Assembly: GCF_000012385.1 (NCBI RefSeq)
Contig: NC_007940.1
Span: 1,116,001-1,180,000, forward strand
Reading direction: 5' to 3'
Length of the DNA stretch: 64,000 nt
Source: Rickettsia bellii RML369-C
Lineage (GTDB): Bacteria; Pseudomonadota; Alphaproteobacteria; Rickettsiales; Rickettsiaceae
In this document: piece after piece, positions 1-64,000 of the stretch
Numbering within the stretch: position 1 is the first letter of the stretch
Layout of the letters: each line of letters begins with the position of its first letter
Position numbers and translations under genes: made by a program
The notes under the pieces: generated by a model
Told to the model about the DNA's origin: nothing
Seen by the model: only the letters and a program-made list of their open reading frames with translations
Database searches by the model: none

Positions 1-1
1 T

Positions 2-397
2 CACCCTAATAGAGTTCATTTGCTTGCTTCTAAAGGCGGGCAAGGACGAGCAAACATTACTACTCAAGATCTAATAGAAGCGTGTTTGCGTTTAAGACCT
101 GATAGAATTATAGTTGGTGAGCTTCGAGGTAAAGAAGCTTTTAGTTTCTTGCGAGCTATTAATACTGGTCACCCAGGTTCTATATCTACACTCCACGCTG
201 ATAGTCCTGCTATGGCAATTGAACAACTAAAATTGATGGTTATGCAAGCTGATCTTGGTATGCCACCTGAAGAAGTAAAAAAATATATTTTAACAGTTGT
301 AGATATTGTAGTACAATTAAAACGTGGCAGTGGCGGTAAAAGATATGTATCGGAAGTATATTATAAAAAGAATAAAAACGCCGAAGGAATGGTGTAG
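2..397 (+). CDS. rvhB11: Type IV secretion ATPase VirB11/RvhB11, C-terminal part (gene begins before the window)
   Basis: This is the C-terminal ~130 residues of a VirB11-family hexameric ATPase, which powers substrate transfer and pilus assembly at the cytoplasmic face of a type IV secretion channel. The reading frame is open from base 2 (HPNRVHLLASKGG...), so the true start lies upstream of the window. Visible family signatures are the Walker-B-like RIIVGELRG, and the His box GHPGSISTLHADSP. It ends at TAG 395-397. The next gene on the same strand is rvhD4, the coupling protein, which is the order expected for the Rickettsia rvh cluster (known for the genus). A palindromic repeat separates the two. 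Family assignment is secure; only the N-terminal domain and the Walker A loop cannot be seen. Confidence 0.95.
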   Translation, partial: HPNRVHLLASKGGQGRANITTQDLIEACLRLRPDRIIVGELRGKEAFSFLRAINTGHPGSISTLHADSPAMAIEQLKLMVMQADLGMPPEEVKKYILTVVDIVVQLKRGSGGKRYVSEVYYKKNKNAEGMV

Positions 398-404
398 TGA
401 GAGC

Positions 405-502
405 GTCATTGCGAGGATATGCATAGCAGAGGCGGAGGCAATCTCATAAAACAGTACAATACTCCTGAGATTGCCACGCTCCTTTTAGTCGCTCGCAATG
501 AC
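405..502. repeat. RPE-like palindromic repeat (GTCATTGCGAG family), intergenic copy
   Basis: The left arm GTCATTGCGAGG and the right arm CGCTCGCAATGAC are inverted copies, with an inner pair GGCAATCTCA / TGAGATTGCC. The same family appears inside the coding region of the NuoN/MrpD-like gene at 5638-5728. It fills nearly the whole gap between rvhB11 and rvhD4 and could form a long hairpin in the mRNA. Confidence 0.8.
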
Positions 503-529
503 ATAAAAAATAAAATCAAGGATTACTAA

Positions 530-2308
530 ATGGAATGGCATAACATACTCAAAGTCACTAGAAATATATTCGGTCATGCTATAATTCATCCGGTTGTTAT
601 TTTTAGTACCTTATGGATAAGTGGTGCATTTGTTGCAATCTTTACCAATGAAATTGGGACTCTTGGAGTAGATGTAACTGCTATAAATATTGCTTACAAA
701 TGGTCTTATTGGCTTGTTAGCGTTTGGGGACAATTAAAAATCTCTGATTATAACTATTTAAAATTAAAGCTACTTGCTTCACTTCTTGGTCCTGCTCTTG
801 TCGTTATAATATTTTACATTAAAAACTTTGAGAGAATCAAATCGCTACAATTTTTTGAGCAACCTGAAAAAGTCTATGGTGATGCTAGGTGGGCAAGTCC
901 TGCAGATGTTGAATCGGCTGGTCTTAGAGCTAAAAAAGGTATGCTAATCGGGGTTGATAGTGGTGGTTATTTTGTTGCTGATGGATTCCAGCACGCCTTA
1001 TTATTTGCTCCTACCGGTTCTGGTAAAGGTGTGGGTTTTGTTATACCTAACCTATTATTTTGGTCTGATTCCGTAGTCGTTCATGATATAAAACTTGAAA
1101 ACCATGGCTTAACGAGCGGTTGGCGTGAAAAACAAGGTCAGAAAGTCTTTGTATGGGAGCCATCTAACCCAGATGGTATTACTCACTGCTATAATCCGAT
1201 TGACTGGGTTAGTACTAAGCCTGGGCAAATGGTTGATGACGTACAAAAAATTTCAAACCTTATCATGCCTGAAAAGGATTTCTGGAATAACGAAGCACGA
1301 AGCTTATTCTTGGGCGTAACTTTATATTTAATAGCTGATCCTGTTAAAACCAAATCCTTTGGTGAAGTGGTGCGTACCATGAGAAGTGACGATGTAGTAT
1401 ATAATCTGGCGGTCGTGCTTGATACTTTAGGCGGAATAATCCACCCTGTTGCATATATGAATATTGCAGCTTTCCTACAAAAAGCCGATAAAGAGCGTTC
1501 AGGTGTTATATCAACCATGAACTCATCACTTGAGTTATGGGCAAACCCATTAATTGACTCTGCTACTGCTTCTTCCGATTTTAATGTACAAGAATTCAAG
1601 AAAATAAAAACAACTGTATATGTAGGTCTTACTCCTGATAATATACAACGTTTGCAGAAATTAATGCAGGTATTTTATCAGCAAGCTACAGAGTTTTTAA
1701 GCCGAAAAATGCCTGATTTAAAAGAAGAACCTTACGGCGTGATGTTCTTACTTGATGAGTTCCCAACACTTGGTAAGATGGATACGTTCAAAGCAGGTAT
1801 TGCTTATTTCAGGGGGTATAGAGTTCGTTTATTCTTAATTATTCAAGATACCCAGCAGCTAAAAGGAACATATGAAGATGCGGGTATGAACTCTTTCTTA
1901 TCTAACTCAACATATCGTATTACCTTTGCTGCTAATAACTATGAAACTGCAAATTTAATATCACAATTAGTCGGTAATAAAACTGTAGAACAAAGATCAT
2001 TCAGCAAACCTATATTTTTTGATCTTAATATTTCTACTAGAACACAAAATGTTTCTCAAGTTCAAAGGGCTTTACTTTTACCTCAAGAAGTAATACAGTT
2101 ACCAAGAGACGAGCAGATTGTTTTAATAGAGTCTTTTCCTCCGATAAAATCTCGTAAGATTAAATATTTTGAGGATAAGTTTTTTACTAGTAGATTATTA
2201 CCGCCGACTTTTGTACCTACTCAAGTACCTTTTGATCTGCGAGCAAATAATAATGAAACTTCTAATGAGACAGAAGAGGCTGCTGTTGCTCCAGAAAACA
2301 GTGAGTAA
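530..2308 (+). CDS. rvhD4: Type IV secretion coupling protein VirD4/RvhD4 (592 aa)
   Basis: This is the coupling ATPase that selects substrates and delivers them to the type IV secretion channel in the inner membrane. Two N-terminal membrane segments are visible (about residues 18-39 and 81-98). They are followed by the VirD4 entry motif VYGDARWAS, a Walker A loop APTGSGKG at residues 160-167, and a Walker B/DE box VMFLLDEFPTLG near residue 405. The length of about 590 residues is typical. The C-terminal tail after residue 560 is acidic and Glu/Asn-rich, which is common in Rickettsia RvhD4. It follows rvhB11 on the same strand, separated by a palindromic repeat, and is the last recognisable rvh gene here. 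The ATG at 530 is preceded by an AAGGA (517-521). Confidence 0.97.
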   Translation: MEWHNILKVTRNIFGHAIIHPVVIFSTLWISGAFVAIFTNEIGTLGVDVTAINIAYKWSYWLVSVWGQLKISDYNYLKLKLLASLLGPALVVIIFYIKNFERIKSLQFFEQPEKVYGDARWASPADVESAGLRAKKGMLIGVDSGGYFVADGFQHALLFAPTGSGKGVGFVIPNLLFWSDSVVVHDIKLENHGLTSGWREKQGQKVFVWEPSNPDGITHCYNPIDWVSTKPGQMVDDVQKISNLIMPEKDFWNNEARSLFLGVTLYLIADPVKTKSFGEVVRTMRSDDVVYNLAVVLDTLGGIIHPVAYMNIAAFLQKADKERSGVISTMNSSLELWANPLIDSATASSDFNVQEFKKIKTTVYVGLTPDNIQRLQKLMQVFYQQATEFLSRKMPDLKEEPYGVMFLLDEFPTLGKMDTFKAGIAYFRGYRVRLFLIIQDTQQLKGTYEDAGMNSFLSNSTYRITFAANNYETANLISQLVGNKTVEQRSFSKPIFFDLNISTRTQNVSQVQRALLLPQEVIQLPRDEQIVLIESFPPIKSRKIKYFEDKFFTSRLLPPTFVPTQVPFDLRANNNETSNETEEAAVAPENSE

Positions 2309-2368
2309 TATATACCCAAATGATTTGAGTATAATTCTACTCTTAAAAGAAAAGAAGTATATACGAAG

Positions 2369-3778
2369 ATGCGTTCAGCTATTATTGATATCGGTTCAAA
2401 TGCTTTAAGAGCTGTAGTTTATGAAACCGATGAGCTTGGAGCTCCTGAAATTTTTAATTATAAATTCAAAAATTATTTAACCAATCTACTCAATTTAGAT
2501 AATTTAGATATAAAACATCAAACATATTTATCTCTACAATATCTCACTCATATTTTTACTAAGCTTTCTGTTACTAATATCAGATGCGTTGCAACAGCTA
2601 TACTCAGGGGACACCCAAAAGCAGAAGAATTTAAAGCAATAATCGAAAAGAAATTCAATATTGAAGTTGAGATTATCTCAGGTGAACGTGAAGCTTATTT
2701 AACCGCTGCCGGTTTAATTTCCGGAATTAGCGATGCTTCAGGTATTGTAGCTGATCTTGGTGGCGGCAGCTTAGAGCTTGCACAAATTGCGGATAAAAAA
2801 GTTGGTAAGTTAAAATCGCTACCGCTTGGCACACGGATTATTGCTAATAATAATTTTGATAATCTTGGGCTTATTACAGAATTAATTGAAAAAGAATTTG
2901 GTCTTGAGCATTATCCTAACCTATATTTAATCGGTGGTGCATTACGTTTAATGAGCCGAATATATATGGAATCTATTAATTACCCTCTTAAAAATTTACA
3001 TAACTTTGAAATAAGCCGTGTAGAATTTGAATTATATTTGGAAAAATTATCACAAATCGATAAGTTAAAGCTTAGCTATTATGAACAAAAAGCGATTAAT
3101 TATAACGCTGTTTTAGTAATAAAGGCGATGATTAAAGTGTTTTCTCCAGAGAAAATTATCATCTCAAATTATGGCTTAAAAGAAGGGGTAAGATTTGATT
3201 CACTACCGGATAATGAAAAAGAAAAAGATATTATTTATGAGCGAGTTAAGAGATTAGTAAAATTTGATAGAAATATATGTAAAATCGATCAATATATTGA
3301 AGCAGTAGAATATCTTTTAATTAATCCTGATACTACAACTCTAATAACGGTGGAGCTAGCTATAATGCTTGCTCAGTATAACAAAAATATCGATAAAACC
3401 CTTAGAGCTAATTTCGTTTCAGAATTTATTCTATCTTCAGATATTCCCTTTAGCCATAGACAGCGTCTAATGCTCGGTATTGCACTAACTGTTACTTATA
3501 CTGCTAAAACTGATATGAATATTAATAAGATAGCTAAAAAAATGATCAGTAAAAGCGATTATTATAACAGCCATATTATCGGTTATTATATAAAAATTGC
3601 TAGAGAAATCGATGGTCCAGAATTTCAAGAACCCTCTTTCTCTATTAAGCTAAAAGATGACGAATTTTTACAAATTAATACTTCTATCCTCCCTAAACAA
3701 GTCTTCGGAAAAGTCCATGAACGCCTAAAGGATATAAGAAGTGCTAGAAAGAATATCAACCAAAGCTTTAGTGATTAG
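2369..3778 (+). CDS. Ppx/GppA-family phosphatase (exopolyphosphatase / pppGpp phosphohydrolase)
   Basis: The 469-residue protein belongs to the ASKHA-fold Ppx/GppA family, which hydrolyses polyphosphate or converts pppGpp to ppGpp. The N-terminal phosphate-1 motif is AIIDIGSNALRAVVYE (from residue 4), followed by the E-rich SGEREAYLTAAG, the second phosphate loop GIVADLGGGSLELA (about residue 126), and the IGGALRLMSRI adenosine-type segment. The C-terminal ~170 residues match the extra helical domain of longer Ppx proteins. The gene starts 60 bp after rvhD4 on the same strand. Whether polyphosphate or pppGpp is the substrate cannot be decided from sequence; a spoT-like hydrolase at 21.3 kb makes an alarmone link possible (inference). 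Confidence 0.88.
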   Translation: MRSAIIDIGSNALRAVVYETDELGAPEIFNYKFKNYLTNLLNLDNLDIKHQTYLSLQYLTHIFTKLSVTNIRCVATAILRGHPKAEEFKAIIEKKFNIEVEIISGEREAYLTAAGLISGISDASGIVADLGGGSLELAQIADKKVGKLKSLPLGTRIIANNNFDNLGLITELIEKEFGLEHYPNLYLIGGALRLMSRIYMESINYPLKNLHNFEISRVEFELYLEKLSQIDKLKLSYYEQKAINYNAVLVIKAMIKVFSPEKIIISNYGLKEGVRFDSLPDNEKEKDIIYERVKRLVKFDRNICKIDQYIEAVEYLLINPDTTTLITVELAIMLAQYNKNIDKTLRANFVSEFILSSDIPFSHRQRLMLGIALTVTYTAKTDMNINKIAKKMISKSDYYNSHIIGYYIKIAREIDGPEFQEPSFSIKLKDDEFLQINTSILPKQVFGKVHERLKDIRSARKNINQSFSD

Positions 3779-3875
3779 TATACTCATACCGCCACAGGAT
3801 GATATAATATAATTTACATAAATTACATAAAATAGTATAATACATAAAGTATGATAATTTTATTAGGTTATAGAT

Positions 3876-4163
3876 ATGGCACAGATAGTTAAAGCAACAG
3901 AAGCCGTTCGTTCATTTTCCGATATTATTAACCGTGTTTATTATAAAGGCGAAAGCTTTGATATTCAAAAAGGTAATAATATCGTGGCACAAATTACACC
4001 TGTCGAAAATAAATCTTCTGTAAAAGTAAAAAATTTAGATGAACTTTTTAAAAATGGTCCACATCTCGACCCTGAGGATGCTGAACAATTTATGAAAGAT
4101 GTTGATGATGTAAGACGTAGTACTAGAATAAACATTGAGGAGTTGTATCGTAAATGGGATTAA
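3876..4163 (+). CDS. Phd/YefM-family antitoxin
   Basis: This 95-residue protein has the compact N-terminal DNA-binding fold of Phd/YefM antitoxins: a start on a VKATEAVRSFSDIINRV helix and the strand GESFDIQKGNNIVAQITPV. A charged C-terminal tail (EDAEQFMKDVDDVRR) is the usual toxin-neutralising part. Its stop codon overlaps the start of the PIN-domain toxin by 10 bp, the typical coupling of a type II toxin-antitoxin operon. Such antitoxins usually repress their own promoter, so autoregulation is likely (inference). The AT-rich 98 bp upstream would hold the promoter. Both partners are intact here, unlike the other toxin-antitoxin loci in the window. Confidence 0.85.
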   Translation: MAQIVKATEAVRSFSDIINRVYYKGESFDIQKGNNIVAQITPVENKSSVKVKNLDELFKNGPHLDPEDAEQFMKDVDDVRRSTRINIEELYRKWD

Positions 4164-4558
4164 TTGTTGATACCTCTATAATTATAGCTTTAGAAAGAGG
4201 AAAAATTAGTACTAAAGCATGGTCAAATTATGATCAAGCTTATATTAACCCTATTGTGTTAACTGAACTATTAATAGGAATAGATAGAGTTAAAGATGAA
4301 AATAAGCGTGGACAATGTTTAACTTTTATAGAATATGTAAAAAGCTTATTCACTCTACTACCTTTCGGTATTGAAGAAGCATATGTATATGCAAAAATTA
4401 TAGATAATTTATATAAAGAACGCATAACTATTGGTGTTCATGATTTATTAATTGCAGCGACAGCAATAACTTATAATTATCCAATACTAACTTTAAATAC
4501 AAAAGACTTTAAAAGAATTCCTGAACTAGAAGTATTAACAGTTCCGCTTAAAGATTAA
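4154..4558 (+). CDS. vapC: VapC-type PIN-domain ribonuclease toxin
   Basis: The 134-residue PIN-domain protein is the toxin partner of the preceding antitoxin; VapC toxins are Mg-dependent RNases that commonly cut tRNAs or rRNA. All four acidic or polar active-site positions can be placed: D6 (LIVDTS), E38 (LTELLIG), D97 (GVHDLLIAATA) and the N115/D118 pair (LTLNTKDF). The ATG overlaps the antitoxin by 10 bp, and the gene ends one base before the next start codon at 4560. That implies co-transcription with the membrane protein behind it. It looks full-length and catalytically competent. Confidence 0.9.
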   Translation: MGLIVDTSIIIALERGKISTKAWSNYDQAYINPIVLTELLIGIDRVKDENKRGQCLTFIEYVKSLFTLLPFGIEEAYVYAKIIDNLYKERITIGVHDLLIAATAITYNYPILTLNTKDFKRIPELEVLTVPLKD

Positions 4559-4559
4559 A

Positions 4560-6107
4560 ATGTTTCAAAACACTAAACTATCATTTTTTCTTGCTAATTT
4601 CGAGCTAGTGTTCGACTTTAGCACGCAAAACCAATTAATAGCGGTAGCATTTTTACTAATTACCGCTATTGCAAATTTATATGCGATTTCTCAAAATAGA
4701 AAACTTGAAAGTTTAATCGGTAGTTTATATTGCCTTTCATCTCTCATCTGCTTATTTTCAGGCGATTTTATCTCTATGATAATTTCGTTAGAATTTATGA
4801 CAATTTTTGCCTGCATAATTGTTTTTATAGGAAGTTGTAGTGTAAAACATACTAGGCAATATTTCCTAACCCATTTATTTAGCAGCGGATTAATTCTAAC
4901 TGGCATGAGCTTGTTAATTGATAAAACAGCTAATATAGCTTTTACTCCATTAACAACAGCGATATATAATTCTGAATTACCGGCAATATTAATACTTGCG
5001 GGCTGCCTAATAAACGCTTCAATTATTTTCTTCAATGGATGGGTAGTTAATTGTTATCCTAAAGCTTCAAGTAGTGGGATGATTTACCTACTTAGTTTTA
5101 CTACTAAAATCGCATTAATCACAATATTTAAATTATTTAGTGGTCTTGAAATACTTAAATTTTGTGGCCTAGCTATGATCATTTATGGTTTAATATTTGC
5201 TTTAATAGAAAAAAACCTCAGAAGACTAATATGCTACCTCACTGTTTCACAGCTTGGTTTTATTTTAGCAGCTATAGGGATAAACTCTCCTAGAATATTA
5301 TATCTTATTCCAATTTTTATATTTATGCATATATTATATAACGGAGTATTTGCTTTATATTTTGCTATTATAGAAGATTCAAACAAAATTAAAAATTACC
5401 AAGACCTTAAAACTACTAAATATAATCCTATTTTATTAATTGGATTTATACTTACCATATTAATATATAGCTCCATACTTCCAATTAATTCTTCCTATAT
5501 TAAATTAGAACTAGTAAATGCTTTAAACGAAAACTACGTTATGATTTTCTTTAAAATAGCAACCTGTACTATATTATTTAGCTTGGTTTTTGAGGGGGTA
5601 TTAGCATTATTGCAAGTGAGTAATAAAGAGGTAACACGTCATTGCGAGCGACTACAAGGAGCGTGGCAATCTCATTTTATTATCCTGAGATTGCTTCGTC
5701 AAAACTTACAGTTTTTCCTCGCAATGACGCCAGTTTATTTACTATACCTCTCTTCCTGCCTTATCACCCTAGCAATATGTGCATTTTATCCTGTTCAAAT
5801 TTCTGATGTAAATAATAACTTATCAATTATCTTAATTGCATTCTTTCTAGCTTTACTATTTCGCTCATCACCACGTATTTTAACAAAAAATATTAACCTT
5901 GATCTATACCGCTATATACAAAAAATTATTTACTTCTGTATCACCAAATATAAAGAAACAAAAAGTGATGAAATAGAGGAAGATGAGTATTTAAATTTTA
6001 AAGCTTTCTGGCAAGATACTTTAAGTAAAATATCTACTTGGCATAATGGGCAAACTGCTATATTTATTATAGTATTGATGTTAGTTAGCTTGATTTTAGT
6101 ACTGTAG
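4560..6107 (+). CDS. NuoN/MrpD-like proton-translocating membrane subunit with an in-frame RPE insertion
   Basis: This 515-residue, very hydrophobic protein has roughly 12-14 membrane segments and resembles the NuoL/M/N-MrpD family of proton or cation-translocating subunits. It shows the family pattern of a lysine-containing helix (TTKIALITIFKLF) and the repeat GLIFALIEKNLRRLICYLTVSQLGFI. Other nuo or mrp genes are absent nearby, so its partner complex is unknown. Residues about 360-390 (HCERLQGAWQ...FFLAMT) are encoded by a palindromic repeat at 5638-5728, inserted without breaking the frame. The segment falls between predicted membrane helices. The ATG sits one base after the PIN toxin stop, so translation is probably coupled. 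Exact function (antiporter versus complex I paralogue) is uncertain. Confidence 0.75.
   Translation: MFQNTKLSFFLANFELVFDFSTQNQLIAVAFLLITAIANLYAISQNRKLESLIGSLYCLSSLICLFSGDFISMIISLEFMTIFACIIVFIGSCSVKHTRQYFLTHLFSSGLILTGMSLLIDKTANIAFTPLTTAIYNSELPAILILAGCLINASIIFFNGWVVNCYPKASSSGMIYLLSFTTKIALITIFKLFSGLEILKFCGLAMIIYGLIFALIEKNLRRLICYLTVSQLGFILAAIGINSPRILYLIPIFIFMHILYNGVFALYFAIIEDSNKIKNYQDLKTTKYNPILLIGFILTILIYSSILPINSSYIKLELVNALNENYVMIFFKIATCTILFSLVFEGVLALLQVSNKEVTRHCERLQGAWQSHFIILRLLRQNLQFFLAMTPVYLLYLSSCLITLAICAFYPVQISDVNNNLSIILIAFFLALLFRSSPRILTKNINLDLYRYIQKIIYFCITKYKETKSDEIEEDEYLNFKAFWQDTLSKISTWHNGQTAIFIIVLMLVSLILVL
5638..5728. repeat. RPE-like palindromic repeat inserted in frame inside a coding region
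   Basis: The left arm GTCATTGCGAGCGAC and the right arm CTCGCAATGAC are inverted, with an inner TGGCAATCTCA / TGAGATTGC pair. It is the same family as the intergenic copy at 405-502. The surrounding gene stays open through the insert, adding about 30 residues to a membrane protein. RPEs inside Rickettsia genes are an established phenomenon; the exact family number was not assigned. Confidence 0.85.
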
Positions 6108-6115
6108 TATACACT

Positions 6116-6219
6116 GTCATCCCGTGGCTTGACCACGGGATCCAGTAAAAAAATACAATTATAAAAAGCTCGATTTATCTCGCTTTATGCTGGATCCCGT
6201 GGACAAGCCACGGGATGAC
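6116..6219. repeat. RPE-like palindromic repeat (GTCATCCCGTGG family)
   Basis: The arms GTCATCCCGTGGCTTGACC and its inverse (GGACAAGCCACGGGATGAC) flank an AT-rich loop containing AAAGCTCGA...TCTCGCTTT. The right arm runs up to the start region of the oligopeptidase gene: an in-frame ATG at 6187 lies inside the repeat, but the homologous start is at 6247. Related copies lie at 42836, 60625 and 63851. Confidence 0.85.
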
Positions 6220-6246
6220 CAAAAACCCTATAACACTTATAAACAT

Positions 6247-8272
6247 ATGAAACCACCAATTGCCGACAAACAAAACTATAATAATGACGATTATCACTGG
6301 CTGCGTGATCCCAAATGGCCAGATGTACAAGATAATAAAATCCTAGATCATTTAAAAGCTGAAAATAAATATACCGAGCATTTTTTCACTGATTTACAAG
6401 ATGATAAGGAAAAGATCTTTGAAGAATTAAAAGGACGCATTAAGCTAGATGATACATCCACATACACTAAGAAAAAGGATTATTACTATTACCATAGAGT
6501 AGAAGCAGATAAAAACTATCTAATATATTGCCGAAAATATAAAAATATAAATGCTCCTGAAGAGATAATATTAGACGTTAATCTTTTAAATACCGGTTTT
6601 ACTGATGTTGGTGAAGTTGCAATGTCACCTGATCAAAATTTAATGGCTTATAGTGTCGATTTCACAGGTAATGAAAAATATGACATCAAAATATATGATC
6701 TCAAAGAACAAAAATATTTAGCTGATATAGTCAAAGAAGTAGCCCCTACTATAATCTGGCATGAGAAATTAAATGGCTTTTTCTATATTACTATTAATGA
6801 AAATCAATGCTGGGATAAAGTAATGTTTCATCGTTTAGGCGAGGATGCAACAAACGACAAGCTCATATTTGAAGTAAAGAACTCGGCTCATTTTGTTAGC
6901 AGTGAGAAATCTAGTAGCCGCAAATATTTATTTATTAATTCAGGTGATTACAATGGAAATGAAATTTATACAATTTCTATGCATGATGAGAGTTTTACGC
7001 CAAAATTAATACGACCTCTTGAGAGTCATATATTTTATGACGTAGCTCATCACGAGAATTATTTTTATATCAAAACTAATTATAAAGCTAAAAATTTCCG
7101 TATAGTCAAAGTTCCAGTAGATAACTTCCAGAACGATGATTGGCATAATGATTATATTAAGGAAGAGCAAGATAAATATTTGAAAGATTTTGATATAACA
7201 GAAAATTATTTTATTTTAAATTATCGTGATAATGGCTTACCGCTCGTCAAAATAAAAAGATTTAGAGACTCTTTAGAGAAAATCGTTTCCTTTCCTGACG
7301 AAAGCTTCCAAGCAAACGGCTATTCTACTAATTTCGATGAAGATGATATACGCTTAAACTACTCTTCTCTTGCAAGACCGAACACCACTTACAGCTATGA
7401 TTTTGATAGCGATAAGCTAATAATATTAAAAGAGCAGGAAATACCATCTGGCTTTAATCCTGACGAGTATAAAGTAGAGCGAATATTTGCAGATAATCAG
7501 GGCGTTAAAGTTCCTATCACTCTCTTTTATAAAAAATCTCTATTCAAAAAAGATGGCTCAAATCCCTTATTTTTAATGGGTTATGGAGCTTATGGTATCG
7601 CAATGCCGGTTAATTTTAGAAATATGGCAGTTAGCCTTGCCGATAGAGGATTTATTTACGCAGTTGCTCATATTAGAGGTGGTGATGATCTCGGGCATGA
7701 TTGGTATAAGGCTGCTAAATTTTTAAATAAAAAAAGAACTTTTGAAGATTTTATAGCTTGCTCAGAAACTCTAATTCAAGAAAAATATACAAGTATAAAT
7801 AATATAGTAATAATGGGCGGTAGTGCTGGCGGTATGTTAATCGGCTATGTTCTTAATGAGAAACCAGAACTCTATAAAGTATCCGTCGCTTCACGTGCCA
7901 TTTGTAGACGTTCTAAACACCATGCTTGATGAGACTCTACCCCTAACTCTTTTAGAATATAATGAATGGGGTAATCCAAAGGAAAAAGAATATTTTGACT
8001 ATATCAAATCCTATTCGCCTTATGATAACGTGAAACCGCAAAACTACCCTGCTCTATTTGTTACTTGCGGTATATCAGACCCACGTGTAGGATATTGGGA
8101 ACCGGCAAAATGGGTAGCAAAATTACGTGAATATAAAACTGATAATAACCTCTTATTGTTAAAAACAAATATGGATACGGGGCATAAAGGTTCTGCTGGT
8201 CGTTTCGACTATCTTAAAGAAACAGCTGAAGAGTTAGTATTTATTTTTAAGATGTTTGATGTAAGGGTTTAG
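6247..8272 (+). pseudogene. ptrB: Oligopeptidase B (protease II, PtrB), broken by a +1 frameshift
   Basis: Oligopeptidase B is a cytosolic prolyl-oligopeptidase-family serine peptidase that cleaves short peptides after Arg/Lys. I place the start at ATG 6247 (MKPPIADK..., the conserved family start followed by YHWLRD) rather than 6187, which lies in a palindromic repeat. A beta-propeller region is followed by the hydrolase domain with the nucleophile motif GGSAGG near residue 524. Just after VSVAS an extra base at about 7894 shifts the frame. The correct continuation ([18 protein letters not shown]...) lies in the +1 frame to TAG 8272. The downstream part carries the Asp region ([12 protein letters not shown]) and the His region (TGHKGSAGR). 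The catalytic triad is therefore split between two frames, and the gene is probably inactive unless frameshifting or a sequencing error is involved. Confidence 0.88.
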
Positions 8273-8282
8273 TGTAGTTTAT

Positions 8283-8438
8283 GTCATTCCTAGCTAAAAG
8301 CGGGAATCCAATCAATTATATTGTCATCCCGTGACTTGATCACGGGATCTTGTGCCATAGAATGTGTCCTAAGATACCGCAGTCAAGCCGCAGTATGACA
8401 GACTTTTTTCTGGATTCCCGCTTTTAGCTAGGAATGAC
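8283..8438. repeat. Nested palindromic repeats: one RPE-like element inside another
   Basis: The outer arms GTCATTCCTAGCTAAAAGCG (8283) and its inverse ending at 8438 belong to the GTCATTCC...GGAATGAC family. Between them, at about 8323-8399, sits a second palindrome with arms GTCATCCCGTGACTTGATCA and a diverged right arm GCGGTATCTT/CAAGCCGCAGTATGAC of the GTCATCCC family. The 226-bp gap between ptrB and the ankyrin gene consists mostly of this composite. Confidence 0.75.
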
Positions 8439-8498
8439 ATATAAGGTGCTTATTCGATCCACACCACCACCATGGCATGACACTCTATAAGGTTAAAC

Positions 8499-9176
8499 AT
8501 GTTTGACGATAAACTCAGTAAAGATTTGTTACTATCTGCTAGAGCTAATAATAATTTAGCTGTAATAAGAATATTACAAGATACAACCAGTGCAATTAAC
8601 CCGAATCTACAAGATGAGAATGGAAAAACCGCCTTACATTGGGCAGTAATAAATTTAAATCCTCTTATAACTTGCTATATACTTAAAATCGAAAAAGTAA
8701 ATGTTAATATTCAAGACAATACTGGCTTTACTGTTCTACATTATCTCGCTAAAACAATAAGTAATCTTAAATTTACCACTATCAATGGTTCTTTTTATAA
8801 AAGCAACAATTATAGCATTTTAAAAACTTTGTTTGAATATGGTATTGATGTTAATATCCAAGATAATAAAGGTAATACTGCTTTACATTATGCAATATGT
8901 AAGAATAATTTCTTTTTTATAGAAGAGTTATTATCCAATAATGCTAGTCCTTTTATTTTAAATAAAGCAGGTTTTTCTATCTTATATAAATTAAATACAA
9001 AAAATTGTAATTTTAAAGATGAAATTATAGAATCTTTACATTCTAAATACCCTGAATCAATTGAACTTGGACTAGTTGATAACAAAATTATTATTTATGA
9101 TATACATAAATTACTTTATAATTTACCTTATTTTATGTATGAACATAATATTTTGATACTAGGAAATGATGCATAA
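8499..9176 (+). CDS. Ankyrin-repeat protein (225 aa)
   Basis: The protein carries about four to five ankyrin repeats. Clear units are NLQDENGKTALHWAVINLN (about residue 36), NIQDNTGFTVLHYLAK and NIQDNKGNTALHYAICKNN, with degenerate units at both ends. There is no signal peptide or membrane segment. Ankyrin proteins of Rickettsiales are frequent candidates for secreted effectors that bind host proteins, and the rvh secretion genes lie a few kilobases upstream; export is only an inference. The stop overlaps the rodA start by 11 bp, so the two genes may be co-translated even though a link to cell-wall growth is not evident. Confidence 0.85.
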   Translation: MFDDKLSKDLLLSARANNNLAVIRILQDTTSAINPNLQDENGKTALHWAVINLNPLITCYILKIEKVNVNIQDNTGFTVLHYLAKTISNLKFTTINGSFYKSNNYSILKTLFEYGIDVNIQDNKGNTALHYAICKNNFFFIEELLSNNASPFILNKAGFSILYKLNTKNCNFKDEIIESLHSKYPESIELGLVDNKIIIYDIHKLLYNLPYFMYEHNILILGNDA

Positions 9177-10275
9177 AAATTATTTTGACCAAATAAAAAG
9201 ACTACCACTTACTTTAATCCTACTCATTAGCCTAATTTGTTCTATTGGGTTTATTGTTCTTTATTCTGCTGCAAACAGCAATCTGCAACCTTGGGCACTT
9301 AAACAAATTGTGAATTTTTGTATATTCATGCCTATAGCTATAATCATTGCTTTAATTGATTTACGGATTATCTTTAGATTATCTTATATTTTCTATTTTT
9401 GCGTACTCGCTTTATTAGTTGCCGTAGAGCTTTTTGGCTCAACTGCCATGGGCGGAAAAAGATGGATAGATATCGGGATAGTAAAGCTGCAACCTTCCGA
9501 GCCGATAAAAATTGCCATAGTATTGATGTTAGCCCGATATTTTCACTCACTAACAGTGGATGATCTAAGTAAACTTCATAAAGTAATTATACCAATTATA
9601 GGCGTGCTAGTTCCAGCTTTTTTAATAATTAGAGAACCGGATCTTGGTACAGGTATGATTACTTTAATTGTCTCTAGCATTATATTTTTTGCAGTAGGTT
9701 TTAGAATAAAATATTTTATAATACTTGGAGTTACAGCCCTTGTTAGCTTACCTATCGCTTGGAATATGATGTATGATTATCAGAAAAAACGGGTAATGGT
9801 ATTTTTAGATCCTGAACAAGACCCGCTAGGTGCTAGCTATAATATTATACAATCTAAAATCGCTATAGGCTCAGGGGGCTTTTTTGGGCTTGGGTTAAAC
9901 CAAGGTAGTCAGAGTCATTTAGATTTCTTGCCCGAACATCAAACCGATTTTATTTTTGCTACTTTTGCTGAAGAATTCGGCTTTTTAGGCGGTATGTTTT
10001 TACTTGTGTTATATTTCTCACTTATAACTCTTTCCTTATTAATTGGCGTCAATTGTCGCACTGTTTTTAGCAAATTAATGGTCATAGGCATAACTGCCAC
10101 GCTATTTAGTCACGTATTTATCAATATGGCTATGGTTATGGGATTAGTACCTGTAGTAGGAGTACCACTACCATTTATTTCTTATGGTGGTACAATGATG
10201 GCATCAATGTTGATGGGCTTTGGATTGGTTATGAATGCTCAAGTAAATGGGCATACTAACTTAACAAATATATGA
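9166..10275 (+). CDS. rodA: Rod-shape protein RodA (SEDS peptidoglycan glycosyltransferase)
   Basis: RodA polymerises lipid II into glycan strands during side-wall elongation, working with PBP2 and MreB. The 369-residue protein has about 10 membrane helices and SEDS signatures: MGGKRWIDIGIVKLQPSEP (residues ~92-110), the IREPDLGTG loop, the FLPEHQTDFIFATFAEEFGF segment, and the C-terminal VGVPLPFISYGGT. The length is normal. The start ATG at 9166 overlaps the ankyrin gene; an adjacent ATG at 9169 is equally possible. A strong hairpin follows at 10287-10316, separating it from the convergent corA gene. Confidence 0.95.
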   Translation: MMHKNYFDQIKRLPLTLILLISLICSIGFIVLYSAANSNLQPWALKQIVNFCIFMPIAIIIALIDLRIIFRLSYIFYFCVLALLVAVELFGSTAMGGKRWIDIGIVKLQPSEPIKIAIVLMLARYFHSLTVDDLSKLHKVIIPIIGVLVPAFLIIREPDLGTGMITLIVSSIIFFAVGFRIKYFIILGVTALVSLPIAWNMMYDYQKKRVMVFLDPEQDPLGASYNIIQSKIAIGSGGFFGLGLNQGSQSHLDFLPEHQTDFIFATFAEEFGFLGGMFLLVLYFSLITLSLLIGVNCRTVFSKLMVIGITATLFSHVFINMAMVMGLVPVVGVPLPFISYGGTMMASMLMGFGLVMNAQVNGHTNLTNI

Positions 10276-10286
10276 GAGTTTGGTTT

Positions 10287-10316
10287 GACTATTATAACGA
10301 GCATGTTATAATAGTC
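10287..10316. terminator. Hairpin terminator between convergent rodA and corA
   Basis: GACTATTATAAC (10287-10298) pairs perfectly with GTTATAATAGTC (10305-10316) across a 6-base loop. It lies 12 bp after the rodA stop and 15 bp after the corA stop on the other strand. On the plus strand it is followed by AT-rich sequence ending in ATTTTTTAT, so it may serve both genes. Confidence 0.65.
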
Positions 10317-10330
10317 ACAAATATTATTTT

Positions 10331-11305
10331 TTATAACCACTTCTTCTTTTTAAAATATTTATAGGTAACGGCTATAGATATGACCATTAAAAACAAGGCT
10401 ATAGGGTAGCCGTAAGGCGATTGAAGCTCAGGCATCATAGTAAAATTCATGCCGTAAATACTAGCTATTAAAGTAGGCGGCAGGAAAAATATAGTCACTA
10501 ATGAGAAAAGCTTAACCATATTATTCTGCTCAATAGCAATCATACCAAGTGCTGCGTCTAAGGTTCTTGCGATCTCACTAGATATAAATTGTGAAAAATT
10601 AATTATTGAATCCACATCCCGAAGTAGTGTATCTAATAAATCTTTTGATGCTTTATTTTGACTTATTTGCGGGGATTTTAAAATATACTGAATAACCATA
10701 GTAAGTGAAAATAAACATTCACGACTTTTTGAAAGTAAATCACCTTTCTGTCCTATTTTCTTTAATATTCTTTTATGGTCTATTCGTAAATCATTTAAAT
10801 TATTATCAAGTATCAAACGCCCATAATCATCAATATCCATACTAACAGATTGCACAACATTTGATAAGCCTGTTACCATATTACGAAGTAACATAAACAA
10901 CATATGCTCTGCTGTATATTTATACGTCAACTGTTTAGCAAATTTATTAATACAATCATTGAAAGAGGTTAACTCTACATAACGAACAGTTATTAAATAA
11001 GATTTATGTAAGATAAATACTATAGAATGCGTTTCTGGAAATTTCTTCTCTTTATTAATAAGCTCTGTAATAGTTAGATATAATGCATCATTTTCCGTAT
11101 ATAATCTTTCTGAAATCTCAATTTGTGATATATCTTTTAATGTTGGTATATCTATATTTAATGAATTCTTTATCTCTTCTCTTTCTTCATTTGTAATATT
11201 AAATAAATCAATCCATAAAGTTGATTCATTAACAAGATACTCTTCTTTTTTTACTATAGCATTATTTTCTTTTAAATATGTGGTAATCATAACCTTAAGT
11301 AACAA
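10331..11305 (-). CDS. corA: CorA-family Mg2+/Co2+ transporter
   Basis: CorA forms a pentameric inner-membrane magnesium channel. The 324-residue protein has a large cytosolic N-terminal domain and two C-terminal membrane helices. The hallmark YGMNF motif sits at the end of the first helix (IASIYGMNFTMMPEL), followed by the second helix and a lysine-rich tail (KYFKKKKWL), as in all CorA proteins. It is transcribed convergently to rodA from a gap of 110 bp. The initiator ATG at 11305 is followed immediately by a hydrophobic stretch (MLLKVMITTYLK); a start at the internal Met (residue 6) is also possible. Confidence 0.93.
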   Translation of the reverse strand: MLLKVMITTYLKENNAIVKKEEYLVNESTLWIDLFNITNEEREEIKNSLNIDIPTLKDISQIEISERLYTENDALYLTITELINKEKKFPETHSIVFILHKSYLITVRYVELTSFNDCINKFAKQLTYKYTAEHMLFMLLRNMVTGLSNVVQSVSMDIDDYGRLILDNNLNDLRIDHKRILKKIGQKGDLLSKSRECLFSLTMVIQYILKSPQISQNKASKDLLDTLLRDVDSIINFSQFISSEIARTLDAALGMIAIEQNNMVKLFSLVTIFFLPPTLIASIYGMNFTMMPELQSPYGYPIALFLMVISIAVTYKYFKKKKWL

Positions 11306-11415
11306 ATTTTATTATCAAGATTAGCAAAATTCTGTTTTTAAAGCAACTTAAAGCTATTATTCATAGAAATATAGAATATATAATAATATAAAAAAACAGT
11401 TTAAAGGAAAATGAA

Positions 11416-11859
11416 ATGCAAGTTCTAAAACCAAAAATAAATACAAGATATTGTAGTATATGTGCAGGGTTACTATTTATCTTATATTTTGTCATATTCA
11501 CCCAATTAGGAATATCTCTAAACGTGCTTATTGTGCTTTATTTAGCTATAACAACTTTCACTATACTAGGAGTTAAAATATTTTTTCACTGGATAGAATA
11601 TTCCATTGATGAATATAAAGTCTCAAAAATCAATAATTTTATTACATATGAGAGAGTAGATATTAGATATCAAGATATAAAAGAAGTAAATTTGAAAATT
11701 GGACTTTTACAACGTTTTTGTAATCTTGGAACTATTTCTATGCTAAGTAATGCTACCATAGAAAAAGCCGGCATAACATTTTTCAATGTAGAAAATCCTC
11801 TTGAAATATACCAAGAAATACAAAATAGAATTGATCAGTGTAAAAAAGTAAATAATTAG
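11416..11859 (+). CDS. Small membrane protein with a PH-like (bPH_2/YdbT-type) domain
   Basis: This 147-residue protein has two adjacent membrane segments (about residues 17-36 and 38-56). A beta-rich soluble region follows, with the pattern EYSIDEYKVSKINNFITYERVDIRYQDIKEVNLKIG, which resembles bacterial PH-like domains of the DUF304/bPH_2 type. The AAAGGAAAATG context gives a good ribosome-binding site. No catalytic motif is visible. It stands alone between corA and a repeat-rich gap. The family assignment rests on the overall layout, so function is unknown. Confidence 0.6.
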   Translation: MQVLKPKINTRYCSICAGLLFILYFVIFTQLGISLNVLIVLYLAITTFTILGVKIFFHWIEYSIDEYKVSKINNFITYERVDIRYQDIKEVNLKIGLLQRFCNLGTISMLSNATIEKAGITFFNVENPLEIYQEIQNRIDQCKKVNN

Positions 11860-11891
11860 ACTTTCTTATATTATTGAGTTACTGCCCCTAA

Positions 11892-11998
11892 TATAGTCAA
11901 TTCAGTTGGATTAGCATACAAGGAGCGAGGAGCAACACCTATAAAAATAGGCGAGATGACGAACAAGGACGTAGGCTAGTTTAGATCAATTGACTATA
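11892..11998. repeat. 107-bp palindromic/MITE-like repeat with 11-bp terminal inverted repeats
   Basis: It begins TATAGTCAATT and ends AATTGACTATA, a perfect 11-bp inverted repeat. It also contains an inner hairpin CCTATAAAAATAGG followed by CGAGATGACGAACAAGG. A degraded relative lies around 44352-44424 (CCTATAATAATAGGCGAG, AACGAACAA, TTTACTATATA). It is unlike the GTCAT-type palindromes in the window. The rest of the gap to 12151 is AT-rich, with no gene seen. Confidence 0.6.
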
Positions 11999-12151
11999 AA
12001 TGAAAAATTTTATTAGGTTCTGTAAATAAGTCATTAATTTATATTTTTAATTAAATATCTATTGCATTCTTAAAACCCTTTATTATGATTCTACCAATAG
12101 TTAATTTTTAATAGAATATTAAAAATCATAGAATTTAATAAGAGTTTAAAT

Positions 12152-13570
12152 ATGAAAGAATTAATAGAACTTTTAGAAAAAAAAGGTTTAAAAGAAAAAG
12201 CTGATAGTTTAAAAAATGGTAGTACTAAGCTTAATATTATAGGTAACAAAGTAGGAACATGGGGAGCAAAAGAAATTATATACATTTTTAAATTTGATAA
12301 TTTAACTAAGCTTAATATTACCTATAGCGAAATAGGAAAAAGATGGTTAATATTAATTTTCTCCCTTCTCAAATTTCACGACTCTTTAAGAGTGCTTAAT
12401 CTTTCTGATAACATAATTAAGAACGAAAAGGTAATAGTAGAAAAAACATGGTTACCTATGATTTTTAATGGTCTTAAATTTAATATATCATTAACTAAGC
12501 TTAACATTTCTAATAATTTAATAGGACAAGAAGAAACAAGAGTAATTTTTGATGCTTTAAAATTTCACAACTCTTTAACTGCTCTTGATATTTCCAATAA
12601 CTTAATGGGAAAAGAAAGAGCAATATCAAATGCATTTTTCCTTAAATCTAATACTTCTTTAACTGAACTTAATATTGCCTCTAATAAAATAGGGAAAGAA
12701 TGGACAACAGTAATTTTTGATGCCCTAAAATTTAATAAATCTTTAAGAGTACTTAATCTCTCTAATAACACATTAGAGAGAGAAAAAACAATAATAGTGA
12801 CAAAATGGATAACAGCAATTTTTTACGCTCTTAAATCTAATAATTCTTTAACTACTCTCGATATTTCTAATAACTTAATAGGGAGAGAAGAAGCAATAGT
12901 AATTTTTAATGCTCTTAAATTTAACAAATCTTTAACTGAGCTTAATATTTCTTATAACTTAATCGAGAAAGAATGGATAGAGGCAGCTTTCAATGCTCTT
13001 AAATTTAATAACTCTTTAAGAGTACTAAATCTTTCTAATAACAAAATAGGAGAAAAAGAAATAGTAATTACGGATACGCTTAAATCTGGTAGCCCTTTAA
13101 ATGAACTTGATATTACTAATAACTCACTACAATATTTTACTAAAATAGAGGAAAAAATCCAATATAACAATATCCAATATAACGAGCAATTAACAAGATT
13201 TATTTTGTTTCTAAAAAAAGCTTTTCCAGATAAAAATGAACAAATTAACACTATTAGAAATGATTCTTATGATATTTTTAAGATTGCAAGTGCTATAAAA
13301 TTTTATAAAAAAGTTCCTAAGAAACTGTTAAAAGAATGTTTACAAGAACAAAAAATTGATAATTTTAAATTTACAATAGAAGCGATGAATAACTTTAAAA
13401 AAGCATATCCTTTTTTTATTGCCGGAATATGTATAAAAATGGAAATTATTGTTTCTGTAGATTATAGCATTATAATACCTAATGATATAACATTCCATAT
13501 TGCTTCTTATTTAGAAAAGGAAAAATGGGGAATAGATGTTGAGGTTTTAGGAAAAAGTATATACCCCTAA
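12152..13570 (+). CDS. Leucine-rich-repeat protein, ribonuclease-inhibitor type (472 aa)
   Basis: Residues about 30-330 are built of RI-like leucine-rich repeats of about 28 residues, in two alternating flavours: SLTxLNISNNLIGxE and SLRVLNLSNNxIxxE, each followed by a WxxxIFxALKFNN helix. The C-terminal ~140 residues are non-repetitive and helical. There is no signal peptide. The N-terminus (MKELIELLEKKGLKEKADSLKNGS) closely parallels that of the second LRR protein at 52457, indicating a shared family. LRR proteins in intracellular bacteria are often host-interacting effectors; that role is inferred. The high similarity among DNA repeats suggests recent internal duplication. Confidence 0.85.
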   Translation: MKELIELLEKKGLKEKADSLKNGSTKLNIIGNKVGTWGAKEIIYIFKFDNLTKLNITYSEIGKRWLILIFSLLKFHDSLRVLNLSDNIIKNEKVIVEKTWLPMIFNGLKFNISLTKLNISNNLIGQEETRVIFDALKFHNSLTALDISNNLMGKERAISNAFFLKSNTSLTELNIASNKIGKEWTTVIFDALKFNKSLRVLNLSNNTLEREKTIIVTKWITAIFYALKSNNSLTTLDISNNLIGREEAIVIFNALKFNKSLTELNISYNLIEKEWIEAAFNALKFNNSLRVLNLSNNKIGEKEIVITDTLKSGSPLNELDITNNSLQYFTKIEEKIQYNNIQYNEQLTRFILFLKKAFPDKNEQINTIRNDSYDIFKIASAIKFYKKVPKKLLKECLQEQKIDNFKFTIEAMNNFKKAYPFFIAGICIKMEIIVSVDYSIIIPNDITFHIASYLEKEKWGIDVEVLGKSIYP

Positions 13571-13617
13571 TAAATGAAAAATCTAAATTTTATTCATAAC
13601 AAGTATTTAAAAGCTTT

Positions 13618-13648
13618 TTGGAGAAAAGTATAAAATACTCCTTTCCAA
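13618..13648. terminator. Imperfect hairpin between convergent genes
   Basis: TTGGA...AGTAT (13618-13632) can pair with ATACT...TCCAA (13636-13648) with an internal mismatch. It lies between the LRR gene and the convergent toxin-like locus, where a shared terminator is expected. Confidence 0.35.
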
Positions 13649-13659
13649 AGAGAAGAAGC

Positions 13660-14748
13660 TTACATCACTTCCCCTAAAACTTCTAGTTCATCATGTTGAG
13701 CCTTTTCATATCTATCCTTTATTTCTAATAACTCTGTCCATGTAGTTTTTATTTCCGGCAGTTCAGTAGGAAGATTTTTTGATATTTCATTTAAAGAATT
13801 TTGATCTTGTGAAGATAGCGGAAACTTTTGTATATTTTTGATTAAATTACAAAGCCCATTAGCCCATAAATTTTCTGATACATTATTAGTTTTGGTAATT
13901 TTATTGTACAAAGATTTAAGATATGGAAATACTACTTTGCAAGTATTTAAAGCTGTGGAAACAAATTGTAAATTATTAAGCCCTTTATTTATATCTACTA
14001 TTTCCTTACTTACATCAACTATGAAAGATATATCGCTATATATTATAGCTACTGCTCCACCGCTAGCAATTGTAAGCTTTGTACTAGAATCTTGAGGCAG
14101 TTTAGAATATATGGCACTACCTATAGTATAAGCAGAAAAAGCAAGTTGGGTTAAGGGATTAACAGCAGATAAACCTACTATAGCTACTTTACCGGCAATA
14201 ATAACTCCATTCATATAACTTTTATCTTCCATATAATCTTTAATAGAAGAAAGAATAGATGGAATTAAATGAATAGGTAAATTATATAAGTTAACCGACG
14301 GAAGTAGTGAAGCTACATAAACTACTGTACCAGTAACAGGGATAATAACTTTTAGGCTTGGGTTATCGTTATCTAAAAAACCAAAAGTATTTTTTACTAT
14401 TTCGCAACTATTACCTATTTGTATTATAGTACTAGCATTTTGATTTAACGTGCTAATATGATTATTTCTATCATAAGGCAGAGATAATATTTCTGCTAAA
14501 TTTTGCGGTTTCTTACAAACCTTAGCCCAAGCAGGTAGCTCTTTAATAGGTGTGTTATAGTAAACATTAGCACATCCACCAGAACTATCATTACGAATAA
14601 CCATATTTACTTCATTTTGTCCATCAATACTTCTTACTATATGCTGTTTAAAAGGACCAGCTACATGATGGCATCCTTGATAAGAATTATACTGCTTCCA
14701 GACATTATTTTCTTCAACAATGATAGAACTAGATAAAGAGGCTATATT
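13660..14748 (-). pseudogene. C-terminal fragment of a decayed large toxin-like gene
   Basis: An ATG-started frame gives 314 residues from 14604, but the frame is open back to 14748. The extra residues (SLSSSIIVEENNVW, KQYNSYQGCHHVAGPF, ...) look like protein and no ATG precedes them. Removing one TA from the TATA at 14743-14746 joins this frame to the upstream 524-residue fragment as ...LNGKIASLSSS..., so I read it as the 3' end of that gene. The region is rich in hydrophobic helices (VIIPVTGTVVYVASLL; GVIIAGKVAIVGLSAVNPL), followed by a charged C-terminal segment. No catalytic motif was recognised. Confidence 0.6.
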
Positions 14749-16316
14749 TTACCATTAAGCGATACGTATTTTTCGCCGATAAAAATATCATTTTTAGGTT
14801 GTTGCTTTGAATGGTAAATATTAGAAATACTATTTATCCCTTCTCTTATTGATCCTATTATATTATTAATAAACGAACCGCTCTTACTAGCACCCGAAGT
14901 TAAAAATTCTGCGTGATAACTAGCTTCATCTATATTAAATTCTGTTTTACTATAATGATTATACCTTATTTGGTGCATAGTTTGAGCTGTATTAATTAGG
15001 CTATCTATAAATTCTATTACAGATGTAGAGCTAAATGAAATTTGTTCTATAGCTTTTCTATATTCTGCTACTTTTTCTTTAGAGATAGATTTAAGCGGTA
15101 AGCTTTCATGTAAGATAAATTTATATTGGCTTAATAATTTATCATTAATACAATCTTTTAATTTTATTAGATCATTTGGAATGAGATTATAATTTTGTAA
15201 ATATTGCATTTGCTCTAATAACGAAGCAAAACCTAAAGCTTTAGCAGTAGAAACATTTTTAATATTTTCTAATGCTATTAAATATTTTAATTCATTTATA
15301 TCTAAACAATTTGCTTTATTACCAAGTTTATCTATATGTATATATGCCTCTTGTACTATTCCGGCTTGCAATAATTGAAATTGGAACGAATAATCGCTAT
15401 TATGATAGATGATTATTGGTTCCAATAATTCTTCTAATCCCCAAAATTCAAATATATCAATATGTGAGGCATAAGTGTCGGAATATACTTTTGATATAAT
15501 AAGTTCGTAACCATTTACATGTTTTAAAACCATATCTTCACTTTGTCTCTCAACTGTTATATCATTTGGATTAATATTCCAAAACCTCACTATTCCAATT
15601 TTTTTATTCTCTTCTGGAGTTGGATGCGAATCAGTATATATATCTTCTATATTATGAAATATTTCCTCATCCTGAGTAAAATCAAAATTATATACTGTAA
15701 ATATATCAGGATTATTTAGATTTTTATGATTTAGTGTTAAGATATCTTGATTGATATGAGGTAATTTTATAGGATTTTTATAATCTATAGCTTTGTTATA
15801 TTTATAGAACTTAAAATTTTTCCATGATTCATGGTCAGAGTAAAAATCTTTTAACACTATACTTGCTTGTAAACCGATAAGTCTATTAGTAGTTAAAAAT
15901 ATTAAATCATAATCTTTACGGTATATTTCATAATTAGTGTCTTCAATAACTGCTAATTTTGTATCGGATGATACTAAAAATACGTTTTTAGTATTACTTG
16001 CCCTATAGAAAGGAGCTAATATTAACCCTGTTTTTGGAGTATTAAATGGAATAAACCCGTTATATTCTTCATCTAATAACATTAAATGCTGATATTCTGC
16101 TCCTTTAAAATAATCTAAAACATCAACAATCTTAATACTATTTTTCTCTTGATTTGTTATTTTTAATTTTAAACTATTGCTTATATTAGCTATTTCCATA
16201 CTACTTATACTATAAGGTATATACAGCACATCTAATTCTTGGTCGGTTGCTTTGTTATTAATATAAAATTTAGAATACCATAATAAAAATTCTGCTATAT
16301 ATATCGCCTTTCTCAT
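14742..16316 (-). pseudogene. Middle fragment of a decayed large toxin-like gene
   Basis: This 524-residue frame overlaps the upstream 1238-residue frame by 47 bp. Removing one G from the GG pair (plus-strand CC at 16307-16308) makes ...GNEKAIYIAEFLLWYS... continuous, so the two are very probably one ancestral gene. The sequence is Asn/Ile/Lys-rich with mixed alpha/beta character and a helical C-terminal half. No known active-site motif was recognised. The fragment ends at TAG 14742, where a TA duplication appears to have shifted the frame again. Translation of this piece alone would lack an evident ribosome-binding site. Confidence 0.6.
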
Positions 16317-19300
16317 TACCCTGAGCGTAAATTACCTGCTTGTTTAAACTTATAATATCTTTCCCGTCAGAACCTAAAATTATATTCTTCTTATTATCAC
16401 TATCAAGCTGTAATATTTTGTTATAATCTTCTATATCAGGAGAGAAAAACGGTATTTCCATTACTGTTAGAATTTTATACCCTTCCTTAGAGCTAGTAAT
16501 TTTCTTTAAATATTTTTGGTATTGTGATAGATTTTGTAATTCTTGCACTATACGCTTATCATCTTGATTTGGATAACGTACATCTAACTCAAAACGATTG
16601 ATTATTTCGTTATTAGATAATTTAGGAATAACATGAGTACCATATTTGTCGAATAATATGTAGTTAGTGTTTTGATAATTTTTAAGTTTTAAAGTAAAAA
16701 TCTTATCATTGCCCCAAGGACTGATATCAAAATATAAAATATCATCTTCCTTGGAATAATAAATCTTCTGACAATCTTTTAATAATACGATATCAGGAAA
16801 TGTAACTGTTACATTACCTTTTACATCAATTTCTGATTTTGTATTATAATCACCAAATCCGCTAGTTTTAATATAAAAAAGATATTTTCCTACTTCTCCT
16901 GAGATATTACTATTTGGCCAAACTACAACATCATTACAATTCTTTATTTTATCAGGATAAAATGAATTATTGGCACCTCCTGTATTAACTAATATAGGAC
17001 TTTGAAGTTTAGATTTTGAAACTAAGTCATTAGTATCACAAATAACAGTATCAGTATTATTTCTACTTCCATATATATTTATTTTTATCTTTTCATCAAT
17101 TTGTTCTGCCCATATTGTAGATTTTCCATTACCAAACCTTATATTCATCAAACCGGATATCGGCACCGCAGAATTCCAAGAAATTTTAATATCTTCATTT
17201 GACAATTTTGAGATATCTATAATATTAGTTGAGTTATATGCAAATTTAATTCTACCTGTAAAATTTTTTTCTAAAAAAGCAAAATGATTAGTTGTATTTT
17301 TACCACCCCTTAATGTGCTATTACCCTCATGAATATAAAAAATATTATTCCACTCATTACTACCGATAATATAGCCTGATTTTATATATGCTAAATCATA
17401 AATAATTTTTGGGTTTTTAGAAAAACTATTTGCTTGCGACTGAATGACTACGGCATTTTCACAATAATATTTACTATCTTTTGAATTATTACTTTCTTCT
17501 GAATACTCATAATTATTGTTTGTTTTCTTTGGTAAGCAAATCATATCTGCTTCTGAACGTTTTTTAGGTAAAAATCTCGATAAGCTATATTTTTTATTAT
17601 GAGGTTTACTCATATCAATTACGGAGGAAGAAGAACAAAGCTTAGTATTTGTTTTTTCAACTTCTACTTCTCTATAATTTTTGCTTATAAGATTTGGTTT
17701 AACAAGCGGTCCTGGTGTTACAATTTCTTTAACTTTAACTGTCTCTAAAAATATTTCACCTAACCCAAATCCATAAGCTACGATATCGACATTATTGGAT
17801 AAAGCCTGGAAATTCGCAAATGCTTGTTCCGTCAATTTATCTATATATTTTACGCGAGCAGCTAATTCTGTTATATCCTCATGCATTGGATATGATAAAA
17901 AACTACGCCAAAAAATACTCCAATTTTCATTATGAGTTGTGTCGTACTTTTCTTCATATTCTATAATATTACTAACACCGTTATATATACCCTGCCCAAT
18001 CATTAATACAGTACCAACTACAATACCTGCAATAGGATTAGCAACAAAAACTATACCGCTTATAAAAGATACAGATGAAAAAGTTATGGAAGCTATAGAG
18101 TCTCTTATTTCTTTATCACTACATTTAGTATCTATTGCTGATAGACATTCGTTTAATTTTACTGATGCTAAGGTTATATCTACAATATCAAATGCTCCTG
18201 CTATAGCACCAGCAGCACCTTTTGCAAATTTTACAGCATATTTTCCTGCTCCTACTTTAATTATAAATTCCGGTTTTATAAATTTGAAACGGGTTAGTTT
18301 ACTTGCAATATTTCCAGCATTATTTAGGGATTTAATAGTATATTTAACTGCTATATTTTCTATAGGTTGCGATAAGAATGAGTAGCTAAATCCTGCCAAA
18401 CCCAACATACATTCTTTAGTTGCATCATCTTGGACGCATGTTTGGCTAATACTATGAAGAGAGTTTATTAATTGTATATGACCTGCTGCATTTAATAATT
18501 TATTTCCTAAAGCCTTTCCATACTGCTTACTATGAATATTAGGCATAATTTCTTGAATATGTACGCTTTCTAAATATTTATCATACCCACCATACTGCCC
18601 TATTTGATATTTTAATTGATCATAGTCTTTCCCTGTTACTATTTGTATTTTGGAATTTTCTAATAAAGAAAATTGTTCAATTGCTTGTAAGCTAAATTTA
18701 TTTTGGCTTATATCTAAGATAGGTAATTTATTTAAATTGATTAATGATAAGGCATCTTTAATATCCAATTTATTATTACGAATACTTAATTCTTTTAAAT
18801 TCGGAAAATTTCCTGAATATAATATTGCTTCAAGACCATTCATTCCTATATTGTTATTATCAAGAATAAGTGTTTTAACTTTATTAAGATTTATCTTTGT
18901 TAATTTTTTTATATCTTTATTTTGGAAATTATAGCCTGATAAATCTAAAATTTCTTTTTCTGAAAAGTTTTTTATACCTGGTACTTTACCTTTCAATAAC
19001 TCTTGATAATCTGTGCTAATTTGATTTGGGTTGAGATTTAATTGGTTGACTGCTTTTTTAGGTAAAGGATTTGCTAGTACATAACAATTATGGTGAAGAT
19101 TAATACCATTAGCTGAAAAGAATTGTTTAATAAAACTACTAAATTCTGGATATGTTAAGTCAGCCTTAAGCGTAAATATTTCATTATAATTTATGGATTT
19201 ACTATATAATTTATATTGATTATTTTCTTTAAACAATAATATAGTATGCTCTCCATTACTGTATAATGCAGGTAATTGTTTAGGGAAATCCTTTTTACTT

Positions 19301-19986
19301 ATTGCTTTTAAACTATTTTCATCTATATATTTCTTTCTAAAGTTCGAGGCTTTTCTTGATAATAAATCAAGTTTTCTCTGCTCAACCTTACTATGGTTTT
19401 CTTTTGTTTCATCTAGCAGCTTACTAAGATTTGTTATATATTTTAAGTTATGACTCTGCTTAGGTTCTACCATAAAAGCATAATCTAAATATTGATTAAT
19501 AATATGTTCATTATCAGGTAACGGTTGATATAAAGGCTTAAATTTTGTACAAGGATCAGTAGAACGCTTTTGTTTGCTACTACAAGCTGTAGCTGTTTTA
19601 GTTGTTATTTTTTCAAGAGAATCAGTAAGTGAGTCTATATTTTCTTTATGTAACTTATTATATGCGTCAGTAGTACTCTCAATTGTTTCACCTATATCTC
19701 TTCTAAAATCACTTAATTTATTTAATAACTCCTCAGCTTCCGGTAATGTAGCTAATTTATTTACAAGGAAATCAGCTTGTCTTTGTAATTCATTTAGATA
19801 TTTAGATTCTAATACAGATTTCCATACATTAGGATTTTTACTATTTAATATATTGTCAGATAATTTATATTTATTTTCTACAGGTACATTATACGGGCTG
19901 GCAGCATAGACAAAAGCTTGCACTCCATCATGATGTATAGCTTCAATTTCTGCAGTGCACCCCGCACAAGTAGAAGGTGGGTACAT
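16270..19986 (-). CDS. Large toxin-like protein with short LRR segment and hydrophobic pore-like region (1238 aa; 5' fragment of a split gene)
   Basis: The N-terminal ~150 residues contain an unusual Cys-containing start (MYPPSTCAGCTAEI) and coiled-coil-like helices. Residues about 340-450 include two or three leucine-rich repeats (VKTLILDNNNIGMNGL; LKELSIRNNKLDIKDAL). Residues about 590-700 are hydrophobic, Ala/Gly/Val-rich segments (GAAGAIAGAFDIVDITLASV; IAGIVVGTVLMIGQGIYNGV). Residues ~800-1200 are beta-rich with NTLRGG-like turns. The layout recalls very large toxins with a TcdA/TcdB-type membrane-inserting region; this is inference only. The frame is open upstream of the ATG back to 20058 with no other ATG. 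The 3' end runs out of frame at about 16307. Together with the two following fragments it would form a protein of about 2,100 residues. Confidence 0.6.
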   Translation of the reverse strand: MYPPSTCAGCTAEIEAIHHDGVQAFVYAASPYNVPVENKYKLSDNILNSKNPNVWKSVLESKYLNELQRQADFLVNKLATLPEAEELLNKLSDFRRDIGETIESTTDAYNKLHKENIDSLTDSLEKITTKTATACSSKQKRSTDPCTKFKPLYQPLPDNEHIINQYLDYAFMVEPKQSHNLKYITNLSKLLDETKENHSKVEQRKLDLLSRKASNFRKKYIDENSLKAISKKDFPKQLPALYSNGEHTILLFKENNQYKLYSKSINYNEIFTLKADLTYPEFSSFIKQFFSANGINLHHNCYVLANPLPKKAVNQLNLNPNQISTDYQELLKGKVPGIKNFSEKEILDLSGYNFQNKDIKKLTKINLNKVKTLILDNNNIGMNGLEAILYSGNFPNLKELSIRNNKLDIKDALSLINLNKLPILDISQNKFSLQAIEQFSLLENSKIQIVTGKDYDQLKYQIGQYGGYDKYLESVHIQEIMPNIHSKQYGKALGNKLLNAAGHIQLINSLHSISQTCVQDDATKECMLGLAGFSYSFLSQPIENIAVKYTIKSLNNAGNIASKLTRFKFIKPEFIIKVGAGKYAVKFAKGAAGAIAGAFDIVDITLASVKLNECLSAIDTKCSDKEIRDSIASITFSSVSFISGIVFVANPIAGIVVGTVLMIGQGIYNGVSNIIEYEEKYDTTHNENWSIFWRSFLSYPMHEDITELAARVKYIDKLTEQAFANFQALSNNVDIVAYGFGLGEIFLETVKVKEIVTPGPLVKPNLISKNYREVEVEKTNTKLCSSSSVIDMSKPHNKKYSLSRFLPKKRSEADMICLPKKTNNNYEYSEESNNSKDSKYYCENAVVIQSQANSFSKNPKIIYDLAYIKSGYIIGSNEWNNIFYIHEGNSTLRGGKNTTNHFAFLEKNFTGRIKFAYNSTNIIDISKLSNEDIKISWNSAVPISGLMNIRFGNGKSTIWAEQIDEKIKINIYGSRNNTDTVICDTNDLVSKSKLQSPILVNTGGANNSFYPDKIKNCNDVVVWPNSNISGEVGKYLFYIKTSGFGDYNTKSEIDVKGNVTVTFPDIVLLKDCQKIYYSKEDDILYFDISPWGNDKIFTLKLKNYQNTNYILFDKYGTHVIPKLSNNEIINRFELDVRYPNQDDKRIVQELQNLSQYQKYLKKITSSKEGYKILTVMEIPFFSPDIEDYNKILQLDSDNKKNIILGSDGKDIISLNKQVIYAQGNEKGDIYSRIFIMVF

Positions 19987-20119
19987 ATTATTAGGTGCTA
20001 AGCCTATATTTATTTTTAATATTTGTGAGGATTTGTGTTTTACAGTTTTTATTATTTCCTATTGACTTTTATATAAAAAGGTATAAGTTCTTTACAATTT
20101 AATTTTTTGTAAAGAAATT

Positions 20120-21417
20120 ATGTTAAAATATGCACAAGAGCAAAAAAGCTTAACACGGGAACAAAAGCAAGCCATAGGTTTATTATCAATAGGTACATTC
20201 CTAGAATATTTTGACCTAATGCTATGCATATGGCAGTACTTCTTAATAAAATATTCTTTTCTCCAGATAATTCTTACTCTATTAAAGTACTTTCTGCTTT
20301 TGCTTATTGTTCAACTTTTATATTTAGACCTTTTGGTGCTTTATTGTTTGGCTGGATAGGTGATAATATAGGGCGTAAGCCGGTAATTTTAATAGCAACT
20401 TTTTTAATGGCTTGTACCTGTATAGGTATTGCTGTACTTCCTTCTTATGATGAAATAGGATTTACTGCAACAGTACTAATTACACTTTTTCGTGCTATTC
20501 AAGGTATTTCTTCTGCTACAGAAGTTACAGGGGCTCAACTTTACATTACTGAAATGGTAAAACCCCCCTTACAATACCCTGCGGTAGCATCAACCACAAT
20601 TTTTAGTACATTAGGAACTTTAGCAGCACTTGGTATAGCAGCTATTGTAACTTCAGGAAATTTTAATTGGCGTTATGCTTTTCTATTTGGAGCATTTGTA
20701 GCGGTCACTGGTCTGATGGCAAGAACAACATTAAAAGAAACTCGGGATTTTATTGATGCTAAGAGACGGATAAAATTAAGTTTAGAAAAAACCGGCATAG
20801 ACCCAAAAAAAATTGAGAGTAATAGCATTATAAAAGAAAAAACAAACTTTAAAACTTTCATTTCTTATTTTGCAATACAATGTACATGGCCTGTATGGTC
20901 TTATTTTGGATATTTTTATTGTGGAAATATTCTAACAGAAAATTTTGGATATAGTCCTGCTGAAGTTATTCATCATAATTTTTTTATTTCCATGATAGAA
21001 CTTACAGGTACTATATTATTAGTATATTTAAGTTATAAAATTTATCCTTTAAAAATATTAAGAGCAACATTTTACATTCTTATAGTATTTTTTTGCTTTT
21101 CACCTGTGATAATGCAGAATTTGACACCCTCTTATATAATGTTAATACAAGTATATTTTCTTGTATTTGCTCCTGGTTATTTTCCGGCTACAGCAATTTT
21201 TTATAAACATTTTCCCGTCTTCAAACGCTTTATGCATACTAGCTTCATATTTGCTATGTCACGTGCGTTAATGTATATTATAACATCATTCGGTCTTGCA
21301 TATTTAACAGAATATTTTGGTTACTGGGGAATACTAATGATTATGATACCAGTAACGATAGGCTATTATTTGGGGTTGCGTCACTTTGAGAATTTAGAAA
21401 AGAATATGATATATTAA
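20120..21417 (+). pseudogene. MFS transporter (ProP-like metabolite:H+ symporter) with an N-terminal frameshift
   Basis: The gene starts at ATG 20120 (MLKYAQEQKSLTREQKQAIG) and reads through the first membrane helix to LEYFDLML. Near 20222 the frame shifts and the second frame continues from HMAVLLNKIFF to TAA 21417. It contains the MFS loop GWIGDNIGRKPV, the RAIQGISSATEV segment and about 10 further helices. Comparison with the family pattern (LEYFDLMLY-V-HMAVLLN) suggests loss of about 4 bases. A shorter product from ATG 20224 (397 residues) would lack the first helix. Family members move osmolytes or organic acids in symport with protons. The 3' end overlaps the convergent spoT-like gene by 77 bp. 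Confidence 0.8.
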
Positions 21418-22072
21418 TTTTATTGGAATTAGGCGAAAAATTATTGTTAATAAAATTGTAACATATATTAAATAAATAATTTTCTATAGTTTTAGTTTCA
21501 AAATATACAGCCGTAACTAAAAAACAAGATAAAGTCTCTTCAATAATTTTTCGTGCTTTCTCGGGCGATTTAGCACCCAATGTTTGTATATTATGTATTC
21601 TATCAAATAATTTTATTAATACTGTATCATATCTTTTTTGTTTAGCTAGCAAATTCAGACTTTCTTCTGCACTAATCTTGCCATAAGATTTAATATGGGT
21701 TAAGCCCTCAACGTGTCGTGCAACTTCTTCCCCAAAGATTTTAGCAATCATTTCCTCTGTAAGTTCTGTATCTTCAATAGTATCATGAAGTAGTGCTGCT
21801 TGTATCATTACAGCATTGTAAAGCTTAGGTACTTCCATTGCTGTAAACTCTGCAAGCATAATTGCCACTTCGATTGGGTGAGAATAATAAGGATCACCTG
21901 ACTTACGCATTTGTAAGCCATGATACTTTCGGGCATAATAAATACCCTTTTTGACTTCGAGGGGATCTATAGGATTATTTACTTTGGTGTTTAGATATTC
22001 GAGTTTATCAAGTAGTTTTTTAGCATAAATACAGCTTTCAAACTTTTCTTTCCAACGGCTTAAATCTTCCAT
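21341..22072 (-). CDS. Stand-alone (p)ppGpp hydrolase-like protein (SpoT/RelA HD domain)
   Basis: This 243-residue protein corresponds only to the HD hydrolase half of RelA/SpoT enzymes, which remove the 3' pyrophosphate from the alarmone (p)ppGpp. Visible motifs are H65 in YYSHPIEVA, the metal-binding HD pair at 96-97 with ED at 100-101 (LLHDTIED), and FDRIHNIQTLG. There is no synthetase, TGS or ACT domain. The last ~45 residues (FINNNFSPNSNKI...) look unrelated to the family and overlap the 3' end of the MFS gene on the opposite strand. The end is therefore probably a read-on into foreign sequence after truncation. Rickettsia genomes are known to carry several short spoT-like genes. Confidence 0.85.
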   Translation of the reverse strand: MEDLSRWKEKFESCIYAKKLLDKLEYLNTKVNNPIDPLEVKKGIYYARKYHGLQMRKSGDPYYSHPIEVAIMLAEFTAMEVPKLYNAVMIQAALLHDTIEDTELTEEMIAKIFGEEVARHVEGLTHIKSYGKISAEESLNLLAKQKRYDTVLIKLFDRIHNIQTLGAKSPEKARKIIEETLSCFLVTAVYFETKTIENYLFNICYNFINNNFSPNSNKINISYSFLNSQSDATPNNSLSLLVS

Positions 22073-22323
22073 AAAAGTTACATTTAAATTTATTAAAGAA
22101 TTTTTTATAACAGTTTCTACTTAAAATTAAAAGTGAGAAATTGCAATAATAAATATTTTTAAAACTTTGTGTGGCAAAAATAAACTAGCTTATATACCTT
22201 AATATGACTAGCAAAATAATATTAATTTGGTGCTACGTTAATTAACTAACTTTAAAATAATAACCAACAAAAAGAATTTTTATTAAAAACTAGCGATGCA
22301 ACTAATAATTGTATTTATAAACT

Positions 22324-23817
22324 TCAAACTTTAATCAATTCATAGCTATAGTTAAAGTTTTCAAAAGCTTTTTTTAAGTGAAAAAAGTAGTCGGCGGTAA
22401 TTCTACTACCTATAAACGCTGTTTTTGGTTTAAGAAAAATTTTGTTATTTATCTGGTCCTTTGTCGTTAATTCTAACTTACTAAACCAAGCTATATCAAC
22501 CATTTTTCCACAAGAATATATTAAATACTCCCTAACTTTACGCCATATGTCGTCAAGTCCAACAAGTGCCGTTTCAATATAACTTTCAACACTTAATTCT
22601 TGCGTTTGTTTGACAATTGGTTTAGCGGCACTAGTATAAATTACCTTAAGGTGCTTTACTTTTTTAGCTCCATAAACAGCTTGTATTTGGTTTAGTAAAA
22701 TTCTTTTGATATGTTCAGATAAAGAAATATTATATTTTAGTTTTAGCGTATATTCTTCCATTTCAATTTCTTCAGGAAATATACTTGCTTGCAGTATTTT
22801 ATAAGCATCATTTGGTTCAAATACTGCAGCTATTTTACGCTTTAATTGTGCTTCAGCCCTAGTGTCGCTACTAAGTTCTATTTCCTTTAAATATGTTTCT
22901 ATTTTTTTTGTCTTATGGTCATATTCAAAGCTAAAATCTTCACTATTAGCCGTAACAGTGTCACGTTTTTCGTTTATTAAAGCTTTAGCCATATAATTTA
23001 ACAATTTTTCTTTTGTGCTAAAACGATTATTAGGCTTATTATCAGCAAGTTTTAACAATAATTTATTCATAAATCTTAAGTTAAAATCACGACCTGACTT
23101 TGATCTTAGCCACTGTTCATCTTCCTCGGTCAATGGATGAAATTCTTCCGTTTTCTTCATAACACCTGAAGAAGTAGCCTGATTTATTACTTTCGGCTCT
23201 AAACTTTCATTTTTACTTTTAGAAATTAGCGTGTTATCCAAATCATTTATATTTTCGTTGCTTAAATTTCCTTTATCAAAAATATCATTTTCAAAATCAG
23301 CTTCTTCATATCTAGATTTATTATTATCTATTATATTGTGTGGGTGAAAATTATTTCGGGCAACCCCGAAATAATTTTCAGGTTGACCTGAAATTTTTTG
23401 CGGGTAGGGTACAAAATTTTTTACAAGCTTGATACTTAAAATATTGCGATATTTAGTATATTGTTCAGTCATATTAATTAAAGCAACTTTAATATAGCCA
23501 CTTTTTTCAAGTTCTACTAAACATTGTCTTATACGTCGTTGACAAAGCCCAAGAAGTTTCTCAAAATAATAGTAAGTTTCCTGTAATTCATTTGATAAAT
23601 TTATGCCATTACTATTTATTTCTTCAGCTTTATCTTCTATATAAGGCATTCGTGAAACCACAAGCGATAAAATTTGCCTTGCGGTTTTGCTCAAAATTTT
23701 TCCACTACTAGAAGTTAAATTTTTCCATTCAGGCGGTATAAAATTCCCTACTATATCGTAAAAAATTGTATCGTTGGAAGACTCTGACAAAGAAAAAGGA
23801 GCAACTATTTTATTCAT
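22324..23817 (-). CDS. Replication-initiator-like protein with a C-terminal DnaA N-terminal-like domain (497 aa)
   Basis: Residues about 40-130 look like a winged-helix DNA-binding unit (KTARQILSLVV...CQRRIRQCLVELEKSGYIKVAL), as in plasmid replication initiators. A low-complexity middle region follows. The C-terminal ~85 residues (DDIWRKVREYLIYSCG...IAWFSKLEL...KPKTAFIGSRI...Y) follow the pattern of the DnaA N-terminal oligomerisation domain (W..V...L, W...L, a strand ending in ...F...I...Y). Rickettsia plasmids encode DnaA-like initiators of this kind (family knowledge), so this chromosomal copy may be a plasmid-derived or regulatory protein. It has no ATPase domain and cannot be DnaA itself. 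It lies alone between spoT-like and tRNA-Val, transcribed away from the tRNA, with a 250-bp AT-rich gap downstream. Confidence 0.6.
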   Translation of the reverse strand: MNKIVAPFSLSESSNDTIFYDIVGNFIPPEWKNLTSSSGKILSKTARQILSLVVSRMPYIEDKAEEINSNGINLSNELQETYYYFEKLLGLCQRRIRQCLVELEKSGYIKVALINMTEQYTKYRNILSIKLVKNFVPYPQKISGQPENYFGVARNNFHPHNIIDNNKSRYEEADFENDIFDKGNLSNENINDLDNTLISKSKNESLEPKVINQATSSGVMKKTEEFHPLTEEDEQWLRSKSGRDFNLRFMNKLLLKLADNKPNNRFSTKEKLLNYMAKALINEKRDTVTANSEDFSFEYDHKTKKIETYLKEIELSSDTRAEAQLKRKIAAVFEPNDAYKILQASIFPEEIEMEEYTLKLKYNISLSEHIKRILLNQIQAVYGAKKVKHLKVIYTSAAKPIVKQTQELSVESYIETALVGLDDIWRKVREYLIYSCGKMVDIAWFSKLELTTKDQINNKIFLKPKTAFIGSRITADYFFHLKKAFENFNYSYELIKV

Positions 23818-23921
23818 AGTTCCTCCATTTTATTGAGGGAAAACCAGCATAAAGCCAGCATATACCCAGCATATAAAAAATATATATAAGGTAAGGATGT
23901 GTTAGAAAACTGATTATAATA

Positions 23922-23997
23922 TGGTGGGCGATGACAGACTCGAACTGCCGACCCTCTCGGTGTAAACGAGATGCTCTACCAACTGAGCTAATCGCCC
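23922..23997 (-). tRNA. tRNA-Val (anticodon TAC), CCA encoded
   Basis: The minus strand folds as GGGCGAT acceptor, D arm AGCTCAGTTGGTAGAGC, anticodon stem CTCGT with loop TTACACC... giving anticodon TAC, T arm with GTTCGAGTC, discriminator A and encoded CCA (23922-23924). It lies downstream of rpsT on the same strand. Confidence 0.95.
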
Positions 23998-24101
23998 TAT
24001 ATTATTAACTTAAAGTTAATTAGATAAAATACAATGAAGAATAAATTTATTAAATAGAAACTAAAATTAAAAAATAACATAATTATTTTTATGATTTAAA
24101 T

Positions 24102-24365
24102 TTAATTCATAGTTTTTATTTTTTTTGATAATTTACTGATTTTTCTTGATGCAGTATTTAACTTAATTATATTTTTTTTCACACCTTGCATTATCTTAGA
24201 TTGTGCAATTACTAAAGCTGAGTTAGCTTCTTCTTTATTACCTTGATTAATTTCATGTAAAACCTTTTTCACAAAAGTTTTTATTGCACTAGCTCTTCTT
24301 TTATTAACTAAGGTTTTTTTTACTGTTTGTCTTGCAGCTTTCTTTGCTGAAGAATGATTAGCCAT
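24102..24365 (-). CDS. rpsT: 30S ribosomal protein S20
   Basis: This 87-residue, Lys/Arg-rich protein binds 16S rRNA near the 5' domain. It has the typical S20 start [17 protein letters not shown] and helix [24 protein letters not shown]. It begins at the last base of rplQ's stop region (shared base 24365), so it is coupled to rplQ at the tail of the ribosomal superoperon. That placement is unlike E. coli, where rpsT is separate. tRNA-Val follows 105 bp downstream. Confidence 0.96.
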
Positions 24366-24793
24366 TATTTAGTCCCTTTATTACTTTTAATATCTTCTTT
24401 GCTATTATCTTGAGGTATATTTCCTTTAGCATTAATATCTCTATCTACAAATTCAATATATGCGATTGGAGCTAAATCACCATAGCGAAATCCGGCTTTT
24501 ACTATTCTAGTATATCCACCTGGTCTATCTTTGTATCTAACACCTAAAACATCTATAAGCTTCTCGATTGCTTTTTTATCTTTTATTTTTGATAGAATAT
24601 TTCTTCTTGCTGCTAAGTTATTATCCTTAGCCTTAGTAACTAGAACTTCGATATAAGGTCTTAATTCTTTAGCTTTTGGCAAAGTAGTTTTTATTTGCTC
24701 ATGAGTAACAAGTGATACTGCCATATTAGCAAGCATTGCTTTCCTATGGCTACTTGTTACATTTAATTTTCTACCTTTAATTTTATGTCGCAT
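24365..24793 (-). CDS. rplQ: 50S ribosomal protein L17
   Basis: This 142-residue L17 has the conserved start [20 protein letters not shown] and the [28 protein letters not shown] segment, then [21 protein letters not shown]. The C-terminal extension after residue 120 is charged ([18 protein letters not shown]) and typical of alphaproteobacterial forms. It lies 11 bp after rpoA, the usual rpoA-rplQ pair. Confidence 0.97.
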
Positions 24794-24804
24794 CTCTATT
24801 GTCC

Positions 24805-25830
24805 TTAATTATAAGAATCTTCGTAACGTTTAGATAATTCATGTATATTTTCTGGTGGCCAATCTGGTACATCCATACCAAATCTCAAACTAAATTTTGC
24901 AAGTATTTCCTTAATCTCATTTAAGGACTTTCTACCAAAATTTGGAGTTCTTAGCATATCAGCTTCCGTTCTTTTTACCAAATCACCTATATAAATTATA
25001 TTATCATTTTTTAAACAATTTGCTGATCTAACTGATAATTCCAATTCATCAACTCGTTTAAGTAAATAAGGAGAAAATGGTAATGCATCTGTTTTAACTT
25101 GTTTATCTTCTTCTTGTTCTTCGAAAGAAATAAATAATTGAAGCTGTTCTTGCAAAATACGAGCAGCTAAGCCTACTGCCATTTCAGGCAATATATCACC
25201 ATTAGTTTCAACAAACATAATTAACTTATCATAGTCAGTGACCTGACCTATCCTTGTATTTTCTACTTTATAAGTAACACTTTTTACAGGATTAAATAAA
25301 GCATCTATAGCTATTTCACCAATTGGTAAGTTATTATCCTCATTATTGTTTGTACTAAGTGTATACCCCTTACCAACTTTGCAAGTTAATTCCATTTCAA
25401 ATTGTTTATTCTTAGCTAAATTGCAAATTACATGATCAGGATTTAATATTTCTACGTCATGCCCGGCTTCAATCATACCAGCCGTTATAGCACCAGGTCC
25501 TGTTGCTTTTAATCTTATAACACGTTTTTCTGCAACGTGCATTTTGATTTCTATGCCTTTAACATTCAAAATTATCTCTGATATATCCTCTTTTACACCT
25601 GGTATAGAAGAAAATTCATGCTCTATTCCAGGAATTTTTATAGAGGTAACCGCTGCTCCTTGTAGAGAAGAAAGTAAAACTCTTCTCATAGCATTACCTA
25701 GAGTCAAACCAAATCCCCTTTCTAAAGGCTCAACTATAATCTTAGATTTATTATTAGTCTCAGGGAAGCTCTCATAAGATACTTTATCTGTTTTTATTAA
25801 AGCGTTCCAGTTTTTACTTAACGATAACAT
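24805..25830 (-). CDS. rpoA: DNA-directed RNA polymerase subunit alpha
   Basis: This 341-residue alpha subunit nucleates RNA polymerase assembly. The N-terminal domain shows [28 protein letters not shown] (dimerisation and beta binding). After a linker, the C-terminal domain from about residue 255 has [22 protein letters not shown] and [16 protein letters not shown], the UP-element and activator contact region. It is normal in length, lies 16 bp after rpsK, and is followed by rplQ. Confidence 0.98.
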
Positions 25831-25846
25831 TTAATACCTATGCTTC

Positions 25847-26230
25847 TTATACTCTTCTTCTTTTTGGTGCTTTTACTCCATTATGAGCAATTGATGATAC
25901 ATCTAAAATTGATGTAACTACAAAATTTTGCCCAAATAAAGCTCTCATTGCAGATTCACGCTGAGCACCAGGTCCTCCAATTCTAATAGAAATAGTTTTC
26001 AGACCGTATTCTTTTGCCTTTTCAGCTGCTTTATCAATTGTTATCTGAGCTGCATAAGGGGTAGCTTTTTTTGCTCCCTTAAACCCATTAGCTCCGGCTG
26101 ATGCAGAAGATATCGCATTACCCTGAACATCAGTAAATGTTACAATAGTATTATTAAACGATGCTCTAATATGTACCACACCTAGGGTGATAGTTTTTTT
26201 CTTTTTTTTAGCTTTAACCGTCTGATTCAT
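25847..26230 (-). CDS. rpsK: 30S ribosomal protein S11
   Basis: This 127-residue S11 sits on the 30S platform near the mRNA exit. Signatures are [21 protein letters not shown] and [18 protein letters not shown], ending in the basic tail [10 protein letters not shown]. It lies 24 bp after rpsM and directly before rpoA, as in the bacterial alpha operon; rpsD is missing from this position. Confidence 0.98.
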
Positions 26231-26254
26231 TATGTTTATACTCTACTTTAACTA

Positions 26255-26632
26255 TTATTTTACAGCTTTTTTCTTTCCGGCTATTGCAACAGCTTTACCT
26301 TTTCTAGTTCTAGCATTAGAATGAGTATTCTGACCTCTTACAGGTAGCTTACGTATATGTCTAAGCCCTTGATAACTTCTAATATCTTTTTTCTTTTTAA
26401 TATTAAGCGTTACTTCTCTTCTTAAATCACCTTCAACTTTATATTCATTTTCGATAATATTACGTAAGCTTATTAGTTCTTGATCAGTAAGATCTTTAAC
26501 TTTCTTATCTTCTAATATTTTTGCTTTTTTACAAATTGTTTTTGCCATAGTAGTCCCAAGACCATAAATATAAGTCAAGCTTACTACTAAACGTTTATTA
26601 TCGGGAATGTTAACACTCGCAATTCTTGCCAC
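26255..26632 (-). CDS. rpsM: 30S ribosomal protein S13
   Basis: This 125-residue S13 contacts the 50S subunit and P-site tRNA. It is recognised by [20 protein letters not shown], the YIYGLG(T)TMAKTIC helix-hairpin-helix and the C-terminal [20 protein letters not shown] with the tail [18 protein letters not shown]. It follows adk after a 58-bp gap; no rpmJ (L36) or infA lies between. Confidence 0.98.
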
Positions 26633-26690
26633 AAATATTCTCCAAAATTTTACTGGTAACTAGAAAATAATATAAAAATCTTTACTAAAG

Positions 26691-27329
26691 TCAATTTATT
26701 TTTAGTACTTTCTCTATATGATCTTCTATTTGCTCTTCATTTTTATTTCCATCAATCATATAAAAATCATCATTGTTTTTATAATGCTGTATTAATGGAT
26801 AAGTTTCAGTTTTAAATATATTAATTCTTTCTTTTATTACTTCTTCATTATCATCTTTTCTATATTCAAATACGCTTGATTTACAAACATCACATATTTT
26901 ATCAATTCTAGGCTTTAGAAAATAATCATTATATATTTTTCCGCAACTTTTACAACTATATCTACCTAAAATTCTTTTAATTAGTAATTCATCTGAAACA
27001 TTTAAATATATTACTTTTATTTTTTCTGTGACAAATGATTCAAAAAACTTAGCTTGTTCTAAATTACGCGGATATCCATCTAATATATAACCTTTTTTAT
27101 AATCAGAAGATGATAAAAAATTTTTAATTATATGATTAACTATTTCATCAGGAATAAGCTTTCCTTGCTCAACATAACTATTAATTACTTCAGCATCCTT
27201 ACTTGATGTTTTAATAATTGCTCTAAATATATCGCCAATTGCTATATGTGGTAAATGAATTTTTTTAGCTATTTTTTTTCCTTGAGTTCCTTTTCCAGCA
27301 CCGGGAGGACCTAAAAAAATTATTATCAC
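26691..27329 (-). CDS. adk: Adenylate kinase with a zinc-type LID
   Basis: Adenylate kinase interconverts ATP + AMP and 2 ADP. The 212-residue protein has the P-loop [13 protein letters not shown] at the start, the AMP-binding [12 protein letters not shown] loop and a long LID. The LID contains four cysteines arranged C-x2-C...C-x2-C ([10 protein letters not shown] and CDVCKSS, about residues 130-153), the zinc-binding version. Its position behind secY within the ribosomal operon is shared with many bacteria. It lies 14 bp after secY. Confidence 0.97.
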
Positions 27330-27342
27330 TTCTAACTCATTT

Positions 27343-28644
27343 TTAATTTTTTAATTTTACTTTTTTCATTAAACTTTCATATTTACTACTAAATAAGTAA
27401 GTTTGAATTTGAGTCAATGTATCAAGTACTACATTTACTACAATTAAAAAACTTGTACCACCTAAAGAAAGAGAAATAACATATTTATTCATTAATAACT
27501 CAGGTATTATACATATTACGCTTAAATATATACCACCTACAACCGTAAGCCTAGTAAGTATATAATCAAAATATTCAGATGTATTTTTTCCTGGTCTTTT
27601 ACCAGGAATATAAGCACCGTATTTTCTTAAATTATTAGCAGTTTCTTCAGAATTAAATACTATTGCAGTATAAAAAAAGCTAAAAAACATTATCAATGCT
27701 ACATACAATAATATATATATAGGCTTCCCGTGACCCAAATAATAAGTAAGCATATTCATTATTTCAGAATTACTACTTGAAAAATTAGCCAGTGTAGCCG
27801 GGAATAATAAAATTGAACTAGCGAATATCGGAGGAATTACCCCAGAAGTATTTAACTTAAGTGGCATATATGTTGAATCACCACCATAAATTTTATTTCC
27901 TACTTGCCTTTTAGGATACTGAACTAATAATTTTCTTTGTGCTTTCTCAAAGAAAATTATTATAGATATTAATATAACTACTCCCGCACAAACAGCAATT
28001 GCAACTAAAGGTGATAATGCACCTTTTCTTGATAGTTCAAACATACTAATAATAGCACTAGGCACACCGGAAATTATACCTATAAATATAATTAAAGATG
28101 TACCATTACCTATACCACGTTGTGTAATTTGTTCACCTAACCACATTAGTAGCATCGTACCTACCACTAAAGTAATTACTGTTGTAATTTTAAAGAAAAG
28201 CCCCGGTATAATTACTACAGGTCCGGTATTTGTTACAATTGACTCTAAACTTACTGCAACACCATAAGCTTGAAGTGAAGCAAGCAAGACTGTTAAATAT
28301 CTAGATAATTGATTTATTTTCCTTTTACCCGCTTCTCCTTCTTTTTTTAAATTTTCTAAAGGCTTATATGCTACAGACATTAGCTGAATAATTATTGATG
28401 CTGTTATATATGGCATAATCGCTAAAGCAAAAATGGACATTCTGCCTAGTGAGCCACCTGACAGCATATTAAACATACCAAGTATCCCTGACTGATTTTT
28501 TTCAGCAATACTACCTAAAGCAATAGCATCTATACCTGCAATAGGTATAAACGAACCAAATCTGCATATTATAAGAACAAAAATAGTAAAAATAATACGA
28601 TTAATTAAATCATTGCTAGATTTTTTAGAGAAATTTTGGTTCAT
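27343..28644 (-). CDS. secY: Protein translocase subunit SecY
   Basis: SecY is the channel of the Sec translocon in the inner membrane. The 433-residue protein has ten predicted membrane helices, the plug region [20 protein letters not shown], and the loop [19 protein letters not shown], plus the C-terminal [19 protein letters not shown] and the conserved RPGKNTSEY. It lies 4 bp after rplO. Confidence 0.98.
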
Positions 28645-28647
28645 AAA

Positions 28648-29106
28648 TTATAATAATTTTCCGCCTGCTTTTTCAACTATTTCTTTAGCTTTAGAAGAAT
28701 AAGAATCTAATTTAAACGATAAAGGATAATTGAAATCATCACTGCAAATAGATAACAATTTTACTAACTTTTTATTACTTTTATTAATTAAACCAATTTC
28801 TATTAATTTTTCCTTAGTAATAACATCATTAGCATTTAAACGCTCTTCTGCTATTGCTGCTTCAATATTATAAATATTAATAACATTATATTTTTTAGAT
28901 GAGATACAATTAAAGCCCCTCTTAGGCAGCCTCTTAATCATTGGAGTTTGACCACCTTCAAAGCCTTTTATTGCAACACCTGCTCTAGATTTTTGACCTT
29001 TAACACCTCTTCCAGCAGTTTTTCCTTTTCCACTACCAATACCACGTGCTACTCTTTTCTTATTTTTTTTAGCACCTATATTATTATATAATTCATTTAA
29101 TTTCAT
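28648..29106 (-). CDS. rplO: 50S ribosomal protein L15
   Basis: This 152-residue L15 has the glycine/lysine-rich N-terminal extension [19 protein letters not shown] that threads into 23S rRNA, followed by [17 protein letters not shown]. The C-terminal domain is shorter in charged loops than in E. coli but complete. It is coupled to rpmD upstream (13 bp) and secY downstream. Confidence 0.97.
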
Positions 29107-29119
29107 TGAAAAACTCTAA

Positions 29120-29317
29120 TTACACATTTTCTATTTTTAATAAATGCTCTACTTTTTTGAGCATACCTTGAACTGAATCAGTATTTTTAAGAACAACAGA
29201 TTTATTAATTTTATTTAAACCAAGCCCAATTAATGTTAATTTTTGATCATATTTACGACCTATACTGCTTTTAACTTGAGTAACTTTTACATCATTAATT
29301 AAATTTTTATTATTCAT
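29120..29317 (-). CDS. rpmD: 50S ribosomal protein L30
   Basis: This 65-residue L30 has the core pattern [13 protein letters not shown] and [19 protein letters not shown] with a C-terminal [13 protein letters not shown]. It sits between rpsE and rplO in the standard spc operon order. Confidence 0.94.
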
Positions 29318-29342
29318 AGCGTATACATCTTACCTTAAAATA

Positions 29343-29873
29343 TTATTCATTAACTTGGATATCAGAAGATTTTATAAAAATTTCATTCATTTTTTTATCT
29401 CTTCTTGCAGCAATAGATTTTGGGGACGAAAGTTTTTTTAATGCATCAAACGTTGCAGCTATCATTGTATAAACATTTGTTGAGCCTATCGACTTAGCAA
29501 CAATATCATGAACACCTAAAGAATCAAAAATTGCTCTCATAGACCCCCCTGCTATAACACCTGTACCTGCTTTAGCTCTTCTTAAGACCACCTTAGCTGC
29601 TCCACTTCTGCCTATAACATCGTGATGAATTGTTCTATTTTGATATAAAGATACTTTCATCATTTTCTTTTTAGCAGCTTGTTTTGCTTTTTCTCTTGCT
29701 TCATTTACTTCTTTCGCTTTACCGTGACCTGCTCCAACTCTTCCAGCTTTATCACCAACTACTACATAAGCAGAAAAAGCAAATCTTCTACCACCTTTTA
29801 CTACTTTTGTAACTCTATTTACATCAACTAAAACTTCACTTAAAGCTTCTTCGTTTTTTCTAACTTTAGACAT
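29343..29873 (-). CDS. rpsE: 30S ribosomal protein S5
   Basis: This 176-residue S5 contributes to decoding accuracy. The double-stranded-RNA-binding-like N-terminal part is [20 protein letters not shown], followed by [17 protein letters not shown], and the C-terminal part contains [19 protein letters not shown] and [12 protein letters not shown]. It lies 16 bp after rplR. Confidence 0.98.
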
Positions 29874-29888
29874 ATTTTAAACCTTAAA

Positions 29889-30245
29889 CTAAAATCTTAT
29901 TTTTTTTCTAGCAGCATCAGCAAGAGCTTTTACAACACCATGATACTTATATCCACTTCTATCAAATACTACCTCTTCTACACCACAAGATACAGCTTTC
30001 TCAGCTATTAATTCACCTATTTTTGTAGCATTTTCAACATTACAATGAGATTTTTTTAATTTTTTAATCTTTTCGTCTAAAGTTGAAGCAGAAGCAATTG
30101 TTACTGATTTAGTATCATCAATAATCTGTGCATAAATATGTCTACCTGATTTAAATATTGACAATCTAGCTCTATTAGCTGTTTTAGCTATTTTATGTCT
30201 TATTCTACTTCTTCTCTTTTCAAATTTTAGCTTAGCACTACGCAT
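29889..30245 (-). CDS. rplR: 50S ribosomal protein L18
   Basis: This 118-residue 5S-rRNA-binding protein has the basic N-terminus [22 protein letters not shown] and the patterns [21 protein letters not shown] and [20 protein letters not shown] with the usual end REKIRF-like RKKIRF. It lies 15 bp after rplF. Confidence 0.98.
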
Positions 30246-30259
30246 ATTTAACTCTTAAA

Positions 30260-30793
30260 TTAATTTTTCTTACCTTCTTTGCACGGTATAAATTGATCTT
30301 CAAATTTAATTCCTTTTCCTTTATAAGGTTCAGGTGGTCTTTGTTTTATAATAATTGAAGCAAATTGACCTAATTTTTCTTTATCTGTACCCTCAAGAAT
30401 AATTATATTCTGCTTAGGTACTTCAACTTTAATGTGTGAAGGTATTTCAATTTTTGTGTTATGACTTTTAGCAAGCATTAGATTTAAATACTTACCTTTC
30501 ATCATTGCCCTGTACCCTACACCATTAATTTCAAGCTTTAACTTAAAGCCTTCTTTAACTCCGGTAACCATATTTGATATTATGCTTCTAGCTGTACCCC
30601 ACATAGCACGTGCACTTTTACTTGAAGATAATGGCTTTACTAAAAGCTTATTTTCTGCTAATGAAATTCCTATGCTACCTTTAAAGCTTTTTGATAACTC
30701 ACCTTTAGGTCCTGATATTTTTACTTCTAAATCATTTAACCCGACTTTTACACCTTCAGGTATAATAATCGGTAACTTTCCAACGCATGACAT
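30260..30793 (-). CDS. rplF: 50S ribosomal protein L6
   Basis: This 177-residue L6 lies near the factor-binding site of the 50S subunit. Signatures are [41 protein letters not shown] and the C-terminal [16 protein letters not shown] (usual form [11 protein letters not shown]). It lies 10 bp after rpsH. Confidence 0.98.
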
Positions 30794-30802
30794 TTTTTTA
30801 CC

Positions 30803-31201
30803 TTAAAATACTTTACAAATTACTTCACCGCCAACATTTTTAATATGAGCTTCTCTATCAGACATAACACCATAAGGAGTAGATAGAATATATATTCCCA
30901 TATTATTGTAGTATCCTTTTAAGTCCTTAATTGCAGAATACACCCTTTTTCCTGGCTTTGACACTCTATGAATCTCGCATATAGAAGCATCACCATTAGC
31001 AGAATATTTTAAGGTTACCTCAGTATAGCTAATGTTATCTTTTGGAGTACTTGTATAATTTTTTATATAACCTTCTTTTTGTAGCACTTCTAAAATTGAA
31101 GTTTTAATCTTAGAACTAGGAAAAGAAACATTTATTAGTTTGCTTTTATAAGCATTTCTAATTCTAGTTAACATATCTGCTACATTATCTGTCATTGACA
31201 T
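30803..31201 (-). CDS. rpsH: 30S ribosomal protein S8
   Basis: This 132-residue S8 has the start [20 protein letters not shown] and the C-terminal [14 protein letters not shown] and [12 protein letters not shown], which bind the central domain of 16S rRNA. In many bacteria S8 represses the spc operon; no repressor site was identified here. It lies 19 bp after rpsN. Confidence 0.98.
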
Positions 31202-31220
31202 ATTTATTCACCTATTATTT

Positions 31221-31526
31221 TTACCAACTTGACTTAATTATCCCTGGAACTAAACCTCTGCCACTTAATTCTCTGAGTTTATTTCTTGATATGCCAAATT
31301 TTCTTATAACCCCTCTTGGTCTACCTGTAAGCTCACATCTATTTCTAATTCTAGTGGCTGATGAATTTCTAGATAATTGTGCTAATGACATTACCAAAGA
31401 AAAACGCTCTTCTAATGAAATATTTTTATCGTAAATTTTATTTTTTAATTTCTCACGCTTATTATGTAAACTTTGTGATAATTTTTTTCTTTTTTCATTC
31501 TTTTTTATAGAACTTACTTTTGCCAT
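31221..31526 (-). CDS. rpsN: 30S ribosomal protein S14 (long, zinc-free form)
   Basis: This 101-residue S14 is the longer proteobacterial type without CxxC zinc motifs. It has [36 protein letters not shown] and the end [17 protein letters not shown]. It lies between rplE and rpsH in the usual order. Confidence 0.98.
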
Positions 31527-31540
31527 TATATACCTTAAAC

Positions 31541-32080
31541 TTAATTATAAAAAGGTAAATTAAATCCTGATAACAAGGATTTACCTTCTTTATCTGTTTT
31601 AGCAGATGTAACGATTGTAATATCCATTCCTCTTATAGAGTCAATTTTATCATAATTAATCTCAGGAAAAACTATCTGTTCTTTTAGTCCAAAAGTAAAA
31701 TTACCTTTACCATCAAAACTTTTGTAAGAAAAACCACGAAACTCTTTAACACGAGGTAACGCAACAATTACTAACCTTTCTAAGAAATCATACATTCTAT
31801 CTTTACGTAAAGTAACTTTGCAACCTATTTTCATACCATCACGTAACTTAAATGTTGCAATAGATTTTCTTGCTGAAGTTACAAAAGGTTTTTGACCAGA
31901 GATTAAAGTTAAATCATTTACTGCTTTATCAATCACTTTTGAATCAGCTATTGCTTCCCCTACACCCATATTTATGACAATTTTTTCAATAGCTGGAATT
32001 TCATGTTTATTTTTATAAGAAAATTCTTTTTGCAAATTGCTAATAATTTCCTTTTGATATAATTCTTTAAATCTTAACAT
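31541..32080 (-). CDS. rplE: 50S ribosomal protein L5
   Basis: This 179-residue L5 binds 5S rRNA and contacts P-site tRNA. Signatures are [61 protein letters not shown] and [20 protein letters not shown]. It shares one base with the rplX stop. Confidence 0.98.
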
Positions 32081-32409
32081 TATTTGCCTTCCTTACCAAT
32101 AATTTCTCCGGATTTTTTTGCTATTCTAACTTTAGAACCATCTTCTAAAAATTTAAAAGCTACCTTAGTAGGATTACCAGTTTTAGGATCAACATGTGCA
32201 ACATTTGAAATATCTATAGGTAATTCTTTAGTTATTATGCCGCCTTCGCTTACTTTGGTAGGTTTAGTATGTTTTTTAACTAAATTTATTCCTGAAACAA
32301 CTATTTTATTTTGCTCAGGAAAAACCTTTAATATTTTTCCTTTTTTCCCTTTGTATTTTCCAGTAATAACAATAACTTCATCACCTTTTTTTACTTTTAA
32401 TTTTATCAT
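32080..32409 (-). CDS. rplX: 50S ribosomal protein L24
   Basis: This 109-residue L24, an assembly initiator, has the KOW motif [20 protein letters not shown] and [13 protein letters not shown]. It abuts rplN upstream and overlaps rplE by one base. Confidence 0.98.
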
Positions 32410-32778
32410 TTATAACACTTCCTCTGCGAGCGACATAATTCTAACATATTTTTTTGCTCTAAGTTCTCTTGTCACAGGACCAAAAACCCTAGTACCTATA
32501 GGCTCATCTTGTTTGTTTAAAAGCACTAATGCGTTCTTATCAAACTTTATTGTACTACCATCAGCTCTTACAACCCCTGTTTTTGTACGGACAATAACGC
32601 CTTTATAAACGTCACCTTTTTTAACTTTACCACCAGGTATAGCTTCCTTAATAGATACAACTATAACATCTCCTAGCTTTGCTACCATATGATGGGAGCC
32701 ACCTAGAACTTTAATACACATAACTTTTTTGGCACCGGAATTATCTGCCACTTCCAAAATGCTTTGCATTTGAATCAT
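32410..32778 (-). CDS. rplN: 50S ribosomal protein L14
   Basis: This 122-residue L14 forms part of intersubunit bridges. Signatures are [40 protein letters not shown] and [14 protein letters not shown] 71-bp gap to rpsQ is the largest within this part of the operon. Confidence 0.98.
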
Positions 32779-32849
32779 ATATCACTTCCAATTTTATTCA
32801 CGAAAGACAAAATAAACAATTTTCCCAATAAAGTCAAAGGATAAAACCT

Positions 32850-33083
32850 TTACTCTTCATTTATTACTACCCATGTTTTAGTTTTTGAAATAGGGCGACT
32901 TTCAATTATATTAACTTTATCGCCTTCTTGAAACTTATTATTTGGATCATGAGCTGCGTATTTTTTAGATACTTTTATAAATTTTTTATAAATAGGATGT
33001 TTAAATCTTCTTTCTACTTTTACTGTAACTGTTTTATCAGTTTTTGAACTTATAACTACCCCTTGTAGGACTCTTTTAGGCAT
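32850..33083 (-). CDS. rpsQ: 30S ribosomal protein S17
   Basis: This 77-residue S17 is recognised from [59 protein letters not shown] and PISKTKTW. It lies 5 bp after rpmC. Confidence 0.97.
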
Positions 33084-33088
33084 TTTAA

Positions 33089-33301
33089 TTACTCTCCACT
33101 ACTAGATCTTTTTGTTAATTCAGTTTTAATACGTGCTATAGACTTTTTAACTAATGAAAACCTACTAGTATTTTTTAATTCGCCCAGAGTTTGCTGAAAT
33201 CTTAAATTAAATAGTTCTTTTTTTAAAAGATTAAGATGCTTAAAAAGCTCTTCAACTGTTTTACTTGTCAATTCACTCTTTAATGATTTTAAATCATTCA
33301 T
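33089..33301 (-). CDS. rpmC: 50S ribosomal protein L29
   Basis: This 70-residue, two-helix L29 sits at the exit tunnel and forms part of the trigger factor/SRP docking site. Conserved residues are [20 protein letters not shown] and [14 protein letters not shown]. Its start overlaps the rplP stop by 8 bp. Confidence 0.97.
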
Positions 33302-33704
33302 AATGCCTCACTATCCTTGTTCTAACAGGTAATTTTGCACTTGCAAGCTCTAAAGCTTTAACTGCAACATCTTCCTCAACCCCTTCAATTTCAAACATAA
33401 TTCTTCCAGGTGATACCCTTACTGCAAAAAATTCAGGATTTCCTTTACCTTTACCCATTCTTACTTCAGCAGGCTTCTTAGAAACCGGAAGATCAGGAAA
33501 GATTCGTATCCATAATCTTCCTTGACGTTTCATACATCTAGTAGCCGCTTTTCTTCCTGCTTCTATTTGTCTAGCAGTAACACGCCAACCATCTATAGAT
33601 TTTAAACCAAATGATCCAAAGGCAAGTGTTGTACCTGCTTTTGATTTTGAAACAACTCTACCTTTATGAGCTTTTCTAAATTTTTGTTTTTTTGGAGCTA
33701 ACAT
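33294..33704 (-). CDS. rplP: 50S ribosomal protein L16
   Basis: This 136-residue L16 lies near the peptidyl transferase centre and A-site tRNA. Signatures are [61 protein letters not shown] and [18 protein letters not shown]. It overlaps rpmC and lies 15 bp after rpsC. Confidence 0.98.
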
Positions 33705-33719
33705 TTTAATACTTAAAAA

Positions 33720-34373
33720 TTAATTATATCTTTTATTTTCGGTATACTCGCCTTTGTAAATCCAAACTTTAACTCCTATAACCCCATAAGTAGTTATAGC
33801 TTCTGCAGTCGAATAATCAATATCTGCTCTTAAAGTATGCAATGGCATTCTCCCTTCTATATACCATTCTGTTCTAGCAATCTCAGCTCCACCAAGACGT
33901 CCTGAGCAACTAACTCTTATACCTTGTCCACCTTGTTTAAATGAAGCTTGAATTGCTGTCTTCATTGCTTTTCTAAAGGATACTCTTTTTTCAAGCTGCG
34001 ATGCTATTGTCTGAGCTACTATAGCTGCATCTATATTAAACTTTCTAACTTCATGAATATTTATATAAACTTCACTTAAAGAAGTCATTTTTTCAATGGC
34101 TTTTTTTAGCTTATCAATTTCACTACCGTTTTTACCGATAATTATATTCGGTTTTTTTGCATTAATATTGATAATAATACTTTTGTTAGAAGGACGTTCA
34201 ATTAAAATTCTGCTAACTTGAGCTTGAGTAAAACTTTTATTAACTAATTCTCTAATCTTTAAATCTTGTATAAAAAGAGTTTTATACTGCTTTTCTGCAT
34301 AAAATACAGAATCCCAACCTTTAATTAAAGTCGGTCCAACCCTAAAACCATGTGCACAAACTTTCTGCCCCAT
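33720..34373 (-). CDS. rpsC: 30S ribosomal protein S3
   Basis: This 217-residue S3 lines the mRNA entry site and contributes to helicase activity. It shows the start [20 protein letters not shown], the KH domain [20 protein letters not shown], and the C-terminal [20 protein letters not shown] with [17 protein letters not shown]. It begins 1 bp after rplV. Confidence 0.98.
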
Positions 34374-34374
34374 C

Positions 34375-34734
34375 TTAATTATCCTCTTTTTCTGTAACAG
34401 TTATATAAAGATTACTAAAAAACTTATTTATTCTAGTAGCTCTTCCTTTTGCTCTTGGCATAACTCTTTTCATTACTAAAGCCTTGCCTACTGTTGCGTT
34501 AGTTATAACTAATCTATCTATATCTAAACCTAGATTATTTTCAGCATTTGCTACAGCAGATTGCAGACAAGCTTTTACAACTTTTGAAATTCTTTTTGGC
34601 GAAAAAGTTAATTGCACTAATGCTTCAGAAACTTTCATGTTTCTAATAAAAGCTGCAACTAAGTTTAATTTCCTTGGACTAACTCTAATTGATTTAGCTT
34701 TTGCCGTGGCAAAATTTTTATTTTCCTGTACCAT
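34375..34734 (-). CDS. rplV: 50S ribosomal protein L22
   Basis: This 119-residue L22 extends a hairpin into the exit tunnel. Conserved parts are [38 protein letters not shown] and the tunnel hairpin [17 protein letters not shown]. It lies 6 bp after rpsS. Confidence 0.98.
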
Positions 34735-34740
34735 ATGATT

Positions 34741-35019
34741 TTATTTTCTTTTAACTTTTTTATCTGCTCCATGCCCATGAAATGTTCTAGTAGGAGAGAA
34801 TTCCCCTAGTTTTCTACCAACCATTTCTTCATTTACAGAAACTGGAATAAATTTATTTCCATTGTGAACAGAAAACGTAAAACCAACAAAAATAGGCAAA
34901 ATGGTTGATCTTCTAGACCAAGTTTTAATCATTTCTGACTTACCAGATTCCATTAATTTTTGAACTTTTTTTATTAAATAACCATCTACGAAAGGCCCTT
35001 TCCACACCGAACGTGCCAT
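34741..35019 (-). CDS. rpsS: 30S ribosomal protein S19
   Basis: This 92-residue S19 binds 16S rRNA with S13. Conserved parts are [39 protein letters not shown] and [20 protein letters not shown]. It follows rplB by 26 bp. Confidence 0.98.
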
Positions 35020-35045
35020 AATTAATACCTAATTAATTTAAAAAT

Positions 35046-35867
35046 TTATTTTCTTTTCTTTATAATAAACTTAGAAGTACGCTTATTTTTACGCGTCTTT
35101 TTACCTTTCGTCGGGAATCCCCAAGGAGTAACTGGATGACGCCCACCAGAGGTTTTACCCTCACCACCACCATGCGGGTGATCTACAGGGTTCATTGCCA
35201 CACCTCTTACATGAGGTCTCCAACCAAGCCATCTATTTCTACCAGCTTTACCTAAGTTAATATTTTTTTGATCAGGATTAGATACTGTACCTATCGTAGC
35301 CATACAATCTAAAGGTACTAATCTAAATTCACCAGACTTTAATTTAATTTGTGCATATCCTGAATCTTTACCTACTAAATCTACCGACGTACCGGCTGAT
35401 CTTGCAATTTGACCACCTTTACCAACTTTCATTTCAACATTATGTAAAGTAGTACCTATAGGGATATATCTTAAAGGTAAACAGTTGCCAATTTTTATAT
35501 CTGCATCTTTGCTTGATATTATCTTATCTCCTACCACTAATTTTTGTGGAGCTAAAATATAAGCATGCTCACCATCTTCATATTTAATTAAAGCGATAAA
35601 AGCAGTTCTATTAGGGTCATATTCTATTCTTTCAACTATAGCAGAAATATCTAATTTATTTCTCTTAAAGTCAATAACACGATATAGTCTTTTATGACCT
35701 CCACCTCTTTGCCAAGAAGTGATTCTACCCTGATTATTTCTTCCACCTGTTTTAGATATCCCTTTAGTTAGAGCCTTAAAAGGTCTACCTTTCCATAAAC
35801 TAGTTCTATCAACTTGAACTAACTCTCTCAAAGAAGGGGTAATTGGATTAAAACTTTTTAAAGCCAT
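35046..35867 (-). CDS. rplB: 50S ribosomal protein L2
   Basis: This 273-residue L2 is needed for subunit association and peptidyl transfer. Signatures are [35 protein letters not shown], and the C-terminal [20 protein letters not shown] with the conserved histidine. It abuts rplW. Confidence 0.99.
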
Positions 35868-36164
35868 TTATTTAATTCCTCCGGCAAAATCAATATTATG
35901 ATCTTTTTCTAATGTTACCACAGCTTTTTTTCTATCAACTTGACGTCCGATAACTCCCTTAAACCTCTTTTTCTTACCTTTGACATTTAAGATATTTACT
36001 TTTTTTACTTTTACTTTAAATATTTCTTCTATGGCTTTTTTAACGGCAAGCTTCTCAGCAAGTTTATCTACATAAAAAGTGTATTTATTTTGTTCTGAAA
36101 GAAGCGTAGTTTTTTCTGTAATAACAGGTCTTCTAATTAAATCGTAATATTTATAAGAACTCAT
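35868..36164 (-). CDS. rplW: 50S ribosomal protein L23
   Basis: This 98-residue L23 sits at the exit tunnel, binding trigger factor and SRP. Conserved parts are DLIRRPVITEKTTLLSEQNK, AEKLAVKKAIEEIFKVKVKKV and VNILNVKGKKKRFKGVIGR. It overlaps rplD by 4 bp. Confidence 0.97.
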   Translation of the reverse strand: MSSYKYYDLIRRPVITEKTTLLSEQNKYTFYVDKLAEKLAVKKAIEEIFKVKVKKVNILNVKGKKKRFKGVIGRQVDRKKAVVTLEKDHNIDFAGGIK

Positions 36165-36784
36165 TTTAACCTCTCTTCTAAAACATTCACTGCTTCTTGT
36201 GATAACAATACATATTCGTGTCTTATTATGTCATAGACATTTGCACCTATTTGCGGGACAACTACTGTATTATAAATATTTTGTGCTGCTAAAGAAAAAT
36301 TAACATCCACTTCATTGCCATCTATTACAAAGAAGCTTTTACCTTGAAACTTATTTAATATATTAACAAGATTAGAGGTTTTAGGCGTTTCTAATTTTAA
36401 AGAATCTATGACTAGTAATTTTCCTTCAGAAAATTTTTCGGATAAAGCATGGATTAAACCAAGTTTTCGTACTTTTTTAGGTAATTTAGTTGCATGGCTA
36501 CGTACTACAGGACCATGAATTACACCACCACCACGCATCTGTACAGATCTTAAAGAACCTTGTCTTGCATTCCCTGTACCTTTTTGCTTAAAAGGTTTTT
36601 TGGTAGTACCTGAGACTTCTGATACAGTTTTAGTTTTATGTGTACCAGCCATTGCTTTAGCTCGCTGCCAATCAACAACTTGCTTTATTATATCATCCCT
36701 AATAAACTCTACAGCAAATATATCTTCGTTTAAACTAATCTCACCGATTTCTTCATTAGCAAGATTTAATATTTTAGTTTTCAT
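36161..36784 (-). CDS. rplD: 50S ribosomal protein L4
   Basis: This 207-residue L4 has the tunnel loop TKPFKQKGTGNARQGSLRS with RGGGVIHGP, and a C-terminal domain that in enterobacteria also represses the S10 operon. It lies 54 bp after rplC and overlaps rplW by 4 bp. No S10-leader-like structure was noted. Confidence 0.98.
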   Translation of the reverse strand: MKTKILNLANEEIGEISLNEDIFAVEFIRDDIIKQVVDWQRAKAMAGTHKTKTVSEVSGTTKKPFKQKGTGNARQGSLRSVQMRGGGVIHGPVVRSHATKLPKKVRKLGLIHALSEKFSEGKLLVIDSLKLETPKTSNLVNILNKFQGKSFFVIDGNEVDVNFSLAAQNIYNTVVVPQIGANVYDIIRHEYVLLSQEAVNVLEERLK

Positions 36785-36838
36785 TTCTATTCAACCTATA
36801 CAGTCTTATATAAAATCTTTTATATAAATAATTATTTT

Positions 36839-37486
36839 TTATGCAGTTATTGAAATCTTTTTTATTGCATCTTTTATTGAAATATATGAACCTTTATGTC
36901 CCGGTATACTTCCCTGAATCATAATAAGCCCTTGCTCTTTATCGATTGCAAATATTTTTAAATTTTGGATAGTAACTTGACTACACCCCATATGTCCAGC
37001 CATTTTTTTACCTTTAAAGACTTTTCCTGGATCTTGTCTTTGACCAGTAGAACCATGTGAACGATGTGATATTGAAACACCGTGAGAAGCTTCAAGTCCT
37101 CTAAAATTATGTCTCTTCATACTACCAGCAAATCCTTTACCTATAGTAGTAGCTGTTACATCTATAAATTGTCCTGCTGTAAAATGATCTACTTCTAAAC
37201 TTGCTGCTATATCAATAAAGTTATCTTCAGAGATTCTAAATTCTTTTAATTTAGTTTTAGGAGACACTTTAGCATTAGCAAAAACTTGTTTCATAGGCTT
37301 AGTTACTCTAGATATTTTTTTATCTTTTATCCCTATAACTAAAGCATTATAACCATGTTTTTCAGCAATTTTATGTCCTACTACTTGGCAATCATCAACT
37401 TTCACTAGTGTTAATGGAACTCTCTTCCCATTATTATTAAAAACACTAGTCATCCCAACTTTTTGAGCAATTATTCCGGTTCTCAT
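36839..37486 (-). CDS. rplC: 50S ribosomal protein L3
   Basis: This 215-residue L3 is an early assembly protein near the peptidyl transferase centre. Conserved parts are [40 protein letters not shown] and [20 protein letters not shown]. It overlaps the rpsJ stop by one base. Confidence 0.98.
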
Positions 37487-37803
37487 TACTCCCCACTCTC
37501 TAATTCAATCACTACATCAACACCTGCTGCTAAATCAACTTTACTTAAAGCGTCAACAACTACTGGATTTGGATCATCTATAACCAATAATCTTTTTTGT
37601 GTTCTAATTTCGTATTGCTCCCTTGATTTTATATGGACATGGGGAGATCTATTTACGGTAAATCTTTGAATTTTTCTAGGTAAAGGAATAGGACCACTAA
37701 TATTAGCAAATGTCCTTTTAACAGCACTAACTATCTCTTTAGTAGCCTGATCAAGACTACGATGATCAAATGACTTTAAACGAATTTTAATTTTATTTTT
37801 CAT
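37486..37803 (-). CDS. rpsJ: 30S ribosomal protein S10
   Basis: This 105-residue S10 is also known as the transcription antitermination factor NusE. Conserved parts are [38 protein letters not shown] and [16 protein letters not shown]. It follows tuf after a 93-bp gap containing two hairpins. The tuf-rpsJ order, without fus, is characteristic of Rickettsia. Confidence 0.98.
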
Positions 37804-37828
37804 TTAACAAACCTTAATTATAAACAGC

Positions 37829-37847
37829 AAGATGTTTTTTACATCTT
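37829..37847 (-). terminator. Small hairpin upstream of rpsJ
   Basis: AAGATGT (37829-37835) pairs with ACATCTT (37841-37847) across a loop of 5 bases. It lies between the larger hairpin at 37855-37886 and the rpsJ start, and could fold with it as an attenuator or a processing signal. Confidence 0.35.
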
Positions 37848-37854
37848 AAAACAT

Positions 37855-37886
37855 AAATACCTATTATTAAAAAATAATAGGTATTT
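37855..37886 (-). terminator. Strong hairpin between tuf and rpsJ (terminator/attenuator)
   Basis: AAATACCTATTATT (37855-37868) pairs perfectly with AATAATAGGTATTT (37873-37886). It begins 10 bp beyond the tuf stop, in the direction of transcription. On the minus strand it is followed by ATGTTTTAAG, so the U-tract is weak. Partial termination would let tuf be made in excess over the ribosomal proteins downstream (inference). Confidence 0.6.
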
Positions 37887-37896
37887 ATAAAGTGGA

Positions 37897-39084
37897 CTAA
37901 TTAATTACTTTAGAAACTACACCAGCACCTACTGTTCTACCACCCTCACGAATTGAGAACTTTAAGCCTTGCTGCATAGCAATAGGAGAAATTAGCTTAA
38001 CTTTGAAAGTAGCATTATCACCAGGCATAACCATCTGTTTATCAGCCGGTAATTCTATTGTACCTGTAACGTCTGTTGTTCTAAAATAGAATTGTGGACG
38101 ATAGTTATTGGTAAATGGAGTATGACGACCACCTTCATCTTTGCTAAGCACGTATACTTCAGCTTCAAATTCATCGTGAGGTGTTATACTACCAGGCTTA
38201 GCAAGAACTTGTCCTCTTTGTACAGCTTCTCTATCTATACCGCGTAATAATATACCAACGTTATCCCCAGCCTCACCACTATCAAGAAGCTTTCTAAACA
38301 TTTCAACACCGGTACATGTAGAAGTTTGAGTTGCTTTTATTCCAACTATTTCAACAGCTTCACCCACTTTAACTTTACCAGCTTCAATTCTGCCTGTTAC
38401 AACTGTTCCTCTTCCTGAAATAGAGAACACATCTTCGATAGGCATTAAGAAAGGCTTTTCAGTTTCTCTAATAGGTTGTGGTATATAACTATCTACTGCA
38501 TCCATTAATTCATGGATAGCTTTTTCACCTTCAGGCTTTCCTTCTAAAGCTTGAAGAGCAGAACCTCTAATTATTGGTATCTCATCACCAGGGAAATCAT
38601 ATTTTGATAGTAATTCTCTTACTTCCATTTCCACTAATTCTAGTAGATCAGGATCATCAACCATATCAACTTTGTTTAAGAACACCACCATTTTAGGCAC
38701 GCCAACTTGCTTTGCTAATAATATATGTTCTCTAGTTTGTGGCATTGGACCATCAGCAGCAGAAACAACTAATATTGCACCGTCCATTTGAGCAGCACCT
38801 GTGATCATGTTCTTTACATAGTCAGCATGTCCTGGACAGTCTACGTGTGCATAGTGCCTACTCTTAGTCTCATATTCTACGTGAGCAGTTGATATTGTTA
38901 TACCTCTTTCCTTTTCCTCAGGAGCGGCATCAATTTCATCATATTTTTTAACTTTGATATCTTTATTATCTTTTCCAAGCACCATTGTTATTGCTGCTGT
39001 CAAAGAAGTTTTCCCATGATCCACGTGACCGATAGTACCGATGTTAACATGCGGTTTGGTTCTTTCAAACTTTGCTTTTGCCAT
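37897..39084 (-). CDS. tuf: Translation elongation factor Tu
   Basis: EF-Tu carries aminoacyl-tRNA to the ribosome in its GTP form. The 395-residue protein has the G1 loop GHVDHGKT, the switch region [32 protein letters not shown] (G3), NKVDMVDD (G4) and the C-terminal [14 protein letters not shown]. It lies downstream of tRNA-Tyr and tRNA-Gly and upstream of rpsJ, separated from fus. That arrangement is a known Rickettsia peculiarity attributed to recombination between two ancestral tuf copies. Confidence 0.99.
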
Positions 39085-39173
39085 ATTTTTACTCTCTTAC
39101 AATTTTTTAAGTTTAATACAAGTTAATTTAAAGTGCGTTTTTTGCTAAATTTATTTGTCACCACTATATTTAA

Positions 39174-39247
39174 TGGAGCGGGTGATGGGAATCGAACCCA
39201 CACAGCCAGCTTGGAAGGCTGGAACTCTACCATTGAGCTACACCCGC
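39174..39247 (-). tRNA. tRNA-Gly (anticodon TCC), CCA encoded
   Basis: The minus strand reads GCGGGTG acceptor, D arm CTCAATGGTAGAG, anticodon stem CCAGC / GCTGG around loop CTTCCAA giving anticodon TCC, T arm with GGTTCGATTCC, discriminator T and encoded CCA (39174-39176). It lies 90 bp upstream of tuf, an order (tRNA-Tyr, tRNA-Gly, tuf) common in bacteria. Confidence 0.96.
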
Positions 39248-39366
39248 AACTAACACCAATTTTATTCAGACTTACAATTATACACGATTATATTTTATTT
39301 TTAAATATAATTTATAATATAAAATGATAAGTTTAAAAAATGATATGCTTCCCTGAACCATTCAAG

Positions 39367-39452
39367 TGGTGGAGGGAGAAGGATTCGAACCTTCGAACGC
39401 TTACGCGGGCAGATTTACAGTCTGCTGCCATTGACCACTCGGCCACCCCTCC
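39367..39452 (-). tRNA. tRNA-Tyr (anticodon GTA), CCA encoded
   Basis: The minus strand reads GGAGGGG acceptor, D arm with GGCCGAGTGGTCAATGGC, anticodon stem/loop CAGACTGTAAATCTG (anticodon GTA), a long variable arm as in class II tRNAs, T arm GGTTCGAATCC and CCA at 39367-39369. It is the first gene of the tRNA-Tyr/tRNA-Gly/tuf/ribosomal transcription unit. Confidence 0.96.
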
Positions 39453-39468
39453 TAAAGAACTTTAGTAT

Positions 39469-39497
39469 TAAATAGACTAATTCACTTTAAAAGACAA
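39469..39497 (-). promoter_or_regulatory. Candidate sigma-70 promoter for the tRNA-Tyr/tRNA-Gly/tuf/ribosomal unit
   Basis: On the minus strand TTGTCT (39492-39497) is followed after exactly 17 bases by TATTTA (39469-39474), about 16 bases before the tRNA-Tyr 5' end. The position and spacing fit a strong stable-RNA promoter; the -10 is imperfect. Confidence 0.45.
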
Positions 39498-39640
39498 TAT
39501 AAATTAGTATTAGGACTTAATAAAACTTCTCGCCGAATCATCAAATAAACAAATAGCAGCTTGCACATTTATTTAGTTGTAACTTTCTATAATAAATAGT
39601 AGTTTCTGTCAAGAACAAATTACCAAAGGTTTTCAATAAC

Positions 39641-40366
39641 ATGCAAAATAAAAAGTTGGATTCTAAAAATTACTACTATATTTATGGAAAACATCCTGTA
39701 TTTTCAGCCCTTAATAATCCAAAACGTCAAATTGAGGATATTTTATGCACTCAAATGATCTTTGATGCAAATAAAAAATTAATAAGTTCCAAGCCTTATA
39801 AAATTGTTAATAATGATGTTTTATCTAAATTGTTAGAAAACCAAACACATCAAGGAATAGCTGCTAAAGTTAAGCCAATTTTTTCCCATAATATAGAAGA
39901 TATCAACATAAAAAATCCAAAATGTAAGATTGCAATTCTTGATCAAATAACTGATCCGCAAAATATTGGGGCAATTATTCGAAGTGCAGCAGCTTTTAAT
40001 ATAGATGCTATAATCTTACCACTAGATAATTCACCGAATGAAAATGGCACTATAGCTAAAGCAGCTTGCGGAACTTTAGAATTAATAAAAATTATTAAAG
40101 TAACCAATCTAAACTCTTGTATAAATTACCTAAAAAAACATGGTTTTTGGGTTATAGGACTAACTGGGGAAGCCAATGATTATTTTACTGATAAATTAAT
40201 CTCAGATAAAATAGCTTTAATATTCGGCTCAGAAGATAAAGGCATGCGAAGATTAGTTCAAGAAAATTGCGATTATTTAGCAAAAATTCCTATTTCTGAT
40301 AAAGTAGAAAGCCTTAACGTATCAAATGCCGCTTCTATAATTTTTCACTCACTATGGGATCATTAA
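39641..40366 (+). CDS. rlmB: 23S rRNA 2'-O-methyltransferase, SpoU/TrmH family (RlmB-like)
   Basis: The 241-residue protein has an N-terminal substrate-binding domain (IYGKHPVFSALNNPKRQIED, NQTHQGIAAKV). A SPOUT knot domain follows, with the three motifs LDQITDPQNIGAIIRSAAAF (about residue 106), ALIFGSEDKGMRRLVQENCD and IPISDKVESLNVSNAASI. RlmB methylates the ribose of a guanosine in the 23S peptidyl transferase loop. It is transcribed divergently from the tRNA/tuf unit and stands alone. The assignment to RlmB rather than another TrmH-type enzyme rests on the N-terminal domain. Confidence 0.9.
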   Translation: MQNKKLDSKNYYYIYGKHPVFSALNNPKRQIEDILCTQMIFDANKKLISSKPYKIVNNDVLSKLLENQTHQGIAAKVKPIFSHNIEDINIKNPKCKIAILDQITDPQNIGAIIRSAAAFNIDAIILPLDNSPNENGTIAKAACGTLELIKIIKVTNLNSCINYLKKHGFWVIGLTGEANDYFTDKLISDKIALIFGSEDKGMRRLVQENCDYLAKIPISDKVESLNVSNAASIIFHSLWDH

Positions 40367-40566
40367 CAAAGTTGAAATATTTTTAACAAATCAAATATTG
40401 TTTTTTATTTACTTCCATATAAATATTTAGTCTACTTAAATATATGTTTATTAAAATGATAACGTAAACTACTATTTGCGTTATCATTGTTCTTTATTTT
40501 TTCAGTATTAGATAAGATTTATTCTATCACGTTACTATTATTAATTTAGTTCTAATCGGTAGCGTT

Positions 40567-41024
40567 ATGTCACAAAATATATTACAAAACAAACAAATTA
40601 TTAAGAGCTTTGAAAAGCAACTTAATATATTCTTAGATGAATATAAAGAAAGAGAAATTACAAATATTGTTCTAAGTAATTTTCTCGATAAAGTAATTAA
40701 TAATTTAAAACATGAAAAATTAATTAGTGATACACTATTTGAAGTATATCAAGGCAAAGCAGTAATTGCTAAACCGTTACATACAGATTACCCTCAATCA
40801 CCCGAACAAGCACGTGACGAGAATTGGCAAAAATTTTATAGTTTTAATCATGATATCATGATAGAAAACACAATCGGATTTATTGCCAAAAATCTAAAAA
40901 AGCTTCCATTAAAGACAAATTATACTATAGTTTTGCTAAATTATCCGAGCAATTAGACTTAAATGCTATCAGTGATCATTTTATGAATAAAATAAATAAT
41001 TATATAACATTTAACGATTTATGA
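40567..41024 (+). pseudogene. Small hypothetical protein gene broken by a 1-base deletion, overlapping fumC
   Basis: From ATG 40567 the frame gives MSQNILQNKQIIKSFEKQLN... and stops at 40956. Adding one A to the A-run at about 40914-40916 makes the sequence continue as ...KLPLKDKLYYSFAKL..., reaching a TGA at 41022-41024 that overlaps the fumC start as ATGA. The restored product is about 152 residues, helical and charged, with no recognised domain. The ATGA overlap suggests the gene was once translationally coupled to fumC. Confidence 0.7.
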
Positions 41025-42412
41025 CAAACTATAGAACAGAAAGCGACTCTTTTGGGGAAATTCAAATAGAAGACAAATTTTATTGGGGAGCACAAACACA
41101 AAGATCATTAGAAAATTTCAAAATAGGCAAACAAAGAATGCCAGAAATTCTAATCCGCTCCCTTGCTATATTAAAAAAATGTGCTGCAAAAGTTAACCTC
41201 GAATTTGGTGATCTAGAACCTAAAATAGCTGAAAGTATAGATAAAGCTACAAGCAGAATTTTAAATGCTGAATTTAGCGATAATTTTCCTTTAGTAGTTT
41301 GGCAAACAGGCTCTGGAACGCAAACAAATATGAATATGAATGAGGTAATCGCCTCTATTGCAAATGAGGAATTAACCGGCATGAAAGGCGGTAAATCCCC
41401 TGTACATCCTAATGATCATGTCAATAAAGGACAGTCATCAAATGATTCATTCCCAACGGCTATGCATATAGCAACTGTGCTTGCAACTAGAGAAAAGCTA
41501 ATACCGGCTTTAAATAATTTACTCACAGCTTTACAAAATAAATCAAAAGATTGGGACAGCATTATAAAAATCGGACGCACCCATTTACAAGACGCAACTC
41601 CTCTAACACTCAAGCAAGAATTTTCCGGATATATTACACAAATAGAATATGCTTTAGAAAGAATAGAAGACGCATTAAAAAAAGTTTATTTACTTGCCCA
41701 AGGAGGAACAGCAGTTGGAACAGGCATCAATTCACGTAAAGGATTTGATATAAAATTTGCTGAAGAGGTAGCAGAATTTACAAAACAACCTTTTAAAACA
41801 GCACCTAATAAATTTGAAAGCTTAGCCGCTCATGATGCACTTGTAGAATTTTCAGGCACTCTTAATACTATAGCCGTAAGTCTGATGAAAATAGCAAACG
41901 ATATAAGATTGCTCGGGTCAGGTCCAAGATGCGGTCTTGGTGAGCTGCACTTACCAGAAAATGAGCCTGGCTCTTCAATTATGCCAGGTAAGGTAAACCC
42001 TACACAAGTCGAAGCTTTAACAATGGTTTGCACTCAAGTTATGGGAAATCATGTTACAGTTACTATTGCCGGCTCAAACGGACATCTTGAACTTAACGTC
42101 TTTAAACCAGTAATAATATATAATATTTTGCAATCTATCGAGCTACTATCGGATGCCGCAAATAGCTTTGTCACTCATTGTGTGGACGGGATAGAACCTA
42201 ATATAACCCATATTAACGATTTACGTGATAAATCTTTAATGCTTGTCACCGCTCTTAATCCGCATATTGGCTATGATAATGCCGCCAAAATTGCTAAAGA
42301 AGCTCATAAACACGGAATCACTTTAAAAGAAGCTGCAAAAAAACTTAATCTTTTATCGGAAGAAGAATTTAACAAAATAGTAGTACCTGAAAAAATGGTT
42401 AGACAATCCTAG
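41021..42412 (+). CDS. fumC: Class II fumarate hydratase (fumarase C)
   Basis: Fumarase C converts fumarate to malate in the citric acid cycle. The 463-residue protein has the family signature [13 protein letters not shown] (about residue 318), the active-site [18 protein letters not shown] and [13 protein letters not shown]. Length is typical and the frame intact. The TCA cycle is retained in Rickettsia while glycolysis is lost, consistent with an intact gene. Its ATG overlaps the decayed gene upstream. Confidence 0.97.
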
Positions 42413-42508
42413 GTTTTTATAAAAAATTTAATTTAAACTACTAATTGTACTATACAAAATATAATAAATAGGCTAATATAATATTAGTTTATTTATTATA
42501 TTACTTAT

Positions 42509-42763
42509 ATGAAGCAAAATTTATCTAATCAAATTAATTTGTTAGAAGCAAAAACACATTTTTCTAATCTAATACAACGTGTACAAGATGGAGAACAAAT
42601 TACTATTTGTAAGCATAATACACCGTTTGCTGTACTTTCACCAATAACTCAAAAACCAAAAATAAAAACAGAAGATATAGTTGAACAAATAATGGAATTT
42701 AATAAAGATAAAACACTAGCACCATATACTATAAAAGAACTTAGAGATGAAAGTAGAAGATGA
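42509..42763 (+). CDS. Phd/YefM-family antitoxin without a toxin partner
   Basis: This 84-residue protein has the Phd/YefM pattern QINLLEAKTHFSNLIQRVQDGEQITICKHNTPFAVLSPI followed by a charged C-terminal tail. Such antitoxins bind their promoter DNA and neutralise a PIN or Doc-type toxin encoded immediately downstream. Here the next in-frame ATG (42760) gives only about ten codons (MNKKTQNILQ, then stop), and a palindromic repeat carrying an IS110 insertion follows. The toxin therefore seems to have been lost. The antitoxin itself is intact. Confidence 0.8.
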   Translation: MKQNLSNQINLLEAKTHFSNLIQRVQDGEQITICKHNTPFAVLSPITQKPKIKTEDIVEQIMEFNKDKTLAPYTIKELRDESRR

Positions 42764-42835
42764 ATAAAAAAACTCAGAACATACTACAATAATGGTTATC
42801 TTTTTATGGATCGAGAGTCGGCATTACAGCCCTGT

Positions 42836-42928
42836 CATCCCGTGATTTATGAACTAGAGCCAGTTAAAAATACTAATAAAATTAGTATTTTTTATTATTT
42901 TCTGGATCTAGTTCCCAAGCCACGGTAT
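42836..42928. repeat. RPE-like palindromic repeat interrupted by the IS110 element (left part)
   Basis: The left arm is GTCATCCCGTGATTTATGAA; the right arm ends ...AAGCCACGGTAT at 42928. Uninterrupted copies continue CCACGGGATGACA. Here the expected GATGACACCG is found only at 44130-44139, on the far side of the IS110 element. The repeat is therefore the insertion target. Confidence 0.75.
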
Positions 42929-42946
42929 TGTAAGAAAAGAAAGTGA

Positions 42947-42952
42947 TATAAT
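42947..42952 (+). promoter_or_regulatory. -10 box (TATAAT) of a junction promoter formed by the circular IS
   Basis: TATAAT lies 18 bases inside the left end. In the integrated element the matching -35 position holds GGTATT. When the two ends are joined through the AT core, TTG of the right end (44128-44130), AT and T (42929) form TTGATT exactly 17 bp upstream. IS110 circle junctions are known to create such a promoter for the bridge RNA. Confidence 0.55.
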
Positions 42953-42989
42953 ATAAGTTATAAATGTAATATAAACATTTATAAGAGAG

Positions 42990-43173
42990 TGTTAATACCC
43001 TATATAATGATATAGGGTATTAAGCGGGCATAAGCGACCGTCACGGCATAGGTTTTATACGACCGGAGTCATCAGGTACTATAGCCCGACTCTCGAGAAG
43101 TTTGAATAGTTGGAAGGGATGCGATAAGCACGCCCGATTACAATCCTAAACAATATAAAATCTCGAGGTACAT
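42990..43173 (+). ncRNA. Candidate IS110 bridge RNA (two guide loops)
   Basis: A perfect 10-bp 5' hairpin (ATACCCTATA 42995-43004 with TATAGGGTAT 43011-43020) is followed by two loop domains. The first is closed by CGGGC/GCCCG (43025-43029, 43084-43088), and the second by a TCTCGAGA-type stem (43091-43098 with 43161-43168). Loop 1 carries CACGGCAT (43042-43049), matching left target CACGGTAT at 7 of 8, and GGAGTCAT (43065-43072), the complement of right target ATGACACC at 7 of 8. Loop 2 carries ATAGTTG (43106-43112), identical to the right end of the IS, and TTACAAT (43138-43144), the exact complement of core plus left end. The order and orientation are those of target and donor guides in IS110 bridge RNAs. 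The 3' stem overlaps the transposase ribosome-binding site. Boundaries are approximate. Confidence 0.72.
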
Positions 43174-44131
43174 ATGATAAAATATCACAAACATATAGGA
43201 ATTGATATAGGAAAAATATAATTTTGTAGTAGGAATAGAGGGCATAAAAGATACAAAAGAATATGAGAATACAAGTTCCGGTATATTTGAATTTATTAAT
43301 GATAATAAGGATATTTTAGCAAACTCTCTAACTGTAGTTGAAACAACAGGCGGATATGAACTAGAGTTATTGTATAGCTTATGTGAAAGAGGTTATGTAG
43401 TACATAGAGCAGATGCAAGAAAGGTAAAGAATTTTATCAGATCATATGGTAATAGTGCAAAAACAGATAAGTTAGATGCTAAAGCATTAGGATTATATGG
43501 TAAGGAGCGAGCAGATAAGCTTGAAGTATTTAAGCCTGAATCAAAACAAAATATACAATTATTTCGGTTAGTACAAAGACGGAATGATTTAAAGCAAATG
43601 TTAGTTGCCGAAAAGAATAGATTACAACAAGCAAATACAGATAAGTTTGTTAAAAATAGCTGTATAAATATGATAGATGTTTTAAGTAATCAAATTACAG
43701 AGATTACTAATCAGGTAGAAGTGATTATATCATCAGATCAGCTGTTAAAAGCAAAGCATGAGATATTGAAAGAGATAAATGGCATTGGTAATATAGTTGC
43801 TTTTGAGTTATTAATATTATTACCGGAGTTAGGGAAGTTAACAAGACGGCAGATTGCTTCTCTTGCAGGGCTTGCTCCAAAAGCTAATGATAGTGGTAAA
43901 TATCAAGGATATAGAAAGGTAGGACATGGTAGAGCAGGAGTCAAGCCTATACTATTCCTTGCTGCTATGTCAGCCCGTAATAGCAAGACTTCTGGTTTAA
44001 GACTCTTTTATGAGCGACTCATTAACAATGGTAAAAAGAAAATGGTCGCTCTTACCGCTTTAATGCGTAAAATTATTGTCATCGCTAATGCTAAATTAAA
44101 ATCTCTTCTTTTTAATTTAAAACATAGTTGA
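43174..44131 (+). pseudogene. IS110-family DEDD transposase (recombinase), frameshifted by one A near the start
   Basis: The start ATG 43174 follows GAGG at a good distance and encodes MIKYHKHIGIDIGK, containing the first catalytic Asp. An extra A in the A-run 43212-43216 then leads to a stop. In the +1 frame the protein continues YNFVVGIEGIKDTKEY, VVETTGGYE (catalytic Glu), the NSAKTDKLDAKAL Asp segment, a coiled-coil linker, and the C-terminal Transposase_20 domain with NGIGNIVAFELL, ASLAGLAPKANDSGKYQG and HGRAGVKPILFLAAMSA. The stop TGA uses the first base of the AT core at 44131, so the gene fills the element to its right end. The restored product is about 318 residues. Without frameshifting the element is probably immobile. 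Confidence 0.88.
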
Positions 44132-44290
44132 TGACACCGTACGTGCTTTTCGATCCACGCAACAATGCCTTCCCGCATAGGCGGGAATGACATAGTGGTA
44201 TTTTTCAAGCCATACAACAACACTAATTTGATGACGACTTTCGATCCACACAATAACATCATAATGATGTTCCACTATTAAACATTTCAA
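44131..44290. repeat. Remnants of palindromic repeats to the right of the IS
   Basis: ATGACACCGTACGTGCTTTTCG resumes the interrupted repeat and is followed by TTCCCGCATAGGCGGGAA (a short hairpin) and by two more copies of the phrase TTTCGATCCAC.CAA.AAC (44148 and 44240). No gene is seen in the 309 bp between the IS and the next gene. A degraded relative of the 11892-11998 repeat occupies about 44352-44424. Confidence 0.55.
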
Positions 44291-44351
44291 ACAAAAGTTG
44301 CTAATCTAAATAAAACCTATTACATTAAAGACATAATGTATCGTGATAGGC

Positions 44352-44424
44352 GTTAGGGTAGAGCCTATAATAATAGGCGAGACAACGAACAACATGCTAC
44401 ATGCGTTCAAATCAGTTTACTATA
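44352..44424. repeat. Degraded copy of the 107-bp MITE-like repeat
   Basis: It shares GCCTATAATAATAGGCGAGA, ACGAACAA and a terminal TTTACTATATA with the repeat at 11892-11998. Its left terminal repeat is no longer recognisable. Confidence 0.45.
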
Positions 44425-44440
44425 TATATGGAATTAATTT

Positions 44441-45189
44441 ATGACAGATCCTTATGTTGAATATGCGATAGCTATCTTACCAAGCTCTGAAGTAGCACAA
44501 CAATTTACAGATATAAATACAAAACTTGCTAAACAACTAGTACCGCAAGGTCTTGAGCATAAGCATAATAAATGCCATGTTACATTGTACCATGGTGTAT
44601 ATAACTTTCTGGATTTACCAAAAATCTCTGCTAAACTAGCAGATATAGCTTATAACACAAAAAATATCACATTAAATTTTAAGAATGAAATAATAGTTAC
44701 CGGACCTAATAGATGGATTGATATAAATATTAAGCGTTTTGATGAAAATGATAAGGTCAAGAAAGATTATGAAGCAATATGTGATTTGCATAATAAAATA
44801 GTTGATACATTTAATGAATATCACAAGCGTCCCCTTGAAAGAGCAAGCAATACTCTCGAAACACTTAAACCCAAAATTGAAGCACAAGACGAAAATGCCT
44901 TGAAAATAGCTAAGCAAATTGAAAAATATGGCGTTTCAGGTGTTAAAGAATTATATACCCACATACTACAATATGGTATCAATGGCCTACAAATCCTGCT
45001 CTTAACGATGCTACGAATAGCGTAAAAGGCGAGGCTAGTGATTTTTCTTGTGATGCATCAGCTTTAGTTTTAGGAGAACTAGGATTTAACGGAAATATAG
45101 AAAATCCTTATGCTGTTTTTCCTTTAGGTCAAGATTTTACTATAGAACAAGCGATAGAACTTGCTGCAAAAACTAACCTTGACTGGTAG
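44441..45189 (+). pseudogene. 2H-phosphoesterase-like protein (2'-5' RNA ligase superfamily), frameshifted
   Basis: The first frame (ATG 44441) carries one H-x-T motif, KCHVTLYHGVYNF (about residue 47), and runs out at 45025. Adding one C to the CCC run at about 44957-44959 restores ...KELYTPHTTIWYQWPTNPAL..., which supplies the second H-x-T motif (HTTI). The frame then continues to TAG 45189 (...FPLGQDFTIEQAIELAAKTN). The 2H superfamily hydrolyses or ligates 2',5'-phosphodiester bonds in RNA or cyclic nucleotides, and needs both motifs. As it stands the product lacks the second one. It lies just upstream of ftsZ. Confidence 0.75.
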
Positions 45190-45274
45190 CATTCATAAAT
45201 TTTCTTAAAAGATTATGGAAATTTCTAAATCTTCTATTATACTTAAATCATAATAATATAAATAAACGATTATC

Positions 45275-46654
45275 ATGGCTTTAATAAATATAAAAGCACC
45301 AGAAAATATAATATTAAAACCGCATATCACAGTTTTTGGCGTCGGGGGTGCAGGTAGTAATGCAGTAAATAATATGATTGGTGCTAATCTGCAAGGAGCT
45401 AATTTTGTAGTAGCTAATACTGATGCACAATCATTAGAATATTCTCGCTGTGAAAACAAAATACAGCTTGGCGTCTCCACAACTAGAGGTCTTGGTGCAG
45501 GAGCTGCCCCTGAAGTTGGAGCAGCAGCTGCCCAAGAGTCAGAAAATGAAATTCGCAATTATCTAGAAAATAGTAACATGGTGTTTATTACGGCAGGCAT
45601 GGGCGGCGGTACTGGTACTGGCTCTGCACCAGTTATTGCACGAATTGCTAAGGAACTTGGAATTCTAACAGTTGGAGTAGTAACTAAGCCTTTTCATTTT
45701 GAGGGTGGGCATCGTATGAAAACTGCCGATAAAGGAATTATAGATTTACAACAATTTGTTGATACTTTAATCGTGATACCAAATCAAAACTTATTTCGTA
45801 TTGCTAACGAGCAAACTACTTTTGCCGATGCTTTTAAAATGGCAGATGATGTATTGCATGCAGGCGTTAGAGGCGTCACGGATTTAATGATTATGCCAGG
45901 GCTTATCAATCTTGACTTTGCTGATATCAAAGCTGTTATGAGCGAAATGGGCAAAGCTATGATGGGTACAGGCGAGGCTAGCGGTGAGGATAGAGCTACT
46001 AAAGCAGCAGAATCTGCAATCTCTAATCCATTACTTGACCATAGCTCAATGTGTGGTGCTAGAGGCGTATTAATTAATATTACAGGCGGACCAGATATGA
46101 CTTTATTTGAAGTCGATAACGCTGCTAATAGAATTAGAGAAGAAGTAAATAATAAAGATGCTAATATTATTTTTGGTTCAACATTTAATCCTGAGCTAAA
46201 AGGGATTATTAGAGTTTCAGTTGTTGCAACAGGTATTGATGCAGATAAAATACCACTTTACAAACCTGTTAACTCTAGTGCTACCGATTTATCCATCGAA
46301 GAAGATGAGGATACAAAACTTAGAGCTCAATCTACTCAAGGAGATCAACCTGTTCATATTGAAGAAATTCCTAATTTTAACAGCTATAGTAACGACGAAG
46401 CAGAAATTGCTGACTCTCTAGACCAAGCCCCTAATTCAACCAACGATGATATGGAACCAAGAGTAAGTCTTACTAATGATGCTGGAGAAACTCCTAAATC
46501 ATCTTTCTTTGTAAGGATGTGGGGGTCACTACGTACACAAAATAATAATCAAATCCCAGAACGAAAAAATGTTGTAGTTGGTATGCCCGATGAAGAGACT
46601 AAAGAATCTGACATTCACGATATACCAGCTTTTTTAAGAAAGAAAAGGGATTAA
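45275..46654 (+). CDS. ftsZ: Cell division protein FtsZ
   Basis: FtsZ is the tubulin-like GTPase of the division ring. The 459-residue protein has the nucleotide-binding start [18 protein letters not shown], the tubulin signature [10 protein letters not shown] at about residues 110-119, and the T7 loop [12 protein letters not shown] long variable acidic C-terminal linker follows, with the conserved tail [14 protein letters not shown] that binds FtsA/ZipA-type partners. Length is normal for an alphaproteobacterium. Division genes ftsQA are not adjacent. Confidence 0.98.
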
Positions 46655-46734
46655 AATATCATTTCATTACTTACATGAATCGAAAAACGTTCTAGGTATC
46701 ACTCCGTGACAGCATTGCCTGCGTGGATCGAAAA

Positions 46735-46800
46735 ACGTCCTCGGTGTCATCTAGTTGCTTGACCACGGCATCCAAAAAATAATAAAAAATAATAATTTTA
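46735..46800. repeat. Half palindromic repeat abutting the ecotin fragment
   Basis: TGTCATCTAGTTGCTTGACCACGGCATCCA is a left arm of the GTCATCCC family, followed by the AT-rich loop AAAATAATAAAAAATAATAATTTTATTA; the right arm is missing. Ecotin-like coding begins immediately after. The stretch 46655-46734 contains further remnants (TCGAAAAACGTCC phrases) and no gene. Confidence 0.6.
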
Positions 46801-47232
46801 TTAGCCGATAATAAATCGTTAAAAGATATTGCACCCTACCCTGAGCCCCTCAGTAATCAAAAACGTTATGTAATTTATTTACCTAATAAGCCTAATGAGG
46901 AAAATTTAAAAGTAAAATTACAAGCTACAAAAGAGGCAATGAAAGATTGTAATAATATGAGGTTTGGCGGTAAGCTAGAGGAAAAAACTTTAGATGGATG
47001 GGGATATAATTATTACGTAATTGATCAAGTTGGTGACCATCCTATTACTACATTAATGGGATGCCCGGGTGTAAAAGCAACTATGCAGCCTGTAAATGTA
47101 TATTTGGGTGATAAAGCATTTATAAGGTATAACAGCAAATTACCTATCGTAGTTTATGCTCCAAAAGATGTTAAGTTACAGTATGTTATTTGGAATCAAG
47201 ATGATACAATTAATGACGCAAAAGAAGAATAG
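46801..47232 (+). pseudogene. eco: Ecotin (serine protease inhibitor), 5' end lost
   Basis: Ecotin is a periplasmic dimeric inhibitor of trypsin-like proteases. From 46813 the frame reads [20 protein letters not shown] and on through the ecotin core [33 protein letters not shown] (reactive-site region, with the P1-type Met in TTLM), and [19 protein letters not shown]. There is no ATG before 46939 and the signal peptide is absent, because a half palindromic repeat lies directly upstream. A product from ATG 46939 (97 residues) would lack the first strands and export signal. Ecotin is unusual in Rickettsia as far as I know, suggesting acquired DNA. Most likely a truncated pseudogene. Confidence 0.85.
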
Positions 47233-47249
47233 ATAAAACTAAATTTATA

Positions 47250-47279
47250 TTCAACGTGGGAACCGCTTTCCACCTTGAA
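47250..47279. terminator. First hairpin downstream of the ecotin fragment
   Basis: TTCAACGTGG (47250-47259) pairs with CCACCTTGAA (47270-47279) with one mismatch. It lies between convergent genes, in tandem with the hairpin at 47300-47333. Confidence 0.5.
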
Positions 47280-47299
47280 TATTCATTATTTTAAAGCTT

Positions 47300-47333
47300 C
47301 TTTGAAGAATCGTATTTATACGATTCTTCAAAG
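47300..47333. terminator. Perfect 15-bp hairpin between convergent ecotin fragment and nfuA
   Basis: CTTTGAAGAATCGTA (47300-47314) pairs perfectly with TACGATTCTTCAAAG (47319-47333) with a 4-base loop. It lies 9 bp beyond the nfuA stop and probably terminates nfuA. Confidence 0.6.
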
Positions 47334-47342
47334 AAAAGAAAT

Positions 47343-47900
47343 TTACTCCTCTTCAACAGCCTCGACTTCTATAACCTCCGGTACGAAATGTTTCAGCATC
47401 GATTCAATACCGTTTTTTAAGGTAATAGTAGAGCTAGGGCAGCCAAGACATGCACCACGTAATGCTAGCTTTACTACACCATTTTCAAAACCTTTATAAA
47501 TTATATCACCCCCATCTTGTGCAACAGAGGGACGCACTCTTGTCTCAATAATCTCGATAATTTGCTTCTCTATGTCTGAAAACCCTTCAAGGTTTACATC
47601 ATCTACTTTGCTACTTACTTCAAATACTGGAAAGCCCGCAACGAAATGATCCATAACAACCATTAAAACTTCTGGCTTTATCACTTGCCAATCGCTTTCA
47701 GTTTTTTTAGTAACAGTTATGAAATCACTACCGAAAAATATTGATTTAACATTATTAATATTAAATAGCGATTCTGCGAGCTTGCTTTTTCCTTTTACCT
47801 CAGCACGCTCACTAAAAAATATAGGCTGAGTACTTATTTCCTGTCCAGGGAAAAACTTTATCGCATCAGGATTTGGGGTATCTTCAGTTTGAATAAACAT
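47343..47900 (-). CDS. NFU-type iron-sulfur cluster carrier protein
   Basis: The 185-residue protein has an N-terminal Nfu_N domain (MFIQTEDTPNPDAIKFFPGQ, SIFFGSDFITVTK) and a C-terminal NifU domain with the cluster-binding CxxC at C151/C154 (RGACLGCPSST), preceded by VRPSVAQDGGDIIYKGF. This architecture matches mitochondrial NFU1 and its alphaproteobacterial homologues, which deliver 4Fe-4S clusters to target enzymes. The acidic tail EVEAVEEE is typical. It stands alone, convergent to the ecotin fragment; length is complete. Confidence 0.93.
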   Translation of the reverse strand: MFIQTEDTPNPDAIKFFPGQEISTQPIFFSERAEVKGKSKLAESLFNINNVKSIFFGSDFITVTKKTESDWQVIKPEVLMVVMDHFVAGFPVFEVSSKVDDVNLEGFSDIEKQIIEIIETRVRPSVAQDGGDIIYKGFENGVVKLALRGACLGCPSSTITLKNGIESMLKHFVPEVIEVEAVEEE

Positions 47901-47997
47901 AGTGACAATTACTTTAATAAATTTGTTTGTTATTATAACTTACTAGGGCTATTTTTACAATATAATATGTGAGCAATAAATTTTAAGTATTAAATAT

Positions 47998-48165
47998 ATG
48001 AACATTAAATTAGATTCTTACGAACAAGATATTGAAGATAATTTTGAAAAACATCAAGAAATTGATGATCCAGCCCTGATTACATTATTTCAAAAAGCCA
48101 CAAAAGCACATATTGATAAAAAAATCTATATACTGAAGATACTTCAAAAGTTGGTAAGTCAATAA
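47998..48165 (+). CDS. Short protein (55 aa), possibly the truncated start of a BrnA-like antitoxin
   Basis: The product begins MNIKLDSYEQDIEDNFEK and ends ILKILQKLVSQ. The LDSYEQDIEDNFEK start resembles the N-terminus of short BrnA/CopG-type antitoxins in Rickettsia (weak pattern recognition). The expected ribbon-helix-helix C-terminus is missing, and palindromic repeat DNA follows from 48204. It is probably a remnant. No partner toxin is visible upstream, where nfuA is divergently transcribed. Confidence 0.4.
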   Translation: MNIKLDSYEQDIEDNFEKHQEIDDPALITLFQKATKAHIDKKIYILKILQKLVSQ

Positions 48166-48203
48166 GCGGTGAACCTGTGCAGGCATTGTTGCGTGATTCT
48201 GAT

Positions 48204-48318
48204 GTCATTCCTGCAAAAGCAGGAAGCTAGGAAAAAAAGCATAAATATAGCAAATTTTTAAAATTAAAAGCGTAGGTTATCTCGCTTTATACTGGATTCC
48301 TGCTTTCGCAGGAATGAC
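48204..48318. repeat. RPE-like palindromic repeat (GTCATTCC...GGAATGAC family)
   Basis: The arms GTCATTCCTGCAAAAGCAGG and TCCTGCTTTCGCAGGAATGA are inverted; the loop contains AAGCGTAGGTTATCTCGCTTT. Remnants of the TGCGTGGATTxx phrase lie on both sides (48190 and 48335). Apart from this, 48166-48431 contains no gene. Confidence 0.75.
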
Positions 48319-48431
48319 ATATAGGACATTTTGTAATCCACGCACCAATGCCGCCTGTGCAAACAGTATATATAATACGTGGCTACATATAAATCTCGAA
48401 ATTTGGCTTACCAAATCTTGAAGTATCAAAG

Positions 48432-49646
48432 TTATACTCTAGGTAAATATCTGATTAGAATATATGCCGGTATAAAACAAAAGCTTGCAATAGCAAAAAA
48501 GTATCCCCAGCCTAAATAAGTAGCGGCGTAACCAGAAATACTACCAAACAATACAGTACTAATATAAGCAATAGAAGTGATCAAGGCGATCTGTGTTATG
48601 CAATATTTAGAGCTACAACATCTTAATTGGTAAGAAAAAAACGGCGACATAGTTAGCCCTTTGGTAAATTCCTGAAGAAACACTGCTATATAAAGAGTTG
48701 TAATAGTTTGACTATAAGAATAGAGCAGTAAAAAAGTTATACTAGATAAAGCATGATAAACTAACACTCTTTTAAAAATATAAGTATATTCATATTTCCG
48801 GCATAGAAAACCGCCTATAAATCCTCCAGCTATAGTAGCACACATACCAAAAGCCTTATATCCAAGAGCTAAATCTTTTTTCGTATAGCCGATATCAAGA
48901 TAAAACATATTTGGCATAACCGCAAGAAAGTTATCCTGTAAGCGATATAGAAGCATAAAGCCAACAATTATTAGCCATTTAGGTTTTTTGATAAAATCAT
49001 AAAAAGCGTGCCAAAATCTATCAAAATCATTAACGGCTATTTTTTCTTTAAATTTTAGCGGATAGAAAATAATTAGCAATAATGATGGCACACATAAAAT
49101 CGCCATAGTGCGATAAACTTCTTGCCAAGATATGATAGTCGATAAATATAATGCACCAGACCCTGATATGAGTATGCCGATTCTGAACCCACTAGTGCAA
49201 GCTGCTTCGCTTATTCCCCAATTTTTATTATTAATAAGTAGCATTTGGGAAGATTGCAAAAGCATGTCATAAATAGAGGAAAAAAATGCCAGAATTATCA
49301 AGCACAAAGAGAAGGATATAAAATTAGTAGTGGGATTAAAGCCAGTTAAAATATATACGCAACAAATACAGCTAAGCAGTGAAAAGATTAAACAATATTT
49401 ATATCCACGACTATTTGAGGGTATAAAGCTTATTTTTTCAAGTAGCGGTCCCCATAGAAATTTAAATATGTGAATGAAGTTAACCAGACTAAAAAGACCG
49501 ATGGTAATTTTATCAAAACCGGATTCTCGAAGCCAAAAAGAAAGCGTCGAACCGGTAAGTAGATAAATTAAACCACCAGGGAGCGAAATGAATAATATAA
49601 ATAAAATATTATATATATTTTGTAATCGTGAAAAATTAGAAATTAT
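48432..49646 (-). CDS. AmpG-like MFS permease (405 aa) with a non-standard or mutated start codon
   Basis: The protein is an MFS permease with about 12 membrane helices. It resembles AmpG muropeptide permeases ([20 protein letters not shown] at the start, FLWGPLLE, then [20 protein letters not shown]), which import peptidoglycan fragments and are present in several copies in Rickettsia. A TTG at 49307 would give a 291-residue product, but the frame is open and homologous up to 49646. There the codon is ATA (ATA ATT TCT AAT...), exactly 8 bases after a perfect AGGAGG (49655-49660 on the minus strand). The ancestral start was probably ATG at this place. Expression may therefore be poor or depend on ATA initiation. 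Confidence 0.7.
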
Positions 49647-49654
49647 GAATTTAT

Positions 49655-49660
49655 CCTCCT
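49655..49660 (-). promoter_or_regulatory. Perfect Shine-Dalgarno AGGAGG deciding the permease start
   Basis: AGGAGG on the minus strand lies 8 bases before an ATA codon in frame with the permease. It is the main reason to place the start at 49646 rather than at the TTG at 49307. Confidence 0.6.
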
Positions 49661-49692
49661 ATAAATTATGTGCCATTGCATAAATTGGAAAC

Positions 49693-49891
49693 GTCATGCT
49701 CATTTTTTGATCACAGCATCTCACGGTCTACATCCTAAGATCCCGTGGACAAGCCACGGGATCTAGAAAAAAGCTAGATGAATCGAGCTTTTAGTGCTAG
49801 AGGTTTAACGTATTTAAGTTTTTTTATTCCTAGATTCCCGCCTACGCGGGAATGACATCGAAACCACGCAACAATGCCACCACGGGATGAC
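49693..49891. repeat. Composite of palindromic repeats between the permease and the helicase
   Basis: It contains GATCCCGTGGACAAGCCACGGGATC (49739-49763), the loop phrase GAATCGAGCTTTTAG, TTCCCGCCTACGCGGGAATGACA, and CACGCAACAATGCCACCACGGGATGACA. Pieces of the GTCATCCC and GTCATTCC families are thus fused. No gene is seen. Confidence 0.65.
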
Positions 49892-49902
49892 AGATTTTCC
49901 TC

Positions 49903-51150
49903 TTAAGATACTTTACTTCTTCTTTGACCGTAATTATTACTATCACCCTCAGAACTTCTCTTATTGCTAGAACCGAATCTTTTATTAGAGTTATCGCCTC
50001 TTCTATTATTACCAAAAGATCTTTTACGATTATTTTTGTTACTTCTAAAGCTCTCTCTAGGAGTGGACTCGCCTTGATTTATTAAACGATCAATAGCACG
50101 CCATCTAATAACATCATCAGGCGAAATAAAGGATAATGCGTTACCTTTAGCACCAGCTCTACCTGTTCTACCTATTCTGTGCAGATAATCTTCCGGACAC
50201 ATCGGTAAATCATAATTAATTACGTGCTGAGTATGCGGAATATCAAGCCCACGAGCAGCCACATCAGTTGCCACCATTATTCTATGGTTTGACTTGCGGA
50301 ATGATAAAATTACTCTATCACGTTGACGCTGACTTAAATCACCATGTATAGCTTCTGCTTTATGATTTTCATATCTTAGCATTTTAGCTAATTGATCAGC
50401 AGAACGTTTTGTTTTTACAAAAATAATTACTGATCCTTCTCTATCACCAAGCTGCTTATTTAATTCAGTAAATTTTTCTTTATCTGTAATATGTACTGAC
50501 TCCTGTTTTATTTCTGCTGCTGCTTTATTAGTAGCACCTACTGTAATACGTACAGGATTATTTAAATATTTTTGTGAAAGAGAAATAATATGTTTTGGCA
50601 TAGTAGCAGAAAACATTAAAACTTGTCTTTTTTCCGGCAAGAATTTATTGATTTCTTCTAACTGCTCTTTCATGCCCATGTCTAGCATTCTATCCATTTC
50701 GTCAAGCACAGTTATACCTATACGATCAATTTTTAGGCTTCCACGATTTAAATGATCAATAATACGCCCTGGAGTTCCTATAATTACTTTAGGATTTTTC
50801 TTTAATTGCGTAAATTGCTTAGGCATAGGTTCACCACCTATCAAAACTGCATTATTTATTTTGAAAGACGTAGTTACTTTGTTTAAGGTAGAACAGATTT
50901 GTGTTGCAAGCTCTCTTGTCGGTACTAATATTAAAGTAGTAGTTTTATCTTTAATAAATGCATTAATTACTGGTAACAAGTAAGCTAAAGTCTTGCCTGA
51001 ACCAGTTTGGCTAGAAGCAAGTATATCAGAACCTGCGATAGCAACCGGAATCGATTGTTTTTGTATTTCGGTTGGCTCTGTTATCTTCATCGCTTCAAGC
51101 GTAGTAGTTAATTCTTCAGGTAAATTAAAATTTTTCATTATATAATCCAA
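49903..51150 (-). CDS. DEAD-box RNA helicase, RhlE-like, with a DEMD motif II
   Basis: The 415-residue protein has the complete DEAD-box helicase motif set: Q motif (FNLPEEL...TEPTEIQKQSIP), motif I ASSQTGSGKT, Ia PTRELA, GTPGR, motif II as LDEMDRMLDMG (DEMD rather than DEAD, about residue 152), SAT, VATDVAARGLDIP and HRIGRTGR. The C-terminal ~50 residues are Arg/Asn/Ser-rich, a typical RNA-binding tail. Such helicases remodel rRNA or structured mRNA, often at low temperature; cspA lies next to it on the same strand, 409 bp upstream. The start could be M1 or M5 (MDYIMKNFN). Confidence 0.93.
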   Translation of the reverse strand: MDYIMKNFNLPEELTTTLEAMKITEPTEIQKQSIPVAIAGSDILASSQTGSGKTLAYLLPVINAFIKDKTTTLILVPTRELATQICSTLNKVTTSFKINNAVLIGGEPMPKQFTQLKKNPKVIIGTPGRIIDHLNRGSLKIDRIGITVLDEMDRMLDMGMKEQLEEINKFLPEKRQVLMFSATMPKHIISLSQKYLNNPVRITVGATNKAAAEIKQESVHITDKEKFTELNKQLGDREGSVIIFVKTKRSADQLAKMLRYENHKAEAIHGDLSQRQRDRVILSFRKSNHRIMVATDVAARGLDIPHTQHVINYDLPMCPEDYLHRIGRTGRAGAKGNALSFISPDDVIRWRAIDRLINQGESTPRESFRSNKNNRKRSFGNNRRGDNSNKRFGSSNKRSSEGDSNNYGQRRSKVS

Positions 51151-51508
51151 TAAAGTTTAAGTTAAAATATGCACATTATTGATTGTATAAAAATAACTCA
51201 CAGCAAAAAATAATGACTTTACTATTTTTGTATTACAAGAATACACTAATAGCAGCCATTAAATTATCTATAGCATATTAACAAAATAGCTTTAATTGAT
51301 TCGAAGTAATAGCGAACCTATTTCAAAAAAATCTTATAATTTACAGCAAATAAAGATTTTAATTAGCTTTAAAATTATTTGTTAATAATACCATAATTAT
51401 GATATTTTTTTACTTTTAAGCATTAAACCATTCCAATGCTTAAGACATGTATAAGGTTATTATAAGACAAAACAAAATATCTAATATTTTGTTGTAAAAG
51501 GTGACGAG

Positions 51509-51538
51509 GCTATCCAAAATTTGAAAACTTTGGATAGC
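51509..51538. terminator. Hairpin downstream of cspA
   Basis: GCTATCCAAA (51509-51518) pairs with TTTGGATAGC (51529-51538). It lies 20 bp beyond the cspA stop. On the plus strand it is followed by TGTTTTTGG, on the minus strand by CTCGTCACCTTTT. The rest of the gap 51151-51508 is AT-rich and shows no gene. Confidence 0.55.
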
Positions 51539-51558
51539 TGTTTTTGGTACAAATATAT

Positions 51559-51771
51559 TTATTTAATTCTGAGGTTAACTGCAGAAATTTTACCATTCTT
51601 GTCTTCAAGATCAAAAATTACATCTTGTCCTTCGTTAAGACCTGCAAGACCTGCTGCATCTACGGCAGATCTGTGTACAAACACATCTTTGCCGCCATTT
51701 TCCTGTTCAATAAATCCAAAATTTTTCGTCGGATTAAACCATTTAACTTTACCTACTATATTTGTAGTCAT
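51559..51771 (-). CDS. cspA: Cold shock protein (CspA family)
   Basis: This 70-residue OB-fold RNA/DNA chaperone has RNP1 KNFGFIE and RNP2 DVFVHRSAV, and begins [21 protein letters not shown] chose ATG 51771 because it gives the standard family length; an earlier ATG at 51861 would add an unrelated 30-residue extension. The start follows AAAAAGG. The AT-rich 5' region upstream may be a long leader, as in other csp genes whose mRNA is controlled by temperature-dependent folding (inference). Confidence 0.95.
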
Positions 51772-52079
51772 AAAAACCTTTTTAGATAGAAATTGCTTGT
51801 TGGAATTTAAATTATGCTTAATAAAAAATTCACTATGCAAAACTATCTTACCTTGCGGCATTTGTCAATAACATGCAAAAGAAAGTATTACTTTCTGGGT
51901 CTAATTATATCATATTATTACTATTTTGTCACTATTTTAGTTAATATATTACAGGCAAAATTTGATTTGCCTACATTAGACCTTTATTATTATGTAATTA
52001 ATAAATAAAAGTTCTTGCTTTTTTTTCTTTTTTTTATTAATCTGTCCACTTAGCAAAATACAGTATTGTATTTTTAATT

Positions 52080-52165
52080 GCCCGCATGATGGAATGGTAG
52101 ACATAACGGACTTAAAATCCGTGGAGCGTAAGCTCTTGCCGGTTCAAGTCCGGCTGCGGGTACCA
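52080..52165 (+). tRNA. tRNA-Leu (anticodon TAA), CCA encoded
   Basis: It has acceptor GCCCGCA pairing with TGCGGGT, anticodon stem/loop ACGGACTTAAAATCCGT (anticodon TAA), a long variable arm GGAGCGTAAGCTCTTG as in class II tRNAs, T arm GGTTCAAGTCC, discriminator A and CCA (52163-52165). The gap 52166-52456 downstream is AT-rich, with no gene seen. Confidence 0.95.
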
Positions 52166-52456
52166 CATGTTAAAGTACATAGAAGATCTCCACTTTTAAC
52201 TTGTAAACTTCCCCCTAAATTCTTTATTTCTAAGTCTTTTTTAGTTTCCTGTTTTATCTCACTATTTATAAGATAATTTATAATTTTTGATATTCTATTC
52301 AACTGCAAACCAAAAGTAGAAAAAATTATATTAATATCATTGCAAATACAATATAAATAGCTATAATAGCTTCAGGAATAGGAATTTAACGGATGCAATT
52401 TAAAGTTTAAATTAATAACAAAAAAGATGTAAATATAATAATATAACTCAAAATAT

Positions 52457-52951
52457 ATGGATAATTTAATAAAGTTTTTAGAAGAAAAAGATTTTACAGA
52501 AGAAGCAGTAAATTTAAAAAATGGCAGCGATATTCTTAACCTTTCGAAAAAAAGACTTACAGATAAAGATGTTAAAGAAATCTCTAAATTGCTAGCAAGC
52601 GATAATAATATTATCCAGCTTGATTTGTTTGGTAATAACATAAGTACAAACGGAGCTATAGAGCTTGCAAAACTGCTTAAGCTTAATAAAACTCTTATTG
52701 GTCTTGACCTTGGGAATAACGATATAGATAAAATAGGAGCAAGCGAGATTGAGAAAGCATTAAAAGCAAATACAACTCTTATTTTCCTTAATTTGACATG
52801 GAATTCAGTAGAATCAGCAAAATATAAAAATATCAAAAAATATTTAGTTAGAAATGCCAATTTAACAAACGAGCAAGAATTAGTAAAAATGGCAAAAAAA
52901 TTTAATGAAATAGACGAAGAAAAATTATTAATGAAATTAGATATAATCTAA
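52457..52951 (+). CDS. Leucine-rich-repeat protein, ribonuclease-inhibitor type (164 aa)
   Basis: Three RI-type repeats are visible: ILNLSKKRLTDKDVKEISKL, IIQLDLFGNNISTNGAIEL and LIGLDLGNNDIDKIGASEIE, then LIFLNLTWNSVESAK. A helical C-terminus follows (NLTNEQELVKMAKKFNEIDE). The N-terminal MDNLIKFLEEKDFTEEAVNLKNGS parallels the LRR protein at 12152, so both probably belong to one Rickettsia family. No signal peptide is visible. It may be a host-interacting protein (inference). It lies alone between tRNA-Leu and a toxin-antitoxin locus. Confidence 0.85.
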   Translation: MDNLIKFLEEKDFTEEAVNLKNGSDILNLSKKRLTDKDVKEISKLLASDNNIIQLDLFGNNISTNGAIELAKLLKLNKTLIGLDLGNNDIDKIGASEIEKALKANTTLIFLNLTWNSVESAKYKNIKKYLVRNANLTNEQELVKMAKKFNEIDEEKLLMKLDII

Positions 52952-53046
52952 TTTGAATTTATGCCGCTTGTTGTATAAAAAAATATTAATATCTATTTTC
53001 TAAGGCTTGTTAAAGTTACTAATTTAGATATTTGGGGATATTACAT

Positions 53047-53346
53047 TTAAAGTGTGCAGACCTCTACTTTCAATTGTAATCCCAAAACACTCAATAAAGT
53101 TCTAACATTATCAAAACTTGGGTTTCCTTTACTAGATAACATTTTATATAAATGCTGCCTATTTATATGAGCCTCTCTAGATATTTTGGTGACTCCTCCT
53201 TTTGCTATAATAGCTTCTTTTAAAGTAACAAGAAATAACTCCTTATTATGGTCTAGAGAATATTGCTCTAAGGCCTCATTAATATAAGCTATCAATGTTT
53301 CTTCATTTTGTAATTTTTCTTTTAAATAATCTGTAAACTTTTCCAT
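53047..53346 (-). CDS. HigA-type helix-turn-helix antitoxin
   Basis: The 99-residue protein matches the addiction-module antidote family. It has an N-terminal helical part (LIAYINEALEQYSLDHNKELFLVTLKEAI), then an XRE-like helix-turn-helix AKGGVTKISREAHINRQHLYKMLSSKGNPSFDNVRTLLSVLG. Such antitoxins follow their toxin in the operon, as here, where the RelE/HigB-like gene lies 9 bp upstream. It probably represses its own operon. The frame is intact, unlike the toxin. Confidence 0.85.
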   Translation of the reverse strand: MEKFTDYLKEKLQNEETLIAYINEALEQYSLDHNKELFLVTLKEAIIAKGGVTKISREAHINRQHLYKMLSSKGNPSFDNVRTLLSVLGLQLKVEVCTL

Positions 53347-53355
53347 CTAAACCCT

Positions 53356-53574
53356 TTATTTATAAATCTCTTCCATTATTTCTAAGGCTTTTTTAATATC
53401 TTTACTTTGTGTATCTTTATCACCTGCATTTAACAAAAGTATAATTTCGTTATTTTTTTCAGTAAAATATATTCTATAACCCCTGCTAAAGAAAAATCTT
53501 AGCTCATATAATTTTCCTTGTATATTTTTATAATGGCACGAAAGCCTATATATTAATAATGATTTTTGTAGCAA
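53356..53574 (-). pseudogene. RelE/HigB-like toxin, N-terminally truncated
   Basis: Recognisable family sequence begins at about LSCHYKNIQGKLYELRFFFS, followed by RGYRIYFTEKNNEIILLLNAGDKDTQSKDIKKALEI, the core and C-terminal strand of this family (usual length about 100 residues). The ~30 residues normally before it, an N-terminal helix pair with basic RNA-contact residues, are missing. The frame upstream of the TTG start is AT-rich and unrelated. The toxin is therefore probably inactive, leaving a functional antitoxin behind it. Confidence 0.7.
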
Positions 53575-53694
53575 GTTAAAAAATATATTACAGAATAGTA
53601 AATATTAATTGTAAAATATATTTACTATTTCTATCACCCTTGACAATAGATATTTCTTTCATTTATAAGTTAGTATATTTAAAGAATTAAGATT

Positions 53695-54093
53695 ATGTTT
53701 AGAAAATATTTCTCAGGCTTATTTATTCTTCTAATTTTATCAGCTGCAATGTATGGCACTGAAGGAAATTTAAAATTAAAAGAGCTGTTAGACGTGATGC
53801 CGCAAATAGCAAATGCTACCTCCTCTTCTTCTGCTCATCCTGAAATTTGCAGCTCAAAAGTAACTATTAACGGCGTTAATTATGAAGTTAGGTATTTTAG
53901 TTTTGAAGATACTAGCAAAAACCTACCTCCAAATATGACTTTCAAAGAATATGCTGAAAAGCAAAATTTATTAGACATGAAAAGCTCTTATTCAAACCCC
54001 TTACCCGGGATAGATTTTGAGTCTTTTGATTTCCGTAACGTAAATCTCGGTGACGGGGTATATTTCAGCATGGCTTTGAGGAAAACTGAATAA
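53695..54093 (+). CDS. Small exported protein of unknown function (132 aa)
   Basis: A signal peptide is evident (MFRKYFSGLFILLILSAAMYG, cleavage probably near residue 20). The mature part is soluble, with a Cys at about residue 52, a beta-rich segment TINGVNYEVRYFSFEDT and a C-terminal GVYFSMALRKTE. No family was recognised. It is a candidate periplasmic or secreted protein. It is monocistronic, divergent from the HigBA-like locus, followed by a toxin-antitoxin pair. Confidence 0.65.
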   Translation: MFRKYFSGLFILLILSAAMYGTEGNLKLKELLDVMPQIANATSSSSAHPEICSSKVTINGVNYEVRYFSFEDTSKNLPPNMTFKEYAEKQNLLDMKSSYSNPLPGIDFESFDFRNVNLGDGVYFSMALRKTE

Positions 54094-54163
54094 TGTGAAA
54101 AATATAATGCAATTTGCAATACATTGTGTTACAATAAAGCTAATATTATAAAATAATAGTAAC

Positions 54164-54415
54164 ATGGCAAAAAGTATTACAACCAGTATACGTTTAGAAT
54201 TAAGTTTAAATAAAAAACTAGAAAAAGCAGCTCATGATTTACATCGTGGTAAAAACTGGTTAATTACTGAAGCAATACTTATGTATCTTAAACAATTAGA
54301 AAATTCAAGCCTAGCTGAAGAAGCTAAACAGCAATCTTTGTTAGTTAGTAAAATGGAAAAGTCTGATAATGATTTATGGGAAACAAATAGTGATCAAACA
54401 AATTGGATTTTTTAA
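54164..54415 (+). CDS. Ribbon-helix-helix (CopG/MazE-like) antitoxin
   Basis: The 83-residue protein starts with a ribbon-helix-helix DNA-binding unit (SITTSIRLELSLNKKLEKAAHDLHRGKNWLITEAILMYLKQL), followed by a flexible C-terminal tail that usually wraps the toxin. Its stop overlaps the start of the MazF/PemK-like gene as TAATG, a standard coupling. It likely autoregulates the operon. The frame is intact. Confidence 0.82.
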   Translation: MAKSITTSIRLELSLNKKLEKAAHDLHRGKNWLITEAILMYLKQLENSSLAEEAKQQSLLVSKMEKSDNDLWETNSDQTNWIF

Positions 54416-54742
54416 TGGAAAAGGGAGATATTATAATTTGTGTATTAAGTGGTGATTATGGTAAGCCAAGACCTGCAGTTTATTGTTCAATCTGATTTAT
54501 TTAATGAAACTCATGCAAGTATAACAATCTGCCCTATAATAACATATTTGTTAGAAGCTCCATTATTTCGCCTTTCATTAATACCTTCAAAGCTAACAGG
54601 TCTTATTTCAGAATCTCAAATTATGATTGATAAAATCATTACTATTAAGTCTGAAAAAATTGACAGAAAAATCGGAAAATTATCATCTAATGAGATGATT
54701 AAATTGGATAATGCTCTTAAGTTATGGTTAAACTTAAGTTAA
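54415..54742 (+). pseudogene. MazF/PemK-family endoribonuclease toxin, frameshifted by one T
   Basis: From ATG 54415 the frame reads MEKGDIIICVLSGDYGKPRPAV and then stops. Deleting one T from TTT at about 54479-54481 gives ...KPRPAVIVQSDLFNETHASITICPI..., the normal MazF/PemK continuation, to TAA 54742. Both conserved parts of the fold (KPRPAVIVQSD and the C-terminal helix KIGKLSSNEMIKLDNALKLWL) are present, but in different frames. MazF toxins cut mRNA at short sequence motifs. As written the gene is dead, and only the antitoxin upstream remains intact. Confidence 0.85.
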
Positions 54743-54759
54743 GGAAAATATAAGAAATG

Positions 54760-55374
54760 TTAAAGGTATATTTTCTTAACAATAAAATTAAACCATAATT
54801 TATCTTTACTTGCGGAGATTCTACCGTCTTCGCTTGTCCACATTTTAATTACATCGAAAAGCCCATCAAAATAAGGTTTTACTATATCTTCATTCATATT
54901 ATAAAAATCTCGGTCATCAGCTTGCACTAAATCATCCCCATGAGTATAACAAGCATAAAAAATTCCATCTGGTTTCAATGCCCTGTGAATTTTTTTGTAA
55001 ACATCTTTTGTTTCACTATAAGGAACATGGAGTAATGAAGCTTGAGCCAAAACTCCATCAAATATATTTTCAAAATCCATATCCTGAAAACTTAAATGCA
55101 GAATATCAATCCCCGTTGCTTTTGAAGCTAATTTTACCATTTCGCTTGAACCATCAAAAGCAGTTACTTGATAATTTTGACTTAGAAAATATTTTGTATC
55201 ACGCCCTGCTCCGCACCCTGCATCTAAAATATGTGCTTTCTCAGGTAAATAACTTATAAACTCTTTATAGCTATCAGATAAATCTAGATTAATCGTTTTA
55301 TCATAAAACGACTGTGCATTATTATCATAATATTGTATACTTTTTGTTATCATAATTTCATATATTGAATACAA
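54760..55374 (-). CDS. SAM-dependent methyltransferase (class I)
   Basis: This 204-residue class I methyltransferase has the SAM-binding motif I HILDAGCGAGRDTKYFL (about residues 51-67), the acidic motif II AFDGSSEMVKLA, and post-motif segments GVLAQASLLHVP and ALKPDGIFYACY. The substrate cannot be inferred. A start at the internal Met (MITKSIQYYDNNAQSFYD, residue 8) fits the family better than the first ATG at 55374. It is convergent with the MazF-like gene upstream. Confidence 0.85.
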   Translation of the reverse strand: MYSIYEIMITKSIQYYDNNAQSFYDKTINLDLSDSYKEFISYLPEKAHILDAGCGAGRDTKYFLSQNYQVTAFDGSSEMVKLASKATGIDILHLSFQDMDFENIFDGVLAQASLLHVPYSETKDVYKKIHRALKPDGIFYACYTHGDDLVQADDRDFYNMNEDIVKPYFDGLFDVIKMWTSEDGRISASKDKLWFNFIVKKIYL

Positions 55375-55582
55375 CTAATAGTATAGTTATACTTATCAAA
55401 CAACAAAATACAAGTAGGAATATGAATATATAAACATTATAGCGAACGCTAAACAATTTTTAACGAATCAGTCGCTGTAGATGGATATCAAGTGCCACAT
55501 TTTAGTTTTTTAGTTAGAAAAACTTAGTCGATACTATTTTTTTGATTATCATCACCGATGATTAATTAAAAATATTACTTTA

Positions 55583-56038
55583 ATGCTTGCCCTACAACTT
55601 GCTAAAGTCTTAATTAAACAATTTGAATCTCTACAACTAACTCCTTATTATTGCCCAGCAGGACTTAAAACAATTGGTTATGGTCATGTAATAAAACCTC
55701 ATGAAATGTTACATTTAGCTAATAAAATAACTGAAGAAGATGCTGAAAAATTACTTGATGCAGATATAGCAGAAGTAAATTGTGTTTTATATAAATACTG
55801 CCACAGTTCTTTAAACATTAATCAACAAGTAGCATTAATTTCTTTCATCTTCAATTGTGGTAGCACAGCATTTAAAAATTCTACATTGCTTAAAAAACTC
55901 AACCAAAATAAATATCTAGAAGCTGCTGATGAATTTCTTAAATGGATTTATGTTAAAGGTAAAAAATTGAAAGGGCTTGTTAAACGTAGACAAATTGAGA
56001 GAGCTATATTCTTAGGTAAAAATACAACCGAAAATTAA
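55583..56038 (+). CDS. Phage-type lysozyme (glycoside hydrolase 24, T4/P22-like)
   Basis: The 151-residue protein has the GH24 pattern: catalytic Glu at residue 15 in IKQFESLQLTPYYCPAGLKTIGYGH, with the TIGYGH Thr at position 30. It also has the C-terminal LISFIFNCGSTAFKNSTLL and EFLKWIYVKGKKLKGLVKRR. These enzymes cut the MurNAc-GlcNAc bond of peptidoglycan. There is no signal peptide, as in phage endolysins that rely on a holin; no holin is seen nearby. It may be a domesticated phage gene. The frame is complete. Confidence 0.88.
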   Translation: MLALQLAKVLIKQFESLQLTPYYCPAGLKTIGYGHVIKPHEMLHLANKITEEDAEKLLDADIAEVNCVLYKYCHSSLNINQQVALISFIFNCGSTAFKNSTLLKKLNQNKYLEAADEFLKWIYVKGKKLKGLVKRRQIERAIFLGKNTTEN

Positions 56039-56112
56039 AATTGTTGACTTATTTTAATTCTTGCTATAGCTTTTTCATGATCGTTTAAACTAAATTACTA
56101 AAGGATTAGCAT

Positions 56113-56355
56113 ATGAACAATACAGAAGAAGAGCAAATTTTAACGTCTGAGTATCAGTTTGATGAAGAGGAAGAAAAACGATTAAAATCTCAAAATTCAA
56201 AAAAAGAGCTTAAATTAATATTGCTAACTTTTGCAATAATTTTAACCAGTTTTTTAACTTTTTGTTATTTCTTTTTTAGTTATGTAGAAGAAAAAACAGC
56301 AGAGTATAAATTACAACAAGAAGCAGAATCTAAGGAAGCTAATAACAAAATATAA
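56113..56355 (+). CDS. Small single-pass membrane protein (80 aa), unknown
   Basis: The acidic N-terminus (MNNTEEEQILTSEYQFDEEEE) is followed by a Lys-rich stretch, one membrane helix at about residues 34-56 (LILLTFAIILTSFLTFCYFFF), and a charged, coiled-coil-like tail. The context AAAGGATTAGCATATG gives a good ribosome-binding site. No family was recognised. It lies between the lysozyme and a hairpin at 56373-56406; a link to the lysozyme (for example as an export helper) is speculative. Confidence 0.6.
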   Translation: MNNTEEEQILTSEYQFDEEEEKRLKSQNSKKELKLILLTFAIILTSFLTFCYFFFSYVEEKTAEYKLQQEAESKEANNKI

Positions 56356-56372
56356 TAAATATAATGCATTGT

Positions 56373-56406
56373 TTAGAATAAGATTTTTTGTAGAATCTTA
56401 TTCTAA
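56373..56406. terminator. Hairpin between convergent genes
   Basis: TTAGAATAAGATT (56373-56385) pairs perfectly with AATCTTATTCTAA (56394-56406). It lies between the small membrane protein and the convergent TPR fragment. Confidence 0.6.
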
Positions 56407-56419
56407 ATTGGCGTTAATA

Positions 56420-56734
56420 CTATATAATTTCAGGATACTTACCTATTACTTCTGGCATATATTTTTCTCTCATATCTACAGAAATACATGTAGGATTTGG
56501 TTCAACACTTAAAGTTCCCTCTAATGCACTTATTATCTCAAATAATATATTCTGTTTTTTACAAGGCGTAGACTCTACGCTCATGGCTAAAATATATTGA
56601 TATGCAGCCTCTTCATCTTGTTTTTGAGAAATTAGATAATCTCCTTTTTGACGATACGGGGTTACATTATCAATATCATCATTTGAAATACTATCTAAGG
56701 TTTTTAATATGTGAAAAAACTTGTTTAAGAGCAT
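56420..56734 (-). pseudogene. C-terminal fragment of a split TPR-like gene
   Basis: The frame (TLDSISNDDIDNVTPYRQ..., QKQDEEAAYQYILAMSVES) continues the preceding 169-residue fragment after a frameshift at about 56700-56730, where one frame reads VFSHIKNLR-stop and the other KFFHILKTLDS. It is helical, with one TPR-like pair. On its own it has no good start. Confidence 0.55.
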
Positions 56735-57200
56735 AATGATAATTGGCTAATGCTTCTTCATAATTTTCTGCTTTACTAAGAAGATTAGCGATTTTTAAAT
56801 AACATGCAGATTTAGTTTTTTCAATTTCTTTAGGTTCATTATATATATTCAGCCATTTTATGGCTTCTCTATAATATTCTATAGGTTTATTATCTTGAGG
56901 CTGAATATTTTTTATGGAAGAAAGATAATTATCTTTTATAAATGACTTACAGATTTCTAATTTATAAGATTTATTAGAATTTAATGCTTCTTTGAAAAAT
57001 AGTACTTCTCTAATTTGTTGATCTAATACATAATAATAATCCTCCATTTTATCATGTATTGCTTTATCATTAACAAATTTTTTTAAAATACTTAAAACTT
57101 TAAGCCCTGTTGGTAATTTATCATTATCTTGTTGCTTTAAAACTTCTTCAAGTTCAAATAATTGCTGTAATCCTGGAAAATGAGATGGATTTGTTTCCAA
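56691..57200 (-). pseudogene. Middle fragment of a split P-loop/TPR gene
   Basis: 169 residues of helical repeats (YYREAIKWLNIYNEPKEIEK, ACYLKIANLLSKAENYEEAL) resemble TPR units. The TTG start at 57200 is not natural: the frame is open upstream (FNYNNFIQPFSKKLNYPA...) and joins the upstream 324-residue fragment after a shift at about 57280-57340. This points to one ancestral gene of about 580 residues. Confidence 0.55.
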
Positions 57201-57211
57201 AGCTGGATAAT

Positions 57212-58186
57212 TTAATTTTTTGGAAAATGGTTGAATAAAATTATTATAATTAAACAGATCACAAAATTTTGAGCAATCAAGCGTTGTATATATATCAAAG
57301 CCTTTTCCGTAAAAATTAATCGAATAACATCATATATTTTAGATATATTTGACTCTCTACTATCATATAAGCTTTGTACTAATTCTAAATGAGCTGCATT
57401 ATAATGATCTATTGAAAAAAGTGAATTTAATTTCTTTATATTTATTTTTTTCTCACTCGTATTAATATTTTCTAGTTTTAAAGTGACCTCTTCATTTGGT
57501 GTGTTAGAAGCATATAAATAATATAAATCTTCAAATAATTGCGGAAAATATTCTAATATGACTTCTTGATTTTTTAATAATTGTACAAATGGTTCTTGGG
57601 TATTTTTATTAAATTTTGTTACTACGAATGTAACATTTTCTTTTAAATTTTCACGATTTGCTTCAGGGAATATATCTATAAAATAGTCTATAATTGCAAT
57701 AAAGTTCTCAACAGTTTCATTAACTGTTGTTTTTTGTGGTGCTACTACAATAAATCCTACTTTATCTGAATTTTGCAATATATTTTTCAAAAAGAATCTA
57801 TTAACTAGTGCTTGAAGGATAGATTCTTTATCAGTTGTATTAGTCTTTATTTTATTAGAACATTCCCAAAGTACTTTATCATTAACTTTTAAACCTTTTG
57901 GTAAATTTATGTTTGATGCATATTGCGAACTAAATTGTTCAGAATTTTCATTAGTTAAAGTTTTTAAAACATCAACCCTACCACTATCAGACGGTCCTAT
58001 TACTATAACATTTTCTTTACCTGCTTTTTTAAGTAAATAATTAACTTCAGGAAGAAGTTTTAAAGCTTGCTCTTTTAAAAAATTAAAATTATGAACATCA
58101 TCTGATAAAGGTTCAAAATACTCTTCTTCATCCTCACTTTCGCTTTCTATTATGACTTCTATTGTTTTCGACATTGAAGTTACCAT
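57212..58186 (-). CDS. P-loop-like protein (324 aa) with a degenerate nucleotide-binding loop; 5' part of a split gene
   Basis: The acidic N-terminus (EVIIESESEDEEEYFEPLSDD) is followed by a domain resembling a GTPase/ATPase fold. ENVIVIGPSDSGRVDVLKTL stands at the Walker A position but lacks the Lys of GxxxxGK[S/T], and VGFIVVAPQ and NVTFVVTKFNKN stand at later strands. Nucleotide binding is therefore doubtful. The last ~30 residues (QRLIAQNFVICLIIIILFNH) are probably out of frame. In another frame the sequence continues as GFDIYTTLDCSKFCDLFNYN into the TPR fragment. The ATG 58186 overlaps nothing and lies 1 bp after the pbpC stop region. Confidence 0.55.
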   Translation of the reverse strand: MVTSMSKTIEVIIESESEDEEEYFEPLSDDVHNFNFLKEQALKLLPEVNYLLKKAGKENVIVIGPSDSGRVDVLKTLTNENSEQFSSQYASNINLPKGLKVNDKVLWECSNKIKTNTTDKESILQALVNRFFLKNILQNSDKVGFIVVAPQKTTVNETVENFIAIIDYFIDIFPEANRENLKENVTFVVTKFNKNTQEPFVQLLKNQEVILEYFPQLFEDLYYLYASNTPNEEVTLKLENINTSEKKINIKKLNSLFSIDHYNAAHLELVQSLYDSRESNISKIYDVIRLIFTEKALIYIQRLIAQNFVICLIIIILFNHFPKN

Positions 58187-60553
58187 TTAATATTTGATAT
58201 AAATTTTTACGCTATCGCTTTGACCACTATCATTAATGGCTCTAATAACAAACTCGCCAATTTTTGCTTTCCACTTTACTGCTTCATTTGGCTTAGCAAC
58301 TGCTATTAGTTCATTATTAACAAACCAAAAAATATTATTAGTTTTATTATCACCAATTGCGTTTAAAATTATATTATCACTATTTTTGATTGAGTATATG
58401 GAATTTTTTAACGGATGCGTAATTTTAGGTTTCTGATGATACCAATTTATCAAACTATTACAATAATTTGCCGGTATTGGTTTTGGTAATATATGTATAC
58501 CGGCTTTTTGGTAAACTGATAACATATCTGTTGGCCATAAATTTACGATTTTATATTCTGTTTGTCCTTCGATAAAATTACAAGCCGGCATACCAGTTTT
58601 TAGATCTATCAACATTTTTCTATAAATGCCTGATTGTTTTATTGGCGATTTACCTTTAATAAATAAAGTCTTGGTCTTCACTGGACACATATCATTATCA
58701 AGATCACCCGTATCAGCACAAACTTTTACCTTAGTAATATTTAAATCATTTATCTTGGCAGCAATTAAATCTTTGTCTTTATTTGGATCAATTATTGATT
58801 CTATAATATTAAAAAATAGAGGTGCAGCAGAACCATTACCAGTAAATGATCCATGAGTTTGCCCTTTAAAATCTCCAACCCAAACAGCAAGTACATATTT
58901 CCCAAATATTCCAACACTAACCCCATCTCTAAACGAGCTAGAAGTTCCCGTTTTCCAATAAACCGGTATATTTATTTTTGTATTATAATTAAGTGGTCTT
59001 GTAGTATCTTTAATAATATCAAGCGTTAAGTAACTTGCTTCAGGTGATAATAGGTTTAGATGAGTTTCAGGTATGTCATTCCCGCAAAAGCGGGAATCTA
59101 GTAATTTTGTCATATCATTATCAAACTGTAATATTATAGCACTGGATTCCCGCTTTTGCGGGAATGACAAATCTAGCACTTTCCTAACTGGCTCGTAAAC
59201 CCCCAAATTAGCTAGCATAGCATAAAGAGTAGTAAGCTCCTCTAAAGTAACTTCCGCTGTACCAAGGACTATAGACAATCCATAGCTTTCAGGTTTTCGT
59301 AAATTACTGATTTTTGTTTGTTGCAAAAATTCATAAAAATTCGGATTCTTTAATTTAGATGCAAGGAATATAACGGGTACATTACGGCTTTTTATTAATG
59401 ACTCTTTAGCACTTAAGCCACCAGCAAATCTACTATCAAAATTTTCTGGTTTATAATTATCATAGTAAGTAGGAGTATCTTTTAGTAATGTTAATGGATG
59501 TATTAATGACTGATCAAAACTAAGTGCATATACAAAAGGCTTTAAGCTAGAGCCAGGAGATCTAGAACTCTTAACACCATTAATTTGCCCGCAAATATCG
59601 TTATTAAAAAAATTGCTAGAGCCAACACTTGCAAGTACCTCCATTGTGGTAAAATCAACAAGCATAACAGCAGCATTATTTATGCCATATTTTTTCTGAT
59701 CATTAACATATAGCTGCACCTGCTTTTCTAAAATAGTCTGTAGGCTTTTATCAATAGTAGTATAAATTACTAGACTATTATTATCTGCTAATATATCTAA
59801 AGTAAAATGTGGTGCAATAAAAGGTAGGTTTTTACTTTGGCTAAATTTAATCGGTAAATTTATCAATTCTTTATAAATAATATCTTGCGGATGAGTTTCT
59901 AGCCACTTAGTAAATAAATATTTTCGCATGTCTAAAATATTTATATTATTACCACCTCGTTTCAGCGGATTTTGCGGGATAACAGCTAAGCTTAGAATAT
60001 CGATTAGGTTTAAACTTTTTAGATCACGATTAAAATAAATATAGCTACTCGCCGATATCCCTTCAATATTACTACCATAAGGTACTAAATTTAGATAAGC
60101 CGTTAAAATCTCATCTTTTGAATAATGTAACTCTATGTGAATAGCTTTGATAATTTGATGAATTTTACCGAAAATAGTAGCAGAGTTTATACGATATTTC
60201 AGCCGTGCTACTTGCATTGTTATAGTAGACCCGCCTATTTTACGATCATTTTTTAGATAAGTAGAGTAAAAAGCTTTGATTAAAGAGCTGGGATTAATAC
60301 CGAAATGTTTATAAAAATGCTTATCCTCATACAATAAAACTGCTTCTATAAAACTTTGCGGCACTTCATCAAGCGGAGTAAATATCCGATATTTATCATC
60401 CTTAGAAAGCGAGATACGCATTAACTCGCCATTCCTATCAAATACTCTTTGCGAAAAACTTACCTTTTCAAGCAAAGGAGTAGGAGGAATGACAAAGTAT
60501 AATATTATACCGCTAATTATTGTAATAAGAAATAGTTTGATTTTAAGGGACAA
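58187..60553 (-). CDS. pbpC: Penicillin-binding protein 1C (PBP1C) with an in-frame RPE insertion
   Basis: This bifunctional peptidoglycan synthase is anchored by one N-terminal membrane helix (residues 5-22). The glycosyltransferase domain shows YEDKHFYKHFGINP (E76) and GGSTITMQVARL (107-118). The transpeptidase domain has the active-site motif SRSPGSSLKPFVYAL (about residue 335), SRN (KSRNVP) and KTGTSSSFRDG (about residue 535). The C-terminal PBP1C extension contains KPIPANYCNSLINWYH and a beta-rich end. Residues ~462-493 (FPQKRESSAI...DSRFCGND) come from a palindromic repeat at 59075-59168 that keeps the frame. The insert sits in the transpeptidase domain between SxxK and KTG, away from the catalytic motifs. 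The gene is 788 residues long, as expected once the insert is counted. Confidence 0.93.
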   Translation of the reverse strand: MSLKIKLFLITIISGIILYFVIPPTPLLEKVSFSQRVFDRNGELMRISLSKDDKYRIFTPLDEVPQSFIEAVLLYEDKHFYKHFGINPSSLIKAFYSTYLKNDRKIGGSTITMQVARLKYRINSATIFGKIHQIIKAIHIELHYSKDEILTAYLNLVPYGSNIEGISASSYIYFNRDLKSLNLIDILSLAVIPQNPLKRGGNNINILDMRKYLFTKWLETHPQDIIYKELINLPIKFSQSKNLPFIAPHFTLDILADNNSLVIYTTIDKSLQTILEKQVQLYVNDQKKYGINNAAVMLVDFTTMEVLASVGSSNFFNNDICGQINGVKSSRSPGSSLKPFVYALSFDQSLIHPLTLLKDTPTYYDNYKPENFDSRFAGGLSAKESLIKSRNVPVIFLASKLKNPNFYEFLQQTKISNLRKPESYGLSIVLGTAEVTLEELTTLYAMLANLGVYEPVRKVLDLSFPQKRESSAIILQFDNDMTKLLDSRFCGNDIPETHLNLLSPEASYLTLDIIKDTTRPLNYNTKINIPVYWKTGTSSSFRDGVSVGIFGKYVLAVWVGDFKGQTHGSFTGNGSAAPLFFNIIESIIDPNKDKDLIAAKINDLNITKVKVCADTGDLDNDMCPVKTKTLFIKGKSPIKQSGIYRKMLIDLKTGMPACNFIEGQTEYKIVNLWPTDMLSVYQKAGIHILPKPIPANYCNSLINWYHQKPKITHPLKNSIYSIKNSDNIILNAIGDNKTNNIFWFVNNELIAVAKPNEAVKWKAKIGEFVIRAINDSGQSDSVKIYIKY
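59075..59168. repeat. RPE-like palindromic repeat inserted in frame in pbpC
   Basis: GTCATTCCCGCAAAAGCGGG (59075) and CCCGCTTTTGCGGGAATGAC (ending 59168) are inverted arms of the GTCATTCC family. The gene stays open across the insertion. Confidence 0.85.
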
Positions 60554-60624
60554 AATAATAGCCTATATAAAAATACGTCATTGTAAGGATTTGTAAGATT
60601 TATTGCGTGGATCATTCTCTCTTT

Positions 60625-60723
60625 GTCATCCCGTGGCTTGACCACGGGATCCAGAAAAGCAACTTTTAATACTAATAATTTTAGTATTTTAAACTGGATC
60701 CCGTGGACAAGCCACGGGATGAC
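60625..60723. repeat. RPE-like palindromic repeat (GTCATCCCGTGG family)
   Basis: GTCATCCCGTGGCTTGACCA and GGACAAGCCACGGGATGAC flank an AT-rich loop with TACTAATAATTTTAGTA. The segment 60724-60825 continues with repeat phrases (GCGGGAATGACACCGAAAGC) and contains no gene. Confidence 0.85.
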
Positions 60724-60825
60724 AGGGGAAACTGATCCACACAACAAAGCCTATGCGGGAATGACACCGAAAGCACTTTTCGACCTATACAAACAAACCC
60801 TTAAGCAAGGATGACACAACAATAA

Positions 60826-61005
60826 CTATACAACATTATAAAGCATTTTTTCAAGTTCCTCTAAACGTTGTTCTATTCTTTCAATATTTTTTTCTGTTGC
60901 GGGGTTTTCTAATAAATGTGCAACTTCATCTTTAAGAGTATTTATCTCTTTTTCAACGAAATCTAACGTAATATTGCTGATGGTTTTTGTATTTTGATTT
61001 GACAT
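60826..61005 (-). CDS. Small coiled-coil protein (59 aa)
   Basis: The product reads MSNQNTKTISNITLDFVEKE... and continues with heptad-like NTLKDEVAHLLE and IERIEQRLEELEKMLYNVV, indicating an amphipathic helix likely to dimerise. The ATG at 61005 is preceded by GGGAG 7 bases upstream, a good ribosome-binding site, which supports a real gene. No family was recognised. Directly upstream (61027-61239) lies a chain of hairpins that would be part of its leader if transcription starts further upstream. Confidence 0.6.
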   Translation of the reverse strand: MSNQNTKTISNITLDFVEKEINTLKDEVAHLLENPATEKNIERIEQRLEELEKMLYNVV

Positions 61006-61026
61006 TTGATGACTCCCGATTAATTA

Positions 61027-61239
61027 AAACCACCAAACTATATAATTTTGGTGGTCGGGGCGTTCAAAAAACTGCCTAAGATCAGTCATAATAGCTTTTA
61101 GGTTTAAGGTTTACACCTTAAACCTTGAACATGACTATTATCACCCCGACCATAGAAGTCGAGGTTTGTATCATTTTATGGTTGATACTGCCCATCTTGG
61201 GTTTGGGTTTTTGAAGTCCCAGAATAGCATTAACTATTC
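61027..61239. other. Structured, relatively GC-rich intergenic region: possible leader or non-coding RNA
   Basis: Hairpins read by eye: ACCACCAAA/TTTGGTGGT (61029-61055); a nested stem of GGTCGGGG/CCCCGACC (61053-61060 with 61144-61151), ATAATAG/CTATTAT (61088-61094 with 61135-61141) and GGTTTAAGGT/ACCTTAAACC (61101-61124); GTATCA/TGATAC (61168-61188); GAATAG/CTATTC (61222-61239). It has no tRNA, tmRNA or RNase P signatures. It could be the leader of the small coiled-coil gene on the minus strand, a stable RNA on either strand, or an unclassified palindromic repeat. Confidence 0.45.
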
Positions 61240-61308
61240 CGGTTACGATTCTATATATGACTACTAAAAAGTCAATAAGTTTATAGGTTGAAATTTCCGC
61301 TTCTGTAT

Positions 61309-61422
61309 GTCATTCCCGCAAAAGCGGGAATCCAGAAAAAAGGCATAAATACAGCAAACTTTAAGAACTAAAAGCTCGATATATCTCGCTTTAGCCTGGA
61401 TTCCCGCCTATGCGGGAATGAC
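61309..61422. repeat. RPE-like palindromic repeat (GTCATTCC family)
   Basis: GTCATTCCCGCAAAAGCGGG and TTCCCGCCTATGCGGGAATG are inverted arms with a loop containing AAAGCTCGATATATCTCGCTTT. The phrase ACACTGAAGATGCTTTCCGA follows, as after other copies. No gene lies in 61423-61493. Confidence 0.8.
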
Positions 61423-61493
61423 ACTGAAGATGCTTTCCGACCTACACAAGCAAACCTTAAACAGGAATAACATAGAAAACAAACCTATGATTA

Positions 61494-61997
61494 TTAATTT
61501 TCTATATTTCCATCAACTAGATATTTTCCTTCGGAGGTTAATCCTATCACTTTCATACCTTCTATTCTTACAGCTTGATCTCCTTCAGGTCCTGCCGGAT
61601 AAAACACTTTTACACCTAAATTTTGCTCTATATATTTAATATGAGCTGAGTGTTCACTTGGAGCAATTTCATCAAAATTAATCTCATTTACATCCATATA
61701 TCTAGCTTTTTCAACATGCTTAGCTTCAGGATCAGCCTGTATAATAACACCAGCAAAAGAAGTGGTAGTTCCTACATTTCCTGTTATGGTAGCCCCACTC
61801 CAAGAATTTTCTAAAATTGGATTTGCAAAATCAATAGTACCTGAAATAATCGTAGTATTATCACCTCCTAAACTTTTAACTTTTAATTCTGTTGATGAAT
61901 TACTAAAAGTTTCAGCACCTGATATCACTCCTGTTATTGTACCACTACCACTAAACACTAAATCCTTACAAAAATTATCAGAATTTTTACCTTTCAT
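61494..61997 (-). CDS. Hypothetical protein (167 aa), beta-rich N-terminal half
   Basis: The N-terminal half is Gly/Ser/Thr-rich with a repeating pattern GTITGVISGAETFSNSS, TIISGTIDFANPI and GATITGNVGTTTSFAGV, suggesting a small beta-helix such as occurs in passenger parts of autotransporters. The C-terminal half is mixed (HVEKARYMDVNEINFDEIAP...KVIGLTSEGKYLVDG). There is no signal peptide. AGAGGTAAACTATG gives a good ribosome-binding site, so it is probably expressed as a cytosolic protein. It could be a remnant of a surface antigen; no family was recognised. Confidence 0.55.
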   Translation of the reverse strand: MKGKNSDNFCKDLVFSGSGTITGVISGAETFSNSSTELKVKSLGGDNTTIISGTIDFANPILENSWSGATITGNVGTTTSFAGVIIQADPEAKHVEKARYMDVNEINFDEIAPSEHSAHIKYIEQNLGVKVFYPAGPEGDQAVRIEGMKVIGLTSEGKYLVDGNIEN

Positions 61998-62065
61998 AGT
62001 TTACCTCTTATCTAATATTGCAATTGAAAATATATATTATAATAAATTTAATAAAAGTAAATATA

Positions 62066-63760
62066 TTAATTATTATTTAGCTCTTCTTCCTGCTGTTTAT
62101 ACCAAAGTTCTGCGTAATAGCCTTTTTGTTTTAGTAAGGTTTTATGGTTGCCACGCTCAACTATATAACCATTATCTAAAACAATAATTTCATCAGCATC
62201 GATTATTGTTGATAATCTGTGAGCAATAATTAAGGTAGTATAATGCTCCGATATCTCTTTAAGACTTGCTTGAATCAGCTTTTCGGTTTTAGTATCAAGC
62301 GAGCTTGTCGCTTCATCAAACACGTATATAGATGGATTTTTGAGTAACGTCCTTGCTATGGCGATGCGTTGCTTCTCACCACCTGAAAGCTTTAAACCCC
62401 GCTCGCCTACTTGAGTCTCATACCCCTCCGGCAGGCTAATAATAAACTCATGAATATGGGCGTTCTTTGAAGCAGCTATAACCTCATCATAGCTAGCCGA
62501 ATTATCACCATAAGCAATATTGTAATATATTGTATCATTGAACAAGACAGTATCTTGCGGCACGATTCCAATAGCTTTGCGAAGCGAGCTTTGTGTAACC
62601 CCTCTTATGTCCTGCCCGTCTATAGTAATACTGCCACTATTAATATCGTAAAATCTGAAAAGCAAACGTGAGATAGTCGATTTGCCTGCCCTACTACTAC
62701 CCACTATGGCAAGCGTCTTACCACTATCTATAGTAAAGCTGATATCATGCAAAATCGGGCGTTCTTGATTATAAGCAAAATTCACCTCTTTAAAAGCGAC
62801 TTCGCCTTTTGATATAGTAAGCTCTTTAGCGTCTTTAGAATCCTCTACTTCTTCTGGTATGTCTAAAAGATTAAACATATCTTCCATACCAACTAAGGCA
62901 TTCTTAATTTCCCTATAAGCAAATCCAAGTATTGAAAGCGGAATTGATAGCTGGAAAAGATAAGTATTAACCATGATTAAATCACCGACAGTCATTTTAC
63001 CTTGATTTATTTTAGTCGCCGAAAGTATCATAAGAGCGACAAGCCCAAGGGATATTATAACATCCTGCCCTATATTTAAAATGGATAGGCTATTAGTTGT
63101 CTTCGTTGCTGATTTTTCATAAATTTGTAGTGCCTCATTAAATTTAGAGGCTTCATATTCCTCATTACTAAAATATTTAACAGTCTCAAAATTCAGCAAG
63201 CTATCGATTGCCCTATTATTTGCGGTATTGTCGCTTTGATTCATCTCTCGTGCAAACGAAATCCGCCAAGTACTAATTAGGAAAGTGTAAAGAACGTAAA
63301 TTGACATGGTTACTAAGATAGTGAAAGAAAACCAAATGCCATATACATACCATAATATCCCGCTTACAAGTATGATTTCTACACTTGTCGGAAGAATATT
63401 AAATAGTGAATAACGCAGCACCGCTTCTATGCCTTTAGTGCCACGCTCTATTGACCTACTTAAGCCGCCAGTTTTTCGGGTAATATGAAACCGCATGCTT
63501 AAATTATGCATATGCTTAAAGACATTAAGAGCAATAAGCCTAGTCGCTTGATGCCCTACTTTTGAGAAGATAATATTCCGTAACTCGCTAAATATCTGAA
63601 CAAATATTTTAGTCCCGCCATATACCATAATCATGCCAATAGTGACCGAAAGGGCTAGGTTTTTATTTAAGCCGTCTATTACGTATTTATAAACTATTGG
63701 TACGAAAATATTTATTACTTTAGCAAGCAACAAACAAATAAGTGAAGTAACGATCCGCAA
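62066..63760 (-). CDS. Atm1/HMT1-type ABC exporter (half transporter), start uncertain
   Basis: This 564-residue half-transporter has five to six membrane helices, then an ATPase domain with Walker A GSSRAGKST (about residue 349), Q-loop, signature LSGGEKQRIAIARTLL, Walker B IYVFDEATSSLD and the H-loop IIAHRLSTI. The membrane-domain patterns (VNTYLFQLSIPLSILGFAYR, FNLLDIPEEVED) match the Atm1/ABCB7 family, which exports glutathione-linked sulfur or heavy-metal conjugates; Rickettsia Atm1 is a bacterial relative of the mitochondrial protein. The TTG start at 63760 is doubtful: family-like residues (YVWSRDFNIRLRIVTS) continue upstream to about 63790 in an open frame, but no ATG, GTG or TTG exists before a stop at 63839. 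A palindromic repeat follows at 63851. Confidence 0.85.
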   Translation of the reverse strand: MRIVTSLICLLLAKVINIFVPIVYKYVIDGLNKNLALSVTIGMIMVYGGTKIFVQIFSELRNIIFSKVGHQATRLIALNVFKHMHNLSMRFHITRKTGGLSRSIERGTKGIEAVLRYSLFNILPTSVEIILVSGILWYVYGIWFSFTILVTMSIYVLYTFLISTWRISFAREMNQSDNTANNRAIDSLLNFETVKYFSNEEYEASKFNEALQIYEKSATKTTNSLSILNIGQDVIISLGLVALMILSATKINQGKMTVGDLIMVNTYLFQLSIPLSILGFAYREIKNALVGMEDMFNLLDIPEEVEDSKDAKELTISKGEVAFKEVNFAYNQERPILHDISFTIDSGKTLAIVGSSRAGKSTISRLLFRFYDINSGSITIDGQDIRGVTQSSLRKAIGIVPQDTVLFNDTIYYNIAYGDNSASYDEVIAASKNAHIHEFIISLPEGYETQVGERGLKLSGGEKQRIAIARTLLKNPSIYVFDEATSSLDTKTEKLIQASLKEISEHYTTLIIAHRLSTIIDADEIIVLDNGYIVERGNHKTLLKQKGYYAELWYKQQEEELNNN

Positions 63761-63850
63761 ACGTATGTTAAAATCCCTCGACCATACATAAATAAGGCAG
63801 AAGTGAATAGAATGAATTTTTATGTTGATTTTGATTAGTCATTGCTCAGT

Positions 63851-63953
63851 GTCATCCCGTGGCTTGTCCACGGGATCCAGTTAAAAATAAAAATATGAAA
63901 AGCTCGATTGCTCTCGCTTTATGCTGGATCCCGTGGACAAGCCACGGGATGAC
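63851..63953. repeat. RPE-like palindromic repeat (GTCATCCCGTGG family)
   Basis: GTCATCCCGTGGCTTGTCCA and TGGACAAGCCACGGGATGAC are nearly perfect inverted arms; the loop contains AAAGCTCGATTGCTCTCGCTTT. It is the cleanest copy in the window and gives the uninterrupted sequence CCACGGGATGACATCG that corresponds to the IS110 insertion site. The last 47 bp of the window hold only repeat-associated phrases. Confidence 0.85.
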
Positions 63954-64000
63954 ATCGAGAGCGTTTTTCGAGCCATGCAACAACGCTTTGCCTACGTGGG

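Follow-up and report, generated by a model that had tools for sequence, protein, structure and literature searches.

A probable bridge RNA in an IS110-group element of Rickettsia and its correspondence to one form of a dispersed palindromic repeat

The window analyzed here, a 64,000-nucleotide stretch of Rickettsia DNA, contains an IS110-group element of 1202 bp at positions 42929..44130; this element and all of its parts described below lie on the forward strand. The element begins with TGTAAG and finishes with CATAGTTG, and these ends are consistent across aligned copies and vacant sites. A non-coding 5' region of 245 bp (42929-43173) lies upstream of a DEDD recombinase gene (43174..44131), whose stop codon borrows the A of the core dinucleotide. 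On the left, the element abuts the target flank CACGGTAT (42921..42928), which ends in the core AT (42927-42928), while the right target portion consists of the core AT (44131-44132) and GAC, together occupying 44131..44135. An earlier note made from the sequence had placed the element and its 245-bp non-coding end at these same positions, and its letters and coordinates proved accurate. To the left of the element is an 84-amino-acid ORF (42509-42763) whose translation resembles a Phd/YefM-type antitoxin.

In the window copy, the recombinase gene is broken after 15 codons. Of the 27 copies or pieces in the host genome, 12 keep an uninterrupted frame of 318 codons, and the family assignment was made on one such intact copy (L012). 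Its product matched the Pfam families PF01548 (DEDD_Tnp_IS110) and PF02371 (Transposase_20) and combines a DEDD RuvC-like domain with a C-terminal domain carrying a conserved serine, as expected of the IS110 family. Similarity searches related the recombinase to the solved transposases of IS621 (E 6e-23) and ISCro4 (E 2e-22), and Ser240 and Gly241 are invariant across 15 recombinase homologues. Hence, the claim that this is an IS110 element holds at the family level through the intact copy, although the window copy's own recombinase is interrupted. The long non-coding end of 245 bp upstream of the gene and a stop codon that finishes in the right core assign the element to the IS110 group. Membership in the IS1111 group was rejected, since the RNA region of that group sits downstream of the gene.

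The non-coding end is predicted to fold into a 5' hairpin (42992..43023) and two loop domains, as the earlier note had described, with a folding energy of -54.9 kcal/mol compared to a shuffled mean of -40.1 (z -3.84); only 1 of 200 shuffles folded equally well. A structure with two internal loops is common to 15 relatives. The putative target-binding domain (43025..43088) is closed by CGGGC/GCCCG and contains a left target guide, CACGGCAT (43042..43049, subtype A), identified by copy comparison and covariation, and a right target guide, GGAGTCAT (43065..43072), whose complement is ATGACTCC and whose effective match is ATGAC. The reported agreement of the left guide with the window flank at 7 of 8 positions was confirmed for the window's C guide, while the commoner U guide fits the same flank at 8 of 8. 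The right-guide match holds mainly over AT and GAC; the next guide base predicts T, and most flanks in the host genome carry A.

The putative donor-binding domain (43089..43169) holds a putative left donor guide, ATAGTTG (43106..43112), identical to the right end at 44124-44130, and a putative right donor guide, TTACAAT (43138..43144), the complement of the core AT plus TGTAA. Both segments are present where the earlier note had located them, and the order and orientation of all the guide segments agree with the published IS621 scheme (PMC11208160, PMC11208158). The two donor guides are invariant in 15 of 15 RNAs and the element ends are likewise invariant, giving covariation nothing to compare; the donor half of the bridge-RNA reading is consistent with the element ends. 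No bridge-RNA family of Rfam matched the window stretch, where six weak matches all fell below gathering scores, or four relatives, where one tRNA was the only match. The predicted closing stem of the donor loop (43160-43169) pairs the GAGG that precedes the gene start, and folding at this point could hinder translation of the recombinase.

The 1,522,076-bp host genome contains 27 copies or pieces of the element, 25 of them with both ends. The left flank is exactly CACGG[CT]AT in 24 of the 26 copies having a left end (the exceptions are L017rc, with TACGGTAT, and L015rc, with CACGGT lacking AT), and the right flank starts with ATGAC in 25 of the 26 copies having a right end, L025 being the exception. 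Save for these three copies, we did not find the same loop 1 in unrelated flanks, a result that the earlier note had named as contrary to its reading. The genome also contains 31 vacant CACGGYATGAC sites, compared to none for a reversed-pattern control. Among exact full sites, the element occupies 22 of the 53 that have Y at the variable position and none of the 241 that have G or A there (p 6e-19), and restricting the same test to four independent left contexts gave 4 of 35 occupied (p 2e-4). CACGGYAT itself occurs 141 times (64 for the backward control); once 24 left junctions, 26 guide copies within the element, and the 31 vacant sites with GAC are subtracted, 60 vacant sites that lack GAC remain. 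CACGGYAT sites with and without GAC differ in occupancy (p 4e-8, with L025 taken as the single non-GAC insertion). Because occupancy differs both at the Y base and at GAC, both target halves count. Within the element, the guide-coding DNA reads CACGGYAT followed by AG instead of GAC, which would spare the guide DNA from insertion.

The presence of CACGGYAT at almost every left end could also be read to mean that this sequence belongs to the element, with the ends misplaced and the guide match internal. The 31 vacant CACGGYATGAC sites speak against this, as do relatives that keep a TGTAAG-like left end after differing flanks; alternative element ends were rejected on these grounds, and we regard such an arrangement as extremely improbable.

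Dispersed palindromes, GGATACCGTGGTCAAGCCACGGTATGAC being one, carry the target site as their 3' arm. CACGGNATGAC occurs 272 times in the host genome (241 of these sites have G or A at the variable position) and 102 to 198 times in each of four other genomes of the genus, being frequent also in genomes without a hit to the RNA model (102 in G001, 198 in G004, and 113 in G011). The target is thus a multi-copy host repeat, dispersed and often palindromic, as proposed previously; "RPE-type" is the earlier note's label for it. Because the site lies within a palindrome, the recombinase might recognize the hairpin formed by the DNA, or else the DNA sequence directly, making the RNA matches coincidental. 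A perfect hairpin arm is found at 16 of 30 vacant sites (30 of the 31 were examined) versus 1 of 26 occupied sites, so the hairpin is not required, and guides change along with targets among related elements, which contradicts direct recognition. Hairpin recognition was rejected on both counts, and we consider this alternative very unlikely. As for the suggestion that the repeat offers safe intergenic targets, 23 of 27 copies have no ORF of at least 80 amino acids within 50 bp of the examined end, and an ORF lies within 12 bp of an end in L017rc, L020rc, L025, and L026; since the basis is ORF calling, we regard the suggestion as plausible.

Guide subtypes could be assigned for 26 host copies: 8 carry CACGGCAT and 18 carry CACGGTAT. 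Six of the 8 C-guide copies, the window copy included, occupy mismatching T sites. U-guide RNAs acting in trans could account for these mismatches because U pairs with both T and C targets through wobble; later conversion of the flanks would also explain them.

The flanks themselves bear signs of shared history. Regarding NON-INDEPENDENCE of copies, a CTAGTT arm is found on 21 of 26 occupied left flanks versus 2 of 30 vacant sites. One left-flank variant is adjacent to the element at 11 of 11 places in the genome, compared to 8 of 41 for its sister variant, and two right-flank words always occur beside the element (5 of 5 and 4 of 4). In a four-gamete test of 15 markers, comprising 3 markers in the flanks and 12 columns within the element (some representing one linked indel), 48 of 105 pairs were incompatible. 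Variants confined to the element's flanks and incompatible markers indicate that the 26 flanks do not represent independent insertions, and a count of guided insertions taken from their agreement would be too high. Recombination has probably involved copies and flanks alike, flanks spreading together with the element, probably through gene conversion.

These patterns raise a reading in which guided entries were few and most host copies are products of homologous recombination or gene conversion among copies of the repeat or of the element, the flank matches then reflecting descent more than repeated guiding. The flank variants, the CTAGTT arm, and the incompatible markers all favor it, while left contexts beyond the CTAGTT group and many differing right contexts also bear the target letters, and unrelated flanks in a more distant genome (G261) have little in common except the guide match. 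We judge this reading to have almost an even chance of being correct, and it is compatible with a bridge RNA. Somewhat more tentatively, two routes may be linked: guide changes (C, U, or G before the core) would switch the element between repeat subfamilies, and homology between repeats would then spread the element and pieces of its flank by gene conversion, with no guided insertion for each new copy. Because the host flanks are partly co-inherited, the case for RNA guiding rests mainly on other genomes.

Relatives of the element were identified by DNA in 9 of 58 genomes (host included) and by a protein profile at 38 loci in species genomes and 2 loci in viral contigs. With a covariance model of the RNA, constructed from 15 sequences, matches were obtained in 24 of 261 genomes from the order, again including the host. 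From 98 loci, 98 model-aligned matches were obtained; dropping one duplicate (L208) left 97 rows, of which 18 were skipped because anchors were missing, and the remaining 79 rows gave 61 distinct guide/flank pairs with 32 guides. Left ends were picked by means of a TGTAAG-like motif, blind to the flank. The 32 left guides matched their own flanks at a mean of 6.49 of 9 positions, compared to 3.50 for shuffled guides (sd 0.25, maximum 4.60), with the signal spanning positions -8 to -1. For 17 right guides, the mean was 3.44 of the 5 positions after the core versus 1.65 when shuffled (sd 0.23). In both comparisons, none of 20000 shuffles scored as high, indicating that the guide/flank match is not due to chance. 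When the guide was slid by offsets of -12 to +24, other registers reached at most 3.3. Programming of the target guides to the flank, as the earlier note had proposed, is thereby supported among relatives.

Individual elements illustrate this correspondence, with identical letters in guide and flank for G012 (GTGAGCGT/GTGAGCGT), G023 (TTGACGGT/TTGACGGT), L186 (CAGAATAT/CAGAATAT), and L149 (ATGGGCAT/ATGGGCAT). In a Rickettsia relative (G002), whose DNA is 88-90% identical to the element in two blocks, CACGGGAT occurs in both guide and flank, so that one base has switched in the two together. Several results run counter to this pattern. In 9 of 32 guides, another RNA register fits the first flank better; 7 of 11 distinct flanks in G244 match at no more than 4 of 9 positions, and several in G227 and G256 at only 3-4; and the number of matching positions out of 9 is 5 for L195, 4 for L152, and 3 for L201. 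Some poor matches may stem from wrongly chosen left ends. All poorly matching rows were retained in the covariation statistics.

The left end also contains a TATAAT box (42947..42952), located 18 bases from its start. Of 37 distinct left ends, 32 have a box with at least four of the six TATAAT bases at that offset; the DNA is AT-rich, and the next-best offset reaches 25 of 37. In a circle, TTG from the right end, the core AT, and T from the left end would yield TTGATT-17-TATAAT. A junction promoter across joined ends is described for IS621 (PMC11208160). Left cores vary (AT, GT, some CT), and AT follows nearly every clear right end among those listed; both features are predicted by top-strand cleavage after the core, as set out for IS621 (PMC11208158).

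Alongside the observed anatomy, copies, target preference, and guide/flank covariation, we propose a model in which transcription, the circle, RNA binding, and activity are inferred. Very probably, the long left end of this IS110-group element encodes a bridge RNA that aims it at the CACGGYATGAC variant of the dispersed palindromic repeat. In the excised circle, a promoter arising where the ends join would drive transcription of the RNA and the recombinase. In loop 1, the left guide CACGGYAT would base-pair to the bottom strand and the right guide to ATGAC on the top strand, while loop 2 would pair with the element's own ends. The recombinase would then exchange strands at the core, so that the target supplies the left core and the donor the right one. 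The window copy, with its recombinase interrupted, would rely on intact copies.

By comparison with the IS621 reports (PMC11208160, PMC11208158), the Rickettsia element resembles that IS110-group element in placing the RNA in the left end, in a 5' hairpin followed by two loops with the target loop first, and in guide orientation. The likeness also includes, by alignment, a recombinase with DEDD and serine residues, as well as a promoter (putative here) across joined ends, a palindromic-repeat target, and a nearly invariant core T. The two differ in target and in core, which is AT here and CT in IS621. In 14 of the 15 aligned RNAs, the left donor guide stops short of the core, whereas the IS621 report places the core within each pairing. 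ISPa11, ISPpu9, ISPpu10, and ISRm19 are likewise IS110-family elements inserted in dispersed palindromic repeats (REP) (PMC1525189) but occupy other hosts and repeats, and ISPa11 belongs to the IS1111 group, with its RNA downstream of the gene (PMC11187229). The seekRNA of ISEc21 is similar by description, being of IS110 type and upstream of the gene with guides for both target strands (PMC11187229).

Insertion of IS110 elements in REP sequences (PMC1525189) and guide RNAs of the family (PMC11187229, PMC11208158, PMC11208160) are thus already published. Literature on Rickettsia together with IS110 or bridge RNA yielded, in the partial texts covered, no bridge-RNA or target analysis of this element, with most subscription papers and all preprints outside the scope of the search. 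The mechanism is known from other bacteria, and the Rickettsia element is a well-supported new example with an informative natural series of guides, extending bridge-RNA targeting of palindromic repeats to Rickettsia. The system amounts to a natural experiment, with relatives whose guides differ by one base and with hundreds of vacant, near-identical sites alongside tens of occupied ones, and specificity can therefore be read from genomes.

Other observations concern individual relatives. L065 (in G019, reverse strand) spans about 240 bp and comprises a left end, the RNA, and a right end with no recombinase gene, resembling a MITE; its left guide matches at 7 of 9 positions and its right guide at 6 bases. 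At L214 (G225), the right end is followed by ATTGTAAGTTGT, a left-end motif, apparently reflecting head-to-tail copies or insertion at an element junction. In another family of the order, 11 genomes of one genus (g78: G152, G182, G188, G209, G211, G225, G227, G238, G244, G256, and G261) have 1 to 13 listed RNA matches each, several with many copies at unrelated flanks, and these genomes are well suited to gauging how much mismatch is tolerated in nature. L152 and L153, from MAGs labelled Alphaproteobacteria and Rhizobium, seemingly lie in GC-rich palindromic repeats, and their right guides show agreement over the first 6 and 7 bases, respectively.
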